This document shows positions 1 to 64,000 of a stretch of DNA of 64,000 bases, one piece after another. A program made the position numbers and the translations under genes. This DNA is from Solimonas sp. SE-A11 (GTDB taxonomy: Bacteria > Pseudomonadota > Gammaproteobacteria > Nevskiales > Nevskiaceae), in NCBI RefSeq assembly GCF_030345715.1, contig NZ_JAUASX010000003.1, positions 215,276-279,275 on the forward strand, in the 5' to 3' direction. Every line of letters starts with the position of its first letter. Position 1 is the stretch's first letter. Under the pieces are notes generated by a model that made no database searches, was not told the origin of the DNA, and was given only the letters and a program-made list of their open reading frames with translations.

Positions 1-803
1 TCGACTTCACCGGCGGCGTGCTGGTGGAAGTCAGCTACCCGCAGCAGGTCGAGCTGGAAGAGGTCCGCTCCGAACTGGGGGAGGCCGGCTACCACAATGC
101 CATGGTGCAGCACTTCGGCAGCAACTCCTCCCTGCTGATCCGCCTGCCCCCGGCCAGGGACGCCAGCACCGCCGAGGTCAGCAGCCGGGTGCTGGAAGCC
201 TTGCACGCGCAAGAGAAGGGCATCGAACTGCGGCGCATCGAGTTCGTCGGCCCGCAGGTGGGCGAGGAACTGTTCAACGACGGCGGCCTGGCCCTGCTGG
301 TGGCCTTCATCGGCATCGCCGTCTACATCATGTTCCGCTTCGAGTGGAAATTCTCGGTCGGCGCCGTCGCCGCCGTGATCCACGACGTCATCATGGTGCT
401 GGGTTTTCTGGCCCTGTTCGACATCGAGTTCGACATCACCACACTGGCCGCCATCCTGGCGCTGATGGGCTACTCAAACAACGAAACCATCGTCATCTTC
501 GACCGCGTACGCGAAAACCTGCGTGACGAGCGCCGCATGGAAGTCCTTGATGTCGTTAATCTTTCTGTTAACCAGACGCTGCTTCGCTCGATCATCACCC
601 ACGTTTCGACTTCGCTGGTGCTGATCGCCCTGCTGGCCCTGGGCGGTGCCACGGTACACAGCTTCTCGTCGGCCCTGCTGGTTGGCGTGATCGTTGCTAC
701 CTACTCCTCGATCTACATTTCGACCAACCTGGCCGTGGCCCTGGGTGTTTCCCGCGAAGACCTGCTGCCGCCCCAGGACAAGGAATTGGACGAAATGCCG
801 TGA
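1..803 (+). CDS. secF: SecF, protein-export membrane protein (5' end outside window)
   Basis: The reading frame is open from the first base, and the first visible residues, DFTGG, are the conserved SecF/SecD motif just after the first membrane helix. The gene therefore starts upstream and about 266 C-terminal residues are visible. SecF forms the SecDF complex, which uses proton-motive force to help pull proteins through SecYEG on the periplasmic side. The visible part has the periplasmic domain followed by a cluster of hydrophobic helices. The stretch GYSNNETIVIFDRVREN, including the loop FDRVREN typical of SecF, and a following VNQTLLRS-type segment are diagnostic. secD is expected immediately upstream. 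The only oddity is truncation by the window edge. Confidence 0.95.
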   Translation, partial: DFTGGVLVEVSYPQQVELEEVRSELGEAGYHNAMVQHFGSNSSLLIRLPPARDASTAEVSSRVLEALHAQEKGIELRRIEFVGPQVGEELFNDGGLALLVAFIGIAVYIMFRFEWKFSVGAVAAVIHDVIMVLGFLALFDIEFDITTLAAILALMGYSNNETIVIFDRVRENLRDERRMEVLDVVNLSVNQTLLRSIITHVSTSLVLIALLALGGATVHSFSSALLVGVIVATYSSIYISTNLAVALGVSREDLLPPQDKELDEMP

Positions 804-1077
804 CCCCCGATTGAGGTGGGAGCAGGGCCCCGGTAATTGGCGTAGGCTACGATCGTGAAAATGCTGCTGCGGTGCAGCAATCATCAGGAATTTGAGCTAA
901 GATTCACCTGTGAAGGGTGGCTTGCGCCATCCTTGATCGATGATTTGAGGCTCTGCAGTAGATAATTCCCGTTTGAGGGTGCTGTATTTTCAATAATGTC
1001 GGGTGCTATGTGACCTTGCGCGCAGTCAGGCTGCTGGTTCGGAAGGACAATACGCTCGATATGAAAAGGGCAATCCA
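804..1077. other. Intergenic region before the polysaccharide locus
   Basis: This 274-base stretch is visibly richer in A+T than its neighbours and separates secF from the first polysaccharide gene. It probably holds the promoter of the locus, but I could not find a convincing -35/-10 pair, and I saw no JUMPstart/ops element. The frame of the next gene stays open upstream to a GTG at 1003, but that extension has no recognisable protein character. Confidence 0.4.
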
Positions 1078-3141
1078 ATGCCGCTGAGCAGAGAAGTTGG
1101 GGCGCGTCTTGCAACGACGCTGATCGGGCTATCCTCGCCTCACAAGCGACTGATTGCACTTTCGGCCGATGTGCTGATGGTGCTGGCTTCCAGCTATGTC
1201 CTGTGCGCGCTATTCCTGCGCCAACCCATTCCCCCGCAGGAAGTCTTCCTCAGCTTTATCCTGCCTGCTCCCCTCTTTGTCCTCCCAGCGCTCCACGTGG
1301 TCGGCGTCTACGACGCCATGATCCGCTTCTGGAGCGGTAACCAAGTCTTCCGCGTGCTGGCGGGAACCCTGCTGGGCATGGCTTCGCTCGGCTGCATCCT
1401 GTTGCTTGCCTCTTCTTTGAATTCCTATTGGAACATGCTGGTGCTACAGGGGATCGTGGTTTTCATGTCCCTGTCCTGGCTTCGTTTCGTCGCCAGCTCA
1501 TTGCTGCGCCCGGTCACTCATGGCGTCAAGTCGGAGCGAGTGCTGATCTATGGTGCTGGCCGCGCCGGCAGCCAGCTGGCCAGCGCCCTGATGGCCTCCG
1601 GCGAATACTGGCCAGTTGCTTTCGCAGACGACCGCAGGGATCTCACCGGACGCCTGGCCGGTGGTCTGCGAGTCTACGCCCCGGACAATCTGGCCGGCTT
1701 GCGTGATCGCCTGAAGTTCACGCGCGTGCTGCTGGCTATGCCCTCCGCCTCGGCGTCTCGCCGCGCCGCGATCGTTCGCAGCCTCGAGCCGCTGGCCCTC
1801 AAGGTCATGGTGATGCCTGGCCTGGATGAACTCGCCTGTGGCCGCAAGCAGGTTGGAGAGTTGCGCGATGTGCAGGTTGAAGACCTGCTAGGGCGAGAGC
1901 CGGTGTGCCCGGATACGCGCCTGATGGAGGCCTTCATCAAGGACAAGAGCGTCCTGATCACCGGTGCCGGCGGCTCCATCGGCTCCGAGCTGTGCCGGCA
2001 GGTCCTGATGCGGGGAGCCAGCCGCCTGGTGCTATTCGAAGTATCCGAACTGGCCCTCTACCAGATCGAACGTGAACTGCAGGGCATGGCCTCCGGCCTG
2101 GGGTGCAGCACGGAAATCATCGCCGTGCTCGGAAACGTGCTCGACAAGGCCTGCGTCGAGCGTGCAATGCTGCGCCACACCGTTCAGACGGTATATCACG
2201 CCGCCGCCTACAAGCATGTTCCGCTGGTCGAGCAGAATGTGCTGGCCGGCGCGCTCAACAACATCATGGGTGCCCAGATCGTGGTGGATGTTGCGGTCCG
2301 GTCACGGGTCGAGAACTTCGTGCTGGTCTCCTCGGACAAGGCGGTCCGCCCCACCAGCGTCATGGGGGCCACCAAGCGCATGCAGGAGCTGATTGTCCAG
2401 GCCACGGCTCGTTCCAACGCCGGTGCGGGCATGAACCTGTCGATGGTCCGGTTCGGCAACGTCCTGGCTTCTTCCGGGTCGGTGGTGCCGCTGTTCCGCG
2501 AGCAGATCAAGCGAGGGGGGCCGGTAACCGTCACCCATCCTGACGTGACCCGCTATTTCATGACCATTCCCGAGGCGGCCCAGCTGGTCATCCAGGCGGG
2601 CGCCATGGGTAGCCGGGGAGACATCTTCGTCCTGGACATGGGCGAGCCGGTCCGGATTTCCGACCTTGCGCGCAAGATGATTCATCTGTCCGGCTTCCAT
2701 CCCAGGGAGGCCAATGGCGAGGGCGATATCGAGATCGTCTACAGTGGATTGCGCCCGGGTGAGAAGCTCTATGAAGAGCTGCTCATTGATGCCAGCGCAC
2801 AGCCCACCCCGCACCCCCGTATCCAGCGCGCTCAGGAGCCCTGCCTGCGTATGGAGGAGTTGACCCCCAAGATCGGGCAGATGCGCCAGGCCATCGAGCA
2901 GGAGCGCCCCGAGATAGTTATTGAGCTTCTGCGCGAGCTGGTGTCCGGCTACGGTGCCGCTGTCAGCGTCAAGACCCCTGTCGTGACCCTCCCAATGGTC
3001 GAGGTGGGCGAGACCATCGTCGAAACGGCTGATCGTGGTGAATCCCTGGCTCCCCCCCGCCGGCTCCCGGGGCGTGCCGCAGCCGCGGGCTTCAGGCCGG
3101 CATCGAACCAGGACTTCATTCCTTCGTCGACGACAGCTTGA
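1078..3141 (+). CDS. UDP-GlcNAc 4,6-dehydratase, PglF/WbpM/FlaA1 family (membrane-anchored NDP-sugar dehydratase)
   Basis: This 687-residue protein has four N-terminal membrane helices (about residues 20-150), a central Rossmann-like domain, and a C-terminal extended SDR domain. The nucleotide-binding motif GAGGSIGSE starts near residue 295. The catalytic region has SSDK followed by VMGATKR, with Met429 in place of the usual SDR tyrosine and Lys433. This S-M-K triad is the hallmark of the large WbpM/PglF inverting or retaining 4,6-dehydratases. The expected product is UDP-4-keto-6-deoxy-GlcNAc, the precursor of bacillosamine-type sugars; partner aminotransferase and acetyltransferase genes lie at 19941-21835. 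The ATG at 1078 is chosen because it starts just before the first membrane helix; a GTG at 1003 is the longer alternative. Exact sugar is inferred. Confidence 0.9.
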   Translation: MPLSREVGARLATTLIGLSSPHKRLIALSADVLMVLASSYVLCALFLRQPIPPQEVFLSFILPAPLFVLPALHVVGVYDAMIRFWSGNQVFRVLAGTLLGMASLGCILLLASSLNSYWNMLVLQGIVVFMSLSWLRFVASSLLRPVTHGVKSERVLIYGAGRAGSQLASALMASGEYWPVAFADDRRDLTGRLAGGLRVYAPDNLAGLRDRLKFTRVLLAMPSASASRRAAIVRSLEPLALKVMVMPGLDELACGRKQVGELRDVQVEDLLGREPVCPDTRLMEAFIKDKSVLITGAGGSIGSELCRQVLMRGASRLVLFEVSELALYQIERELQGMASGLGCSTEIIAVLGNVLDKACVERAMLRHTVQTVYHAAAYKHVPLVEQNVLAGALNNIMGAQIVVDVAVRSRVENFVLVSSDKAVRPTSVMGATKRMQELIVQATARSNAGAGMNLSMVRFGNVLASSGSVVPLFREQIKRGGPVTVTHPDVTRYFMTIPEAAQLVIQAGAMGSRGDIFVLDMGEPVRISDLARKMIHLSGFHPREANGEGDIEIVYSGLRPGEKLYEELLIDASAQPTPHPRIQRAQEPCLRMEELTPKIGQMRQAIEQERPEIVIELLRELVSGYGAAVSVKTPVVTLPMVEVGETIVETADRGESLAPPRRLPGRAAAAGFRPASNQDFIPSSTTA

Positions 3142-3369
3142 CACGCTGGTCGCTCCGAGGCCGATAAAGTTAAAATGATCGGCTAGGAGACCCTTCCGTT
3201 GCCGCTGTTTTGGGCTAGCGTCAGGCATCGTGCCGGGGCCGCGGGCACCCTCCGGCAGTCACTGCGGTTCTGTGACATCCAAGCCTATTTGCCTCTTAAA
3301 TCGTTCCCCAATGACAGCTGATTCTTCAAGCGGCGAGTCGTACGGCTCACATTCAGGACGCACGAGAAC
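3142..3369. other. Intergenic region with weak promoter-like and hairpin sequences
   Basis: The 228 bases between the dehydratase and the polymerase gene contain TTGACA at 3138-3143 (overlapping the stop codon) and GATAAA 19 bases later, a suboptimal sigma-70-like pair. A six-base inverted repeat, GCCGAT/ATCGGC, lies at 3160-3183. No RNA gene or protein was recognised. The spacing suggests the polymerase and Wzc genes may have their own promoter. Confidence 0.25.
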
Positions 3370-4533
3370 ATGAACGCGTCGCTTATCCTGTGGGGCCTGC
3401 ACCTTGCACTGTTACCGCTGTATGTCTTCAAGAGTGGCGGCATGCAGCCATCTCATCTGATTTTTCTCGCCGCCCTGGGGGCCTTGGCCCTCGAGGGGCG
3501 CGTGCAGACGGTAGCCTTGACGGACCCGAACTCCTCTCGGTATTCGCTGATGCGCAACACGGGACATTTGTTCGGCATGCTGTTCGGAGTGTTCGTGCTT
3601 TACGGCTGGGTGGTCAATTCGGTCTGGACGGTGCTGCTTTCCAGCATCAAGCCGATGATGTTCAGCGTGTTCCAGATCTACAACCTCATGCTGGTCTACT
3701 TTGTCGTTTCGGTGGCGCCTGGAAATTGGGAGCGGTTCTGCCAAGCGACCCGGACAGGATTCGCAGTTGCCTTGCTGCTGACGGTGTTGGTCATTCTGTT
3801 CCGTGGTCAAGCCGACGCGGCGCGAGAGGAGGGACTGTTCAACAATCCCAACCAGCTGGCGTTCTTCAGCCTCTCCGCATGCGTGGTTTTCTTTGTCATG
3901 GAGCGCCTGTCGGTGGGGTCGGCCATGTGGAATCGCATTGCCATCGCCGCGGCCGCCTTCGCTTGTCTGGCCAGCCTGTCGCGCGCCGGACTCGTGGGCT
4001 GCGGTCTGGTGCTGTTGGCCAGCTTGTTTTCCGGACGAGGGGGCTCCTCTCGCATGTTTATGGGATTGGCGATCGCAGGCACCATGGTTCTGGTGATCGG
4101 ATCCATGCAGGTTATTGACCGCCTGGAAACTCGAAACGAAAGACTAAGGGTCCAGCAGATCAGCACCGTCGAGGGCCGCGGCTACGATCGCCTGGTGAAC
4201 CACCCCGAGTACGCGGTGCTGGGGGCCGGAGAAGGCGAGGTCCGACGCTTCGATGGATTGTTGTCATCGATCGGCGCTGAGATGCATTCCACCTTTGGCA
4301 CCGTTCTGTTTAGCTATGGTGTCATCGGGTTACTTCTCTACGGCAGCGCCTGGCTGCTGGTGGTGTTCGCAGGCCCAGGCTTGGCGTTCAAGGTTTGCGC
4401 GATGACCCCTTTACTTTACGGCGTCACGCATAACGGCTTGCGCTTCTCCGCTGCGATGGTGGCGATGCTGATGTTGTTGCTGGGGGGGCTGGCCATGCGC
4501 CAATCCCACCGCTCCGGTTATTTACAAGGCTGA
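3370..4533 (+). CDS. O-antigen ligase/polymerase-like membrane protein (probable Wzy)
   Basis: This 387-residue protein is almost entirely hydrophobic with about ten predicted membrane segments. It has the features of the Wzy_C/O-antigen ligase superfamily: an NNPNQLAFF segment near residue 159, an SRAG motif, and a large periplasmic loop near residues 255-315 holding GAGEGE and a histidine (EMHSTFG) before the last helices. In a Wzx/Wzy locus this protein normally polymerises lipid-linked repeat units at the periplasmic face. It ends three bases before wzc, so the two are probably cotranscribed. Sequence in this family is too variable to tell polymerase from ligase. The locus context (wza, wzc, wzx present, no lipid A core genes) favours a polymerase. 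Confidence 0.75.
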   Translation: MNASLILWGLHLALLPLYVFKSGGMQPSHLIFLAALGALALEGRVQTVALTDPNSSRYSLMRNTGHLFGMLFGVFVLYGWVVNSVWTVLLSSIKPMMFSVFQIYNLMLVYFVVSVAPGNWERFCQATRTGFAVALLLTVLVILFRGQADAAREEGLFNNPNQLAFFSLSACVVFFVMERLSVGSAMWNRIAIAAAAFACLASLSRAGLVGCGLVLLASLFSGRGGSSRMFMGLAIAGTMVLVIGSMQVIDRLETRNERLRVQQISTVEGRGYDRLVNHPEYAVLGAGEGEVRRFDGLLSSIGAEMHSTFGTVLFSYGVIGLLLYGSAWLLVVFAGPGLAFKVCAMTPLLYGVTHNGLRFSAAMVAMLMLLLGGLAMRQSHRSGYLQG

Positions 4534-4536
4534 AGG

Positions 4537-6819
4537 ATGAACAGACCCGTGGAAATGCAGGAAAGCTTGGCGCGAACGGAGAATGCTGGAGCCTCAGCAG
4601 AGGGAACTCTGGGGCCTCGCGAGCTGATCAGCATGGTGTTCGGCAACTGGCCGATGCTGTTGCTGTTTGTCGTCATTGGGTTGTTGGCTGCTGCTGCTGC
4701 CCTCTATGTTGCTCGGCCCATGTACTCGACCGAGTCGGTGGTGCTGTTCGAAGCGAAGTCCAACTCGCTGGAGCTGGCGTATGGTGAAGCCGGCAACGGC
4801 TTCTTCAACTCCACGCAGACCCTGGCTGAAATTGAGATCATCCGCTCGCAGGTGGTGCTGGCACGTGTGATCCGCGATCTGAGCCTGGATATCGCCGTAA
4901 CCCCGCGCTATTTCCCGGTGATTGGCGAAGCCGTAGCGCGTCGCAACGGGATAATCGGCCAGTTCGCCGTGCGCGTTCCGGGGCTGCGTCGCTATGTCTG
5001 GCATTCCACCAAGGTAAAAGTAGCCAGCCTGCACGTCCCGCCCGCTTACGAAGGTCGATTGTTCACGGTCCAGGCGATGGAGCCTGGCACCTTCAATCTG
5101 TTTCTGGACGACACACTCCTGGCCTCTGGCGCCAAGGTAGGAGCGCCTCTGTCTGTGAAGCTGGCTGGTGATTCCGACAGTGCGCAGATTGTAGTGACCC
5201 AACTGGACGCGCCACGAGGTTCCCAGTTCAGTGTGGTCCGTCAGAAGCCGTCCACTGCGGTTCGCGGGCTGCGCAGCATGCTGGAGGTGGAAGAGGCAGT
5301 TCGTGGTAGCGGCGTAATACGGATCGGTGCAAAGTCGCCGAGTCGGGAGCGCTCCGCTCAATTGGCCAATGCCGTTGCAAATGCCTACTTGCGGCAAAAC
5401 GTAGAACGCCGTTCTGCGGAGGCTGCCCAGACACTGGCTTTCCTCAAGTCGCAGCTTCCGGGCGTGCGCCAGAAAATGGAAGCCTCCGAGGGTGAGCTGA
5501 ACGCCTATCGCCTGCGCAACTCCTCGGCGGATCTCGATCGCGAGACCGAGATGGTGCTGACTCAGTCTGCAGACGTCGAGCGCGCCCGCAATGAGGCCAA
5601 GCAGCGTCGCGAGGAGTTGTTGCTCTCGGTGACCGCGGCTCACCCTTCCATCAAGGCGCTGGATTTGCAGTTGGGCCAGCTAGCTGAGCAGTCCGGGCGT
5701 GTCCAGAAGAACATTGCGAAGCTGCCCGAGACCCAGCAGGAGCTGCTGCGCCTGCGCCGCGAGATGGAGGTCAACACCAGCCTCTACACCACGATGCTGA
5801 ACAACATGCAGCAGCTGGAAGTCGCCGAGGCCGGCACCCTGGGCAATGTGCGTGTGATCGACGAGGCTGCGGTGCCTGGTGGCCCGTTCAGCCCGAAGCC
5901 GATGGTGATGTTGTCGGGAGGCCTGGTAGGTGGCCTTGCGCTCGGACTGCTGATCCTTCTCCTTCGTCGCTTGATGGATCATGCAGAGCACGATCCCAAT
6001 GTGATCGAGCAGGTCGCGGGCGTGCCTGTGTATGCCACCATTCCCTATTCACGCGAGCAGGACCGCCTGGAGGTTTCCCGCAAGCGTGGCGTGGATGCCG
6101 TCGGCTCCAAGCTGCTGGTCACGGCCGAGCCCCGTGACCCTGCATCCGAATCAGTGCGTAGCCTGCGCACTACCTTGCATTTCAGCCTGTTCGAGGCGAA
6201 GCACAAGAGTGTCCTGTTCACCGGTCCCTCGCCAGGCATCGGAAAGTCCTTCGTCACGTCCAACCTCGCTGCGGTGCTGGCGCAGATGCCGATGAAGGTG
6301 ATCCTGATCGACGCCGACTTGCGTCGCGGCACGATCCACGAGTACTACGGTCTGATGCGCAACAAGGGCGTGACCAACTATGTTCTCGGTGCCAGCCTTG
6401 AGGAGGTGGTGCAGGATGCCGGCGTGCCAGGTTTGAGTGTCATCAGTACGGGCGATGTTCCGCCGAATCCGTCGGAGCTGCTGATGTCGCCACGTTTCGC
6501 GCAACTGATCGCGGAGGCCGAGAACGCGGCGGACCTGGTGATCATCGATACCGGTCCTATCCTTGCCGTGACCGACGCCAGCATCATTGGCCGCATCGCG
6601 GGTGCGACGCTGCTGGTCATCAAGGCCGGCCAGCACACCCGCCGTGAAATCCAGGAGACGGTCAAGCGCCTGATCCAGGTCGGTGTGCCGGTACGCGGCC
6701 TGGTCATCAATCAGGTCGGTCATCGCAGTGGCAGCTACGGCTACTACGGCGGCTATTACGGCAAGTACGGCAAGTACGGGTACTACTACTCGTACAACTA
6801 CGGCAACAAGAAGAAGTGA
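4537..6819 (+). CDS. wzc: Polysaccharide co-polymerase and BY-family tyrosine autokinase (Wzc)
   Basis: This 760-residue protein combines a Wzz chain-length domain with a cytoplasmic bacterial tyrosine kinase. The first membrane helix is near residues 35-55, a coiled-coil-rich periplasmic domain follows, and the second helix is near 455-475, preceded by a proline-rich segment. The kinase has Walker A GPSPGIGKS at about 563, Walker A' with LIDADLRRG, and Walker B with VIIDTGP. The C terminus (about 735-760) is a cluster of twelve tyrosines, the usual autophosphorylation tail. Wzc controls polymer length and export together with Wza (22012-23199), and is dephosphorylated by the LMW phosphatase at 23300-23743. 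A start at the second Met (4555) is possible. Confidence 0.93.
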   Translation: MNRPVEMQESLARTENAGASAEGTLGPRELISMVFGNWPMLLLFVVIGLLAAAAALYVARPMYSTESVVLFEAKSNSLELAYGEAGNGFFNSTQTLAEIEIIRSQVVLARVIRDLSLDIAVTPRYFPVIGEAVARRNGIIGQFAVRVPGLRRYVWHSTKVKVASLHVPPAYEGRLFTVQAMEPGTFNLFLDDTLLASGAKVGAPLSVKLAGDSDSAQIVVTQLDAPRGSQFSVVRQKPSTAVRGLRSMLEVEEAVRGSGVIRIGAKSPSRERSAQLANAVANAYLRQNVERRSAEAAQTLAFLKSQLPGVRQKMEASEGELNAYRLRNSSADLDRETEMVLTQSADVERARNEAKQRREELLLSVTAAHPSIKALDLQLGQLAEQSGRVQKNIAKLPETQQELLRLRREMEVNTSLYTTMLNNMQQLEVAEAGTLGNVRVIDEAAVPGGPFSPKPMVMLSGGLVGGLALGLLILLLRRLMDHAEHDPNVIEQVAGVPVYATIPYSREQDRLEVSRKRGVDAVGSKLLVTAEPRDPASESVRSLRTTLHFSLFEAKHKSVLFTGPSPGIGKSFVTSNLAAVLAQMPMKVILIDADLRRGTIHEYYGLMRNKGVTNYVLGASLEEVVQDAGVPGLSVISTGDVPPNPSELLMSPRFAQLIAEAENAADLVIIDTGPILAVTDASIIGRIAGATLLVIKAGQHTRREIQETVKRLIQVGVPVRGLVINQVGHRSGSYGYYGGYYGKYGKYGYYYSYNYGNKKK

Positions 6820-6836
6820 CGCCTTCCGGCAAACGC

Positions 6837-7976
6837 ATGAAGGCGCTCCTGTTCATCCCGCAGCTGGACCGCGGAGGCCCCGACCGGGTCTTCGCGGAGC
6901 TGGCCGCGCACCTTCCGGCTTTCGGTATCGGGACAGAGGTGCTGGTGCAGGAGCCGGGTGGGGACTACTGGGACCTGTTGCCGGCGGATGTGCCGAGAGT
7001 GGTCCTGCCCTCGGGCAACTCACCACGCGGGGCTTCCAAGGCCTACCCGGTCGGTGCATTCGCGGAGTACGTGCGCGCGACGAAGCCCGACGTCGTGCTG
7101 TGCACCTTGCGTAGCCTGATGACGGCGGCAGCGGCTTCGATGCTGGGCAAGATCAAGGTGCCGGTGGTGACGCGGCCGGCCAATCACCTGACGCGCAACA
7201 GCATGGAGCTGCTGCGCAAATCACCCGCCAAGCATGGGCTGTCCTGGCTCGCCGGAATCGCGAGCCTTCATGCTGGACGTCACCTGGTGTGCCAGAGCCA
7301 GGATCTCTACGATGATTTTCGTCGATACGGCGTGCCAGCTTCGCGCATGACGATCATCGGCAATCCCATCGAGCTGCCCCAGGTCGAGCGGATCGAGAAG
7401 CTCAAACAGCAGCGACAGCCAGGCGCTCCCTCGCTGGTGGCGGTAGGGCGCCTGATGCCCCAGAAGGGGTTCGATCTGCTGATCGAGTCCATTGCCCTGC
7501 TGCGCACGCGACTGCCCCAGGTTCATCTGGGGATCTTTGGCGAAGGCCCAGACCGCTCGATCCTGGAGACGCAGATTCGCCGCCTGAACCTCGAGCAGCA
7601 TGTGCGCCTGAATGGCTTTGTCCGCGAGGTTGATCGGTCGGTGGCAGGTGCGGACTTCCTCGTCAGCTCTTCGCGCTACGAGGGCTTTCCCAATGTCGTG
7701 CTGGAGGCCTTGTCGCTGGGCACGCCCGTAATTGCCACTGCCTGCCCCGGGGGTACGCGGGAACTGGTTGTTCCGGGAGAGACCGGCTGGCTGTGTGCAC
7801 CGAATTCGGCGAGCGCGTTGGCCGATGCGATCGAGGCAGCCGTCAAGGCCCCGATACTGCCCATGGACCAACTGCGCGGCTTCATTGAGAGGCATTACTC
7901 GACCGCGCATGTGGTGGGACAGTACGCTGGCGTTCTGCGGCGGGCAGCGGGAAAGGCTGAGGAGGCCACAAGGTGA
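6837..7976 (+). CDS. GT4-family glycosyltransferase
   Basis: This protein is about 379 residues with the GT-B fold. The N-terminal acceptor domain opens with the glycine-rich loop LDRGGPDRV. The C-terminal donor domain has VGRLMPQKGFDLLI, FGEGPD and the E-x7-E region SRYEGFPNVVLEALSLG, all standard for CAZy GT4 retaining enzymes. It probably adds one sugar of the repeat unit on the cytoplasmic side. The ATG at 6837 places the first beta strand directly at the N terminus. A GTG at 6816, overlapping the wzc stop, gives seven more residues and would imply translational coupling. It overlaps the next gene by four bases (GTGA). Donor and linkage cannot be read from sequence. Confidence 0.88.
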   Translation: MKALLFIPQLDRGGPDRVFAELAAHLPAFGIGTEVLVQEPGGDYWDLLPADVPRVVLPSGNSPRGASKAYPVGAFAEYVRATKPDVVLCTLRSLMTAAAASMLGKIKVPVVTRPANHLTRNSMELLRKSPAKHGLSWLAGIASLHAGRHLVCQSQDLYDDFRRYGVPASRMTIIGNPIELPQVERIEKLKQQRQPGAPSLVAVGRLMPQKGFDLLIESIALLRTRLPQVHLGIFGEGPDRSILETQIRRLNLEQHVRLNGFVREVDRSVAGADFLVSSSRYEGFPNVVLEALSLGTPVIATACPGGTRELVVPGETGWLCAPNSASALADAIEAAVKAPILPMDQLRGFIERHYSTAHVVGQYAGVLRRAAGKAEEATR

Positions 7977-9052
7977 CCCACTTCAACATCTGCATTCCAA
8001 ACTACAACTACGAACGCTACCTCCGCCTGACGCTGGACAGCGTTCTGACGCAGTCTCACGGCGATCTCCAGGTGCTGATCTCCGACAATGCCAGCACGGA
8101 TGGCTCGGTCGCCATGGTTCGTGAGTACCAGGAGCGCGATTCGCGCGTGGCGATGAACATCAATCGCTGCAACGTCGGCTTCTTCGGGAATCTCGGCAAA
8201 GCGGCAGCCATGTCCGGCGAAGGCTGGATGAACATGCTGTCGTCGGATGACCTGATGCGGGCCGGATGCCTGGCCGCCATGAGTTCCCTGATCGAAGGGC
8301 TGGGTGATCAGGCAGCACGCACGGTGGTTTCGACCGCAGTGCACGAGATCGACGGGGAAGGGCAGCAGACGGGCTACCGGGGTTTCGACCGTTCCCTCTG
8401 GGCCGGGGCCCGGCGTGATGAGGCGCTCTCCGAGCGATTGGGGGCGGACGTCTGGATCATTTCCGCGGATCGCCTGCTTCGGAACTGCCTGCCGAGACTG
8501 CGCTGTCCCTTCATTTTCTGTGCGACGCTTTACTCGCGCGAACTGCACGACGCCGTAGAAGGCTACAGCCAGGGCGGCATCATCAACCCGGACAAGCGCT
8601 TTGCGTGGGCCTTGCTGGGGCAGGCAAGCCAGGCCATTTTCGTGGATGCGCCTTATTTCAGCTATCGCTTGCATGCGGCCAACCAGGAAGCCCAGCAGGC
8701 CCAGAGCGGTGCGCTCAAGCATCTGGTAGACGAGTACGTTTCGACCTTTGCGCTCGAAAAGGCAATCCTTGACAAGGCCGGCCTGACCCGTGACCAGATG
8801 GTGCGGGGATTCGTACGGGAAGACATTGCCCTTCGCGGCCTGAAGCAACTGTCCGAGAACAAGCGCAAGCTGGCCCTGAGAGGCCTTCGCCTTGGACAGG
8901 CGGCCTATCCGGACGAAATCCGCCGGGACAAGGCCATCTTCGCTCTGCGTGCCTTGCTGCTCCTGGGGCCGATCGGTGTCCTGCTGGCCAAGCTCGCGCG
9001 TGGCCCGGCCCAGCGTGCCTGGACACGGCGCCTGCAAGGCGCGGCTGCCTGA
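7973..9052 (+). CDS. GT2-family glycosyltransferase
   Basis: This 359-residue protein has an N-terminal GT-A nucleotide-binding domain. It starts with FNICIPNYNYERYL, then LISDNASTDGS, and has a SSDDLM motif near residue 90 that matches the metal-binding DxD position. The C-terminal third is predicted helical with a hydrophobic stretch at about 325-340. The GTG start overlaps the previous stop (GTGA) and has a GGAGG-like ribosome site seven bases upstream, so it is translated with its neighbour. The role is inferred as adding a sugar to the lipid-linked repeat unit. Sugar specificity is unknown. Confidence 0.87.
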   Translation: MTHFNICIPNYNYERYLRLTLDSVLTQSHGDLQVLISDNASTDGSVAMVREYQERDSRVAMNINRCNVGFFGNLGKAAAMSGEGWMNMLSSDDLMRAGCLAAMSSLIEGLGDQAARTVVSTAVHEIDGEGQQTGYRGFDRSLWAGARRDEALSERLGADVWIISADRLLRNCLPRLRCPFIFCATLYSRELHDAVEGYSQGGIINPDKRFAWALLGQASQAIFVDAPYFSYRLHAANQEAQQAQSGALKHLVDEYVSTFALEKAILDKAGLTRDQMVRGFVREDIALRGLKQLSENKRKLALRGLRLGQAAYPDEIRRDKAIFALRALLLLGPIGVLLAKLARGPAQRAWTRRLQGAAA

Positions 9053-9153
9053 GCGCCCCGCACGAAACGCCCTGACTCACGACTCACCGACTGCAGCCAT
9101 TCGAACTTCGCCAACGTCTCCGGCCCTGACCCGCTGATCCGCAACAACTCGCC

Positions 9154-10209
9154 ATGAAGAAAAGCACACTCCTGATCCCCTGCGCGGGCCGCTCGACCCG
9201 TTATCCCGGTACCCGTCCCAAGTGGATGCTGACGGTTCCCGATGGACAGCTGATGATCGAGCGTGCGGCGCAGTCGCTTCCGCGCGAGTCGATCGAGCGC
9301 GTCGTGATCGGCACGCTGACCGAGTTCGAGGAGCTGTACGGAGTCCGCGACATCCTCAGCCGTACCTGCCTCGCCGATGCCGAGGTGGTGTTGCTCGACC
9401 AGATGACCAGCGGTCCCGCCGAAACCGTGCGCCTGATGATCGAAAAGGCCGGTGTCACGGGGCCAGTCGCGCTGAAGGACTCCGATAGCTTCTTCAGCCT
9501 GGAGGCGCCGCTCGAGGGTTCCTACAGTGCCGTGCTCGACCTGCGGAAGAATCCGCAAGTGACTTCCGTGGGGGCCAAGAGCTTCGCCGTGCTCAATGAG
9601 CAGGGGCTGGTCAGCGACATCGTCGAGAAGAGCGTCGTCTCCAACCTGATCTGCGTCGGCCTTTATGGTTTCTCCGATACGTCGGTGTTCACGCGGGTCT
9701 ACGACGATCTCAGGCAGCGCTTCAATGGCGGGGAGTTCTTCATCTCCCACGTCATCTCGGCGGCCATCAATGCCGGTGAGGTCTTCCGCCCCGCGATGAG
9801 CGTGGGCTTCCAAGATGTCGGCACGCTCGACGACTGGCGCCGCTACACCCAGGACTATTCGACCTATGTCCTGGACCTGGACGGCGTGGTGTTCGTCAAT
9901 CACAGCAAGTACTTCCGCCCCCTGTGGGAAGAAGACGACAAGCCGATCACCGAGAACGTCGAGACGCTGCGCAAGCTGCAGGCACGCGGCGCCCAGTTGA
10001 TCTTCATGACGGCACGCCCTGAGAAGTACCGCGCCAAGACCGAAAAGTCGCTGCGCGACCTGGGCCTGAATCCCCACGGGCTGCTGATGGGCTGCCTACA
10101 CGGGCGCCGATTCCTGGTGAACGACTACGCGCCCAGCAACCCGCATCCGTCGGCGGTGGCGATCAATCTTGAGCGCAACAGCAACAAGCTCTCCGGCCTG
10201 ATTGGCTAA
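9154..10209 (+). CDS. Two-domain nucleotidyltransferase-HAD phosphatase-like fusion protein
   Basis: This 351-residue protein has two recognisable halves. Residues 1-240 resemble sugar-phosphate nucleotidyltransferases: the N-terminal loop CAGRSTRYPG is followed by RPKWML, where the lysine corresponds to the phosphate-binding residue. KDSDSFF near residue 110 sits at the metal-binding site. Residues 245-351 form a small HAD domain with motif I DLDGVV, motif II FMTAR, a motif III lysine and motif IV NDYAPSNP. The protein could make an NDP-activated small molecule and trim a phosphate, but the substrate is not evident. The next gene, an APH/choline-kinase-like protein, is a likely pathway partner. 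Similar nucleotidyltransferase or HAD proteins occur in capsule loci, but I cannot name a characterised orthologue. Confidence 0.75.
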   Translation: MKKSTLLIPCAGRSTRYPGTRPKWMLTVPDGQLMIERAAQSLPRESIERVVIGTLTEFEELYGVRDILSRTCLADAEVVLLDQMTSGPAETVRLMIEKAGVTGPVALKDSDSFFSLEAPLEGSYSAVLDLRKNPQVTSVGAKSFAVLNEQGLVSDIVEKSVVSNLICVGLYGFSDTSVFTRVYDDLRQRFNGGEFFISHVISAAINAGEVFRPAMSVGFQDVGTLDDWRRYTQDYSTYVLDLDGVVFVNHSKYFRPLWEEDDKPITENVETLRKLQARGAQLIFMTARPEKYRAKTEKSLRDLGLNPHGLLMGCLHGRRFLVNDYAPSNPHPSAVAINLERNSNKLSGLIG

Positions 10210-10232
10210 GTCCGAACCTGGAAGACTGACGC

Positions 10233-11144
10233 GTGGTCGCACATACCGCCCTCAAGGGCCACTCCGGCGCCAAGCTATCCATCGAGATTCATGATGGGCA
10301 GCAAGTCGTGCGTAAGGAGGCGGCCGATGCAGCGCGCAGTGATCGGTTGCGGGCGCAGGCAGCCAAGCAGGAGGCTGCCTTCCTGGCGGGCATCCCTTGT
10401 CCCAGGGTGCTGGCGCGCAGCGAGCGGGATGACTGCTTCCATTTCGACATGGAGTACCTGCCGTCGATCAGCATCGCCCAGACGCAGATCGACGCGGTGC
10501 CGATCGATCGTCCTGCCCTGCTGGACTTCATCGAGCAGAACCTGGAGCGGCTTGCAAGCGGAGCTCAGGGCACCATCCCCGTGGCCCAGTTCAAGGCCAA
10601 GATCGACCAGGTACGCCAGCGTTGCCGGGCTTCCAACCTGCTGGCTGATCTGGTTCCGGCGATCGACCGGATCATGGATGCCCTCGAAGGGTTTGACTGG
10701 TCGGGCATTCCAGCGTCATCCTGCCATGGCGATTTCACCCTGGAAAACATCCTGTACAACAAGGAGCGCGGTTTTTTCCTGATCGATTTCGACGAGGTGG
10801 ATCTTTCCTCGTTCTATCTTGATGCAGCCAAGCTCTTCCAGGATCTCTGGGGACACTGGTGCTTGCGGGAGCTTTCACTGGGTGGCGCGGGCCAGGTGGC
10901 CCTGCTCAATGCCATGGTCAACATCGATGGCTTGCGTGCCAGCTTGCTCAAGCGTTTGGCTCGACGTTGGCCAGAGTTGCCGGCCAAGCTGTTGCCGATG
11001 GTGATCCTTCACCTGGTTCGTGTCCTGCCGTACTGCAGTCGCCAGGAACTCGCGGTTCTGGTGGTGATGCGCATCAACCAGATGCTCGTCGAGGCCGACA
11101 TGCACGTTGACCCTGCCGAGCGATCGCTGAATGGGGTCGTTTGA
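10233..11144 (+). CDS. APH/choline-kinase-fold phosphotransferase
   Basis: This 303-residue protein has the aminoglycoside phosphotransferase/choline kinase fold. The catalytic (Brenner) motif CHGDFTLENIL contains the catalytic Asp and the metal-binding Asn, followed by LIDFDEVD, whose first Asp binds magnesium. The N-terminal lobe has a KGHSGAKLS loop and VRKEA, with a probable ATP-binding lysine. It is 23 bases after the nucleotidyltransferase-HAD gene and presumably in the same transcript. A kinase next to a nucleotidyltransferase suggests a two-step route from a sugar, polyol or amino alcohol to its phosphate and then to an NDP derivative. The start is a GTG at 10233. The substrate is unknown, and antibiotic resistance is unlikely in this context. 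Confidence 0.75.
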   Translation: MVAHTALKGHSGAKLSIEIHDGQQVVRKEAADAARSDRLRAQAAKQEAAFLAGIPCPRVLARSERDDCFHFDMEYLPSISIAQTQIDAVPIDRPALLDFIEQNLERLASGAQGTIPVAQFKAKIDQVRQRCRASNLLADLVPAIDRIMDALEGFDWSGIPASSCHGDFTLENILYNKERGFFLIDFDEVDLSSFYLDAAKLFQDLWGHWCLRELSLGGAGQVALLNAMVNIDGLRASLLKRLARRWPELPAKLLPMVILHLVRVLPYCSRQELAVLVVMRINQMLVEADMHVDPAERSLNGVV

Positions 11145-11220
11145 CATGATCGTGATCGTCCTCGGCAGTGCGCCAGCCTCTCACTGCGGCCAATGCTGAA
11201 CCCGTCAAGCATGACTGGTA

Positions 11221-12315
11221 ATGACAGTGCGCAAAATCAAGATGCCGAAAACTGATCTCCACAAGCCTGCCAACCTTACCGGACTGACGGCGTTGCGCTT
11301 CTTTGCGGCACTGTGGGTGGTGCTGTATCACTTCCTTAACCAGCTATCCTTCTCCGTAGAGCCCTACGGGTATGTGCTCCACAAGGGCTATCTGGCAGTG
11401 GATTTCTTTTTCATACTGTCTGGCTACATCATGGCTCACGTCTATGGTGAGTCTATCCGATGTGGCGCATTCGACTGGTGGGACTACCTGCGCAAACGTC
11501 TGGCCCGCGTCTACCCGATGCATGTCGTGACCGTTCTTGCACTGGTATGCCTTTGGGGCTTGTTCCAGTTGCTGGGAATGAAGAACTGGTCACCGGAAAA
11601 ATACGATTTCAGCGCCCTTCCTGCTCATCTCCTGCTGATCCATTCCTGGGGCATCCTGGAAACGCATGCCTGGAACATCCCTTCATGGTCGATCAGCGCG
11701 GAGTTTGCCGCCTATCTGCTGTTTCCCGCCTTGTTCCTAGCTGCCACACGTTTCAGGGGGCTCTTCGGCTTGGCCCTGGCGTTGCTCCTGCTGATGGCAT
11801 GCTGGGTGATCGCCCTGCGCATCAGCGGGTATGAACTGACCAAGTTTCAGCTGTTCGGAGTTCCGCGCATCCTGCCGGAATTCTTCCTGGGTATTGTCCT
11901 GCGCCACTTAAACTGGAAAGTCCCGGGCAGGCTGCTGATTCCACTGATCGTTGCCGTTCTTCTGTCCGCGCAGTTCTCGCCGTCCGACTTTCCGACGGTC
12001 CTGCTGCTTGCGGCCATTGTTTGCGTAGGAGCCCAGTTGAGCGCTCCGCCCTGGCTGGTCCTTCTGGGGGATGCTTCGTACAGCCTGTACATGGTCCACG
12101 CGATTGTGCAGACCGTGTATTTCAATGCGCTGCAGGTCGTTGGATTCAGGGCTGAAAATCCGTGGGTGTCGACCACCTTGATGCTCGGTGCAGTGGCGCT
12201 CTCCATCATAGTGTCCATCTGGGCCTACAAACATATCGAGATTCCTGCGCGTGACTGGCTCACACGCAGGCGTTCGAATCATGTGGCGACCCATTCGAGC
12301 GGCAGACGCCCATGA
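11221..12315 (+). CDS. Acyltransferase-3 family membrane O-acyltransferase
   Basis: This 364-residue membrane protein has about ten hydrophobic helices and belongs to the acyltransferase-3 (OafA/NolX-like) family. The N-terminal LTALRFFAALWVVLYHF contains the conserved Arg and the His at the helix end that is needed for catalysis. GYLAVDFFFILSGYIM and SWSISAEFAAYLLFP are family hallmarks. Such proteins move acyl groups, usually acetyl, onto surface glycans. It is the last plus-strand gene before the direction of transcription switches. The gene and the bases after it look more A+T-rich than the surrounding DNA, which fits horizontal acquisition, as is common in surface polysaccharide loci. 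Confidence 0.9.
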   Translation: MTVRKIKMPKTDLHKPANLTGLTALRFFAALWVVLYHFLNQLSFSVEPYGYVLHKGYLAVDFFFILSGYIMAHVYGESIRCGAFDWWDYLRKRLARVYPMHVVTVLALVCLWGLFQLLGMKNWSPEKYDFSALPAHLLLIHSWGILETHAWNIPSWSISAEFAAYLLFPALFLAATRFRGLFGLALALLLLMACWVIALRISGYELTKFQLFGVPRILPEFFLGIVLRHLNWKVPGRLLIPLIVAVLLSAQFSPSDFPTVLLLAAIVCVGAQLSAPPWLVLLGDASYSLYMVHAIVQTVYFNALQVVGFRAENPWVSTTLMLGAVALSIIVSIWAYKHIEIPARDWLTRRRSNHVATHSSGRRP

Positions 12316-12689
12316 ATAACCGTTTCGTTCCGGCATTCGGTGGGCGTGCGGTGGCCGTGATCAAGAAGCAACAGAAAAAGGCGACGAGAGCGCTGGGTTG
12401 CAGCGTAAGCCTGCAAATCCCAGGTAAGCCTGCTCGTCGACATGGAAGCGCGTACTGAAAGAGCATGCCGGTTGCAACATTTCATTAGCGTGAGAGACAC
12501 GCAACCTGATTAGGGCGTCAGGTCATTGCTTGTGATTTAGGCATCGGGAAGGAGCGTCGATCCCTGCAAGCGCAGGGGTGAGTGCTTGCAGACTTACCGC
12601 CCGACGGACGAGAGATCGATGCCTATCGCCGCCCTACGAAAGCCCACCGGAAGGCGGGTCCATATGGCCATCATCCTTGTATCACCACG
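12316..12689. other. Convergent intergenic region with hairpins, no recognised gene
   Basis: This stretch of about 374 bases lies between the stops of the acyltransferase gene (plus) and the FAD lipoprotein gene (minus). It is clearly poorer in G+C than the flanks. An eight-base inverted repeat, CTGCAAGC at 12564-12571 and GCTTGCAG at 12584-12591, could compete with an overlapping CCCTGC/GCAGGG pair. Neither is followed by a T run. A 48-codon frame at 12312-12458 starts with ATGA overlap on the acyltransferase stop but has no recognisable feature. No tRNA or known riboswitch was recognised. Confidence 0.4.
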
Positions 12690-14339
12690 CTACTTGGCGA
12701 GATCCAGGACCTGCTTGTCGCTGCGCAGCTGCGCAGCGAGGGTCGGGTAGTCCACGTCTTGCACCGCGGCATTCTGGTTGATCGCCATCGCAGCGGCGGC
12801 GCCGGCGGCCTGTCCCATGATCATGTAGGTCGGCTCCAGGCGCAGGGACTGGAACGCCACCCGACTGGAAGACACGCAGACGCTGACCAGCAGGTTCGTG
12901 GCTTCGCTGGCCTTGGGTGTCAGCACGGCGTAGGGAATCTGGTAGGGCGGGATATCGGTGAACAGATGGCCCTCTGCCTGCACGGTGCCGCGGCGCGCGA
13001 ACAGGCGGACGGTGTGGGAGTCGATCCAGTAGGAGCCCACGCCGATCGGCTTCTCGGCCTCGCGTGCGGTCAAGTGATTTTCCGTCAGCACGAAGCTGCC
13101 GAGCATGCGGCGCGCCTCGCGCACATAGAGCTGGCGGGGAAAATTGCCGTTGTCGATGTACTCGTCCTTGCAGTAGCCGAGCTTGTTGGCCGCCTTGCGC
13201 AGATCGACCGGCAAGCGAGGGCTCTTGGTCAGGAAATAAAGCAGTGACCGGACATAGCGCTCATGCGCGGCAGCGATCTCGCGGCGTTGTTCGGGCGTGG
13301 CCAGCGGATACTGGTGACTAGCGCCGACCAGATCGACCGACAGATCGCGCACGTTGTTGATGTCGAATTTGTCGTTCGGCAGCCCCTGCAGCGTCAACAG
13401 GCGATCCAGGCGCAGGCCTTCGCCGGAGGCGATCTTGGCCTCCGCCATGCGGGCCAGTGCCTCGAACTGTCCCGGGTCGTAGCCCGGCGGTGCTTCGAAG
13501 GGGACGCGGTTGTTGGCCTGGCGGGTCACACAGACGCGGTAGGTGAAGGCCTGCAGCCGGTCGTCCCCCGAGCCGTAGGGCCCCGGGCCTTCGGCATCCA
13601 CCAGCGGAATCGTGCCGCTGGAGGGGTCGCCAGGAACAACGTACGGGTCGAAATTGACGTTGTGGCTGGCGCCGAACAAGCGCACGCCGGCGGAGGGCTC
13701 GTTGTATTGGCTGCTGGACTCGCGCCCGATCGCGAAGCCGACGCCCGCGGCTGCGAGCAGATCGCCTTCGTAGCTGGCATCGATGAACTGCTTGCCGGTG
13801 TAGTTCTTGCCGTCCGGGGTGGTCAGCACCTGCAAGGTGGTGCCGCTCTTGCCGACCGTGGACAAAGGTGAGCCGGTGATGACGGTGACCCCAGGGTGGG
13901 CGCAGGCCATACCACGCATGATCCTCTCGGCGACCTTGGGTTCGAAGTGCAGGCCATCCTGTACGCGACGCGGACCGTAGAAGCTACGGACCTGCTCGTA
14001 GAACTCGCGGGACATTCCGCCGATCGTTTCGAGCGACGCGAGATTCTTTACTTCGCCGACGCCGATGCCGTTGCCGAACTTACCGCCGACATAGGCGCTG
14101 GGCTCTAGCAGGATCACGGACTTGCCCAGCTTGGCCGCTTCCGAGGCGGCCGTGATGCCCGAAGGCGTGGCGCCGTAGACGATCACGTCTGCCGACGTGG
14201 GCAGGCCTGCCTGTGTCGAAGGAACGATGCATCGATCGGCTACTTCGGGTGGCGGACCGCCATTGCCTGAGCCGCCATCGCAGCCCGTGATCAGCAGGGC
14301 GGACATCAGTGAAGCTTGCACGAGGCTGCGATATGTCAT
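12690..14339 (-). CDS. FAD-dependent oxidoreductase lipoprotein (FAD_oxidored/xanthan-lyase-related family)
   Basis: This 549-residue protein starts with a Sec-type signal ending in the lipobox LITGC (Cys20), so it should be lipid-anchored in the periplasm or outer membrane. A Ser/Gly/Pro linker follows. The FAD-binding segment ADVIVYGATPSGITAA begins near residue 50; the middle glycine of GxGxxG is Thr, as is usual in this family. ILLEPS near residue 77 gives the acidic residue for ribose binding, and FIDASYEGDLLAAAG and GQAAGAAAAM match conserved blocks of the FAD_oxidored family. Related proteins occur in polysaccharide-use clusters and are often labelled xanthan lyase-like. No twin-arginine motif is visible, so the flavin may be added after export. 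Substrate unknown; action on the polysaccharide is inferred. Confidence 0.75.
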   Translation of the reverse strand: MTYRSLVQASLMSALLITGCDGGSGNGGPPPEVADRCIVPSTQAGLPTSADVIVYGATPSGITAASEAAKLGKSVILLEPSAYVGGKFGNGIGVGEVKNLASLETIGGMSREFYEQVRSFYGPRRVQDGLHFEPKVAERIMRGMACAHPGVTVITGSPLSTVGKSGTTLQVLTTPDGKNYTGKQFIDASYEGDLLAAAGVGFAIGRESSSQYNEPSAGVRLFGASHNVNFDPYVVPGDPSSGTIPLVDAEGPGPYGSGDDRLQAFTYRVCVTRQANNRVPFEAPPGYDPGQFEALARMAEAKIASGEGLRLDRLLTLQGLPNDKFDINNVRDLSVDLVGASHQYPLATPEQRREIAAAHERYVRSLLYFLTKSPRLPVDLRKAANKLGYCKDEYIDNGNFPRQLYVREARRMLGSFVLTENHLTAREAEKPIGVGSYWIDSHTVRLFARRGTVQAEGHLFTDIPPYQIPYAVLTPKASEATNLLVSVCVSSSRVAFQSLRLEPTYMIMGQAAGAAAAMAINQNAAVQDVDYPTLAAQLRSDKQVLDLAK

Positions 14340-14399
14340 CGGACCATATATCCCTTTATCTGCCAGGGCAGGCGCGCCCCGGCTATTTCCGCAATGAGC

Positions 14400-15662
14400 C
14401 TAGCCCAGCACTCGATCGTAGCCCGCCAGGATCTTCCGACGCGTCTCGGTGACCAGGCCTGCAATTTCCTTTGCTAACCGCTCGCGCTCTCCCAGGGCGA
14501 CCTGGATCGACTCCCAGGCGTTGTCGACCCATCCGGCTTCGCGCACGGAGGGCACGGGCAGTGAGTAGTTCATGTCCGCGAGCACACCCCGAACCTTGCG
14601 CAGGATGGGTTCGATGGCGACGACTGGGGTGCCGGCTGTCATTGCCAGGACGCAGGTATGCAGGCGGTTGCTCACCACCAGGCACAGATGGGACAGCAGG
14701 GAGGCATACTCGCGGTACGAGAACTGGCGCTGGATCAGCGTGGCGCCGGACCGGCGGGCCAGTTCCTCCAGGAACCCGATGTCCGAGGACAGTTCGTTCG
14801 ACAGCAGCACGACCTTCTTGCCCACCTTGCGGATACGGTCGATCAGGATCGTCCAGTCCTCGACCTTGCTCAGGCCGGTCTTTCCATTGACCACGATGGC
14901 TACGGTATCGCGGTCGATGCCGAGGGTTTGGGCCAGTGCCGCGCCCTCGTCCTTCGAGGCCGGTTCGGTCAGGAAGACCAGGTCCGGCACCAGATGCAGG
15001 CGCTCCCGGGAAACGCCCGAGGACACCAGCACTTCCAGGGACAGTGAATCGCGCACGCAGATGAAGTCGCACTGCTCGAACAGCTGGGCGAAGATCGGCG
15101 CGATGTGCGGCTGGGTGATTTCGTAGCTGAAGTTGACGACGCCGACCCGGCTGCCCTGCTGCCTGGCAGCCAACAGTTCGGTAAGCATGCGCAACGGCGG
15201 ATCGATGCTTTCCGGATTAAGTTCCCCCGCCGGATTGAGGACGACATGGGACGAACGAGCGAAGATGCCGAGGCGCTGCGCGAACTCGGGCTGGTACAGG
15301 CCCACTCGCGCGGCCCAGCGGCGCAGTTGCAGGCGCGCCTTGAACTTCAGCAGGCGCTTGCTCTGGCCGCGTTCGAAGTACAGCTCGATGCGATTGTCTG
15401 GCGGTGGCGCGATCTGCGGCGTGACGCGGCACAGGCGGGTTACCCAGCGCTGGATGGTCTTCGCGGCAGCCTTGGGTCCATCGTTGAGCGCGCTCGAGAC
15501 GAACTGGGCGAGATGGCGCGGCGCGCGTTCCAGCGCGACGGCAGTCTGTCCCCGCTCCGCTGCCTTTTGCTCAAGCAGGCGCATCAGTTCGGCAGACAGT
15601 GCTTCATTGCCGATGTTGACGGTGCGGACGCGCGTGATGGCGGTGATCAGTTTTTTGGTCAT
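14400..15662 (-). CDS. Polysaccharide pyruvyl transferase family protein
   Basis: This 420-residue protein belongs to the CsaB/WcaK/ExoV-type polysaccharide pyruvyl transferase family. It starts MTKKLITAI, then TVNIGNEALSAELM, the usual N-terminal glycine-rich turn. The C-terminal domain has IVVNGKTGL, LLSNELSSD and the signature SNRLHTCVLAMTAGTPVVAIE, close to the conserved RLH-x-AxxxGxPVVAI donor-site block. The enzyme would place a ketal pyruvate on a repeat-unit sugar using phosphoenolpyruvate. The ATG at 15662 is preferred; the frame stays open to 16460, but that upstream part overlaps the flippase and is its shadow. It lies 32 bases downstream of the flippase gene and is probably cotranscribed. 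The pyruvylated sugar is unknown. Confidence 0.85.
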   Translation of the reverse strand: MTKKLITAITRVRTVNIGNEALSAELMRLLEQKAAERGQTAVALERAPRHLAQFVSSALNDGPKAAAKTIQRWVTRLCRVTPQIAPPPDNRIELYFERGQSKRLLKFKARLQLRRWAARVGLYQPEFAQRLGIFARSSHVVLNPAGELNPESIDPPLRMLTELLAARQQGSRVGVVNFSYEITQPHIAPIFAQLFEQCDFICVRDSLSLEVLVSSGVSRERLHLVPDLVFLTEPASKDEGAALAQTLGIDRDTVAIVVNGKTGLSKVEDWTILIDRIRKVGKKVVLLSNELSSDIGFLEELARRSGATLIQRQFSYREYASLLSHLCLVVSNRLHTCVLAMTAGTPVVAIEPILRKVRGVLADMNYSLPVPSVREAGWVDNAWESIQVALGERERLAKEIAGLVTETRRKILAGYDRVLG

Positions 15663-15694
15663 GATCGGATGATCGACGTGGGTAGCAAGTTGGT

Positions 15695-17176
15695 TCAGGT
15701 TTTCTTGCGCTTGCGGCTCAGCCCGCTGCGCATGGTCTGGTAGAAGCGCGATGATTGCAGGCGCCGCCGCATCAAAAGGGCCACGAGGCCTGCCAGGAGT
15801 ATTCCCGGGAGGGGTGACAGCAGGACGATGGGCAGGGCTTGCAGCGACAGTGCGCGCAGTGCATCGGCAGTGATCCAGGCCGGCAGCCCGATCAGGGCGG
15901 CGAGGCCGACGCCAGGCAGGGCCGAAGCCAGTGCGCCCAGCAGCGTGGTCTGGGTCAGCCTTGCCGACAGGCGGGTGAGCAGCAGATATTCCAGGACCAG
16001 TGCCAGCATGACGCCGAAGGCCAGGCCGTTCACGCCCCAGGGCAGAAGGGCGAAGCTCAGGGACGGCACGGCGATCGCATAGACGGCCTGGTACCGCACC
16101 ACGGCGCGCGTTTGCCCGAGCGCGCGGGCCAGGGTGCCCGATAGCTTGTAGCCGGTGCGCAGGAAGGTGCCGGCTGCCAGCCATTGCAGGGGAACGATGG
16201 CGCTTTCCCAGCCCTTGCCCAGGACGATCTGGATGATCTCGGGCGCCAGCAGGCACAGCAGCACACTGGCCGGCAGGGTGATGATGCCGAGTGCCGTCTG
16301 TACCGACCCGTAGGCCTGGCGCAGCCGCTCCGGCTGATCCTGGACGGCGGCCAGCACCGGGAACAGGATCTTGTCGACGATCAGGGCGAAGCCCAGTGCC
16401 GGGGCGGCGGTCAGCTGATAGGCGCGGCCGTAGGCGCCCAGGGCGGCGGCGCCGAGCCAACGGCCGCCGACGAACTTGTCACCCTGGTTGGCGATATAGC
16501 TGAGGAGTTCCACCGCGGTGACATCCAGCCCCAGCGGCAGGAGTTCACGCAGGGACTTGATGTCCAGGCTGCCGCGCTTGGCATGAGGCACCTGCATGCT
16601 CAGGATCAGGGTGCGGATGGCGGGTTGCGCCAGCTGCGCCACCACCAGTGACCATACCCCGGCGCCCATGTAGGCCGCGGCGATGCCGCAGCCACCGTAG
16701 CCCAGGAAATAGGAGGCGGCTTGCGAGCCGCCGATCACGCCGAAGCGGAAGTGCTTCTGCGCCAGCGCCTCGGCGACCACGCAGCTGGCGCGCAGGGGGA
16801 AGACCAGCGCCAGCGGCAACAGCAGGTCGGCCAGCCCGTCGATCCGGAACAGCGCCTCCAGCTGGTAGCGTCCCACGATCATCGCGGTTGCCGTCGCCAC
16901 GCCCAGCAGCATCGTGGTCTGCCAGGCCGTCACAATATGGCGGGACTCGACGTTCTGGCGCTGTACCAGCGCCGGTCCCAGGCCCAGGCGGCAGAAGCTG
17001 TCACCGAGCAGGGTGATGACCTGGGCTGCGGTGATCATGCCGAAGGCGGTCGGGTCGAGCAGGCGAGCCAGGACGGCCAGGAACAGGATGCTGACGACCG
17101 CCTGCCCGGCGGTACTGCCGGTCAGCAGCAGGATGCCACGAAAGGACCGCGAGGCAAGTTGCGTGGGAGGAGACAT
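15695..17176 (-). CDS. Oligosaccharide flippase, Wzx-type (MOP superfamily, PST family)
   Basis: This 493-residue integral membrane protein has about twelve to fourteen helices. The N-terminal segment RSFRGILLLTGSTAGQ followed by LARLLDPTAFGMIT is typical of polysaccharide flippases in the MOP superfamily, and QRQNVESRHIVTAW follows the third helix. A basic C terminus ending RKRKKT lies in the cytoplasm. Wzx flips undecaprenyl-diphosphate-linked repeat units across the inner membrane for Wzy polymerisation. The ATG at 17176 (MSPPTQL) is chosen because earlier codons form no membrane or family-like sequence. It precedes the pyruvyltransferase gene on the minus strand and is divergent from the acetyltransferase at 17525. 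Confidence 0.88.
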   Translation of the reverse strand: MSPPTQLASRSFRGILLLTGSTAGQAVVSILFLAVLARLLDPTAFGMITAAQVITLLGDSFCRLGLGPALVQRQNVESRHIVTAWQTTMLLGVATATAMIVGRYQLEALFRIDGLADLLLPLALVFPLRASCVVAEALAQKHFRFGVIGGSQAASYFLGYGGCGIAAAYMGAGVWSLVVAQLAQPAIRTLILSMQVPHAKRGSLDIKSLRELLPLGLDVTAVELLSYIANQGDKFVGGRWLGAAALGAYGRAYQLTAAPALGFALIVDKILFPVLAAVQDQPERLRQAYGSVQTALGIITLPASVLLCLLAPEIIQIVLGKGWESAIVPLQWLAAGTFLRTGYKLSGTLARALGQTRAVVRYQAVYAIAVPSLSFALLPWGVNGLAFGVMLALVLEYLLLTRLSARLTQTTLLGALASALPGVGLAALIGLPAWITADALRALSLQALPIVLLSPLPGILLAGLVALLMRRRLQSSRFYQTMRSGLSRKRKKT

Positions 17177-17524
17177 GCGGTGGTACCCGCCAGGGTGGAC
17201 TCGCGGCCGACGCCGGGCTGGGACGAAGCCTTGCAGGCTATGTTCGTCGGACCGTCCGGCGCTCCGTGGAGATGTCTGACGAGGGGGCGGGTGGTTTCGG
17301 GGCGGGCTGTTCGAGAGGATGAATTGTACGTGACATGCCCCGCCGCCGCAGCCTCGAAGCTGCGGGAAATCCTGCATGGGATGGCGCAATGTGCGATGGA
17401 TCACACTCGCTACTGTCGCAAATGAGGGGGATTCGGTTGCCGCTGCCCTTGGCTCCGGGGGATAATCCACGATTCTACTGATGCCGTGCTCTGCGCGGCT
17501 CTCCGGTGATCATCACGAGGCCCC
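17177..17524. other. Divergent intergenic region between wzx and the acetyltransferase
   Basis: This 348-base region separates two divergent transcripts of the polysaccharide locus and should hold both promoters. A good plus-strand candidate is listed at 17437-17466. I found no clear minus-strand promoter. The frame of wzx stays open into this region, but the sequence there is not protein-like, and no small gene or RNA was recognised. Confidence 0.45.
17437..17466 (+). promoter_or_regulatory. Candidate sigma-70 promoter for the pgl-like gene set
   Basis: TTGCCG at 17437-17442 and GATAAT at 17461-17466 are separated by 18 bases, and the acetyltransferase start codon lies 58 bases downstream. 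The -10 matches consensus at five of six positions and the -35 at four of six. This is a sequence match only. Confidence 0.42.
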
Positions 17525-18100
17525 ATGGAAGATCGAGCACGCTTTCGGCTGCGCGCGTTTGGCCGCGAGGGTCGTATCGCGACGCTGCTCCGCGAGGAAA
17601 TCTGGATGTGGTTCGAGGCCTCCCTGGCCTGGGTGCCTGGACGTACGGGCCGTTTCCTGCGCGGATTCGTCTACGGGCGCCTGCTGGATTCCGACGGTCC
17701 CTTGGACATGGAAGAGGGCGTCTACATCCGGGCCCCCGGACTGCTTCGCTGCGGCAGGCGGGTTTCGCTGGGGCGCGATGTGCAACTGAATTGCCGTGGC
17801 GGCCTGACGATCGGGAGCAACGTAATGATCGGCCCCGGTACCCGCCTACTGACCAACGGGCACCGCATGGAGCGGACCGATATTCCCATGCGGGAGCAGG
17901 GGCTGTACGACAAGCCCATCAGCATCGGCGACGATGTCTGGATCGGCGCCAATGTCATGGTGCTGCCGGGCGTGACAATCGGCCGGGGCTCGGTGGTGGC
18001 GGCGGGTGCGGTCGTAACCAAGGACGTTCCGGAGTATTCCCTGGCGGTTGGCGTGCCGGCCAAGCCCGTGAAGAGCCGGCTGACGCCGCCGGCCGCCTAG
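17525..18100 (+). CDS. Left-handed beta-helix acyltransferase (WcaF/maltose O-acetyltransferase-like)
   Basis: This 191-residue protein is built of hexapeptide repeats forming a left-handed beta helix from about residue 65, including [28 protein letters not shown] and [18 protein letters not shown]. The histidine in TNGHRME near residue 117 is the likely catalytic base of the NodL/LacA/WcaF group. These trimeric enzymes use acetyl-CoA to O-acetylate sugars in the cytoplasm. It is the first gene of a plus-strand set that runs through the pglC, pglD and pglE homologues. The sugar target is not evident; one sugar of the repeat unit is likely. Start is the ATG after ACGAGG. Confidence 0.87.
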
Positions 18101-18194
18101 CCGCCTGCCGGGCGGCCCCATGGCGGGGCCAGCCTTGCCCGACGGCTGTTCGGACCGCAGTGCCGCGGCCCGCGATGTGCAGAAAACTAGACCA

Positions 18195-19313
18195 ATGAAG
18201 CGTTTCCTACTGATTGCGGGTTTTGCGGATTCAATCGTCAAATTCCGCGGGCGACTCATCGAGTCGGCCGCTAAGCGGGGCTATGAGGTTCACGTTGCCG
18301 CTCCGGAGCTCCTTGCCAGCACCGTGGGCTCCGAGCTGCGGGCGATGGGCGTGATCCTGCATGATATCCCGCTAGGGCGCTCTGGCCTGAACCCCTTTGC
18401 GGATCTGCGGACCTTACTGTCGTTGATCGTCCTGATCGGCCGCCTTCGACCCGAGGTGGTCCTGGGCTACACCATCAAGCCGGTGATTTACGGGACGCTG
18501 GCCGCCTGGATCATGCGGGTGCCGCGCCGCTTCGCCATGATCACTGGGCTGGGGCATGCGTTCCAGGAGCAGCAGGGCCGTGGGTTGCTGCGCCGGGTCG
18601 TCGAATACCTCTACGTCGTGGCGCTGCGCGGCGCGCACACCGTGTTCTTCCAGAATCCGGATGACGAGGCCCTGTTCCGCAATCTGAATATCATCAGGGC
18701 CAAGGCCCGAACCGTCGTGGTCAACGGATCCGGCGTCGACGTTGCGGAATATGCTGTGGCCCCGCTGCCGGCGGGGCATGCCTTCCTGCTGATCGCACGC
18801 CTGCTAGGAGACAAGGGCGTGCGCATCTACGCCGATGCAGCTCGCCGTTTGCGGCAGCGTCATCCCGGCGCGAAGTTTCGCCTCGTGGGCTGGATCGACC
18901 AGAACCCGAATGCCATCCGGCAGGACGAACTGGATGGCTGGGTCCGTGACGGTATTATCGAGCACCTCGGGCGCCTCGCGGATGTGCGGCCCGCCATCGC
19001 GGACACGAGTGTGTATGTGCTGCCTTCTTTCTACCGCGAAGGGACCCCCCGCACCGTGCTGGAGGCCATGGCCATGGGTCGCGCCGTGGTTACGACGGAC
19101 GCTCCCGGCTGCCGGGAAACGGTGGTCGATGGTGAGAACGGCTTCCTGGTGCCGGTGAAGTCCGCCGATGCGCTGGAGGCCGCGATGGAGCGTTTCATCG
19201 CGGAGCCAGGCCTTGCGGCCCGCATGGGGCGGCGGTCCCGTGAAATCGCAGAAACCAAGTACGATGTGCATGCCGTGAACGAAGGCATGCTCCGTGAAAT
19301 GGGAATCCAGTGA
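18195..19313 (+). CDS. GT4-family glycosyltransferase, PglA/WbpH-like
   Basis: This 372-residue GT-B enzyme begins MKRFLLIAGFADSIVKFRGR, the usual N terminus of the PglA/WbpH-type group in which the transferase acts on a freshly loaded bacillosamine-like lipid. Other family blocks are GYTIKPVIYG, MITGLGHAF, LLIARLLGDKGVRIYADA and the E-x7-E region FYREGTPRTVLEAMAMG. The gene lies directly upstream of the pglC homologue, so it may add the second sugar, possibly N-acetylgalactosamine, to the undecaprenyl-linked first sugar. The ATG at 18195 is used; the frame extends upstream to 18120 without family-like sequence. Sugar identity is an inference from homology and context. Confidence 0.85.
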   Translation: MKRFLLIAGFADSIVKFRGRLIESAAKRGYEVHVAAPELLASTVGSELRAMGVILHDIPLGRSGLNPFADLRTLLSLIVLIGRLRPEVVLGYTIKPVIYGTLAAWIMRVPRRFAMITGLGHAFQEQQGRGLLRRVVEYLYVVALRGAHTVFFQNPDDEALFRNLNIIRAKARTVVVNGSGVDVAEYAVAPLPAGHAFLLIARLLGDKGVRIYADAARRLRQRHPGAKFRLVGWIDQNPNAIRQDELDGWVRDGIIEHLGRLADVRPAIADTSVYVLPSFYREGTPRTVLEAMAMGRAVVTTDAPGCRETVVDGENGFLVPVKSADALEAAMERFIAEPGLAARMGRRSREIAETKYDVHAVNEGMLREMGIQ

Positions 19314-19323
19314 GCGGAAACAG

Positions 19324-19944
19324 ATGCTGAAGCGAACCCTTGATGTGCTGGCCGCGCTGGTGGCCCTGATCCTGCTGGCGCCGATCCTGCTGGTCGTGGC
19401 CCTGCTGGTACGGATCAACCTGGGATCCCCCATCCTGTTTTCGCAGGTCCGGCCCGGTTTGCAGGGACGGCCGTTTCGCATGGTGAAGTTCCGCAGCATG
19501 CGCGACGCCCGTGATGCTGCCGGCAATCCGCTTCCCGACGACCAGCGACTGACGCGCTTCGGCATGCTGCTGCGCTCGACCAGCATGGACGAGTTGCCCG
19601 AACTGTGGAATGTGCTGCGCGGCGATATGAGCCTGGTGGGGCCGCGCCCCCTGCTGATGGAATACCTGCCGTTCTACACCCCGGAGCAGGCGCGGCGCCA
19701 TCAAATGCGTCCCGGCGTCACGGGTTGGGCGCAGATCAACGGGCGCAATGCAATCAGCTGGGAAGAGAAGTTTGCCCTGGATGTCTGGTACGTCGACAAC
19801 CAGTCGCTGTGGCTGGATATCAAGATTCTTCTGATGACCGTCAAGAAGGTGCTGATCCGCGACGGCATCAGCGCGGCCGATACCACGACCGCACACCGCT
19901 TCGACGACATGATCAGGGCCGCTCGCGCCAAGGCGCCGGAGTGA
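19324..19944 (+). CDS. pglC: Undecaprenyl-phosphate phosphosugar transferase (PglC-like initiating transferase)
   Basis: This 206-residue protein is a minimal bacterial sugar transferase of the monotopic PglC type. It has one N-terminal re-entrant membrane helix (about residues 9-30), then VKFRSMRDARD, STSMDELPELWNVLRGDMS, VGPRPLLMEYLP and RPGVTGWAQINGRN, all standard motifs. The Asp-Glu pair in SMDELPEL is catalytic. The enzyme moves a phospho-sugar from a UDP-sugar to undecaprenyl phosphate and so starts the repeat unit. The next two genes, homologues of PglD and PglE, make UDP-diNAcBac in Campylobacter, which suggests that sugar as donor. The ATG at 19324 follows GAGCGGA. It overlaps the following gene by four bases (GTGA). 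Confidence 0.9.
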   Translation: MLKRTLDVLAALVALILLAPILLVVALLVRINLGSPILFSQVRPGLQGRPFRMVKFRSMRDARDAAGNPLPDDQRLTRFGMLLRSTSMDELPELWNVLRGDMSLVGPRPLLMEYLPFYTPEQARRHQMRPGVTGWAQINGRNAISWEEKFALDVWYVDNQSLWLDIKILLMTVKKVLIRDGISAADTTTAHRFDDMIRAARAKAPE

Positions 19945-20609
19945 CGCAGACGCAGCCCCTATTCGCCGTCTACGGCGCCAGCGGCTGCGGCCGGGGCATC
20001 ATGCCGCTGGCGCGGGCGTCGGTCCTGGCGCGGGACATTCCCCTGGACCGGCTGGTGTTCATCGACGATTCCGGTGCCGCCGGCACGGTCAACGGGCAGG
20101 CCCTGCTAGGGTACGAGCAGTTCCTGCGCATGCCGGCGTCCGACCGCCACGTCGTGATTGCCATCGCCAACTCGAGAGTACGCGAGAAGCTGGCCCTGCG
20201 GACGGCCGCGGATGGTGTGTTGCCCTGGACCGTGACGGCGCAGAATGCCGTGGTCATGGACGACGTCGTCATCGGCGAGGGCGCGGCCATCAGCCCCTTC
20301 GTCACAATCACGTCCAACATCCGCATCGGCCGTCACTTTCACGCCAACCTCTACAGCTATGTTGAGCACGACTGCGAGATCGGCGATTTCGTCACCTTTG
20401 CCCCGGGCGTAAAATGCAACGGCAACATCCGCATCGAGGATCATGCCTACATTGGCGCCGGGGCCATGCTCAGGCAGGGGCAGCCGGGCAAACCCCTGGT
20501 GATCGGCAGGGGAGCGACGGTAGGAATGGGAGCCGTGGTCACCCGGGATGTGCCGGCCGGGATGACGGTCGTGGGCAATCCGGCGCGCCCGCTGAAGAAA
20601 CCAACATGA
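19941..20609 (+). CDS. pglD: PglD/NeuD-family sugar O/N-acetyltransferase
   Basis: This 222-residue protein has the two-part PglD/NeuD structure. An N-terminal small Rossmann-like domain with the glycine motif FAVYGASGCGRG binds the UDP-sugar, and a C-terminal left-handed beta helix of hexapeptide repeats binds acetyl-CoA. The catalytic histidine is likely in SYVEHDCEIGDF, which aligns with the His-Asp-Cys motif seen in PglD. In Campylobacter PglD acetylates the C4 amine of UDP-4-amino-sugar to give UDP-N,N'-diacetylbacillosamine. The GTG start overlaps the pglC stop. It is followed by the aminotransferase that would make its substrate. Confidence 0.88.
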   Translation: MTQTQPLFAVYGASGCGRGIMPLARASVLARDIPLDRLVFIDDSGAAGTVNGQALLGYEQFLRMPASDRHVVIAIANSRVREKLALRTAADGVLPWTVTAQNAVVMDDVVIGEGAAISPFVTITSNIRIGRHFHANLYSYVEHDCEIGDFVTFAPGVKCNGNIRIEDHAYIGAGAMLRQGQPGKPLVIGRGATVGMGAVVTRDVPAGMTVVGNPARPLKKPT

Positions 20610-20659
20610 ACGGCCGTGCCGGAGCCATTCCGGCATCGCCCCAGCCGCGAGTCTGAACA

Positions 20660-21835
20660 GTGCTCAACACGCCGTTTTCTCCTTGGCCGTCCTTTTCCAC
20701 TGAAGAGGCCGATGCCGTACGCGCCGTCCTGGCGTCTAACCGCGTCAACTACTGGACGGGCACCGAGGGCCGGGAGTTCGAGAAGGAATTTGCCGCCTGG
20801 GCCGGCACGAGCCATGCCGTGGCGTTGACCAACGGCACGGTCGCCCTGGACTTGGCGCTGAAGGTCCTGGGGGTGGGCAGAGGCGATGAGGTGATCGTTA
20901 CCTCGCGTACTTTTCTGGCGTCTGCATCGAGCATCGTGACCGCAGGGGCCACCCCGGTCTTCGCCGATGTGGACCGCGACTCCCAGAACGTATCCGCCGA
21001 GACTATCCGGGCGGTGCTCTCGCCACGGACGCGGGCGATCATCTGCGTGCACCTGGCGGGATGGCCCTGTGACATGGATCCGATCATGGAACTGGCGCGC
21101 GAGCGCGACCTGTTCGTGATCGAGGACTGCGCACAGGCCCATGGTGCTCATTACAAGGGACGCCCCGTCGGCGGTATCGGCCATGTCGGGGCCTGGTCGT
21201 TCTGCCAGGACAAGATCATGACCACCGGAGGCGAGGGGGGCATGGTCACGACCAATGATCCCGCACTCTGGTCCGCGATGTGGTCCTACAAGGACCATGG
21301 CAAGAGCTGGGATGCCGTCTACAACCGCCAGCATCCCCCCGGATTCCGTTGGGTCCACGATTCCTTCGGCACCAACTGGCGCATGATCGAGATGCAGGCC
21401 GTGATCGGGCGCCTGCAGCTCAAGCGCATGCCGGACTGGACGGCGCGTCGCCTGGAGAATGCCGGGCGGATCTGGAGCACCGCGGCTGAGTTTCCCGCGC
21501 TCAGGGTGCCGGCGATCCCCCAGGGCATCGGACATGCCGCTTACAAGTGCTATGTCTTCGTGGAGCCGGGGCTTCTCGCCGAGGGGTGGAGCCGAGATCG
21601 CATCATGTCGGAGATCAACGCGCTCGGAGTGCCCTGTTATTCCGGGTCCTGCTCGGAGGTCTACCTCGAGCGGGCCTTCGAGCAGACCTCTTGGCGTCCG
21701 GCCGAGCGGCTGCCGGTGGCCAGGGAACTGGGCGAGACGAGCCTGATGTTCCTGGTACACCCGACGCTCCAACCCGCCGAGATCGACAAGACCTGTGAGG
21801 CCATCCGCCAGGTCATGCAGGCCTCTTCGGCCTGA
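20660..21835 (+). CDS. pglE: DegT/DnrJ/EryC1/StrS aminotransferase, PglE-like
   Basis: This 391-residue PLP enzyme belongs to the sugar aminotransferase family. The Schiff-base lysine is in SFCQDKIMTTGGEGG. TNGTVALDLALK, IVTSRTFLASASS and DCAQAHGAHYKG are the other hallmark blocks for phosphate and PLP binding. It would transfer an amino group from glutamate to C4 of UDP-4-keto-6-deoxy-GlcNAc made by the dehydratase at 1078-3141, giving the substrate for the PglD homologue just upstream. The start is a GTG at 20660, and no clear ribosome site is seen. The assignment to the bacillosamine pathway rests on the presence of all four partner genes in this locus; other 4-amino-6-deoxy sugars remain possible. 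Confidence 0.87.
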   Translation: MLNTPFSPWPSFSTEEADAVRAVLASNRVNYWTGTEGREFEKEFAAWAGTSHAVALTNGTVALDLALKVLGVGRGDEVIVTSRTFLASASSIVTAGATPVFADVDRDSQNVSAETIRAVLSPRTRAIICVHLAGWPCDMDPIMELARERDLFVIEDCAQAHGAHYKGRPVGGIGHVGAWSFCQDKIMTTGGEGGMVTTNDPALWSAMWSYKDHGKSWDAVYNRQHPPGFRWVHDSFGTNWRMIEMQAVIGRLQLKRMPDWTARRLENAGRIWSTAAEFPALRVPAIPQGIGHAAYKCYVFVEPGLLAEGWSRDRIMSEINALGVPCYSGSCSEVYLERAFEQTSWRPAERLPVARELGETSLMFLVHPTLQPAEIDKTCEAIRQVMQASSA

Positions 21836-22011
21836 GGCGAGACGCGCGTCTTATTGAAGACCAGTGAATCCGGGTAAGATGAACTGGCTCAAGGCCGGCG
21901 CAGCGCGCGTGGCCTGTGCAGGCAGGGCGAGCGGCTCTGTGCGGAGCCCTTCAGCCGCGAGTCAGCGGGGCCAGGGACGGCCAGGAACAAGACACCAAGT
22001 CGGGAGATGCC

Positions 22012-23199
22012 ATGCAGCTGTTTTCATTTAGTCCGGTTCTCGGACGGCGCGCAGCGCCGATCGTTGCCGCCGTCATGCTCGCCGGGTGCTCGATCACCCC
22101 GGGTATGCGTAACGATATCGACGACGGCCGAGTCTCTGTACCTGGCCTCGAGATCGTCAAGGTAACCCCGGAGGTCGTTGTCGCGGAGGCGCTGGCCTCG
22201 CGCACCGCGAGACCGGCCGCAGCCAGCCTGGCGGGCATGCAAGGCGCAGCCGATGCCTACGTTTACCGCATCGGGGTTGGCGACGTGCTTCGCGTTGTCG
22301 TCTGGGAGCGTCCCGAACTGAACAACCCCAGCGGCCAAGCCCAGGGCGATGCTTCTGCCAGCGGCCGAGTCGTCGACTCCGACGGGACCATCTTTTTCCC
22401 ATACGTCGGCAAGACCCAGGCCGCAGGCCTGACCGCCGCGGAACTGCGCGCGAACCTCACCCGCTCGCTGACCCGCCTCATCCGTGAGCCGCAGGTAGAC
22501 GTGCGCGTGATCGAGTTCCGCTCGCAGCGCATCTACATCACGGGTGAAGTGGCCAAGCCGGGCATGGTCTTCCTAAACGAGACTGCCTCGGGCGTGCTGG
22601 ACGTGATTGCCGCTTCGGGGGGATTTACCGAACTGTCCAACCGTCGCCACGTGCTGTTGACGCGTGACGGAGTGGTCACCGAGCTGAACCTGGAAAAGAT
22701 TGGTCGTGGCGATGTCCAGGCCAATGTTCGCCTGCAGGCGAACGACCAGGTGCATGTCGACGATGTTTCCGACGACAAGATTTTCCTGCTGGGTGATTTC
22801 GTGACCCAGAAGACCATCGTGCGCCAGCGTACGGACATTTCCCTGGCAGAGGCCCTGACCGCCGGAGGTGGCCTGGACAAGCTGGGTGCCAATGCCGGCG
22901 CGATCTTCGTCTTCCGCCGCAGGGATGCCGGTGCTCCGGCGGAGCCCGTCCCGGCGATCGCCAGCGGCCAGCCGGCGGCCTCGCGCAGCGCCGACGCGAG
23001 CGGTTCGCTGTTGCCGAAGGTCTATGCGCTGGATCTTTCCCGCGCGGAGGGCCTGCTGCTGGCGGAGCGCTTCCCCCTGCAGCCGCGTGACGTCGTCTAT
23101 GTCGCCTCGACGGACTTCTCGAAGTACAACCGCATCATCAATCAGCTGCTGCCGACGATCTCGGCAACCTTCCAGCTGGATCGCCTGATCAACGATTGA
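22012..23199 (+). CDS. wza: Polysaccharide export outer-membrane lipoprotein (Wza)
   Basis: This 395-residue lipoprotein has a signal peptide ending in the lipobox MLAGC. The polysaccharide export domain begins at about residue 80 with YRIGVGDVLRVVVWERPEL, followed by VDSDGTIFFPYVG. Two SLBB-type domains follow, with IYITGEVAKPGMVFL and IFLLGDFVTQKTIV. Wza forms the octameric outer-membrane channel and docks with Wzc. The ATG at 22012 follows CGGGAG and starts the signal peptide; the open frame upstream to 21916 has no signal-like sequence. The gene is separated from the aminotransferase by 176 bases and probably has its own promoter. It ends at the hairpin at 23280-23306. Confidence 0.93.
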   Translation: MQLFSFSPVLGRRAAPIVAAVMLAGCSITPGMRNDIDDGRVSVPGLEIVKVTPEVVVAEALASRTARPAAASLAGMQGAADAYVYRIGVGDVLRVVVWERPELNNPSGQAQGDASASGRVVDSDGTIFFPYVGKTQAAGLTAAELRANLTRSLTRLIREPQVDVRVIEFRSQRIYITGEVAKPGMVFLNETASGVLDVIAASGGFTELSNRRHVLLTRDGVVTELNLEKIGRGDVQANVRLQANDQVHVDDVSDDKIFLLGDFVTQKTIVRQRTDISLAEALTAGGGLDKLGANAGAIFVFRRRDAGAPAEPVPAIASGQPAASRSADASGSLLPKVYALDLSRAEGLLLAERFPLQPRDVVYVASTDFSKYNRIINQLLPTISATFQLDRLIND

Positions 23200-23279
23200 T
23201 GAACGGGCTGTCGTGGCTGGCGGCAACGGTGGAACTCCGTGCCGCGGGTCACGGCGGATCGCAGCGCAATCCATGAAAT

Positions 23280-23306
23280 CGCCGGCTTTGCCGGCGGTTT
23301 TATTTT
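23280..23306 (+). terminator. Rho-independent terminator after wza
   Basis: A seven-base stem, CGCCGGC at 23280-23286 and GCCGGCG at 23290-23296, has a TTT loop and is followed by a T-rich tract at 23298-23306. It sits between the convergent wza and LMW phosphatase genes and overlaps the stop codon of the latter. Confidence 0.8.
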
Positions 23307-23743
23307 GGCTGGAGATACGTCATCCATCGCTCCACGCCGGTGTCGATGTCGGCATAGGCTTTCTCGAAGGCGGCCAGCGGCAGGCGGTAGGGATCCTCCA
23401 CGTCGAGGTTGCCGTTCCACTTCAATATCTTGTGGACGCGGCCCCGCAGCTGCGGATACTGGCGATTGATCCAGTCGCTGTGAGTCTGGTCCATGGTCAG
23501 GATCAGGTCCATCGACGACAGCAGCCCCAGGGTCGCCTGCTGGGCACGATGCGAGGTGATGTCGTGATTCTTCGCCCGCATGACATCAATAGCATGGCCA
23601 TCGGCCGGGGCTCCGACGAGCGCGCCGATGCCGGCCGAGACCACCATGTTGTCCCCGCCTTGAAGGCGGGCCTTGAGCAGGCCCTCGCCAATGGGGCTGC
23701 GGCAGATGTTGCCTGTGCAGATGACGGCGATCTTCTTGAACAT
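23300..23743 (-). CDS. wzb: Low-molecular-weight protein tyrosine phosphatase (Wzb-like)
   Basis: This 147-residue cytoplasmic enzyme has the LMW-PTP signature CTGNICRS (nucleophile Cys9, Arg15) at the N terminus and the general-acid aspartate in DVEDPY near the C terminus. Wzb removes phosphate from the tyrosine tail of Wzc, and cycling of Wzc phosphorylation is needed for capsule or EPS assembly. Here the gene is tail-to-tail with wza and on the opposite strand from wzc, so it is regulated separately. Its start lies seven bases from the stop of suhB, which is upstream on the same strand, and read-through from suhB is likely. Confidence 0.92.
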   Translation of the reverse strand: MFKKIAVICTGNICRSPIGEGLLKARLQGGDNMVVSAGIGALVGAPADGHAIDVMRAKNHDITSHRAQQATLGLLSSMDLILTMDQTHSDWINRQYPQLRGRVHKILKWNGNLDVEDPYRLPLAAFEKAYADIDTGVERWMTYLQPK

Positions 23744-23750
23744 GCTGCGT

Positions 23751-24524
23751 TCAGGACTTCAGGATTTCGTGGATCGGATCGGCCATTTTCGCCGAGGCGG
23801 CAAAGACATGGCCGGTGTTCAGCGGGTCGTCATTCTCGTCCAGCAGTTCCCGCACCGTGCCGCCGGCTTCCTGGACCAGCACGATGCCGGCTGCCATGTC
23901 CCAGGGCTTCAGGTTGAACTCCCAGAACGCCTCGAAGCGTCCGGCGGCAACGTAGGCCAGGTCCAGGGCTGCGGACCCGGCGCGGCGGACACCGGCGGTC
24001 TGGGCGGCGATCCGCTGCAGCGTCGGCAGGTAGCGCTCCATGTACTCCTCGCGCAGCGGCACGCCGGTGCCGATCAGGGCCTGGTCCAGGTCCTTGCAGT
24101 TGCTGACGCGGATGCGGCGGTTGTTGAGCAGGGCGCCCGAGCCGCGGGAGGCCACATACAGGTCCTGGGTGCAGGGGGCGTAGATCACGCCGTGCTCGAG
24201 GCGCCCCTTGACCTGGATGCCGATAGACACCGCGAAATGCGGGATCCGGTGCAGGAAGTTGGTGGTACCGTCCAGCGGGTCGATGATCCAGGTGACATCG
24301 CTGTCGCCGTGGGCACCGCTTTCCTCCGCCAGGATCGCGTGCTGGGGGTAGGCCTTGCGGATGATCGCGATGATCTCCTGCTCGGCGCCCCGGTCCACCT
24401 GGGTCACGAAGTCGTTGCGGCTCTTGCGCTCGATCACCAGCTGATCGGAGCGCTCGAAGTTGCGCATGATGAAGTTGCCGCCCGCCCGGGCGGCGGAAAC
24501 GGCGATATTGACCAGCGGATGCAT
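23751..24524 (-). CDS. suhB: Inositol-1-monophosphatase SuhB
   Basis: This 257-residue protein is an inositol monophosphatase family enzyme with the metal-binding motifs EESGAHG (Glu), WIIDPLDGTTNF (Asp-x-Leu-Asp-Gly) and LKPWDMAAGIVLVQEAGG (Asp). SuhB also binds the NusA/NusG rRNA antitermination complex in gammaproteobacteria. It is divergent from trmJ, the usual arrangement in Pseudomonas and enterics, so the 54 bases between them hold both promoters or upstream regions. Its length is normal. Confidence 0.95.
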   Translation of the reverse strand: MHPLVNIAVSAARAGGNFIMRNFERSDQLVIERKSRNDFVTQVDRGAEQEIIAIIRKAYPQHAILAEESGAHGDSDVTWIIDPLDGTTNFLHRIPHFAVSIGIQVKGRLEHGVIYAPCTQDLYVASRGSGALLNNRRIRVSNCKDLDQALIGTGVPLREEYMERYLPTLQRIAAQTAGVRRAGSAALDLAYVAAGRFEAFWEFNLKPWDMAAGIVLVQEAGGTVRELLDENDDPLNTGHVFAASAKMADPIHEILKS

Positions 24525-24578
24525 GGCAGGACCGAAGGAATGGAAAGGAGCGAAGGAGAGGACGATAGAATATCACGC

Positions 24579-25397
24579 ATGTCTTCCGAAACCGCCCCCG
24601 CCCGCGCCCCGGAGCCCCCTGCGGGCCCCCTGGCGAACCTCCGCGTCGTCCTTGTCTCCACCCAGCACCCGGGCAACATCGGCTCGGTGGCCCGGGCCAT
24701 GCTGACCATGGGCCTGACCGAACTGGTGCTGGTCAACCCCGAGCGCTACCCCCACCCCCAGGCCCGGGCCAATGCCGCCGGGGCCCTGGAGGTGCTGGAC
24801 CGGGCCCGGGTGGTCTCCAGCCTCGACGAGGCCCTGGTCGGCTGCGGCTGGGTGGTGGGTCTGTCGGCCCGGGTCCGGCACCTGGGTGACGAGCCGCTGA
24901 CCCCCTGGGCCACGGCCGAGCGCGCCATGGCTCTGTCGGTCAGCGCCCCGGTGGCCCTGATGTTCGGTTGCGAACGCACCGGCCTGACCAACGAGGAACT
25001 GGATCGTTGCCATGCCCGGGCGCTGATTCCCGCCAACCCCGGCTATACCTCGCTGAACCTGTCCCAGGCCGTCCAGATCATGGCCTACGAGCTGCGCAAG
25101 GTGGCCTTCCCCGAGGTGCCCAAGGTCTCCTCCAAGGACGGCCACCCCTGGTACGAGGCCCCCTCGGCCGACGACCTGGAGCGCTACTACGAGCACCTGC
25201 AGCGCATCCTGCTGTCCACCGGTTTCCTGGACCCGGCCAACCCCCGCCACCTGATGCGGCGCCTGCGGCAGTTCTATGGACGCGCCATGCCGGACCGCAA
25301 CGAGCTCAACATCCTGCGCGGCATCCTGACCTCCTTCGAGCGCCCCAAGGGCCGGCGTATCCCGCTGGAGCCCAGCGACGAGGCCGGCGGGGAATAG
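24579..25397 (+). CDS. trmJ: tRNA (cytidine/uridine-32-2'-O)-methyltransferase TrmJ
   Basis: This 272-residue protein is a SPOUT-class SAM methyltransferase. It has the N-terminal LVSTQHPGNIGSVARAM, with the catalytic arginine after NIG, and the trefoil-knot SAM-binding blocks VALMFGCERTGLTNEEL and NPGYTSLNLSQAVQIM. TrmJ modifies position 32 of several tRNAs. A short Pro/Ala-rich leader (residues 2-20) precedes the core. A start at the ATG 24579 is used; the long open frame upstream is antisense to suhB. It is the first gene of the trmJ-cysE-isc-like block. Confidence 0.95.
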   Translation: MSSETAPARAPEPPAGPLANLRVVLVSTQHPGNIGSVARAMLTMGLTELVLVNPERYPHPQARANAAGALEVLDRARVVSSLDEALVGCGWVVGLSARVRHLGDEPLTPWATAERAMALSVSAPVALMFGCERTGLTNEELDRCHARALIPANPGYTSLNLSQAVQIMAYELRKVAFPEVPKVSSKDGHPWYEAPSADDLERYYEHLQRILLSTGFLDPANPRHLMRRLRQFYGRAMPDRNELNILRGILTSFERPKGRRIPLEPSDEAGGE

Positions 25398-25442
25398 CGG
25401 AACGGTCTAGAATCCGCGCCTCATTGCGACCCCGAGACCGTC

Positions 25443-26225
25443 ATGTTCGCCCGCATCCGTGAAGACATTGCCAGCGTGTTCCAGCGCGACCCTGCCGCGC
25501 GCACCACCTGGGAAGTGCTCACCTGCTATCCGGGGCTGCACGCCGTCTGGATGCACCGCATCGCCCATGCCCTGTGGAACGGCGGCTGGCGCTGGCTGGC
25601 ACGCTGGACCGCCCACTGGTCGCGCTGGCTGACCGGCATCGAGATCCATCCGGGTGCGAAGATCGGCCGCCGCCTGTTCATCGACCACGGCATGGGCGTG
25701 GTGATCGGCGAGACCGCCGAGATCGGCGACGACGTCACCCTCTACCAGGGCGTCACCCTGGGCGGCACCAGCTGGAACCAGGGCAAGCGCCACCCCACAC
25801 TGGGCAACAAGGTGGTGGTCGGTGGTGGCGCCAAGGTGCTGGGGCCGTTCACGGTGGGCGAGGGTGCGCGCATCGGTTCCAACGCTGTGGTGGTCAAGGA
25901 AGTACCGCCTGGCGCCACGGCGGTGGGTATCCCCGCGCGCATCGTGCAGGAGCAGATCGAGCCCTCCGAGCAGGTCAAGGCCATCGCCCAGACCCTGGGC
26001 TTCGATGCCTATGGCCTGTCCAAGGACATGCCGGATCCCGTGGCTGGTGCCATCTCGCGCATGCTCAGCCACATCCAGGAGCTGGACGAACGCGTCGTGC
26101 AGCTGTGCAGGGTGCTGCACCAGATGGACGCCCGCATGCCGGAGACCGAGCTGTCGAAGCTCGACCTGCCGGAATTCTGTGCGGAAGGCCCCGTCGTGAA
26201 AAGCGGCGGCTCTCAGGCCGACTGA
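25443..26225 (+). CDS. cysE: Serine O-acetyltransferase
   Basis: This 260-residue enzyme has the N-terminal helical domain of the epsF/CysE type and a hexapeptide-repeat beta helix from about residue 63, with [18 protein letters not shown] (catalytic Asp-His), [13 protein letters not shown] and [10 protein letters not shown]. It makes O-acetylserine for cysteine synthesis. The sequence ends after a short Ser/Pro-rich tail, without obvious cysteine synthase-binding Ile terminus, so complex formation may differ. It lies directly upstream of the two cysteine desulfurases, linking cysteine supply to sulfur mobilisation. Confidence 0.94.
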
Positions 26226-26255
26226 GAAACGGCCGCCCTCGCGGGTAGCGATCCC

Positions 26256-27377
26256 ATGCCCACCTACCTCGACCACAACGCCACCACCCGCGTCGACCCG
26301 CGCGTGCTGGAAGCCATGCTGCCCTACTTGTCGGGGCCCTACGGCAATGCCTCCTCGCTGCACCGCTATGGTCGCGCCGCGCGCGACGCCGTGGAGCAGG
26401 CGCGTGCCCAGGTCGCGCAGCTGATCAACGCCCAGCCCGGCGAGATACTCTGGACCTCCGGCGGTACCGAGTCCAACAACCTCGCGCTGAAGGGCACCAC
26501 CGACCGCGTCGCGCCCACGCGCCTGCTTTATGGCGTCACCGAGCACCCGGCGGTGATGGAGGCGGCCGAGTCGCTGAAGGAGCGAGGCTGGCAGGTCGAG
26601 CCGGTGGCGGTGAATGCCGACGGCCTGGTCGACTGGCCCGCCTTTGAACGCCAGCTCGGCGCCGGCCCCGTGCGCCTGGTGGCCCTGATGCGTGCCAACA
26701 ACGAGACCGGTGTGATCCAGGACATCGGCCGCGCGGCGGCCCTGGTCCATGCCGCCGGCGCCTGGCTGCACGTGGATGCCGTGCAGGCGGCCGGCAAGAT
26801 TCCGGTGGACTTCGACGCGCTGCAGGCTGATCTGATGAGCCTGTCCAGCCACAAGATCTATGGCCCCAAGGGCATTGGCGCGCTGGCGGTTAAGAGCCAC
26901 GTCGAACTCACACCCCTGCATCATGGCGGCGCCCAGGAGCGCGGCCTGCGCGGCGGTACCGAGAACGTGGCCAGCATCGTCGGCTTCGGCGTCGCCGCCG
27001 AACTGGCCCTGCAGGAACTGGAGGCCCGCGCCCACCATGTCCTGGCGCTGCGCCGTCCGCTCGAGCAGGGCCTGCGGGAAATCCCCGGCATTCGCATCTT
27101 CGGCGAGTCGGCCGAGCGCCTGCCCAATACCGTGCAGTTCGCGCTCGCCGGTTACGACGGCGAGGCCCTGCTGATGCAGCTGGACCGCAAGGGTTTCGCC
27201 GTCTCCAGCGGTTCCGCCTGTGCCAGCGGCCTGGGTGAGCCCAGCCACGTGCTGATCGGCATGGGCCTGGACCGCGACACCGCCAAGGGCGCCATCCGCG
27301 TCAGCCTCGGCCAGGACAACAAGCCCGCGGAGATCGAGCAGTTCCTCGTCGCACTGCGCGGCTTCGTGTCGGCATGA
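26256..27377 (+). CDS. Cysteine desulfurase, NifS/IscS-type (first of a tandem pair)
   Basis: This 373-residue PLP enzyme starts PTYLDHNATTRVDPRV and has the PLP-lysine in SSHKIYGPKG (Lys200), the ANNETGVIQD block and the sulfur-carrying cysteine in SSGSACASG (Cys322). It releases sulfur from cysteine as a protein persulfide for iron-sulfur clusters and thiolation. The C-terminal block EPSHVLIGMGL resembles NifS more than IscS. It is shorter than E. coli IscS by about 30 residues. Its stop overlaps the next desulfurase (ATGA), so the two are translationally coupled. The target of its sulfur is not evident. Confidence 0.93.
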   Translation: MPTYLDHNATTRVDPRVLEAMLPYLSGPYGNASSLHRYGRAARDAVEQARAQVAQLINAQPGEILWTSGGTESNNLALKGTTDRVAPTRLLYGVTEHPAVMEAAESLKERGWQVEPVAVNADGLVDWPAFERQLGAGPVRLVALMRANNETGVIQDIGRAAALVHAAGAWLHVDAVQAAGKIPVDFDALQADLMSLSSHKIYGPKGIGALAVKSHVELTPLHHGGAQERGLRGGTENVASIVGFGVAAELALQELEARAHHVLALRRPLEQGLREIPGIRIFGESAERLPNTVQFALAGYDGEALLMQLDRKGFAVSSGSACASGLGEPSHVLIGMGLDRDTAKGAIRVSLGQDNKPAEIEQFLVALRGFVSA

Positions 27378-28912
27378 TCTACCTCGACCACGCCGCCACC
27401 ACGCCCCTGGATCCGGCGGTGCTGCAGGCCATGCTGCCCTGGCTGCAGGGCCGCTTCGGCAATCCCGCCTCCGACCACGCCTGGGGCCAGGCCGCCCGCG
27501 CCGCCGTGGAGCGCGCCCGCAGCCAGGTCGCCGCCCTGCTGGGGGCGCAGCCGGAGGAGATCATCTGGACCTCCGGCGCCACCGAGGCCAACAACCTCGC
27601 GATCAAGGGCGCCCTGGAGTTCCGAGGGCTGCGCGGCGCTCATATGGTCACCGCCCGCACCGAGCACAAGTCGGTGGTCGACAGCGTGCGCCAGCTCGAG
27701 AGCCAGGGCCTGCGGGTCACCTGGCTCAAGCCCGACGCCCAGGGCCTGATTACCGCGGAGCAGGTGCTGGCGGCACTGACGCCGGATACCGCCCTGGTCT
27801 CGCTGATGTGGGTCAACAACGAAACCGGCGGCATCAATCCGGTGGAGGCCCTGGCGCCGCTGCTGCGCGAGCGCGGCATCCTGTTCCATGTCGATGCCGT
27901 GCAGGCCGCCGGCAAGCTGCCGATCGACCTGTCGCGCACCCCCGCCGACCTGCTGTCGCTGTCCGCGCACAAGCTCTATGGTCCCCAGGGCATCGGCGCG
28001 CTGTTCGTGCGCAAGCGTCCGCGCGCGCGCTTGAGCCCCCAGTTGCACGGCGGTGGCCACGAGCAAGGCATGCGCTCCGGCACGCTGCCCACCCACCAGA
28101 TCGCGGGTTTCGGCGAGGCCTGCCGCATCGCCGGCGAGCGGATGGCGGAGGAGGGTGCGCGCCTGTCCGCTTTGCGTGATCGCCTGCAGCAGCTTCTGCA
28201 GGCCGCGCTGCCAGGCCTGCACCTGAATGGCCACCCGCAATCCCGCGCTCCCGGCATCCTCAACCTCTCCTTCGAGGGTGTGGAGGGCGAAAGCCTGCGA
28301 GCCAGCCTGGGAGACCTGGCCGTGTCCAGCGGCTCCGCCTGCTCCTCGGCCACACGCGAGCCGTCCTATGTCTTGCGCGCGCTGGGGCGCGACGACGAGC
28401 TGGCCGGCGCCTCGCTGCGCTTCTCCCTGGGCCGCGGCACGACCCCGGCGGAGGTCGACCAGGCCGCCGCCCGGGTGATCGGCGCGGTCGGCAGCCTTCG
28501 CCGGATCGCCGGCAGCGGCACCGCCGCCCTCGTGTCACCGCCGCTCAACGCCCATGGCTACGCCGCCCCCGTCTGGGCCGCCTTCTCCGATCCGCGGCAT
28601 GCCGCCACCCTGCCGGAGGGCGCTATCGCCGCCAGCGCCGGCAGCCCGGCGGGCGCCCTGCGGCTGCGCCTGCAGGCCGAGCTGGACGGCCGGCGCATCG
28701 TCCGGGCTGCCTGGCAGGCCTATGGCTGCCCGGTCACCCTGGCGGTGGGCGAGTGGCTGGCGGGCTGGCTGGAAGGCCGGTCGGCCGGGGAACTCCAGCT
28801 GTCGGCGGCCGATCTGAGGGCTGCGCTTGAAATCGGCGACGACAAGGCCCAATGTGCCTTATTGGGCGAGGACGCCGTCCTGGCCCTGGAACGACAGATG
28901 AGCTTGGCATGA
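27374..28912 (+). CDS. Cysteine desulfurase fused to a degenerate IscU-like scaffold domain
   Basis: This 512-residue protein is IscS-like to about residue 380 ([12 protein letters not shown] start, PLP Lys200 in [10 protein letters not shown], Cys323 in SSGSACSSA, then [15 protein letters not shown]). Residues about 405-510 resemble Isc[11 protein letters not shown] matches the NPRNVG region, AYGC gives Cys452 for IscU Cys63, [12 protein letters not shown] matches the TEWVKGKS block, and [11 protein letters not shown] gives Cys494 for Cys106. The spacing of 42 is like the 43 in E. coli IscU. The GAPACGD segment is replaced by GSPAGAL, so Cys37 and Asp39 are lost (Gly427, Leu429). The fusion junction is by inspection only. 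It overlaps iscA by four bases. Confidence 0.85.
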
Positions 28913-29232
28913 CGATTCAACTGACCCCCAGCGCCGCCCGGCGCATCGAAACCCAGCTGGCCAACCGCGGCAAGGGCCTTGGCCTGCGTCTCGGCGTGCG
29001 CAAGTCCGGTTGCTCCGGATACGCCTACGTCATTGATTATGCGGACGAAGTAAAGCCGGGTGAGGAAGTGTTCGAGCAGCACGGGGCCAAGATCGTGATT
29101 CACCCTGAGCACCTGCCCGTGCTCGCCGGCCTGACCCTGGACTTCCAGAAGCAGGGCCTGAACGAGGCCTTCAAGTTCCTCAATCCCAACGTCAAGGGCG
29201 AGTGCGGCTGCGGCGAGAGCTTCACCGTCTGA
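28909..29232 (+). CDS. iscA: Iron-sulfur cluster assembly protein IscA
   Basis: This 107-residue A-type carrier has the three conserved cysteines Cys35 (KSGCSGYAY), Cys99 and Cys101 (GECGCGES) in the usual C-x63-C-x-C spacing. It accepts and delivers Fe-S clusters to target enzymes. The ATG at 28909 overlaps the stop of the desulfurase-IscU fusion (ATGA); the frame extends upstream without homology. Together with the two desulfurases it forms a short three-gene Fe-S cluster set in place of the usual isc operon. Confidence 0.93.
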
Positions 29233-29251
29233 GTCCCCGGTCGGCCCCGTA

Positions 29252-29267
29252 GGCGGAAATATCCGCC
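29252..29267 (+). terminator. Small hairpin after iscA, possible weak terminator
   Basis: GGCGGA at 29252-29257 and TCCGCC at 29262-29267 form a six-base stem with an AATA loop, about 20 bases past the iscA stop. It is followed by TTCAT rather than a T run, so termination would be weak. Confidence 0.4.
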
Positions 29268-29276
29268 TTCATACAA

Positions 29277-29306
29277 TTGCCGCAGTGCGGCAATACCCTT
29301 TACAAT
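29277..29306 (+). promoter_or_regulatory. Candidate sigma-70 promoter of ndk with an overlapping inverted repeat
   Basis: TTGCCG at 29277-29282 and TACAAT at 29301-29306 are 18 bases apart, a good sigma-70 pattern (five of six at -10, four of six at -35). An eight-base perfect inverted repeat, ATTGCCGC/GCGGCAAT with a three-base centre, covers 29276-29294 and overlaps the -35 element and spacer. The repeat could be an operator. Confidence 0.5.
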
Positions 29307-29395
29307 TCCTTGTTTTACGAGGGCTTATAGCCCGGCCGGATCGCAATCGGCTGGCCTGGGCCCGCTTCCTCCCGCCTTTTCAAGGAGTTTCACCC

Positions 29396-29827
29396 GTGGC
29401 TGTCGAACGCACCCTTTCCATCATCAAGCCGGACGCTGTCGGCAAGAACCACATTGGCGAGATCTACTCCCGCTTCGAGAAGGCCGGCCTGAAGATCGTT
29501 GCCTCGCGCATGACGCACCTGACCTCGGGTGAAGCCGAAGGCTTCTACGCCGAGCACAGCGCGCGCGGCTTCTTCAAGGATCTCGTCAGCTTCATGACCA
29601 GCGGCCCGGTCGTCGTGTCCGTGCTGGAAGGCGAGAACGCCGTCCTGGCCCACCGCGACATCATGGGCGCCACCGACCCGAAGAAGGCCGCGCCGGGCAC
29701 CATCCGCGCCGACTTCGCCGCCTCGATCGACGAGAACGCCGTCCACGGTTCGGACAGCGTCGACAGCGCCAAGCGCGAGATCGGCTACTTCTTCCGCGCC
29801 ACCGAGCTCTGCCCGCGCACGCGCTAA
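29396..29827 (+). CDS. ndk: Nucleoside diphosphate kinase
   Basis: This 143-residue enzyme has the usual family length. The phosphorylated histidine is His117 in [16 protein letters not shown], and [15 protein letters not shown] and [16 protein letters not shown] bind the nucleotide. It equalises nucleoside triphosphate pools by ping-pong transfer. The start is a GTG at 29396 with AAGGAG eight bases upstream, which decides it over the longer upstream frame. It precedes rlmN by four bases in the conserved ndk-rlmN-pilF order. Confidence 0.97.
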
Positions 29828-29831
29828 GCCG

Positions 29832-30941
29832 ATGACCGCCGCCTCCGCCAGCACGCCCGTCAATCTGTTCGGTCTCGACCGGACCGAGCTGCGCGCGCGC
29901 TTCGCGGAGGCCGGCGAGAAGCCCTTCCGCGCCGACCAGATCATGCAGTGGATCTACCGGCGCGGGCAGGGCGACTTCGACGGCATGACCAACATCTCGA
30001 AGGATTTGCGCGGCAAGCTGGCCGAACGCTTCGAGATTCGCACGCCGGAGTTGCTCGCCGAGCAGGTATCGCAGGACGGCACCCGCAAGTGGGTGCTGCG
30101 CCTTGATGGCGGCAACGCCATCGAGACGGTCTACATCCCCGAGGAAGGCCGCGCGACGCTGTGCATCAGCTCGCAGGTCGGCTGCGCCATGGACTGTTCG
30201 TTCTGCTCCACCGCGCAGCAGGGCCTCAACCGCAACATGACCACGGCCGAGATCATCGCCCAGGTCTGGTTCGCCGCCCGCACGCTGGGCGGGGATTTCC
30301 AGAATGAGCGCGTGATCTCCAACATCGTGTTCATGGGCATGGGCGAGCCGCTGGCCAACTACGGCGCGGTGCTGCCCGCCATCCGCATCCTGCTGGACGA
30401 CTTCGGCTTCGGCATGTCCAAGCGCCGGGTCACGGTCTCCACCTCCGGCCTGGTGCCGTTCATGGACCGCCTGCGCGGCGACGTCGACACCGCCCTGGCC
30501 GTCTCGCTGCACGCGCCCAACGACGCGCTGCGCAACGAGCTGGTGCCGATCAACCGCAAGTACAACATCGAAGAGCTGATGGCCGCCTGCCGTCGCTATG
30601 TCGAGGGCAAGGACCGCAAGACGCACATCGTCTACGAGTACGTCATGCTCGACGGTGTCAACGATTCGCCCGCGCTGGCGCGCGACCTGGCGAAGCTGCT
30701 GGGCAACATGCCCGCCAAGGTGAACCTCATTCCGTTCAACCCCTTCCCGGGCTCGGACTACACGCGCTCCAAGCCGGAAGCGATCCGTGCCTTCGGCGAG
30801 GTGCTGCGCGCCAAGCGCATCATCACCACCACCCGCAAGACGCGCGGCGACGATATCGACGCGGCCTGCGGCCAGCTCGTCGGCCGCGTGCAGTCCAAGC
30901 AGAAGAACCGCCTGCGCGACATTCCCGTGAGGCTGGGCTGA
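29832..30941 (+). CDS. rlmN: 23S rRNA/tRNA adenine-2 methyltransferase RlmN
   Basis: This 369-residue radical SAM enzyme has the cluster-binding motif C-x3-C-x2-C as CAMDCSFC (Cys118, Cys122, Cys125) and the RlmN blocks PFRADQIMQWIYRRG, VGCAMDCSFCSTAQQG and MGMGEPLANYGAV. It methylates C2 of A2503 in 23S rRNA and A37 in some tRNAs. A second cysteine near residue 350 (DDIDAACGQL) matches the catalytic one that forms the methyl intermediate. The stop overlaps the pilF start (TGATG), so the two are coupled. Confidence 0.97.
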   Translation: MTAASASTPVNLFGLDRTELRARFAEAGEKPFRADQIMQWIYRRGQGDFDGMTNISKDLRGKLAERFEIRTPELLAEQVSQDGTRKWVLRLDGGNAIETVYIPEEGRATLCISSQVGCAMDCSFCSTAQQGLNRNMTTAEIIAQVWFAARTLGGDFQNERVISNIVFMGMGEPLANYGAVLPAIRILLDDFGFGMSKRRVTVSTSGLVPFMDRLRGDVDTALAVSLHAPNDALRNELVPINRKYNIEELMAACRRYVEGKDRKTHIVYEYVMLDGVNDSPALARDLAKLLGNMPAKVNLIPFNPFPGSDYTRSKPEAIRAFGEVLRAKRIITTTRKTRGDDIDAACGQLVGRVQSKQKNRLRDIPVRLG

Positions 30942-31690
30942 TGCGCCTCCTGGCCGTGGTGCTGCTCGCGGCCCTCCTGGGTGCCTGTGCCTCCTCCGGC
31001 AATCGCGGCAACAAGCAGGAAGCCTCGCGCATCAACACCCAGCTGGGCATCGACTACGCGCGCAATGGCCAGTTGCAGTTGGCCGAGGAAAAACTGCAGC
31101 GCGCCCTGGAGCAGGATTCCTCCAACGCCCTGACCTACGCGGCGCTGGCCTTCGTCTACCAGCAGCGCGGCGAAATGGATCCGGCCGAGCGCAACTACCG
31201 CCGCTCGCTGTCGCTGAACCCCAACGATTCCCAGGTGCGCAACAACTTCGGCGCCTTCCTTTGCGGCCGCGGCAAGAGTGCCGATGGCGTGGAGTACTTC
31301 CTGCAGGCCGCGCGCGACCGTCGCTACGCCACGCCCGAGGTGGCCTGGACCAACGCAGGCGTCTGCTTCCGCAGCAAGGACCCCGAGAAGGCCGAGAGCT
31401 ACCTGCGCGAAGCCCTGCGCGTCAACCCGACCTTCCCCGATGCGCTGGCGCAGATGATCGCCCTGTGCGTCGAGAAGCAGGACTACCTGCGCGCACGTGC
31501 CTTCACGCAGCGCTACGAACAGTCCGGCGCCGCGGCGTCGCCGCAGATGCTGTGGCAGGCCGCCCAGGCCGAGGTTGGCCTGGGTGACTGGGATGCCGCG
31601 CGCAAGTACCAGATCCGATTGAAGCGCGAGTTTCCCGATTCCGCGGAAGCCGCCATGATGCTGAAGACCCACCAGAACGATGAACGCTGA
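30941..31690 (+). CDS. pilF: Type IV pilus biogenesis/stability lipoprotein PilF (PilW)
   Basis: This 249-residue lipoprotein has a signal peptide with lipobox LLGAC, then about six TPR repeats, for example GIDYARNGQLQLAEEKLQRA, AALAFVYQQRGEMDPAERNY and NNFGAFLCGRGKSADGVEYF. PilF is needed for assembly of the PilQ secretin multimer in the outer membrane. The position between rlmN and rodZ is conserved in Pseudomonas and relatives. It overlaps rodZ by eleven bases. The organism is therefore likely to make type IV pili, although no other pil gene is in the window. Confidence 0.92.
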   Translation: MRLLAVVLLAALLGACASSGNRGNKQEASRINTQLGIDYARNGQLQLAEEKLQRALEQDSSNALTYAALAFVYQQRGEMDPAERNYRRSLSLNPNDSQVRNNFGAFLCGRGKSADGVEYFLQAARDRRYATPEVAWTNAGVCFRSKDPEKAESYLREALRVNPTFPDALAQMIALCVEKQDYLRARAFTQRYEQSGAAASPQMLWQAAQAEVGLGDWDAARKYQIRLKREFPDSAEAAMMLKTHQNDER

Positions 31691-32627
31691 AAACGAAACC
31701 CAGACGACGGGCGAGCAGCCCGCAACGGCCACGGAGGCCAGCCCCGGTGCGATGATCCGCCAGGGACGCGAGCGCATGCACCTGTCGCTCGACGAGCTGG
31801 CCGGCGTCACCAAGCTGTCGTACAGCACCATCGAGGCGCTGGAGCGCGACGATTTCAGCGCGCTGCTGGAGCCGGTTTACGTGCGCGGCTACTACCGCAA
31901 GTGCGCCAAGGTGCTCGACCTCCCCGAGAAGGCCTTGCTCGATGCCTACCAGGCCCGCGTGGCGCCGCGCCAGCCGCTGCCCCCAGCAAAGCTGCGCCTG
32001 GCCTCCGGCGCCGACCTCGGCTCCGCCAGCCGCCTGCCGCTGACGCTGGCCCTGGTCGGCGCGATGATCGCCGTACTGGTTTGCGCCGTGGTCTGGGTGG
32101 CACGCAACACCGGCGGCCAGCCGCCGGTTCAGGCGGGCGAGGCGGGCCTGGCCGCCGCTCCGGCCGCCAGCGATGCCACCGTGGTGCCCGGCGCGGATAT
32201 CGCCGTGCCTGCCGCCACCCCGGCCGAGGTGCCTGCTCCCGCCGCGCCGGATGCCACCGGCGTTCCCGCCGATGCCGGCACGGCCATCGCGGTGCCGGCC
32301 GCTGCGGCTCCGACGGCACCCGCGGCTCCGGCGGCCGAACCCGCGCCGAACGCCGCCACGCCGGCCGCCCCGGCCGTTGGGCCCGGCTCGGCCGTGTTGA
32401 AGTTCACCGCCACCTCCTGGGTGCGCGTGGACGATGCCAGCGGCAAGACCCTGTTCAACGGCCTGGCGCAGCCGAACGAATCGCACGTGCTCAACGGCGC
32501 GCTGCCGCTGAACGTGTTCCTCGGAAACGCGCCTGCGGTGCAGGTGGAGTTCGGCGGCAAGCCGTTCGACACCCAGGCCTTCCAGCGCGACAACAAGACC
32601 GCGCGCTTCACGCTGCCGGCACGCTGA
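31680..32627 (+). CDS. rodZ: Cell-shape protein RodZ
   Basis: This 315-residue protein has a cytoplasmic HTH domain (about residues 24-95, with [20 protein letters not shown] and [17 protein letters not shown]), one membrane helix (about 122-142), a long Ala/Pro-rich linker (about 143-235) and a C-terminal DUF4115 domain (about 238-315, [32 protein letters not shown]). RodZ connects MreB to the cell wall synthesis machinery in rod-shaped cells. The linker is low-complexity but periodic in A/P/G and probably spans the periplasm. The gene starts inside pilF. Confidence 0.92.
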
Positions 32628-32649
32628 TTCAAGACGGGGTTTCGCGCTC

Positions 32650-33753
32650 ATGGCGATGAAGAGCCACCACCAGATCCAGCGGCGCAAGTCGCGGCCCATC
32701 CGCGTCGGCCGCGTGACCGTGGGCGGCGATGCGCCGGTCGCGGTGCAGACCATGACCAACACCGATACCGAGGACGTCGCCGCCACCGTGGCGCAGATCC
32801 AGTCGGCGGTGAAGGCGGGCGCCGACATCGTGCGCGTCTCGGTACCGACCCTGAAAGCCGCTGAAGCTTTCGGCAAGATCAAGAAGCAGGTCGGCTACGT
32901 GCCCCTGGTCGCCGATATCCACTTCAACTACAAGTGCGGCCTCGCCGCGGCCGAGGCCGGCGCCGACTGCCTGCGCATCAACCCCGGCAACATCGGCGGC
33001 GATCGCAAGGTGGCCGAGGTCATCGCCTGCGCGCGCCACCACGGCATCCCGATCCGCATCGGCGTCAACGCCGGTTCGCTGGAAGCCGACCTGCAGGAGA
33101 AGTACGGCGAGCCCAACTCCGACGCCCTGGTGGAGTCGGCGATGCGCCACATCGAGATCCTGCAGAAGCACAGCTTCGATGATTTCAAGGTCTCGCTGAA
33201 GGCCTCCGAGGTCTTCATGACGGTGGAGGCCTACCGCAAGCTGGCGAAGATGATCGACCAGCCGCTGCACCTGGGCATCACCGAGGCCGGCGGCCTGCGT
33301 GCCGGCGCGGTCAAGTCCGCCATCGGCCTGGGCATGCTGCTGGCCGACGGTATCGGCGACACCATCCGCGTGTCGCTGGCCGCCGACCCGATCGAGGAAG
33401 TGAAGGTGGGCTGGGACATGCTCAAGTCCCTGCACCTGCGCAACCGCGGCATCAACCTGGTGGCCTGCCCATCCTGCTCGCGCCAGAACTTCGACGTGAT
33501 CAAGGCCGTGGCCGAGCTCGAACGCCGCTTCGACGAGATCGACGAGCCGCTGGACCTGGCCGTGATCGGCTGCGTCGTCAACGGCCCGGGCGAGGCGAGG
33601 GAAGCCGCCATCGGCGTCGCCGGCGGTCGCCCCAACTCGATCTACGTCGACGGCAAGATCCAGCACAAGGCACACAACGACGAGCTGGTCGATGTGCTCG
33701 AGAAGCTGGTGCGCGAAAAGCTCGTTGCCCGCAAGGCCGCCAAGACCTCCTGA
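32650..33753 (+). CDS. ispG: 4-hydroxy-3-methylbut-2-en-1-yl diphosphate synthase (GcpE)
   Basis: This 367-residue enzyme has the N-terminal TIM-barrel blocks ([30 protein letters not shown]) and the C-terminal [4Fe-4S] motif [12 protein letters not shown] with the third cysteine in [11 protein letters not shown]. It converts MEcPP to HMBPP in the MEP isoprenoid pathway, so this organism uses the MEP route. The gene is 22 bases after rodZ and four bases before hisS, as in Pseudomonas. Confidence 0.97.
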
Positions 33754-33757
33754 CCCC

Positions 33758-35050
33758 ATGGCCAACCTGTTCCAGTCCGTAAAGGGCTTCAATGACGTGC
33801 TGCCCCCTGCCACCGCGCAGTGGCAGCATTTCCACGCGGTCGCCGCGGACATCCTCAACGGCTACGGTTACGGCGAGATCCGCCTGCCCATCATCGAGCA
33901 GCTGGCGCTGTTCAAGCGTTCCATCGGCGAGGTCACCGACATCGTCGAGAAGGAGATGTTCGCCTTCCAGGACCGCGAGGGCGACATGCTGGCGCTGCGT
34001 CCGGAAGGCACCGCCGCCTGCGTGCGCGCCGGCCTGGAGCATGGCCTGCTGCACAACCAGCAGCAGCGCCTGTGGTACGCCGGCCCCATGTTCCGCCACG
34101 AGCGCCCGCAGGCTGGCCGCTACCGCCAGTTCCACCAACTGGGCGTCGAGGCCTACGGCATGGGCGGGCCGGACATCGATGTCGAGCTGATCGCGCTGTC
34201 CGCCCGCTTGTTCAAGCGCCTGGGCCTGAAGGACCTGACGCTCGAGCTGAACTCCCTGGGCAGCAGCGAGACCCGGCAGAACTATCGCGCCGCCCTGGTC
34301 AGCCACCTGGAGAAGCACTTGTCCGGGCTGGACGCGGACTCCCAGCGCCGCCTGCAGACCAATCCGTTGCGCGTGCTGGACTCCAAGTCGGCCCAGACCC
34401 AGGCCCTGCTGGCCGAGGCGCCGAGCATCCTGGACTTCCTGGACGACGAGTCGCGCGCGCACTTCGATGGCCTGCGTCAGGGCCTGGATGACCTGGGCAT
34501 CGCCTACCACGTCAATCCGCGCCTGGTGCGCGGCCTCGACTACTACTGCCGCAGCGTGTTCGAGTGGACCACCACCCAGCTCGGCTCCCAGGGCACGGTC
34601 TGCGCCGGCGGCCGCTATGACGGCCTGGTGCAGCAGCTGGGCGGCACGCCGACCCCGGCGGTGGGCTGGGCCAGCGGCGTCGAGCGCCTGATCCTGCTGC
34701 TCAACGCGCAGCAGGCGTCCTTGCCGGACGGTGCGGCCCAGGTCTACTTCTGCTGGCTGGGTGACGACGCCCAGCGCGAGGCCCGCAAGCTGGCCGAGAC
34801 CCTGCGCGATCGCCTGCCGGGCCTGCGCATGGTGCTGCATGCCGGTGGCGGCAAGCTCCAGGCGCAGCTCAAGCGCGCCGACAAGAGCGGTGCCCGCCTG
34901 GCCCTGATCCTGGGTGACCAGGAAGCAGCGGAAAAGCGCATTCAAGTAAAATCCCTGCGCAGCAACGAATCCCAACAGCAAACCCTGGGTTGGCCGGAAC
35001 TCCCGGCCCACCTGGCTGGTCTGCTGGAACTCAGCGAGAAACCCACGTGA
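33758..35050 (+). CDS. hisS: Histidyl-tRNA synthetase
   Basis: This 430-residue class II synthetase starts [16 protein letters not shown] and has motif 2 ([19 protein letters not shown]) and motif 3 ([18 protein letters not shown]), plus the histidine-specific [14 protein letters not shown] block. The C-terminal anticodon-binding domain begins at about residue 325. The frame is open upstream inside ispG, but the ATG at 33758 fits the family. Its stop overlaps the GTG start of yfgM (GTGA). Confidence 0.97.
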
Positions 35051-35679
35051 CGACTCATTACGACGACGAAGAACAGGTCGAGAACCTCAAGCGCTGGTGG
35101 AAGGAGAACTGGCTGGCGCTGGTGGTCGGCCTGGGTATCGGCCTGGCCGGCATCGTCGGCTGGGAGCAGTGGAAGAGCCACAAGACCGGCGAGTCCGAGC
35201 AGGCCTCACAGATCTACGAGGACATGAAGAAGGCGGTCGAGGCCGGCAAGGGTGAAGACGCCCAGGCCGCCGGCGACAAGCTGCTGAAGGACTTCGCCGC
35301 TTCGCCCTACGCTACCGACGCTGCGCTGCTGCTGGCGGCCCGGGCGGTCGAGGCCGGCAAGCTGGACGAGGCCCTCAAGCAGCTGCAGTGGGTCACCGCC
35401 AACAGCAAGGACGCCGGCATGCAGCGCCTCGCGCGCCTGCGCCAGGCCCGCGTGCTGTGGGCGCAGAGCAAACCCGAGGACGCCCTCAAGCAGCTCGACG
35501 GCGATGCCGGCGAGTACGGCCACCTGTTCGACGAACTGCGCGGCGACATCAAGCTGGCCCAGGGCGACCGCGATGCGGCCCGCCAGGCCTACGAAAAGGC
35601 CCTGAAGGCCCAGGCCGACAAGCCGGGCGCCACCGAACTCCTCCAGCGCAAGCTGGATGACCTCGCGGTGCAGTCATGA
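35047..35679 (+). CDS. yfgM: YfgM-like ancillary SecYEG translocon protein (tetratricopeptide domain)
   Basis: This 210-residue protein has a short acidic cytoplasmic N terminus ([17 protein letters not shown]), one membrane helix (about 21-41) and a periplasmic tetratricopeptide-like domain. This layout and the position between hisS and bamB identify the YfgM/TPR_21 family, which associates with SecYEG and periplasmic chaperones. The GTG at 35047 overlaps the hisS stop. The stop overlaps bamB (ATGA), so these genes are co-translated. Confidence 0.88.
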
Positions 35680-36818
35680 AGACCTCCCGCGTCCTGCTGG
35701 TCCTGCTGCTGGCGGCCGCCGCCGCGGCCTGCTCCAGCAAGGGCAAGGTGCGCGAGCCGGCCAAGCTCACCAGCATCGAGGCGCCAGCGGTCAAGCCGCA
35801 GACGGCTTGGAGCCACTCCGCCGGCAACGGCAGCAAGGGTGAATTCGGCGGCTTGCGCCTGGCGCTGGAAGCCGATGCCCTGTTCGCCGCGGACACCGCC
35901 GGCCGCGTCTATGCCTTCGAGCCCAAGACCGGCAAGCGCCTGTGGGAAGCCAGCACGCAGAGTCGCGTGATCTCCGGCCCCGGCGTTTCCGGCGACCTGG
36001 TGCTAGTCGGCACACTGGATGCCGAGGTGATCGCCCTGTCCCGTGCCGACGGCAAGGAAAAGTGGCGTCGCAGCGTGTCCAGCGAGGTCATGTCGGCCCC
36101 GGTAGGCAACGGTGACGTCGTCGTGGCCCGCAGCGGCGACGGCCGCGTCTACGGCCTCACCGCCACCCGCGGCGACCGTGTCTGGCTGCAGGACCGTAGC
36201 GTCCCCAACCTGACCCTGCGCGGCATGTCGACCCCGCTCGTGGCCGGCAACCGTGTCTACATCGGCTTCGACAACGGCCGCCTGGCGGCCCTGAAGCTGT
36301 CCGACGGCACCCCCGAGTGGGAGCAGGTCGTGGCCGTGCCCAGTGGCCGTACCGAGCTGGAGCGCCTGACCGACGTCGACGCCAGCCTGCTCGACAACGG
36401 CAAGGACCTGTTCGCCGCCAGCTTCGGTGGTGAAGTGGCCTGCCTGGACGGCGACACCGGCCAGGTGCTGTGGCGCCGCTCGATCAAGAGCTACACCGGC
36501 TTCGCCGAGGCCGGCGACTTCGTGGTCGTCACCGACGAAGCCGGCGTGGTCTGGGCGCTGGATGCCCGTACCGGCGCTGCCGCCTGGAAGCAGGAGGCCC
36601 TGCTCAATCGCCGCCTGTCGCCGCCGGTCTCCTACAAGGGCTGGGTCGTGCTGGGTGACTTTGAGGGCTACCTGCACTGGCTGGATCCCAAGGACGGCAA
36701 GATCGTCGGCCGCTCGCGCGAGGGCAGCGACCCGATCCGCGCAGCGCTGGTCAGCGGTGACGACCTGCTCTACGTGATGAACAGTACCGGCCGCATCGCT
36801 GCCGTCCACCTGAAGTAA
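35676..36818 (+). CDS. bamB: Outer-membrane assembly lipoprotein BamB
   Basis: This 380-residue lipoprotein has a signal peptide with lipobox AAAAC and a PQQ-like eight-bladed propeller. Blade repeats include YAFEPKTGKRLWEA, IALSRADGKEKWRR, CLDGDTGQVLWRR and WALDARTGAAAWKQ. BamB is part of the BamABCDE complex that inserts beta-barrel proteins. It is the last gene of the ndk-bamB run and is followed by a strong terminator. Confidence 0.95.
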   Translation: MKTSRVLLVLLLAAAAAACSSKGKVREPAKLTSIEAPAVKPQTAWSHSAGNGSKGEFGGLRLALEADALFAADTAGRVYAFEPKTGKRLWEASTQSRVISGPGVSGDLVLVGTLDAEVIALSRADGKEKWRRSVSSEVMSAPVGNGDVVVARSGDGRVYGLTATRGDRVWLQDRSVPNLTLRGMSTPLVAGNRVYIGFDNGRLAALKLSDGTPEWEQVVAVPSGRTELERLTDVDASLLDNGKDLFAASFGGEVACLDGDTGQVLWRRSIKSYTGFAEAGDFVVVTDEAGVVWALDARTGAAAWKQEALLNRRLSPPVSYKGWVVLGDFEGYLHWLDPKDGKIVGRSREGSDPIRAALVSGDDLLYVMNSTGRIAAVHLK

Positions 36819-36834
36819 GCAATGGTGGGAGAAA

Positions 36835-36875
36835 GGGCGGGCCCTAGGGGTACCTGGGGCCCGCCCTTTCGTTTC
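36835..36875 (+). terminator. Rho-independent terminator between bamB and der
   Basis: A ten-base G+C-rich stem, GGGCGGGCCC at 36835-36844 and GGGCCCGCCC at 36857-36866, is followed by TTTCGTTT. It ends the operon before der. Confidence 0.82.
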
Positions 36876-36895
36876 CACCGGTATGATGACGCCGT

Positions 36896-38290
36896 ATGAA
36901 CGAGAAGATCCCCACCATCGCGCTGGTCGGCCGCCCCAACGTCGGCAAGTCCACGCTGTTCAACCGGCTGACCGGAACGCGCGACGCGCTCGTCGCGGAC
37001 CTGCCAGGCCTGACGCGCGATCGCCAGTACGGCTTCGGGAGCTTCGAGAACAAGGCCTTCATCGTCGTGGATACCGGCGGCCTGATGCCGGACTCGGCCG
37101 ACCCGCTGGCCGCCCTGGCCGAAGAACAGGCGCAGATCGCGCTGGACGAGGCCGACCAGGTGCTGTTCCTGGTTGACGGCCTGCAGGGCCGCCTGGGGCC
37201 GGACGAGGCCATCGCCAAGCAGCTGCGCAAGCTGGGCAAGCCCCTGACCCTGCTGGTCAACAAGTCCGAGGGCCAGACCAAGGCCACGGTCGCCAACGAT
37301 TTCTATGCGCTGGGCCTGGGCGAGCCGGTGCCGGTTTCGGCCGCACACGGTGACGGCATTGCCGGGCTGCTGCGCGAACTGCTCAAGGACACCCCGGAGC
37401 AGGAAGCCCCGCGCCCGCAGGACGGCATCTGCGTGGCCATCGTCGGCCGTCCCAATGTCGGCAAGTCCACGCTGGTCAATCGCCTGCTCGGCGAAGAGCG
37501 CGTGGTCGCCGCCGACATGCCGGGCACCACGCGCGACGCCATCGCCGTGCCCTTCGAGTACGACGACCGCAAGTTCACGCTGATCGACACCGCCGGCATC
37601 CGCCGCCGCGCCCGCGTCTGGGAGGCGGTGGAGAAGTTCTCCATCGTCAAGACGCTGGACGCAATCGAGCGCGCCCACGTCGTGATCGCCGTGCTCGACG
37701 CCCACAACGACATCAGCGAGCAGGACGCGCGCCTGCTGGGCCTGGTGGCGCAGCGCGGTCGCGCCATGATCCTGGCCGTGAACAAGTGGGACGGCCTGCA
37801 GCCCGACGAGCGCGAGCAGGTGCGCTACCAGGTCACGCTGAAGATGCCGTTCCTGGACTACGCGCCGGTGCGCTACATCTCCGCGCGCCACGGTACCGGT
37901 GTCGGCGAACTGATGGGCTTCGTGCAGGATGCCTATGAAGCCACCATGCGCGAGATGCCGACGCCGGAACTGAACAAGGTGCTGGAGAAGGCGGTGGAGC
38001 AGCACCAGCCGCCGGCCGTGCTGGGGCGGCGCATCAAGCTGCGCTATGCCCACCAGGGTGGCCAGAACCCGCCGATGATCGTCGTGCACGGCAACCAGAC
38101 CGAGAAGCTGCCGGACGTCTACAAGCGCTACCTGACCAACCGCTTCCGCGACGCCTTCAAGCTCGTCGGCGTGCCCCTGGTGCTGACCTTCAAGACCAGC
38201 GAGAATCCCTTCAAGGGCCGCAAGAACCAGCTGACCGGCCGCCAGATCAAGAAGAAGAAGCGCCTGATGGCGCGCGTGAAGCGCAAGTAG
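36896..38290 (+). CDS. der: Ribosome biogenesis GTPase Der (EngA)
   Basis: This 464-residue protein has two tandem GTPase domains, each with G1 GRPNVGKST (residues 12-20 and about 184-192), G3 DTGG or DTAG, and NKxD-type G4 (NKSE in the first domain, NKWD in the second). A C-terminal KH-like domain and a very basic tail (KKKKRLMARVKRK) follow. Der acts in 50S subunit assembly. The first domain has NKSE rather than NKxD, as is common in Der proteins. It is separated from bamB by the terminator at 36835 and is probably transcribed separately. Confidence 0.96.
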   Translation: MNEKIPTIALVGRPNVGKSTLFNRLTGTRDALVADLPGLTRDRQYGFGSFENKAFIVVDTGGLMPDSADPLAALAEEQAQIALDEADQVLFLVDGLQGRLGPDEAIAKQLRKLGKPLTLLVNKSEGQTKATVANDFYALGLGEPVPVSAAHGDGIAGLLRELLKDTPEQEAPRPQDGICVAIVGRPNVGKSTLVNRLLGEERVVAADMPGTTRDAIAVPFEYDDRKFTLIDTAGIRRRARVWEAVEKFSIVKTLDAIERAHVVIAVLDAHNDISEQDARLLGLVAQRGRAMILAVNKWDGLQPDEREQVRYQVTLKMPFLDYAPVRYISARHGTGVGELMGFVQDAYEATMREMPTPELNKVLEKAVEQHQPPAVLGRRIKLRYAHQGGQNPPMIVVHGNQTEKLPDVYKRYLTNRFRDAFKLVGVPLVLTFKTSENPFKGRKNQLTGRQIKKKKRLMARVKRK

Positions 38291-38302
38291 ATTCCGCCCC
38301 GC

Positions 38303-38340
38303 AACGAAGAAGGCCCGGCATTGCCGGGCCTTCTTCGTTT
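38303..38340. terminator. Bidirectional terminator between der and accC
   Basis: A long, near-perfect inverted repeat centred on 38321 pairs 38303-38320 with 38322-38339 (AACGAAGAAGG... and its reverse complement, ending CTTCGTT). T-rich ends exist on both strands. It separates the convergent der and accC genes. Confidence 0.85.
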
Positions 38341-38350
38341 CATGCAGCGA

Positions 38351-39709
38351 TCACTCCGTCTGCCACTGGGCCAGCATGTCTTCCAGGTAATGGATGTTGT
38401 GCTCGCCTTCGCGGAACACCCCGTCGCGCATGATGCGGCTCTGCAGCGGGATGTTGGTCTGGATGCCCTCGATGATCATTTCCGCCAACGCCTGGCGCAT
38501 GCGCGCGATGGCAGACTTGCGGTCCGGACCCCAGGTGATCAGCTTGCCGATCATGGAGTCGTAGTTGGGCGGGACCTTGTAGCCGTTGTAGATGTGCGAA
38601 TCCAGGCGCACGCCGGGACCACCCGGCGCATGGTACTTCTTGATCTCGCCGGGCGAGGGGATGAAGGTGCGCGGGTTCTCGGCGTTGATGCGGCATTCGA
38701 TCGCGTGGCCGCGCAGGCGCACGTGCTTCTGCTGCTTCTTCAGCGGACGGCCCGCGGCGATCTTGATCATCTCGCGGATCAGGTCCACGCCGGTGACCAG
38801 CTCGGTCACCGGGTGCTCCACCTGGATGCGCGTGTTCATCTCGATGAAGTAGAACTGGCCGTTCTCGTAGAGGAACTCGAAGGTGCCGGCGCCACGGTAG
38901 CCGATACGCACGCAGGCGTCGGCGCAGAGCTGGCCGATCTCGTCGCGCTGCTTCTGCGTGATGCCGGGAGCGGGGGATTCCTCCACCACCTTCTGGTTGC
39001 GGCGCTGCATCGAGCAGTCGCGTTCGCCGAGGTGGATGGCGTTGCCCTGGCCGTCGGACAGCACCTGGAACTCCACGTGGCGCGGCGCCTCCAGGTACTT
39101 CTCCATGAACACCGAGGCGTCCTTGAATGCGTTCAGTGCCTCGGTGCGGGCCAGCTGGACCTTGACGATCAGTTCCTCGGGCTTGCGCACCACGTGCATG
39201 CCGCGGCCGCCACCGCCAGACACCGCCTTGATCAGCACCGGGTAGCCGACGCGCTCGGCGATGGCCAGGCACTCGGCCTCGTCCTCTGGCAGGATGCCGT
39301 CGGAGCCGGGCACGCAGGGTACGCCGGCCGCGATCATCTCGGCCTTGGCGTTGGTCTTGGAGCCCATCATGCGGATGGTTTCCGGACGCGGGCCGATGAA
39401 GATGAAGCCGGACTTCTCCACCGACTCGGCGAAGTCGGCGTTCTCGGACAGGAAGCCGTAGCCCGGGTGGATCGCGTCGGCCTGGGTGATCTCGGCCGCA
39501 GCGATCAGCGCCGGCATGTTGAGGTAGGACTTGGTCGCGGGCGCGGGGCCGATGCAGACCGCCTCGTCCGCCAGGGCCACGTGCTTGAGCTCGCGGTCGG
39601 CGGTGGAATACACCGCCACCGTCTTGATGCCCATCTCGCGGCAGCAACGCAGGATGCGCAGGGCAATCTCACCGCGGTTGGCGATGAGGATTTTCTTGAT
39701 CTCTTTCAT
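38351..39709 (-). CDS. accC: Acetyl-CoA carboxylase biotin carboxylase subunit
   Basis: This 452-residue ATP-grasp enzyme has all the expected blocks: [40 protein letters not shown], the glycine-rich ATP loop [14 protein letters not shown], and [20 protein letters not shown] split by metal-binding glutamates. It carboxylates biotin on AccB, the first committed step of fatty-acid synthesis. It is the last gene of the minus-strand aroQ-accB-accC cluster, 12 bases after accB. Length is normal for AccC. Confidence 0.98.
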
Positions 39710-39721
39710 GGCCGGAGCCGC

Positions 39722-40195
39722 TTACTCAATCGCGAACAGCGGCTGGTCGAATTCCACCGGCTTCTCGTTGTCCGCCAGGATTTCCACGACCACGCCGGCC
39801 TTGTCGGACTCGATCTGGTTGAGCATCTTCATGGCTTCGATGATGCACAACACCTGGCCGGCCTTCACGGTCTGGCCGACCTCGACGAAAGACTTGGCGC
39901 CCGGCGAGGGCGAGCGGTAGAAGGTGCCGACCATCGGCGCCTTGACGATGTGGCGGCTGTCCGAGGCGCGCGGCGCGGCGGCCGGGGCCGCGGCAGGAGC
40001 GGCGGCAACGGGCGCAGCCGCGACCGGGGCGGGCAGGGCGGCAGGCGCGGCTACCGCCGGTGCGGTCAGGTACTGCGTCACCGGACCGGTGTTGCGGCTG
40101 ATGCGGACCGATTCTTCGCCCTCCTTGACCTCCAGCTCGGAGATGCCGGACTGCTCGACGAGGTCGATCAGGGTCTTGATCTTGCGCAAATCCAT
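39722..40195 (-). CDS. accB: Biotin carboxyl carrier protein
   Basis: This 157-residue protein has an N-terminal helix region ([20 protein letters not shown]), an Ala/Pro-rich linker (about 45-76) and a biotinyl domain with the modified Lys123 in [10 protein letters not shown]. It carries carboxybiotin between AccC and the carboxyltransferase. The ATG at 40195 is used; the frame extends upstream with no family-like sequence. It lies 37 bases downstream of aroQ, as in many gammaproteobacteria. Confidence 0.96.
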
Positions 40196-40232
40196 TTGAA
40201 TGTCCCTCCCGGGGAGCTTTTGTCTGTTGGTG

Positions 40233-40676
40233 TCAGCGCTTGGAAAGTCGTTCGTGGGCAGCTTGCAGGGCGAGTCGATAGCCCAGCGGGCCCAGGCCCA
40301 CGATTTGGCCGACGGCGATGTCGGAGAAATACGAGTGATGCCGGAACTGTTCACGAGCGTGCACATTGGACAGGTGCACCTCGATGAAGGGGATCGCCAC
40401 GCCCAGCAGCGCGTCGCGGATGGCGATGCTGGTGTGCGTGAAGGCGGCGGGATTGATCAGGATGAAGTCCACGCCCTCGGCCCTTGCCTGGTGGACGCGT
40501 TCCACGATCTGGCCTTCCTGGTTGCTCTGGAAGGCCGAGAGCCGGTGGCCGAGCTGCTGGGCTTCCTCAGCCAGCCCTTTCTCGATGTCGGCCAGCGTGG
40601 CCGAGCCGTAGATACCTGGCTCGCGGGTGCCGAGCAGGTTCAGATTGGGGCCGTTGATGAGGAGCAGGTGGCTCAA
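40233..40676 (-). CDS. aroQ: 3-dehydroquinate dehydratase, type II
   Basis: This 147-residue enzyme has the type II signature [20 protein letters not shown] with catalytic Tyr23, [17 protein letters not shown] and [11 protein letters not shown] with the catalytic His. It catalyses the third step of the shikimate pathway. The gene order aroQ-accB-accC is conserved across gammaproteobacteria. The 120 bases upstream, before tlpA's stop, are non-coding and may contain its promoter, but I could not identify one. Confidence 0.97.
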
Positions 40677-40796
40677 GCAGGCGTTTTCCGGTGCGAAGTG
40701 CCCGGATTCTGCCGTCAGCTACGCCGAAAAGGCAAGTTCGCTGCAATTCGGTGCAAGATACCGTACGTTCAGGGGGAGATGCTTGTGCGATCCAGC

Positions 40797-41321
40797 CTAC
40801 AAGTGTTCCTGCACAAGTGTATCGATTTGCTCGCGCGTCATGCCGCCCAAAACGGTCTTCAGGACGCGTCCGTCCCGTGAAATCAACACGGTATAGGGCA
40901 GCATGCCGTTGTGGTTGCCCAGTGCACGGGCGGCCGCGTCGGCCTGTGCCAGATCGGCCGACACCGGGTAGTTGATGCGCAGGCGCTGCGCCATGGCCTT
41001 GGCCGGTTCCGTCTCGTCGAAGGCCGGCCCCAGCACCTGCAGGCCCTTGGCACCGTAGCGTGCCTGAGCCTCCACCAGCAGCGGGATTTCGTCGACACAG
41101 GGCGCGCACCAGGTCGCCCAGAAGTTCACCAGCAGCAGCTTGCCCTGCCACTCGGCCAGCGTACGCGACTGCCCATTGAGATCGGTCAGCGTTATCGCAG
41201 GCGCCGGCTCGCCCTGCATGCGGCTGCCTCCCATCCACCAGCCGGAGGCGAGGAAACCCGCCGCCATCGCCGCCATGCCGGCGACGACGAAGCCGGCGGC
41301 CAGCCAGCCGCGGCGCGTCAT
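40797..41321 (-). CDS. TlpA/ResA-like membrane-anchored thioredoxin
   Basis: This 174-residue protein has an N-terminal signal anchor (MTRRGWLAAGFVVAGMAAM...) and a periplasmic thioredoxin-like domain with the active site WCAPC (Cys72, Cys75), NFWATWCAP and a later cis-proline region (MLPYTV). TlpA-like proteins reduce disulfides in the periplasm, often for cytochrome c maturation or as partners of DsbD/CcdA. Its start overlaps the stop of the DsbD-alpha gene (ATGA), so the two are translated together. Its electron donor within the window is not evident, because the DsbD membrane domain is missing. Confidence 0.9.
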   Translation of the reverse strand: MTRRGWLAAGFVVAGMAAMAAGFLASGWWMGGSRMQGEPAPAITLTDLNGQSRTLAEWQGKLLLVNFWATWCAPCVDEIPLLVEAQARYGAKGLQVLGPAFDETEPAKAMAQRLRINYPVSADLAQADAAARALGNHNGMLPYTVLISRDGRVLKTVLGGMTREQIDTLVQEHL

Positions 41322-41878
41322 GAGCGCACCGCCGCGGGCACCGCTAGCTGCTGCTGTTGAGGCGGGTAGCAGATGCCGAGGTCGGCACAGCCCTGGTAGT
41401 GCACCCGCAGCTTCAGCGGGCCCTTCATGCCCGGCGGCAGGTCGAACTCGGCGGCAACGATGCCGCGGTAGACCTCGACCTTGCCGAACTCCCGATCCTG
41501 GATCGTCTCGCCCTTGGGCAGGCGTGGCGGTGCCAGGCGGAAGCCCTGCGGCGTCAGCACCTCGAAGGCCAACTGGCCGCGGTAGAGGTAATAACCGGGA
41601 GCGATGTTCCATTCCAGCTTGAGTGCCTGCGCCTGGCGCCTGGCCGGCAGCAGCTGGAAGGCTTCTTCCACCGGCAAGAGACTCTCCTCGGCTGGAGACA
41701 GCCAGCCTGGGTTCGCCCTCAACCCACCACCCGCTCCTCGGGCGCCCCCCCCCTCTCCCGCGATGCGGGCGAGGGACGGCTGCCGGCCTGCGGCCGGGTC
41801 TTCATTCGTGGGGCGGGCAGTGGCGCCCATGGCAAGGCTGCAGGCCAGGGCCAGCAGCAGCGTGCGGATCAGCGGCAT
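41318..41878 (-). CDS. Stand-alone DsbD N-terminal (alpha) domain
   Basis: This 186-residue protein has a signal peptide (MPLIRTLLLALACSLAMGAT) and a periplasmic nDsbD domain from about residue 63. LEWNIAPGYYLYRGQLAFEV and HYQGCADLGICYPP are diagnostic; Cys164 and Cys170 correspond to E. coli DsbD Cys103 and Cys109. DsbD normally continues into eight membrane helices and a C-terminal thioredoxin domain, but here the stop codon overlaps the next start, and no membrane domain follows. Residues about 24-57 are a Gly/Ala/Arg-rich stretch encoded by repeat-like DNA. It lies between cutA and tlpA, the usual dsbD position. The source of reducing power is unclear. Confidence 0.88.
   Translation of the reverse strand: MPLIRTLLLALACSLAMGATARPTNEDPAAGRQPSLARIAGEGGGARGAGGGLRANPGWLSPAEESLLPVEEAFQLLPARRQAQALKLEWNIAPGYYLYRGQLAFEVLTPQGFRLAPPRLPKGETIQDREFGKVEVYRGIVAAEFDLPPGMKGPLKLRVHYQGCADLGICYPPQQQQLAVPAAVRS
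41707..41809. repeat. REP-like palindromic repeat inserted in the DsbD-alpha gene
   Basis: The segment includes CCCTCTCCCGCGATGCGGGC and a following GAGGGACGG, which resemble the palindromic dispersed repeats (CCTCTCCC...GGGAGAGG type) common in high-G+C proteobacteria. It lies between the signal peptide and the nDsbD domain and keeps the reading frame. I did not see a second copy in the window. Confidence 0.45.
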
Positions 41879-42186
41879 GAAGCGAGAATCCAGTCGAGGT
41901 ACGGAGGATGGACGGCGTCGGGGTTGACCGCGACGATCTCGGGAAGTTCGTAGGGGTGCCGGGCCAGCACCGCCTGGCGCAGGGCCTCGAAGCCCTCCGA
42001 GGGCGCCTTGACCAGCAGCAGGGCCTCCTCGTCGCGCTGTACCGCCTCCTGCCAGCGGTAGACCGAGACGATCCCCGGCAGGACGTTGACGCAGGCGGCG
42101 ACACGGGCTTCCACCAGCGACCGCGCCAGCCCCTCGGCGCGGTCGGCCGGGCAGGTGACGAGGACGATTTGCAGGGAGGCGGTCAT
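41869..42186 (-). CDS. cutA: Divalent-cation tolerance protein CutA
   Basis: This 105-residue protein has the CutA blocks LVTCPADRAEGLARSLVEARVAACVNV, VYRWQEAVQRDEEALLLVKA and HPYELPEIVAV. CutA1 forms a trimer; a role in copper tolerance was proposed but remains unclear. It is the first gene of the minus-strand cutA-dsbD-tlpA-aroQ-accBC run, and its stop overlaps the start of the DsbD-alpha gene by ten bases. An earlier in-frame Met (42198) is possible. Confidence 0.94.
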   Translation of the reverse strand: MTASLQIVLVTCPADRAEGLARSLVEARVAACVNVLPGIVSVYRWQEAVQRDEEALLLVKAPSEGFEALRQAVLARHPYELPEIVAVNPDAVHPPYLDWILASCR

Positions 42187-42270
42187 TGCGGACGCCATTG
42201 TGCCTGCGCGGCGGCCGGGCTGCGTGCATGCAGTACACTTCGCGCCCCCCGCAGCACCCGTGACCCGCTC

Positions 42271-43635
42271 GTGACCGATTCGCCCCATTTGCCGCCCGGC
42301 GCGTCGTTCCGCCGTGAAGCCGGCGCCAACCTAAAGCTGGCCCTGCCGCTGATGGCGGCCCAGATCGCCGCCGTGGGCATGGGCACGGTGGACACGATCC
42401 TGGCCGGCCAACTCGGGGCGCAGGCCCTGGCCGCGGTCGCGGTGGGCTCCAACTACGCCGTGCTGTTCTTCATCTTCTTCCACGGGGTGCTGATGGCCTG
42501 CTCGCCGATCGTCGCCCAGCGGGCCGGCGCCGGCCGCCCCGCGGGCGATACCGGCATCTTCCTGCGCGAACTGCTGCCCCTGGGCCTGGTGGTGGCGGCG
42601 TTGTGGTGGCTGCTGCTGCGCCTGACCGCTGCTCCACTGATCGGGCGGCTGGGGCTGCCGCCGGAAACCGCACGCACCGCCGTCGAGTTCCTGCAGGCGC
42701 TGTCCTGGAGCGCCTTCGGCTTCAGTGCCTGGTTCGTGCTGCGCTACACCGCCGAGGGCCTGGGCCAGCCGCGGCCGATCCTGCTGGCCGGCGTGGTCGG
42801 CCTGGTGGTCAACGGCCTGCTGGCCTGGGGGCTGCTGTTCGGGCACTGGGGCCTGCCGGCGCTGGGTGCGCCGGGCTGCGGCTGGGCCACGTCCATCGCC
42901 GCGCTTGCGATGGCGGCGACCCTGGCGCTGCAATACAGATTGCGCCCGGCGTTGCGGCCGGTGCGGCTGTTCGAGGGCGAACTGGTCCGGCCGGCGGCCG
43001 ACTCCGCCGAGGTGCTGCGCCTGGGCCTGCCGATCGGCCTGATCCTGGCGGCCGAGGCCGGCCTGTTCGTGATGGCGGCGATGCAGATGTCGCTGTTCGG
43101 CGAGTCCACCGTGGCGGCCTACCAGGTGGCGATCAACTTCGCCGCGCTGATGTTCATGATCCCGATGGGCATCGGCCTGGCGGCCACCGTGCGCGTGGGG
43201 CAGGCCGTGGGCGCGGGGCTTGGGGCCGCCGAGGTGCGCTTCCGTGGCCGCGTCGGCATGCAGCTTGGCTTGATCAATGCGGCGTCCAACGCCCTGATCA
43301 TGCTGCTGCTCGCCACCCTGATCGTGAGGCTCTACACCGCCGATGCCGAGATCGGCGCCCTGGCCGTGAAGTTCCTGTGGCTGGCCGCGGCCTTCCAGTT
43401 CTTCGACGCCGTGCAGGTCACCGCCAACGGCGCCCTGCGCGGCATCAAGGACACGCGGCTGCCGATGCTGATCACCGTGGTCGCCTACTGGGCCGTGGGC
43501 TTCCCAGTCAGCTGGTGGCTGGCCTTCCATACCCCGCTGGGGCCGGACGGCGTCTGGTGGGGCCTGACCGTCGGCCTGGCCGCCGCCGCGGTGGGGCTCG
43601 CCGCGCGCTTCCGCCACAAGGCACAATCCGCCTGA
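42271..43635 (+). CDS. MATE-family multidrug/cation efflux transporter
   Basis: This 454-residue membrane protein has about twelve helices and the MATE signature blocks: LALPLMAAQIAAVGMGTVDTI, GVLMACSPIVAQRAGAG, YTAEGLGQPRPIL and the second repeat with LGLPIGLILAAEAGLFVMAAM and NGALRGIKDTR. MATE transporters (NorM-like) use sodium or proton gradients to export drugs and metabolites. The GTG at 42271 starts just before the first helix; the frame remains open far upstream in cutA's shadow. It is divergent from cutA and followed by two sensor kinase genes. Substrate unknown. Confidence 0.92.
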   Translation: MTDSPHLPPGASFRREAGANLKLALPLMAAQIAAVGMGTVDTILAGQLGAQALAAVAVGSNYAVLFFIFFHGVLMACSPIVAQRAGAGRPAGDTGIFLRELLPLGLVVAALWWLLLRLTAAPLIGRLGLPPETARTAVEFLQALSWSAFGFSAWFVLRYTAEGLGQPRPILLAGVVGLVVNGLLAWGLLFGHWGLPALGAPGCGWATSIAALAMAATLALQYRLRPALRPVRLFEGELVRPAADSAEVLRLGLPIGLILAAEAGLFVMAAMQMSLFGESTVAAYQVAINFAALMFMIPMGIGLAATVRVGQAVGAGLGAAEVRFRGRVGMQLGLINAASNALIMLLLATLIVRLYTADAEIGALAVKFLWLAAAFQFFDAVQVTANGALRGIKDTRLPMLITVVAYWAVGFPVSWWLAFHTPLGPDGVWWGLTVGLAAAAVGLAARFRHKAQSA

Positions 43636-43667
43636 GAAAAAGGGCGCGGTGGGCGCCGGGGGCGTGC

Positions 43668-45503
43668 GTGGTCGGGAAGTCCGTGCGGTGGCGGGGACTG
43701 TGGGCGTGGCTCCTGTTGCTGGCAGCCGGGGCGGCCACCGGGCCGGCGCGTGCCGATTCCATACAGCTGCTGACCGCAGGCGAGTTCCTGCCGCAGGCGA
43801 CCATGGCGCTGCCCGACGACGCCGATCCGCGCTGGCGGCCGGTCGTCCTGCCGGACGTCTGGCGCGGCGATGAACGCTTCGCCGGTGGCAGCGCCGGCTG
43901 GTACCGCTTCCGTCTCGCCGGACTGCAGTCCGGAGGAGAGGCCTGGGCGATCTACCTGCAGCGCGCCAGCCTCAACGTCACGGTGTACTTCAACCGCAGC
44001 ATGCTGGGTGATGAGGGCAGCTTCGATGAGCCGATGGCGCTGTACGCCAATCGCGCCCTGCTGCTGACGGTGCCGGCGCCGCTGCTGCGGCCTGACGCCA
44101 ACGTCCTGCACGTCTACCTGCGCGGCTACCCGAATTTCACCGGCCTGCCGCCGCTCGAAGTGGGCTCGTTGGACGAGCTGAAGCCCGAGTACGAGCGCCG
44201 CCGCCTGCTGCAGAACCATGCCGGCCTCGGCCTGATGATGCTGAGCCTGGTGGCCTGCGGCTTTGGCCTGAGCTTCTGGCGGCGTCATCCGGATCAGCCG
44301 GTGTACCTCTGGTTCGGCCTGACCGCGGCCTTCTGGTGTGTGTTCTGTGCCTACACCGCCTTCAGCCAGCCGCCGCTGCCGGGACGCTGGTGGCTGGCAA
44401 CGGTGCACAGCGCCATCGACTGGTCGTTCGCCTCGCAACTGATCTTCGTCCACCGCTTCCTCGACATGCGCCGACCGCGGCTGGAGCAGCTGGCCCTGGG
44501 CCTGGCCGTGGTCGCCACCCTGGTGAACTTCCTCGGCGGCTGGTGGGAGCTGCGCTACCTGGGCAGCCTGATGCACCTGCCGGGGCTGATCAGCGTCGCC
44601 TACTGCCTGGTCTTCGCGATTGGCCGCGGGCGCCTGAGCCCGCGTACCGACGTGGTGCTGCTCTGTGCCGGCCTGGCCCTGGAACTGGGGCTGGTGCTCG
44701 GCGATGCACTGCCGACCGTGGCGGGGGCCGAGGGCCGCTATCTCAATCCGCTGCTGCTGGCGCATTTCGCGGTGCCGCTGCTGCTGTACGCCATGGCCTG
44801 GCGCCTGATCGACCGATCACTGGCCATGCGCCGCGAACTGGAGCAGCTCAACCGTCGCCTGGAAGGGCGCGTGGCGCAGGTACGCGCCGAGGTGGAGCAG
44901 GTCTATCTGCACCGCTATACGCTGGAGCGCGAGCAGGCGCGGCTGGAGGAGCGCGAGCGCCTGCATCGCGACCTGCACGACGATCTCGGGGCCAAGCTGC
45001 TGACCCTGGTGCATTCGGCGGGCAACGAACAGAACGTGACCCTGGCCCGCTCCGCGCTCGCCGACTTGCGCGAGGTGGTATCGCTGAACCCGGAAGACGC
45101 CATCAGCCTGCGAGGCGCCCTGTCGGAGATGGAAACCGACGCTCGCCATCGCGCCGAGGCGATGCACTGCCGCCTCGAATGGCGTTACTCCGAGGAGGCC
45201 GAAGATTTGGAGCTGCCGTCCGGCTTCGCCTTCCACGTTGCCCGCATCCTGCGAGAGGCGCTCGGCAATGCCCTGCATCATGGGCAGGCGAGCCGGGTCG
45301 AGGTGGATGTCTCGGTGGTCGGGGAGGCCTTGTCCGTACAGGTCCGTGATGACGGCTGCGGCAATGCCGACTACCGGCCTGGCGGCGGCATGAACCGGAT
45401 GCGTACGCGCGCGGGCCAACTGCGCGGCGATGTGCGCTGGCTGCCCCTGGCGGGCGGCGGGACCTGCGTCGAGTTGAGCGCGCCGCTTCCGGCTCCGGCC
45501 TGA
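43668..45503 (+). CDS. Membrane sensor histidine kinase (7TMR-DISM-like), first of a tandem pair
   Basis: This protein of about 611 residues has a signal peptide, a periplasmic beta-rich sensor domain (about 25-170; WRPVVLPDVWRGDE, GWYRFRLAG, VYFNRSMLGDEG), seven membrane helices (about 185-385), a coiled coil, then a HisKA_3-type dimerisation domain with RLHRDLHDDLGAKLL (phospho-acceptor His437) and an ATPase domain with N box EALGNALHHG and G1 DDGCGN. This is a 7TMR-DISM-like sensor of the NarX/DesK group. It is closely related to the next gene. GTG at 43668 is used; a second GTG (43683) is possible. No response regulator is adjacent. It shares no start overlap with the MATE gene. Confidence 0.82.
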   Translation: MVGKSVRWRGLWAWLLLLAAGAATGPARADSIQLLTAGEFLPQATMALPDDADPRWRPVVLPDVWRGDERFAGGSAGWYRFRLAGLQSGGEAWAIYLQRASLNVTVYFNRSMLGDEGSFDEPMALYANRALLLTVPAPLLRPDANVLHVYLRGYPNFTGLPPLEVGSLDELKPEYERRRLLQNHAGLGLMMLSLVACGFGLSFWRRHPDQPVYLWFGLTAAFWCVFCAYTAFSQPPLPGRWWLATVHSAIDWSFASQLIFVHRFLDMRRPRLEQLALGLAVVATLVNFLGGWWELRYLGSLMHLPGLISVAYCLVFAIGRGRLSPRTDVVLLCAGLALELGLVLGDALPTVAGAEGRYLNPLLLAHFAVPLLLYAMAWRLIDRSLAMRRELEQLNRRLEGRVAQVRAEVEQVYLHRYTLEREQARLEERERLHRDLHDDLGAKLLTLVHSAGNEQNVTLARSALADLREVVSLNPEDAISLRGALSEMETDARHRAEAMHCRLEWRYSEEAEDLELPSGFAFHVARILREALGNALHHGQASRVEVDVSVVGEALSVQVRDDGCGNADYRPGGGMNRMRTRAGQLRGDVRWLPLAGGGTCVELSAPLPAPA

Positions 45504-45565
45504 GGCTCGCACGACGCCGTCCCAGGCGGCAGAATTCCAGTGGAAGCGGGTGAAAAGGGGGCAGG

Positions 45566-47425
45566 GTGGGGGGAGACAGACGAGGCTGGGCAACGGCGGT
45601 GCTGCTGGCGCTGGCCCTGCTCGTGTCCAGCGCTCCCGCCGTGGCCCAGATCCTGAGCCTGTCGTCCGGTGAATTCCTGCCGGAGCCTTCCATGCAGTTG
45701 CCGGACGATGCCGATCCGCGCTGGCGCCCGGTGCAGTTGCCCGACCAGTGGAACGAACCGGGACGGGCGGGGGTGGAGAGCAGCGGCTGGTATCGCTTCC
45801 GCGTCGAGACACCGACCGACGCCGACGGACCCTGGGGCCTGTACTTCCTGCGCGGTGCCATCAATCTCGCGGCCTACTTCAACCGCAGCTTCATCGGCAG
45901 CGGCGGGCGCTTCGAGGAGCCGATGGCCTTCAACGCCAACCGCCCCCTGCTGTTCGTCGTGCCGCAGCCACTGCTGTCGGACGACGGGCACAACCTGGTA
46001 CACGTCTACCTGCGCGGCTACCCCCACTTCGTCGTGCTGTATCCGCCCGAGGTCGGGCCGCTGCAGGAACTGCGACCGGCCTACGAATGGCGCCGGCTGC
46101 TGCAGAGCGACATCAGCTTCGGCCTGACCGCGCTGACCCTGGTCACCGCGCTGTTCAGCTTCACCTTGTACCTGCGCAACCGCGACCAGTCGCTGTACCT
46201 GTGGTTCGCGCTGTTCACGGCCTGCTGGGGTGTCTTCGGGGCCAACATGTCGGTGCGCGACCTGCCCCTGCCGGGACGCTACTGGCTGGCGCTGGTCCAC
46301 AGCAGCATCGACTGGGCCTGCGCACTGCAGATGATCTTCGTCCACCGCTTCCTCGATGCACGGCGGCCCCGCATCGAGGCCGCCGCACTGGCGCTGGCGG
46401 CGCTCGGCACGCTTTGCAACCTGCTGGGAAGCTGGTGGACGCTGCGCTACGTCGGCGCCTTCTTCAACCTGCTGAGCGTGCTGAGCCTGGTTTACGCGCT
46501 GGCCTACACCTACGGCCGGCGCCACCACAGCCGGGATGCGGCGATGCTCTGCGCCGGCCTGCTGCTGCAGCTGCTGCTCGCCGTGCATGACTACGGCCTG
46601 GCCGCGACGCGTTCCGCCAACTGGTACGGCCACAGCAGCTTCCTGCTGCATTTCGCCGTGCCGCTGTTCCTCACCGTGCTGGGCTGGCGTGTGCTCGACC
46701 GCAGCCTGGTGGCGCGGCGTGACCTGGAAGAGCTCAACCTGCAGCTGGAGACGCGCGTGGCCGAGGCCCGGCGCACGCTAGAGCAGGGTTTCGAAAAGCG
46801 CTGCAAGCTGGAGCGCCAGCAGGCGGTGCTGGAGGAGCGCGAGCGCATTCACCGCGAGCTCCACGAGGACCTCGGCGGCAAGCTGCTGACCCTGATCCAC
46901 GCCGGCGAGAGCGAGGCCAATGTCGAGCTGGCGCGTTCCGCGCTGGCCGACCTGCGCGAGGTGGTGATCTTCGACCCGGCTATCGCCGTGAGCCTGCGCG
47001 GCACCCTGGCAGAGATGGAAGCCGAAGCGCAACAGCGCACGGCGCGCGCCGGTTGCCGGCTGCATTGGGCCTATCCCGAGGGCGTCGACGAGCTGGAGGT
47101 GCCGCCGCTGTTCGCCTTCCACCTGGCGCGCATCCTGCGCGAGGCCGTCAGCAATGCCCTGCGCCACGGTGAGGCGCCGGAGCTGCGCGTGGACTTCCGG
47201 CTCGGCGGCGGCAACCTGCACATGCGGGTTGCCGATACCGGCTGCGGCTTCGAGCACAGCCGTCCGGGCATCGGCATGCGCGGCATGTGTGCACGCACCG
47301 AGCTGCTGCGCGGCCGTATCCAGTGGAAGCAGGGCGAGTACGGCGGCACGATCGTGGAACTGCAGGCGGCGTTGCCCGGTCTGGATGTGGGCCATGATCC
47401 AATCCGTTCTGTCCTTATGCCTTGA
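45566..47425 (+). CDS. Membrane sensor histidine kinase (7TMR-DISM-like), second of a tandem pair
   Basis: This 619-residue protein has the same layout as its upstream neighbour: signal peptide, periplasmic sensor (WRPVQLPDQWNEP, GWYRFRVET, AYFNRSFIGSGGRFEEP), seven membrane helices, coiled coil, HisKA_3 domain with RIHRELHEDLGGKLL (phospho-acceptor His433) and ATPase with N box EAVSNALRHG and G1 DTGCGF. Paralogous blocks line up along the whole length, so the pair arose by duplication. The sensor domains differ, suggesting different signals. The GTG start follows AAAAGGGGG. The partner response regulator must be outside the window. It ends 63 bases before the peroxiredoxin. Confidence 0.82.
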   Translation: MGGDRRGWATAVLLALALLVSSAPAVAQILSLSSGEFLPEPSMQLPDDADPRWRPVQLPDQWNEPGRAGVESSGWYRFRVETPTDADGPWGLYFLRGAINLAAYFNRSFIGSGGRFEEPMAFNANRPLLFVVPQPLLSDDGHNLVHVYLRGYPHFVVLYPPEVGPLQELRPAYEWRRLLQSDISFGLTALTLVTALFSFTLYLRNRDQSLYLWFALFTACWGVFGANMSVRDLPLPGRYWLALVHSSIDWACALQMIFVHRFLDARRPRIEAAALALAALGTLCNLLGSWWTLRYVGAFFNLLSVLSLVYALAYTYGRRHHSRDAAMLCAGLLLQLLLAVHDYGLAATRSANWYGHSSFLLHFAVPLFLTVLGWRVLDRSLVARRDLEELNLQLETRVAEARRTLEQGFEKRCKLERQQAVLEERERIHRELHEDLGGKLLTLIHAGESEANVELARSALADLREVVIFDPAIAVSLRGTLAEMEAEAQQRTARAGCRLHWAYPEGVDELEVPPLFAFHLARILREAVSNALRHGEAPELRVDFRLGGGNLHMRVADTGCGFEHSRPGIGMRGMCARTELLRGRIQWKQGEYGGTIVELQAALPGLDVGHDPIRSVLMP

Positions 47426-47488
47426 TCTGCCACGGGAACGGCGCATCATGGAGCCCCCGCACCACCCCATAACCCACAGGAGAACCAC

Positions 47489-48124
47489 ATGACACTGCGA
47501 CTGGGCGACATCGCCCCCGATTTCGAAGCGGACACCACCGAGGGCCGCATCCGCTTCCACGAGTGGCTGGGCAATTCCTGGGGCGTGCTGTTCAGCCACC
47601 CGCGCAACTACACGCCGGTCTGCACCACCGAGCTGGGCTACACCGCCAAGCTCAAGCCCGAGTTCGAGAAGCGCAACGTCAAGGCCATCGGCCTGTCGGT
47701 GGACAAGCTGGAAGACCACCACGGCTGGAGCAAGGACATCGCCGAGACCCAGGGCACCTCGCTGAACTTCCCGCTGATCGCCGACGCCGACAAGACGGTG
47801 GCGAACCTCTACGACATGATCCACCCCAATGCCAGCGACACCTTCACCGTGCGCTCGGTATTCATCGTGGACCACAACAAGAAGATCCGCCTGACGCTGA
47901 CCTACCCGGCCAGCACCGGCCGCAACTTCGACGAAGTGCTGCGCGTGATCGACTCCCTGCAACTCACCGATAAGTACAAGGTCGCCACGCCGGTGAACTG
48001 GAAGCAGGGCGATGACGTGATCATCGTGCCGGCCGTCAACAACGAGGACGCCAAGAAGCTGTTCCCGCAGGGCTGGAAGGAGCTCAGGCCTTACCTGCGC
48101 GTCGTGCCGCAGCCGAAGGGCTGA
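47489..48124 (+). CDS. 1-Cys peroxiredoxin (Prx6/AhpC-TSA family)
   Basis: This 211-residue protein is a Prx6-type peroxiredoxin. The peroxidatic cysteine is Cys45 in SHPRNYTPVCTTELG; no resolving cysteine is present, as is usual for this subgroup. The C-terminal 1-Cys domain includes VATPVNWKQGDDVIIVPAV. It reduces H2O2 and alkyl peroxides, with an external reductant such as glutathione or thioredoxin. HPRNYTPVC has Tyr in place of the usual Phe. The ATG follows CAGGAGA at a good distance. It is followed closely by the small lipoprotein gene. Confidence 0.93.
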   Translation: MTLRLGDIAPDFEADTTEGRIRFHEWLGNSWGVLFSHPRNYTPVCTTELGYTAKLKPEFEKRNVKAIGLSVDKLEDHHGWSKDIAETQGTSLNFPLIADADKTVANLYDMIHPNASDTFTVRSVFIVDHNKKIRLTLTYPASTGRNFDEVLRVIDSLQLTDKYKVATPVNWKQGDDVIIVPAVNNEDAKKLFPQGWKELRPYLRVVPQPKG

Positions 48125-48132
48125 GGACCGAC

Positions 48133-48564
48133 ATGCATACTGTCCTGAGTGCTGCGCGGGCTCTCGCCGCCGGACTGCTGCTGGCCCTGGTCGCTGCCTG
48201 CGACCGGGCGCCGCCGGCGCCGGGGCCGGCCGGTGGTCTCGAGGTGGAGGGCGGTAGCCTGAGCTTCACTGCCGTCCAGGGGCAGGGCGTTCCGCCGGCA
48301 CCGCAGACCCTGGCCGTACGCGTGGACAAGGACCAGGCCCAGCGCATCGGCACCGGCCCGGCCCTCGGCGAGACGGCGGACTGGTTTGCCGCACGCATCG
48401 ATGGCGCCCCTCCGGATCTCAAGCTGGTGGTCAGCATCACCCGCACCACGCTGCCACCGGGTGACTACAAGGCGCGCCTGGAAGTGGCCACGGGCGATGC
48501 CCAGCAGAACTTCCTGCAGTCGCGCCCGGTGGAGCTGAACTACCGGGTATTGCTCAAGCCCTAG
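48133..48564 (+). CDS. Small lipoprotein with BACON/Ig-like domain, function unknown
   Basis: This 143-residue protein has a signal peptide with lipobox LVAAC, a short Pro/Ala linker and one beta-rich domain. The domain resembles the BACON (bacterial Ig-like) fold: LSFTAVQGQG then PPAPQTLAV, WFAARIDG and LPPGDYKARLEV. Such domains often bind mucins or carbohydrates, but here function is not known. It is nine bases from the peroxiredoxin stop and likely in the same transcript. A hairpin without T run follows. Confidence 0.65.
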   Translation: MHTVLSAARALAAGLLLALVAACDRAPPAPGPAGGLEVEGGSLSFTAVQGQGVPPAPQTLAVRVDKDQAQRIGTGPALGETADWFAARIDGAPPDLKLVVSITRTTLPPGDYKARLEVATGDAQQNFLQSRPVELNYRVLLKP

Positions 48565-48575
48565 CTGTATCGGCA

Positions 48576-48602
48576 AGCCCTGCCGGTGCCGCCGGCAGGG
48601 CT
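48576..48602. terminator. Hairpin after the small lipoprotein gene, uncertain terminator
   Basis: AGCCCTGCCGG at 48576-48586 and its reverse complement CCGGCAGGGCT at 48592-48602 form an eleven-base stem with a TGCCG loop. No T run follows, so it may instead stabilise mRNA. Confidence 0.4.
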
Positions 48603-48663
48603 CAGGGCTGCCCGGGGCCGGCCGTGATACGGTTGCACACCCGTCTCACCAGCCAGGTCCGCC

Positions 48664-50361
48664 ATGTCCGACGCCAGAAAGCCGGTTTCCAACAGCCGCT
48701 CGCGCAACATCACCGAGGGCGTCGCCCGCTCGCCGAACCGCGCGATGCTGCGCGCCGTGGGCTTCACCGACCAGGATTTCGACAAGCCCATCGTCGGCAT
48801 CGCCAGCGGTCATTCGACGATGAACCCCTGCAACGCCGGCCTGGGCCCGCTGGCCGATCGCGCCGATGCGGCGCTGAAGGCTGCCGGTGCCATGCCGCAG
48901 ACCTTCGGATTCCCTACCGTCACTGACGGCATCTCCATGGGTACCGAGGGCATGAAATTCTCGCTGGTGTCGCGCGAGGTGATCGCCGACTCCATCGAGA
49001 CCGCCGTGCAGTCGCAGTTCATGGACGGTGTGCTCGCCATCGGCGGCTGCGACAAGAACATGCCCGGTGCCATGATCGCCATGCTGCGCATGAACGTGCC
49101 GGGGCTGTTCTGCTACGGTGGCACCATCAAGCCGGGCTTCTGGAAGGGCCAGGCCCTGACCATCGTCTCGCCCTTCGAGGCGGTGGGCAGCTTCACCGCC
49201 GGCAAGATGAGCCGGGAGGACTTCGACGGCATCGAGAAGAACGCCTGCCCCAGCCATGGCGCCTGCGGTGGCATGTACACCGCCAACACCATGTCCTCGG
49301 CCTTCGAGGCCCTGGGCATGTCGCTGCTGGGCTCCTCGCAGATGGCCAACCCGGACCCGGAGAAGGGCGACAGCGTGGCGCAGTCGGCCGCCGTGCTGGT
49401 CAATGCGATCCGCCTCGGCATCAAGCCTCGCGATATCGTCACGCGCAAGAGCATCGAGAACGCCATCGCCCTGGTGATGGCCACCGGCGGCTCCACCAAT
49501 GCCGTGCTGCATTTCCTGGCCATGGCCCATGCCGCCGACCTGGAGTGGTCGCTGGACGACTTCGAGCGGGTGCGTCGCAAGGTGCCGGTACTGTGCAACC
49601 TCAAGCCCTCGGGCGCTTACGTGGCGGTGGACTTCCACAAGGCCGGCGGCGTGCCGCAGGTGCTGAAGATGCTGCTGGTGAAGGGGCTGTTGCATGGCGA
49701 TTGCCTCACCATCACGGGCAAGACCCTGGCCGAGGAACTGGCGAACGTTCCCGCCGAGCCTCGCGCCGACCAGGACGTGATCCGTCCCTTCGACAAACCG
49801 CTGTACAAGGAAGGCCACCTGGCGATCCTAAAGGGCAACCTCGCCCCGAACGGCGCCGTGGCCAAGATCAGCGGCCTGAAGAACCCGGTCATCACCGGCC
49901 CGGCGCGCGTGTTCGACTCCGAGCCGGAGGCCATGGACGCCATCCTGGGGGATCGCATCCAGGCCGGCGACGTGCTGGTGATCCGCTACATCGGCCCGCG
50001 CGGCGGCCCCGGCATGCCCGAGATGCTGGCGCCGACCTCGGCCATCATCGGCAAGGGCCTGGGCGAGAGCGTCGGCTTCATCACCGACGGCCGCTTCTCC
50101 GGCGGTACCTGGGGCATGGTGGTGGGCCACGTCGCGCCGGAGGCCTTCGTCGGCGGCCCCATCGCGCTGGTGGGCGAGGGTGACAGCATCACCATCGACG
50201 CCCATCACCAGCTGATCCAGCTCAACGTGCCCGACGAGGAACTGGCCCGGCGCCGCGCGGCCTGGAAGCAGCCGGCGCCGCGCTATACCCGAGGTGTGCT
50301 GGCCAAGTTCGCGCGGCTGGTGAGCGGCGCCGACAAGGGCGCCGTGCTCGACGGCGAGTAG
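48664..50361 (+). CDS. ilvD: Dihydroxy-acid dehydratase
   Basis: This 565-residue enzyme is IlvD/Edd family. It has [47 protein letters not shown] and [20 protein letters not shown], with the cysteines that hold the catalytic Fe-S cluster. It catalyses the dehydration step in valine, leucine and isoleucine synthesis. Length and blocks fit IlvD of the shorter (about 560) class with a [2Fe-2S] cluster rather than the 616-residue enterobacterial type, by length only. A strong terminator follows. Confidence 0.95.
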
Positions 50362-50381
50362 GCCGCAGGCGCGAAAGAATT

Positions 50382-50412
50382 AAGGGCGGGCCCTCGGGCC
50401 CGCCCTTTTCGT
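50382..50412. terminator. Bidirectional terminator after ilvD
   Basis: AAGGGCGGGCCC at 50382-50393 and GGGCCCGCCCTT at 50396-50407 form a twelve-base stem with a tiny loop, followed by TTTTCGTTT. It separates ilvD from the convergent gene at 50414-51199. Confidence 0.82.
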
Positions 50413-50413
50413 T

Positions 50414-51199
50414 TCAGGCCGCGAAGAAAGGCTGCAACTGCTCCAGCGTGCCGTTCTTCTCAGCTGCCTGGCGCGCGGTGGCGCGATGCTTCGGGTCCAC
50501 GGCATCGCTGAGTTTCGCCATGCGCTGCTGATCCTTCGGCGGCATCTGTGCGGTGACCAGGCCCACTTCGTTGATGAACTCGGGCGCCTTGAAGGCGGCT
50601 TCGATCAGGCTGCGGATCTGCTGATCATCCATCTTCGCCGTGAGGCGCGCGACGCGGTCCTTGCGCTGCGCGAAGCTGGAGATGCGCAGGGAGTCGGCGG
50701 GGTCGGCGATCTCCTCCATCAGGATCATCGCCTTGTCTTCCGGCAGGTAATCGGTGAAGCCGCCCATGATGTGGTAGTCGCGGCTGGCCAGCATCTGGCG
50801 CGTGACGCCGCGCATCAGGTCCACCGGCAGTTTCTCCAGCTGCTCCCTGGCCCTTTCCGGGATCTGCTCGCGCGCGATCTCCGCCATGAACTCGTCGTCG
50901 AAGTGCTTGCACATGCGCGCCGCGCGGTCGGCCGGCACGTAGTACGACATGTTGGCGGTGATGCTGGGGCCGAAGACCTTGCGGCACAGCAGGGCGCTGA
51001 GCGCATCCGGTGCCAGCTTGCCGCTGGCGGCGATCTTCTCGAACAGCCCGGCGAATTCCTCCAGCAGGCTGTTCTGGATCAGCGTGCGCAGCTTCATCAG
51101 GCCGGCGCCGTCGAGCGCGGCGAGGTGGCCCAGCTGGGCCGCGTCGCGGTGCAGTACACGCGCCAGGCGGCGCAGCTCGGTGTCGCGGTCGATGTTCAT
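50414..51199 (-). CDS. Hypothetical helical-repeat protein
   Basis: This 261-residue protein has no signal peptide or membrane helix and is predicted mostly helical. Repeated blocks of LxxLxxDxM type, such as LEKLPVDLMRGVTRQMLA, TDYLPEDKAMILMEEIAD and RLTAKMDDQQIRSLIEA, suggest an alpha-helical repeat like the cytoplasmic domain of MgtE, but I do not recognise the family. Its start overlaps the stop of the 73-residue gene upstream (ATGA), so the two are a translationally coupled pair. No catalytic motif seen. Confidence 0.7.
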   Translation of the reverse strand: MNIDRDTELRRLARVLHRDAAQLGHLAALDGAGLMKLRTLIQNSLLEEFAGLFEKIAASGKLAPDALSALLCRKVFGPSITANMSYYVPADRAARMCKHFDDEFMAEIAREQIPERAREQLEKLPVDLMRGVTRQMLASRDYHIMGGFTDYLPEDKAMILMEEIADPADSLRISSFAQRKDRVARLTAKMDDQQIRSLIEAAFKAPEFINEVGLVTAQMPPKDQQRMAKLSDAVDPKHRATARQAAEKNGTLEQLQPFFAA

Positions 51200-51417
51200 A
51201 CGCCGAAGAGCTTCTTGATGGGCGCGCGCAGCAGCCAGGGCAGCTGGTTCAGCGCCTCTTCCATGCTGCCGCGGATGTGCTTCGAGTGGGCTTGCCGCGC
51301 CTGCTCGATGTCGCCAGCCAGCTTCAGCCGGTCAGCCTCGGACAGCGCGGACAGGAAGTCCAGCTTCGCCGGCTGCGTGCGCAGCAGTTTCGCCAGCTTG
51401 TCGTTGGGGTTGGCCAT
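51196..51417 (-). CDS. Small hypothetical protein (73 residues)
   Basis: This 73-residue protein starts MANPNDKLAKLLRTQPAKLD and ends RAPIKKLFGV. It is helical and basic, with no signal peptide. Its stop overlaps the start of the next gene (ATGA), and it lies 26 bases downstream of the AraC-family regulator gene, so it may be read from that transcript. No family is recognised. Codon use and the tight coupling to the next gene support it being real. Confidence 0.6.
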   Translation of the reverse strand: MANPNDKLAKLLRTQPAKLDFLSALSEADRLKLAGDIEQARQAHSKHIRGSMEEALNQLPWLLRAPIKKLFGV

Positions 51418-51443
51418 GCCTGTCTCCTCGTTTGCGGCGCAGT

Positions 51444-52508
51444 CTAGCCTGAGTTTCCGTCCAGCAGCCGGCGCCGGTAGCCGCTGGGTGAGTCGCCGGT
51501 CCACTTGCGGAAGGCGCGGGTGAAGTTGGCCGGGTTGGTGTAGCCCAGCCGTGCGGCGACCTGCTGCAGTTCCAGCGTGGAGTGGCGCAGCAGTTCCTGG
51601 GCGTCGCGCTGGCGCACGTCCTCCAGCAGGGCCAGGTAGGAGGTGCCTTCGGCCTGCAGCTTGCGCTTGAGGCTGCGTCCGGACATGTGCATGCGCTCTG
51701 CCACCGCGTCGACGCTGGGATAGCCACCGTTGTGGGACAGCCGAAGTTCGGCGCAGACGCGCAGGCCGACGCTGTCCTGCAGGCCGCCGGCCTGGGCCAG
51801 CTCGCGTTCGCAGAGCTCGATGGCCTGGCGCGAGGCATGCGGGTCGGCCAGCACCGGGCGCAGCTCCAGGTAGCGCAAAGGGAAGCGCAGCAGGTTGGCC
51901 GGCTGGCCGAAGCGGATGTTGGGCAGGCGTTCGCGGTAGGCCGCGTGGTAGGGCGGCTCGGGCCAGTCGAACCCGATTTCCGCGCCCTGGAAGTCGCGCA
52001 GCTCCATGCCCAGGATCGCGCAGGCGCCCCGCGCCAGGCCCAGCAGGATGTTCTCGACGAAGAACGAGCGCAGCACCGGGATCGGGTGCTTCTCGCGCAG
52101 TGTGATGGTGCCGTGCGTGGCGTCGGTGCTCAGGCTCATCGTGAAGTTGCGCTGGCGTGCCTGCACGTAGCGGATGGTGACGTCCATGGCCTGGCGCATG
52201 GAGTCGCAGCTCATGGTGGCGTAGCCGAGGAAGCCGTGCGAGGTCGGACGCATGCGCAGGCCGTATTCGTAGCCCAGACCCGGGTCGCCGGACAGGCGGA
52301 TGCCGTTCATGGCCAGCAGGGTCCACTGGTAGGCGGACATGCGCGCCTCCGGCTGCGCCAGCAGTTCCGGCGCCATCGGCACCCCCGCCAGCAACTGGTC
52401 CTGCTCCACGCCGCGCTCGGCCATGATCTCCACCAGCAGTTGCAGGTAGGAGACCGGGATCGACGGCTGGTTGATGTCGGGTGGCAGCTTCAGGCGGGAC
52501 AGGTCCAT
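51444..52508 (-). CDS. AraC-family transcriptional regulator with arabinose-binding-like domain (VirS/OruR type)
   Basis: This 354-residue regulator has an N-terminal Arabinose_bd (PF12625) domain, for example SYLQLLVEIMAERGVEQDQL, and TSHGFLGYATMSCDSMRQAM, and a C-terminal HTH_18 domain, with MHMSGRSLKRKLQAEGTSYL and LGYTNPANFTRAFRKWTGDSP. This is the VirS/OruR class. It is divergent from the SDR gene at 52605 and is the likely activator of that cluster, with an operator in the 96-base gap. The ligand is unknown. In M. tuberculosis VirS activates the divergent mymA operon, which also has an SDR, a hydrolase and a monooxygenase. Confidence 0.9.
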   Translation of the reverse strand: MDLSRLKLPPDINQPSIPVSYLQLLVEIMAERGVEQDQLLAGVPMAPELLAQPEARMSAYQWTLLAMNGIRLSGDPGLGYEYGLRMRPTSHGFLGYATMSCDSMRQAMDVTIRYVQARQRNFTMSLSTDATHGTITLREKHPIPVLRSFFVENILLGLARGACAILGMELRDFQGAEIGFDWPEPPYHAAYRERLPNIRFGQPANLLRFPLRYLELRPVLADPHASRQAIELCERELAQAGGLQDSVGLRVCAELRLSHNGGYPSVDAVAERMHMSGRSLKRKLQAEGTSYLALLEDVRQRDAQELLRHSTLELQQVAARLGYTNPANFTRAFRKWTGDSPSGYRRRLLDGNSG

Positions 52509-52604
52509 GGCGCAAAATGATAAGCAAATTGGCGCGGCCGCGTCTCACGCGGCGGGGCGCCGCGCGCCAAACTGTGCCATCGATCAATGACGAGGTTCGG
52601 AGCG

Positions 52605-53477
52605 ATGGCCAGGCAGGGTCTGCGGGGTAAGGTGGTGGCGGTGACCGGCGGTGCGCGCGGCATTGGCCTGGAGATCGCCAGGGCGCTGGCGGCCGAGGGC
52701 GCCCAGGTCAGCATCGGCGACATCGACGAGAAGCTGGCCCAGCATGCGGCACGGCCGTTGGGCGCCCATGCCGCGAAGCTGGACGTGCGCGACCGTGCGT
52801 CCTTTGCCGCCTTCCTCGACGCCACGCGCAAGGTACTGGGGCCGGTGGACGTGCTGGTCAACAACGCTGGCATCATGCCGATGGGCGCCTTCCTCGACGA
52901 GCCGCTGGAGCGTTCCGACGCGCAGATCGACATCAACTTCCGCGGCGTGATCCATGGCATGCAGCTGGCCCTGCCGGAGATGTTGAAGCGCGGCAGCGGC
53001 CACATTGTCAACATCGCCTCGCTGGCGGGCCGCTTCGGCATTCCCGGCGCGGTGGTCTATACCGGCACCAAGTTCGCGGTGGTGGGCCTGACCGAGGCGG
53101 CGGACGCCGAGTACCGCGGACGCGGCGTGCATTTCACCGCGGTGATGTCGTCCAAGGTGCGCACCGAACTGGCCTCCGGCACCGAGCAGGCCGGCAAGGG
53201 CATCCCGGCGGTGGACCCCGAGGACGTGGCGGCGGCGGTGGTGCAGGCGCTGAAGCGGCCGCAGCTGTTCGTGGCGGTGCCGGGCTTCCTGAAGCCGGCC
53301 GCCGCGGTGTTCCAGCTGGCACCGGAATGGCTGGTCCGCCTGGGGCGGCGGGCCATAGGCGACAACCGCATCCTGTCGAAACTCGACCATGACGGTCGCC
53401 GCGATTACGAGCGGCGCCTGGATGCGTTGGCCAAGCCTGCCGCGAAGCCAGCGCCCAAGCGCAAGGTGCGCGCGTGA
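52605..53477 (+). CDS. Short-chain dehydrogenase/reductase
   Basis: This protein of about 290 residues is a classical SDR with VAVTGGARGIGLEIA (NAD(P)-binding), VLVNNAGIMPMG, the catalytic Ser in NIASLAGR and Tyr-x3-Lys in VVYTGTKFAV. The basic tail (PAPKRKVRA) is unusual. The substrate is probably an alcohol or ketone intermediate of the cluster. The ATG at 52605 follows GAGG by nine bases; an ATG at 52587 gives six more residues but has no ribosome site. It overlaps the patatin gene by four bases (GTGA), and is the first gene of the operon divergent from the AraC regulator. Confidence 0.9.
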   Translation: MARQGLRGKVVAVTGGARGIGLEIARALAAEGAQVSIGDIDEKLAQHAARPLGAHAAKLDVRDRASFAAFLDATRKVLGPVDVLVNNAGIMPMGAFLDEPLERSDAQIDINFRGVIHGMQLALPEMLKRGSGHIVNIASLAGRFGIPGAVVYTGTKFAVVGLTEAADAEYRGRGVHFTAVMSSKVRTELASGTEQAGKGIPAVDPEDVAAAVVQALKRPQLFVAVPGFLKPAAAVFQLAPEWLVRLGRRAIGDNRILSKLDHDGRRDYERRLDALAKPAAKPAPKRKVRA

Positions 53478-54400
53478 CCCGCCGCGCCCTGGTCATCGGC
53501 TGTGGCGGCGTGGCCGGCGGTGCCTGGAGCATCGCCACGCTGGCGGCGCTGCAGCGCGAACTGGACTGGGACCCGCGCGAGGCGGAGATCCTGATCGGCA
53601 CCTCCAGCGGCGCGGTGCTGTCGGCCCTGCTAGGAGCCGGCGTCTCCGTAGAGCGCATGGTGGCCAGCCAGCTCGGCGAGGCGCCGGATTGCGTCTGGAA
53701 CCATGACCGCGACACCGGCGGCGTGCTGCCGCCGCTGCCGGCGGCGGACTGGCCGGGCCTGCCGCTGGCACGCCTGGGCCTGCGGCGGCGCATCTCCGCC
53801 TTCACCGCCTTCACCGGCCTGCTGCCGCGCGGCACCGCCGACATGGCGCCGTTCCGGCGGCTGGTCGGCAGCGTGGTGCCGCCGGGGGAGTGGGCGCCGC
53901 ATGCCAATACCTGGATCGTCGGCGTGGACGTGGACAGCGGCGAGCGCGTGGCCTTCGGCCGCGAGGACGCGCCGCGGATTCCGCTGGACCTCGCGGTCTG
54001 CGCGTCCTACGGCGTGCCGGGCTGGTGCCCGCCGATGGAATGGCAGGGCCGCTCGTATCTCGACGGCGGCATTGCCTCGCCGACCTCGGCGGACCTGCTG
54101 CTGGGCAGAGGCGTCACCGAGGCCGTGGTGCTGGCGCCGATGGCCTCCAGCGAGCCCGACCAGCCGCGCTCGCCACTGGCGCGGATCGAGCGCCGTGTGC
54201 GCCGGCACATGACCGCGATCGTGGACCGCGAGATCGCGCAACTGCAGGCCGCCGGCATCCGCACGATCCGGCTCGAGCCGGGCCCGGCCGAGTTGGCCGC
54301 GATCGGTTACAACATGATGGATCACCGCCGTCGCCGCCGCGTCTTCGACGTGACGGTGGCGGGCAGCGACCGCGCGGTACGCGCGGCGCTCCAGCGATAA
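53474..54400 (+). CDS. Patatin-like phospholipase
   Basis: This 308-residue protein has the patatin fold with the nucleophile in GTSSG (Ser44), an oxyanion-type glycine run GCGGVAGGA at the N terminus and the catalytic Asp in DGGI (Asp197). It is a predicted serine-aspartate dyad hydrolase acting on acyl esters. No signal peptide is visible, so it is cytoplasmic or membrane-associated. The GTG start overlaps the SDR stop. It could release or transfer fatty acyl groups for the monooxygenase and dehydrogenase. Confidence 0.9.
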   Translation: MTRRALVIGCGGVAGGAWSIATLAALQRELDWDPREAEILIGTSSGAVLSALLGAGVSVERMVASQLGEAPDCVWNHDRDTGGVLPPLPAADWPGLPLARLGLRRRISAFTAFTGLLPRGTADMAPFRRLVGSVVPPGEWAPHANTWIVGVDVDSGERVAFGREDAPRIPLDLAVCASYGVPGWCPPMEWQGRSYLDGGIASPTSADLLLGRGVTEAVVLAPMASSEPDQPRSPLARIERRVRRHMTAIVDREIAQLQAAGIRTIRLEPGPAELAAIGYNMMDHRRRRRVFDVTVAGSDRAVRAALQR

Positions 54401-54417
54401 CCTTTGGGAGGGCAGCA

Positions 54418-55923
54418 ATGGGCAGGGCAGAACGCATGGAACGCCAGCCGGACTACGAGGCCATCGTCATCGGCACGGGTTTCGGGGGCATGGGCGCGGC
54501 GATCGAACTGAAGCGGCAGGGCATCGATTCGCTGCTGCTGCTGGATCGCAACGACGATCTTGGCGGCACCTGGCACGTCAACAGCTATCCGGGCCTGGCG
54601 GTGGACATCGCCTCCTTCACCTACTCGTACTCCTTCGAGCCGAATCCCGGCTGGACGCGGCTCTACGCGCCGGGCGCGGAGCTGAAGAAGTACGCCGAGC
54701 ACGTCGCCGGCAAGTACGACCTGCGCCGCCACATGCGCTTCAATACCGTGGTGCTGAAGGCCGTGTGGGACGAGGCGAATCGCTTGTGGACCGTGCATCT
54801 CGCGCGCGGCGAGCCGTTGACGGCGCGCTTGCTGCTGACCGCCACCGGCTTCCTGTCGCAGCCGAAGAAGCCCGGCATCCCGGGCATCGAGACATTCAAG
54901 GGCAAGGTCATGCACACCGCCGCCTGGGACCATGACTACGAGCTGCAGGGCAAGCGCGCCGCGGTGATCGGTACCGGCGCCACCGCGGTGCAGTTGCTGC
55001 CGAAGATCGCGCCCAAGCTAGCGCGGCTCGACGTCTACCAGCGCACCGCGATCTGGGTGACGCCCAAGCTCGACGGGCCGATCCCGCTGGCGCTGCGCCG
55101 CCTGTTCGCCGCGCTGCCGTCCACGCAGCGCTCGGCGCGCCTGGTCAGCTCGGGCCTGCTCGAAGCGATCATGGTCACCGGCGTGCTGTACAACAAGCAA
55201 CTGCCGCTGCTGATGCGCACGATGGAGCGGGCCTGCAAGACGCACATCGCGCGCCAGGTGAATGACCCGGCGCTGCGCGAGAAGCTCACGCCGGACTACA
55301 GCTTCGGCTGCAAGCGGCCGACCTTCTCCAATACCTACTACCCGACCTTCAACCGCGCCAACGTGGAGCTGGTGACGGACGCCATCGAGCGCATCGAGCC
55401 CGACGCCATCGTCACACGCGATGGGCAGCGCCGGCCGATCGACACCCTGATCCTGGCCACCGGCTTCTCGCTGTGGGAGGAGAACTTCCCGGCGATCCAG
55501 ATCGTCGGACGGGCGGGCAAGGACCTGGGTGCCTGGTGGCGCGGCACGCGCTTCCAGTCCTACGAGGGCATCGCGATCCCGGGCTTCCCGAACCTGTTCA
55601 GCCTGAACAGCCCCTACGCCTACAACGGCCTGTCCTTCTTCACCACCATCGAAGGGCAGATGAAGCACATCGCCCGCCTGCTGGGCGAGATGCGGCGCAA
55701 GAAGGCGCGCAGCTTCGAGGTGTCGGAGAAGGCCAACGATGCCTTCGTGGCCGACATGAAGCGGCGCCTGGAGCATTCGGTTTTCGTCAACGGCAACTGC
55801 GCCAGCTCGCGCAGCTACTACTTCAACCCGCATGGCGAGGCGACCCTGCTGCGGCCCACGTCGACGGTCTCGGGCCTGCGGCGCTCCGGACGTTTTCCCC
55901 TCAAGGACTACCAGTTCGCCTGA
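54418..55923 (+). CDS. Flavin-containing monooxygenase, Baeyer-Villiger type
   Basis: This 501-residue protein has an N-terminal FAD-binding GxGxxG (IGTGFGGMG), the second dinucleotide motif AAVIGTGATAVQLLPKIA and the Baeyer-Villiger fingerprint FKGKVMHTAAWDHD (about residues 160-173), close to the consensus FxGxxxHxxxW[P/D]. It is like EthA, MymA and AlmA proteins that oxygenate ketones or long alkyl substrates. The start follows GGGAGG. It is 17 bases from the patatin gene and is part of the operon divergent from the AraC regulator. The substrate is unknown; a lipid-derived ketone is a guess. Confidence 0.9.
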   Translation: MGRAERMERQPDYEAIVIGTGFGGMGAAIELKRQGIDSLLLLDRNDDLGGTWHVNSYPGLAVDIASFTYSYSFEPNPGWTRLYAPGAELKKYAEHVAGKYDLRRHMRFNTVVLKAVWDEANRLWTVHLARGEPLTARLLLTATGFLSQPKKPGIPGIETFKGKVMHTAAWDHDYELQGKRAAVIGTGATAVQLLPKIAPKLARLDVYQRTAIWVTPKLDGPIPLALRRLFAALPSTQRSARLVSSGLLEAIMVTGVLYNKQLPLLMRTMERACKTHIARQVNDPALREKLTPDYSFGCKRPTFSNTYYPTFNRANVELVTDAIERIEPDAIVTRDGQRRPIDTLILATGFSLWEENFPAIQIVGRAGKDLGAWWRGTRFQSYEGIAIPGFPNLFSLNSPYAYNGLSFFTTIEGQMKHIARLLGEMRRKKARSFEVSEKANDAFVADMKRRLEHSVFVNGNCASSRSYYFNPHGEATLLRPTSTVSGLRRSGRFPLKDYQFA

Positions 55924-55961
55924 AGGCGGCGCAGAATCCGGCGAGTTACAGGAGAAGGGCC

Positions 55962-56801
55962 ATGGGCAAGATGGAGCAGGGCGGTGCCGCGACGATCCCG
56001 GTGCGGCGCATGGACTTCGAGTTCGGCGACGACATTCCCACCTGGTGGTTCGATGGTGACCCGGTCAAGACGCTGATCATGGCGGCGCAGTCTTGCACCT
56101 TTCCGGAGGGCGAGCGCTTCTTCATCCGCTCCGTGCGCGCCTGGCAGGACGGCGTGAAGGACCCGGTGCTGCGCCAGCAAATCCGCGGCTTCATCGGCCA
56201 GGAGGCGCACCACGGCAACGAGCACACGGCGCTCAATGCCTTCATGCAGGGCCGCGGACTGCCTACCGGCAAGGTCGAGGCCTTCGTCAAGCGGGGGCTG
56301 GGTTTTCGCGATCGCATGCTGTCGCCGGAGCGGCGCCTGGCCATGACTTGCGCGCTGGAGCATTTCACCGCGATGCTAGCCGAGATGCTGCTGGAACATC
56401 CGGAGTTCCTGAAGGGCATGGACGAGCGCGTGTTCGCGCTGTGGCTGTGGCATGCGGTGGAGGAGAGCGAGCACAAGGCCGTGGCCTTCGACGTCTTCAA
56501 GGACCAGGTGGACAGCGAGTGGATCCGCCGCAGCCAGATGGTGGTCACCACGCTGGAGTTCTCGCTGTTCAGCGCGCTGCACTTCGCGCGGCTCTACCGT
56601 GCTTCCGGCGAGAAGCTGGGACTGCGCGGCGTGATGAAGCGCCTGGCTTACTTCCGCCCCTGGCTGCGCCAGCTCGGCCCGCGCTACCGTGCCTACTACC
56701 GCCGTGACTTCCACCCCGACGAGGTGGACAGCCGCGCCCTGCGCGAGGCGGCGCTGAAGCGCCTCGCACAATTGCTGGACCGGCCGACCTTGGCCGCCTG
56801 A
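55962..56801 (+). CDS. Predicted metal-dependent hydrolase (COG3687/PF10118 family)
   Basis: This 279-residue protein matches the PF10118 family: IPTWWFDGDPVKT, FPEGERFFIRSVR, IGQEAHHGNEH, CALEHFTAML and WHAVEESEHKAVAFDVF. The repeated E-x2-H pattern across helices looks like a ferritin-type di-metal site. The biochemical activity of this family is not established as far as I know. The ATG at 55962 follows CAGGAGAAGG. Its consistent neighbourhood with a BVMO-like monooxygenase suggests a role in oxidative lipid or steroid metabolism; this is inference. Confidence 0.85.
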   Translation: MGKMEQGGAATIPVRRMDFEFGDDIPTWWFDGDPVKTLIMAAQSCTFPEGERFFIRSVRAWQDGVKDPVLRQQIRGFIGQEAHHGNEHTALNAFMQGRGLPTGKVEAFVKRGLGFRDRMLSPERRLAMTCALEHFTAMLAEMLLEHPEFLKGMDERVFALWLWHAVEESEHKAVAFDVFKDQVDSEWIRRSQMVVTTLEFSLFSALHFARLYRASGEKLGLRGVMKRLAYFRPWLRQLGPRYRAYYRRDFHPDEVDSRALREAALKRLAQLLDRPTLAA

Positions 56802-56825
56802 TAACCAGACCTGAAGAACCAAACC

Positions 56826-57662
56826 ATGGCCCGCAGCTCCGAGGCGATCAGCCCGACCGCTCATTACACCGGCTACGCCTGGTTCCACCACGGCCTCTCG
56901 CACGAAGCCCTGGTCACGCCGCAGGGGCGGCTGCTGTTCAACGCCCTGCGCCCGCTGAACCGCCTGGCGCAGGCCTGGGAGCGACCCACGGTGGAAGGCT
57001 TCCTGCTGGCCCGCCATCGCGCCATCGACGGCCTGCTGGAGCAGGCCATCGTGGAGGGGCGGGTGACACAGGTGATCGAGATCGCCTCCGGCTTTTCGCC
57101 GCGCGGCTGGGACTTCAAGCGCCGCCACGGCAACCGCCTGCGCTACATCGAGGCGGACTTGCCGCAGATGGCGGAGTGGAAGCTGCAGCGGCTGGAGCGC
57201 GGCGGCCTGCTGCAGCCGGGGCACCGGGTGCAGCCGCTGGACGCGCTGGCGGACCACGGCCCCGCGTCGCTGGCGGCTCTGGCCGAGCGGTTGGACCCGG
57301 CGCAGGGGACAGCGATCGTCACCGAGGGCCTGCTGAACTACTTCGACCGTGAGTCGGTGCTGGGCATGTGGCAGCGCTTTGCCGCCGTGCTGTCGCGCTT
57401 TCCCCAGGGCCTGTACCTGTCCGATCTGCACCTGGCCCGGGACAACCAGGGTACTTCGCAGCGCGTCTTCGGCCGCCTGCTCTCGGCCTTCGTGCGGGGG
57501 CGTGTCCACCTGCATTTCAACGGCCCCGAGGAGCCCCTGGATCTGCTGCGGGCCAGTGGCTTCGCCACCGCCGAGCTGCACGATCCGCGGCAGCTGCCGC
57601 AGGCCGGGCGGACGCAGCCCGGCGCCGAGCTGGTGCGCGTGATCGAGGCGCGCAGCCGATGA
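56826..57662 (+). CDS. SAM-dependent O-methyltransferase, LCM/COG3315 family
   Basis: This 278-residue protein resembles the leucine carboxyl methyltransferase family (PF04072, COG3315). It starts with ISPTAHYTGYAW, then ARHRAIDGLLEQAI, VIEIASGFSPRGWDF for the SAM-binding glycine loop, IEADLPQM for the acidic ribose-binding residue and TEGLLNYFD. These enzymes methylate carboxylates or hydroxyls of small molecules. It follows the PF10118 gene by 24 bases and is likely the fifth gene of the operon. The substrate is unknown. Confidence 0.87.
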   Translation: MARSSEAISPTAHYTGYAWFHHGLSHEALVTPQGRLLFNALRPLNRLAQAWERPTVEGFLLARHRAIDGLLEQAIVEGRVTQVIEIASGFSPRGWDFKRRHGNRLRYIEADLPQMAEWKLQRLERGGLLQPGHRVQPLDALADHGPASLAALAERLDPAQGTAIVTEGLLNYFDRESVLGMWQRFAAVLSRFPQGLYLSDLHLARDNQGTSQRVFGRLLSAFVRGRVHLHFNGPEEPLDLLRASGFATAELHDPRQLPQAGRTQPGAELVRVIEARSR

Positions 57663-57732
57663 GCGACCGTCACGCCGTCAGGTCATAATCGACTTCTTCG
57701 CATTTCCCTAGCATTTCCAATAGGAGCATCCC

Positions 57733-58152
57733 ATGGCGCAGCACCAGGTCCACGTGAGCCGCGATTTCACGCTTCCGGTCGAGGACGTGTACGCGCTCCT
57801 GTCCGATCACAACCGCCTGAGCCGCGTGCTCGGCGTGCCGGTCAAGCGAATCCGCGATGCGGTGGGCGACGACGTCAATGGCGTTGGCTCGGTGCGCCTG
57901 ATCGGCGTGGCTCCGCTAGGCATCGAGGAGACCGTGACCGCGGCCGAGCCGAACCGCCTGATCCGCTACCGCATCAGCAAGGGTGGCGCGCCGGTGAAGA
58001 ACCACAGCGGCGAGTTGACCTTCAGCAAGACCGCCGAAGGCTCGCGCGTGCAGTGGGTGATCGACTTCGATTCGTCGCTGCCGGTGGCCGGAACGGTGGT
58101 GCGTCTGGTGCTGGGCGCGGCCATCAACCGCGGGCTGCGCCGCATTTCCTGA
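57733..58152 (+). CDS. SRPBCC-family (polyketide cyclase/dehydrase-like) lipid-binding protein
   Basis: This 139-residue protein is a START-like SRPBCC domain: VHVSRDFTLPVEDVYALLSD, then GVGSVRLIGVA, IEETVTAAEPNRLIRYR and SRVQWVIDFDSSLP. These form a hydrophobic ligand-binding cavity. No signal or membrane helix. It is 70 bases after the methyltransferase and could be the last gene of that operon. Function is not known; ligand binding or acting as a cyclase are the usual possibilities. Confidence 0.82.
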   Translation: MAQHQVHVSRDFTLPVEDVYALLSDHNRLSRVLGVPVKRIRDAVGDDVNGVGSVRLIGVAPLGIEETVTAAEPNRLIRYRISKGGAPVKNHSGELTFSKTAEGSRVQWVIDFDSSLPVAGTVVRLVLGAAINRGLRRIS

Positions 58153-58166
58153 ATCGGGCGGCGGTC

Positions 58167-60584
58167 TCAGGCGACGAGCGAGCTCGGCGCCGCTTCCGGC
58201 GGGGCTTCCTCCGCTGCCGGGGCGGCGCCGTTCTTGTGATCGGCATGCTGCTGGCGCAGGGCCTGCAGTACCAGCACCGTCTGCGGCGGGATGTCGATAG
58301 GCTCGGAGCGACCCTCCAGCAGGTCCTCCAGCAGGTCGGCGGCGGTAACGGTCAGGCCGTTGTGGCCGTCGAACTCGGTAAAGGATGCACGCTTCACCTG
58401 CGGGAACCAGGAGTTCAGCTTGAGCCAGCGCGTGCCCTGGCTGCGCCGGTCGTAGACGCGGAACCAGGCGCCGACGCGCAGCAGCTGTTCCAGCAGGCGT
58501 TGCGGCGTGGGCAGCTCCAGCGGCAGGCTGACGATGCCTGCTGAGGTGGTCTCATCCGCCGGGTCTTCCTCGGCCTCGGAGCCAGGCTCGGCGAAGACGG
58601 CGGCGATCTCGGCGGCCTCGGCCGCTACTTCCTCGGAAATCTCGGCGCTGTTGGCGACGCTGTCCATGATGGCGTCGGCAATGGCATCCGCCAGCGCGGC
58701 CTCCTCGGCGGGAGTGTCGGCGGTGACCGCCTCGGGCAGTGCTTCCGAGGTGGTTTCAGCCCGCGTGATGACGGCAGTGGCCAGCGGTTGGGCCTGCAGC
58801 TCGCGGACGATCTCGGTGGTGCGCGCCAGCGCTGCCAGCTCCGCCTCGGTGGGCAACTCACGGGCCGGGGCGGGTTCGGGGAGAGGGCGCGACGGGCGCT
58901 TGAGCGTGATTTCCATGGTGGCCGACAGCGGTTCCCAGTCCGCCATGGCGGGCGCGGCGGCCACGCTGGCGGCACCGGTGCCCGGCGGATCCTGGCGGCT
59001 GAAGCCGTTGAGGGCCTGGTCCAGGCCCTTGAGCAGTTCATGCGCGCGTTCGCGCGGCATGCCCACGGCGGTCAATGCCTTGAACAGGTCGACGCGCAGG
59101 GTGGCGCGCTCGGCCGGGGTACGGGCGTTCGGCGTCTCGGGGTTGAGGGCCTGCAGCACGCGGTGCAGCAGTTCCATGCCACTGCGGTAGACCTGGCTGT
59201 CCGGGCCGTGATGCAGCAGGTGGCTGGCCATCATCGGGCCCCAGCCGCTGCGCAGCAGGGGCCAGACCGGGTCGGGCAGGCCAGAGGTGGCGGTGCAGAG
59301 CTCCAGTTCCTGGTCGACCACCTCGCGTACCTTGCGCAGCAGGGCCTTGTGGCGCTCCTGCTGCTGCCGGCCCTGCTCCAGCAGGAAGGCCTCGACCTCG
59401 CCGGCGGCCAGCGGCTGCGTGCCGGCCAGTCGTTCGTGCACGGTGCCGGCGGCCAGGTCGGCCTGGCGCAGCACGCGCCGCGCCCAGCCGTCGAAGCGCT
59501 GCAAGGCGTCGGCACCACCGATGCGGGTGTCGCCGGCCATGTCGGCCATGTCGTTGATCAGTACGCGCACCGGGTGCTGGCGGTTGGTGAAGAACGAGGC
59601 GTCCGCCAGCGCGGCCTTGATGGCGGGGAAGCGGAAAGCTTCGATCAGCGGATACAGGCGCGGGGGAATCTGCGGATCGTCGAGGATTTCATCGATCATG
59701 CGGCCGACCAGGCTGGCGCGCTGCTTCATCAGCCGCGTCTGCGGCAGGTCGAAGCCGGTGGCGGCCTGGCCCTGCAGCGCCTGTAGCAGCAGTTGCGCCA
59801 GATCGGCATCGGAGAAGCCGGCGCTGAAGTCCGGCAGGAATCCCGAGGCAGCGGAACCCGGTTCGCCGGGCAGCAGCGATTCACCGCACCGGACCTTCTG
59901 CAGCATGCTGGCGGTGGCGCGCTCGGAGTTTTCGGTGGAGCGGCCGCGCCGTGTTGTCGGCAGGATGCCATGGCGTTCGCAGCTGGCCACGGCCTCGGCG
60001 TAGACCGGGCGCAATTTCGCCAGCACCGTCTGTTCGAACAGGCGGTTGAGCGCACTGCGCGCGGCGGAGCTATCCGGCAGGGTGCCTACGGCGGAGGCGA
60101 AGGCCTCGCAGAGGCCTAGCGGCGTCAGGCTGGCCACCGGGGGGAAGTCTGGCAGCAGGCCGCGCAGTGTGTCGAAACGGGAGGACAGGTCCTGGATCTG
60201 CGCCTCGCAGCTGCTGCCGGCGCGCACCGCCATGTCGGCCAGGCGGATGCTGTCCTCGACCTCGTCGTTACCGCGCAGTGCCAGTTGCTGTGCCTGCGTG
60301 TCACGGGCGGTGGCGGGGTTCAGCCTCCGTTGCAATGCCTCGCGGAAGCTGGCGGTGAGCGTGGCGCGGACGCCTTCGCTGCGCAGCAGGTGGCGCGCAT
60401 TGAGGAAACCCGGCAGTTGGGTCGGAGGGCTGCCGCGCGCGAGTTCGAACAGCAGGGTGTCGGCTGCCTGCATCATCGACTGCAGGCGGCCGTCCATCTC
60501 GGCCAGCAGCGACATGCACAGTTCGCCGAGCAGGGCCTTGGCATCCGTCGCGGTCGGCATGGTGCGTGCACCGGGTTCAGTCAT
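58167..60584 (-). CDS. DUF1631 family protein
   Basis: This 805-residue protein is a DUF1631 family member, often mislabelled thymidine phosphorylase. It is helical and acidic in the middle; a region rich in Ala/Glu (about 590-680) separates a long N-terminal helical part from a C-terminal segment (LLEQLLRVGAWFRVYDRR, WLKLNSWFPQVKRASFTEFDG) that is the most conserved DUF1631 block. The function is not known. Start codons at 60584 and 60560 are both possible. It is convergent with the SRPBCC gene and divergent from the small membrane protein at 60893. Confidence 0.82.
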   Translation of the reverse strand: MTEPGARTMPTATDAKALLGELCMSLLAEMDGRLQSMMQAADTLLFELARGSPPTQLPGFLNARHLLRSEGVRATLTASFREALQRRLNPATARDTQAQQLALRGNDEVEDSIRLADMAVRAGSSCEAQIQDLSSRFDTLRGLLPDFPPVASLTPLGLCEAFASAVGTLPDSSAARSALNRLFEQTVLAKLRPVYAEAVASCERHGILPTTRRGRSTENSERATASMLQKVRCGESLLPGEPGSAASGFLPDFSAGFSDADLAQLLLQALQGQAATGFDLPQTRLMKQRASLVGRMIDEILDDPQIPPRLYPLIEAFRFPAIKAALADASFFTNRQHPVRVLINDMADMAGDTRIGGADALQRFDGWARRVLRQADLAAGTVHERLAGTQPLAAGEVEAFLLEQGRQQQERHKALLRKVREVVDQELELCTATSGLPDPVWPLLRSGWGPMMASHLLHHGPDSQVYRSGMELLHRVLQALNPETPNARTPAERATLRVDLFKALTAVGMPRERAHELLKGLDQALNGFSRQDPPGTGAASVAAAPAMADWEPLSATMEITLKRPSRPLPEPAPARELPTEAELAALARTTEIVRELQAQPLATAVITRAETTSEALPEAVTADTPAEEAALADAIADAIMDSVANSAEISEEVAAEAAEIAAVFAEPGSEAEEDPADETTSAGIVSLPLELPTPQRLLEQLLRVGAWFRVYDRRSQGTRWLKLNSWFPQVKRASFTEFDGHNGLTVTAADLLEDLLEGRSEPIDIPPQTVLVLQALRQQHADHKNGAAPAAEEAPPEAAPSSLVA

Positions 60585-60892
60585 GGGCGGCGGACGTCAT
60601 GGAACGAGAGCCTGCGGTGCGGGCATTCGCCGGCACGGAATCCGTGGCACAGGTCTGATTGATGCTGTTCATGATCCTCTTGCCCGGCGGCTGTTGGCCC
60701 GGCTCACCCGCTACCCCAATGCCGTGCGCTGCATGGCGCACGTCTCTCACCCCGGCGCATTTAACCTCAAGTGCCAACCCCGCCGGTATAGGAATTGGCC
60801 TACACCAGTATGAACCGCGGTTCGAGCGGCCGGGGTGCCGGCTGTCTGGCACGTGGCTTGCGTTATGGGCCGCAGACATCAGGGGAACCCAT
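60585..60892. other. Divergent intergenic region with a palindrome
   Basis: This 308-base region separates the DUF1631 gene (minus) and the small membrane protein gene (plus) and should hold both promoters. A perfect 12-base palindrome, GAACCGCGGTTC, is at 60812-60823 and could be a regulator binding site. No promoter pair was convincing. The frame of the next gene stays open back to 60659 but has no clear protein character. Confidence 0.4.
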
Positions 60893-61204
60893 ATGAGCGC
60901 ACCATCCCGAAGCAGCCTGAACGCCGCGGCCCTGGCCTATGCCGTGGCCAACGAGCCGGTGCATGACGAACCGCCGCCGGGGTACGGGCATGCCGAGGAG
61001 ATGGCCCCGCTGCGAGCGCCGATGCTGCCGTCCACCGGCTTCCAGCTGAGTTGCATCGGCCTGGGGCTGGCGCTGATCCTGTTCCACTTCGGCAAGATGG
61101 GCGGCGCCCTGGCGCCCCTGTACCCGGCCAGCCTGGTGATGCTGCCGGGCATGCTGATGATGGCCGCGGCGACCGGCTACCTCGCCTGGCTGAGGCGCGG
61201 CTGA
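60893..61204 (+). CDS. Small membrane protein, function unknown
   Basis: This 103-residue protein has a polar N terminus (about 1-48, with Pro-rich PPPGYGHAEE) and two membrane helices (about 50-70 and 75-97: STGFQLSCIGLGLALILFHF and YPASLVMLPGMLMMAAATGY). It ends LAWLRRG. The ATG at 60893 follows AGGGGA. No family recognised. It is convergent with the transglutaminase gene, with only one base between stops. Confidence 0.65.
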   Translation: MSAPSRSSLNAAALAYAVANEPVHDEPPPGYGHAEEMAPLRAPMLPSTGFQLSCIGLGLALILFHFGKMGGALAPLYPASLVMLPGMLMMAAATGYLAWLRRG

Positions 61205-61205
61205 T

Positions 61206-61871
61206 TCAGCGGGTGTTCTCGGCGGCGACGTCGGCTTCGAAGCTGGCCTGGTCGAGGCGCGGCAGCGTCGGGTACAGGCGCTCGAAGTCGGCGCGCATCT
61301 CCTGCCAGGGCACGTCGAGGTGCTCGCCGCGAAAGGCGAGGTATTCCATGTGCCGGTTACCAGCCAGGTCGTAGGGGTGGTAGATCGAGTCCTCGCGGCC
61401 GTCGAACTCCAGCGGCTTCAGGCGGAAGCGTTCGCAGAGCTCGATGTTGAAGGCCGGCGTCGCCTTGACCCACGCGCCGTCGAGCAGGATCGCGGTGTAG
61501 CCGTGCCAGTAGAACACGTCGGTCTGCATGGTGCGGCGCATGCGCTCGGTGGACAGGTGGTTGCGCACGTCGGCGAAGCCCACCTTGGCCGGGATCCCCA
61601 GGGCGCGGCATCCGGCGGCGAGCAGGGCCGCCTTGGTGACGCACCAGCCATGGCCCAGGCGCAGCACGCTGCTGGCGCGCAGGCCCTCGGCGCTGACGTC
61701 GATGGCATAGGGGTCGTAGCGGAAGCCGTCGCGCACGGCGTAGTACAGGGCCACGGCTTGCTCGCGCGGCGTCTCGCCACGGCCATGCCGGCGGGCGAAG
61801 GCCTGGACCTCGGGGTGATCGGAATCGACGACCGATGCCGGCTGCAGGAACTCGGATGCGCTGGAATCCAC
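61206..61871 (-). CDS. Transglutaminase-like cysteine peptidase-fold protein
   Basis: This 221-residue protein has the transglutaminase core: catalytic Cys in LGHGWCVTKAALLAAGCRAL, His in FYWHGYTAILLDGAWVKATP and the following acidic residue near TPAFN. GIPAKVGFADVRNHL links them. This matches the COG1305-like family of soluble, cytoplasmic transglutaminase-like proteins of unknown substrate. No signal peptide is visible. It is 20 bases downstream of the pseudouridine synthase gene and probably cotranscribed. Confidence 0.88.
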   Translation of the reverse strand: MDSSASEFLQPASVVDSDHPEVQAFARRHGRGETPREQAVALYYAVRDGFRYDPYAIDVSAEGLRASSVLRLGHGWCVTKAALLAAGCRALGIPAKVGFADVRNHLSTERMRRTMQTDVFYWHGYTAILLDGAWVKATPAFNIELCERFRLKPLEFDGREDSIYHPYDLAGNRHMEYLAFRGEHLDVPWQEMRADFERLYPTLPRLDQASFEADVAAENTR

Positions 61872-61891
61872 GGGGGCTCCGGAGATAGGGA

Positions 61892-64000: not shown

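Follow-up and report, generated by a model that had tools for sequence, protein, structure and literature searches.

The virS-mymA locus of Mycobacterium tuberculosis is a seven-gene operon with adhD as its fourth gene (PMC13234193). In Thalassolituus oleivorans, a route through an alcohol dehydrogenase, a Baeyer-Villiger monooxygenase (BVMO) and an esterase was proposed for long-chain alkanes, although the first monooxygenase was not identified there (PMC6304351). Subterminal oxidation of alkanes and lipids without an identified first oxygenase is a feature of several bacteria. The A. baylyi protein AlmA has been reported, in work cited in PMC11784139, to oxidize C10-C16 2-ketones. On the regulatory side, AraC/XylS activators of alkane genes are on record (PMC8784404), and APR1 is an activator of almA (PMC11784139).

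We analyzed a stretch of 64,000 nucleotides (the window) from the 4.94 Mb genome of a Solimonas strain. Within it, six genes are divergent from a gene for an AraC-family regulator. On balance, we favor the view that these genes form a regulator-controlled operon for the Baeyer-Villiger oxidative cleavage of a hydrophobic chain, and that the operon includes a diiron enzyme of the PF10118 family. The catalytic steps, the substrate class and the binding of an effector are what we infer in this proposal.

Gene content, conservation and origin of the cluster

A previous sequence-only reading of the window described seven genes, most of them closely spaced or overlapping, between positions 51444 and 58152. 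All seven ORFs are intact, lie where that reading placed them and have Pfam matches (Table 1), and the gaps between the plus-strand genes are -4 (the overlap of the SDR and patatin genes), 17, 38, 24 and 70 bp. One start codon probably has to be corrected. The ORF of the SDR gene offers an alternative start at 52587, but we prefer position 52605 because an ATG is present there in all seven aligned loci. The extent of the locus also has to be revised, since two small conserved ORFs behind araC belong to it. Neither ORF has a Pfam match. The 73-aa ORF is probably part of the araC operon, while the predicted structure of the 261-aa protein was poor and was left unused.

Table 1 Features of the Solimonas locus (window coordinates)
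Feature	Position	Strand	Supporting data
261-aa ORF, 4-bp overlap with the 73-aa ORF	50414..51199	-	88-98% conserved in three Solimonas
73-aa ORF directly behind araC	51196..51417	-	90-97% conserved in three Solimonas
AraC-family regulator, Arabinose_bd (PF12625) and HTH_18	51444..52508	-	Pfam 1.9e-33 and 7.5e-21
Candidate operator TGGCGCAAAATGATAAGCAAATTGGC (52508-52533) and conserved CGTCTCACG (52541-52549)	52508..52549	+	Seven loci, four genera
SDR, PRK07825 subfamily (probable start)	52605..53477	+	Pfam adh_short; NCBIfam NF005878, 346 bits (cut-off 287)
Patatin-like esterase, GTSSG (Ser44), Asp197-Gly dyad	53474..54400	+	PF01734 1e-16
Type I BVMO, 501 aa	54418..55923	+	FMO/Pyr_redox matches; BVMO structures
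PF10118 protein, predicted ferritin-like diiron	55962..56801	+	PF10118 2.1e-80, 270.4 bits (curated cut-off 33.2)
LCM/TIGR00027-like SAM-dependent methyltransferase	56826..57662	+	PF04072 1e-14; TIGR00027 below cut-off
SRPBCC (Polyketide_cyc2), small-molecule/lipid-binding protein	57733..58152	+	PF10604 6.5e-21; kept in four Solimonas

A search for the same gene set elsewhere, proposed in the earlier reading, found the same gene order with the same flanks in three further Solimonas genomes, i.e., in four altogether. Orthologues of the six plus-strand genes are 83-99% identical, and those of the regulator 85-87%. The conserved block takes in both ORFs behind araC and a convergent DUF1631 gene downstream of the SRPBCC gene. 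Because the order is kept in three other Solimonas genomes, a chance array is excluded.

The patatin, SDR and BVMO genes recur together in more distant organisms. The patatin has the GxSxG serine and the DG dyad of its family, and S44, G46 and D197 are invariant in 10 aligned sequences. In all 10 loci examined its gene adjoins a BVMO gene, and nine of the loci also have an SDR gene. These loci span two phyla and have regulators of the AraC or TetR type. The patatin family is nonetheless rare, occurring in 7 of 85 genomes of the order and in 2 of 369 genomes of the class (including the window's own). Two genomes (G014 and G070) have the arrangement AraC|SDR-BVMO-patatin, with identities of 51-62% for AraC, 57-59% for the SDR and 63% for the patatin. 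A genome from another family of the order (G037) has SDR-BVMO-patatin, and one that belongs to a separate family within the class (G292) has AraC|SDR-patatin-BVMO (39, 51 and 50% identity). The regulator orthologue in G292 is the one with 39%, and in each of G014, G070 and G292 the regulator gene is divergent from the SDR gene. A Tsukamurella plasmid (L087) carries TetR|SDR-patatin-BVMO, and a Streptomyces plasmid carries patatin-BVMO. None of the other AraC|SDR/BVMO/patatin loci has PF10118, LCM or SRPBCC genes, and the SDR/BVMO/patatin core can thus do without them. A patatin would not be expected as the esterase of a BVMO cascade, and our literature search found no paper that joins patatin, BVMO, SDR and operon.

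The BVMO has the expected motifs, namely GTGFGG at 19, FKGKVMHTAAW (FxGxxxHxxxW) at 160-170 and GTGATA at 185. Their residues, together with D63 near the flavin and the catalytic arginine R300 (KRP), show at least 95% conservation across 55 homologues. Its best PDB matches are cyclohexanone and steroid monooxygenases (5m0z, 1.1e-71). These matches would fit the degradation or detoxification of cyclic ketones such as terpenoids or steroids, in which the SDR and BVMO would produce a lactone that the patatin opens. In the same direction, relatives carry PF10118-BVMO-SDR runs with many SDRs, as in locus L046 of G015, where a 50% identical LCM homologue heads a run of SDRs, PF10118 and BVMO. However, cyclic-ketone enzymes are overrepresented in the PDB, which makes these matches a poor guide to the substrate, and the operon contains no ring-catabolism genes. 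We consider a role in cyclic-ketone metabolism unlikely.

The BVMO also appears to have a different history from its neighbors. BVMOs of gammaproteobacterial patatin loci are only 36-38% identical to that of the window, as compared to 39-65% for the other proteins. In a BVMO tree, which was built without MymA, EtaA and AlmA, the window's BVMO belongs to a clade of 18 (support 100/100) that comprises actinobacterial plasmid BVMOs and BVMOs of relatives' PF10118 loci, whereas the BVMOs of AraC|SDR/patatin loci fall apart from this clade. Given the low identity and the tree placement, it is probable that a BVMO of the PF10118-linked subfamily replaced that of the old operon in Solimonas. The cluster would then join two older modules, the AraC|SDR/patatin/BVMO locus and the PF10118-linked BVMO subfamily. 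The PF10118, LCM and SRPBCC genes probably arrived with the new BVMO or were added in Solimonas.

The divergent regulator and a candidate operator

The 96-bp gap between araC and the SDR gene (52509-52604) carries a candidate operator with TGGCNNRAAATGAYAAGCNNNNTGKC. An alignment of seven loci places the operator block at the same position in the four Solimonas genomes and in G014, G070 and G292. Its TGKC half-sites are 22 bp apart, which is the usual spacing for AraC-type direct repeats. On the minus strand, the -10-like hexamer TATCAT (52522-52517) lies 8 nt before the araC start, suggesting that araC may be leaderless and autoregulated. Scans for sigma-70 promoters and terminators gave nothing above chance.

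With up to 2 mismatches allowed, the operator has a single match in the window's genome. Among 85 genomes of the order, AraC|SDR loci are the only places with an exact copy. Since these loci themselves defined the pattern, the exact-match result alone speaks for specificity, not function. An independent test of the pattern comes from degenerate copies elsewhere, of which 8 of 13 have another Arabinose_bd domain no more than 600 bp away, versus 0.08 expected. Sites of this type occur in G043 between an AraC gene and a PF10118-BVMO pair, in G006 where an AraC gene is divergent from an AlkB-rubredoxin fusion gene, and in G037 where one is divergent from the gene for a PHB-depolymerase-like esterase. 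The earlier suggestion that the six plus-strand genes are an inducible operon under the divergent regulator is thus supported by a conserved candidate operator that is unique in the genome and through which the regulator could act. The operator is also a handle for listing the whole-genome regulon of this AraC subfamily.

The regulator had been described as VirS-like, which is true only at the family level (8rcx, E 4.7e-12), but the structure 5chh is closer (3.9e-18). Against the CypR alkane-regulator model (NF053784) it reaches 148.7 bits, below the equivalog cut-off of 500. Both the regulator family and the logic of a BVMO, an SDR and an esterase are common to virS-mymA (operon described in PMC13234193). 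The Solimonas genes might accordingly remodel lipids or the envelope, the role proposed for that locus. The enzymes would modify an acyl chain or hydroxylated lipid made by the cell itself, the LCM enzyme would methylate the product, and no growth substrate would be involved. The presence of the methyltransferase and the SRPBCC protein would agree with such a role. However, the partners adhD, acyltransferase and fadD13 are missing, and the related operator copies at AlkB-rubredoxin and PHB-depolymerase-like genes suggest catabolism of reduced aliphatics. A remodelling function therefore seems to us rather unlikely.

The PF10118 protein as a predicted diiron protein

The database name of PF10118 is ‘predicted metal-dependent hydrolase’. 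Among 80 homologues (33 encoded in genomes or on plasmids, and another 47 in viral-contig records), residues E51, E81, H84, H88, E133, H134, H164, E167, E168, E170 and H171 never vary. The set E51, E81xxH84, E133 and H164xxxE168xxH171 corresponds to the four-helix diiron pattern E, ExxH, E, ExxH, and its HxxxExxH spacing is equal to that of AurF. In a structure model (pLDDT 93.8, pTM 0.91), each ligand group is on its own helix.

Within the PDB, this model matches CmlI best (Z 13.9, 237 residues), and all 50 of the structure matches listed are of the diiron type (RNR R2, R2lox, AurF, CmlI and methane monooxygenase; Z 11.8-13.9), although helical bundles can reach roughly Z 13 by shape alone. 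Foldseek gave no significant E-value with the model, and its top rows were mostly diiron enzymes. Matches to the AurF profile (PF11583) in 61 genomes are inside PF10118 ORFs in 9 of 11 cases, and these matches to PF10118 genes are sub-threshold. The PF10118 relatives score 14.7-21.9 bits with this profile, below its curated cut-off of 29.6. The window's protein has no match to PF11583 and, because the model is not reached, we do not file it as an AurF member. When PF10118 was compared by hhalign to a single AurF-like protein, the match was weak (probability 0.65%), although most ligand motifs lined up. Searching the sequences of the PDB with a PF10118 profile returned only weak, implausible matches (a Mediator subunit), which we rejected. 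We found no PF10118 member in PHROGs, and literature searches for PF10118 or COG3687 found nothing beyond one passing mention.

Based on the conserved residues and the model, the PF10118 protein is very likely a ferritin-like diiron protein. The sequence-only reading had treated it as a hydrolase. If it were a true metal-dependent hydrolase, as its database name says, the pathway would start from a pre-existing hydroxy-lipid. Metal-type ligands would be conserved in either case, but the ligand pattern, the predicted fold and the AurF-profile matches all favor the diiron class, and we judge a hydrolase to be quite improbable.

In 18 genomes there are 25 cases of a PF10118 gene at most 8 kb from a BVMO-like gene, compared to 1.9 expected (13x), a count that includes the four orthologous Solimonas copies. 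This large, widespread and probably misnamed family, being repeatedly located beside BVMOs, is a concrete candidate for a first oxygenase. A tentative extension is that PF10118 proteins could be unrecognized AurF/CmlI-like diiron oxygenases that hydroxylate unactivated aliphatic positions. In that case, they could be the enzyme that is missing at the start of subterminal oxidation and share their regulation with the BVMO and esterase steps.

Proposed pathway and comparison with known systems

In the oxidative-cleavage operon that we favor, the AraC regulator would respond to an aliphatic or lipid effector, act at the conserved site in the gap and turn on the six plus-strand genes. The diiron enzyme would most likely either hydroxylate the chain as the initial oxygenation or oxidize it in a side reaction. 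The SDR would form a ketone from a secondary alcohol, oxygen insertion by the BVMO would turn this ketone into an ester, and hydrolysis by the patatin would leave an acid and an alcohol. The LCM methyltransferase would probably cap a carboxylate or hydroxyl of the product, while the SRPBCC protein could bind a hydrophobic intermediate or carry the product.

We consider the reaction order SDR, BVMO, patatin to be likely. The earlier reading had an acyl chain released first, and then oxidized and methylated. Since its family is found beside a BVMO in every locus examined, the patatin more plausibly catalyzes the final step and hydrolyzes the ester that the BVMO produces. As to the substrate, the case for the aliphatic class (a long aliphatic or lipid chain) is evenly balanced. 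It is doubtful, though possible, that the PF10118 protein is the first hydroxylase of the pathway, and we found no dedicated electron-transfer partner for the diiron enzyme among the cluster genes. The weakest links of the pathway are the LCM enzyme and the SRPBCC protein. Purely catabolic routes do not usually include a methyltransferase, and its presence counts against our proposal.

Elsewhere in the genome, there are two ORFs of about 490 aa with a rubredoxin domain, which are possible AlkB-rubredoxin fusions. They are compatible with growth on aliphatics but are no proof of it.

The locus had previously been likened to virS-mymA. Both pair a divergent AraC regulator of the Arabinose_bd type with genes for an SDR, an ester hydrolase and a BVMO. 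However, the Solimonas regulator and VirS of M. tuberculosis are no more than distant relatives, and the esterase is a patatin, i.e., of another fold than LipR of virS-mymA. The Solimonas operon also lacks adhD, the acyltransferase gene and fadD13, which are genes of the virS-mymA operon, and has PF10118, LCM and SRPBCC genes in addition. We therefore view the resemblance as an analogy, in that the cluster may work like a mymA-type oxidative lipid operon, and do not claim membership.

The Tsukamurella plasmid locus has SDR, patatin and BVMO genes in the same order as Solimonas, also with overlapping genes, but its regulator is a TetR protein, its BVMO is of another subfamily, and PF10118, LCM and SRPBCC genes are missing. 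The AurF and CmlI diiron N-oxygenases (PF11583) share with PF10118 the predicted fold and the spacing of E, ExxH, E and HxxxExxH. PF10118 is nevertheless a separate family, whose AurF scores are under the curated cut-off and which has no arylamine context. The subterminal alkane route proposed for Thalassolituus likewise runs through an alcohol dehydrogenase, a BVMO and an esterase (PMC6304351). Its genes have scattered locus tags and do not form one operon, whereas in Solimonas a candidate diiron enzyme is encoded within the same operon.

Copies of the candidate operator and the ORFs behind araC

Copies of the operator, the candidate regulator site between araC and the SDR gene, also occur at other AraC loci. 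In genome G043, a copy with two mismatches lies between an AraC gene and PF10118-BVMO genes, all on one strand; this is an independent locus tying the operator type to PF10118-BVMO. A copy in genome G006, also with two mismatches, separates AraC from a divergent AlkB-rubredoxin fusion.

Behind araC, two ORFs without a match in Pfam are confined to Solimonas among the loci compared, and probably share a transcript with the regulator gene.

Loci compared
Feature	Location	Remarks
73-aa and 261-aa ORFs	window 50414-51417	immediately behind araC; 4-bp mutual overlap
G043 AraC locus	L182:324-3025	
G006 AraC locus	L175:416-2973	
Second cluster, own genome	L048:616-6072	G000 contig 28
Arabinose_bd domain	G000:C12:290817-291095	TAA in frame
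Another BVMO gene	C12:287422-288849	~2 kb from Arabinose_bd domain
M. chubuense NBB4 plasmid	L070:4863-14131	
M. aubagnense plasmid	L071:4883-14068	
Closest non-Solimonas BVMO	L068:10986-12470	adjoins large NRPS gene and toxin-antitoxin genes

Further BVMO loci in the same genome

The window's own genome has a second cluster, ordered PF10118-SDR-BVMO-PF10118-SDR, whose BVMO is 51% identical to that of the window. Elsewhere in this genome, a regulator with an Arabinose_bd domain is possibly a pseudogene.

Relatives on viral contigs and plasmids

PF10118 relatives are encoded on 73 IMG/VR contigs (L088-L160; phage or mis-sorted host DNA), some exceeding 300 kb (L090, L091, L119).

The two Mycolicibacterium plasmids (M. 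chubuense NBB4 and M. aubagnense) share one layout. TetR stands beside PF10118, after which come SDR and another ferritin-like protein that matches AurF below threshold; the run continues with three BVMOs plus an alpha/beta hydrolase, and a P450 lies beyond it. Outside Solimonas, the closest BVMO (57%) is found on plasmids of Mycobacterium intracellulare and M. avium.
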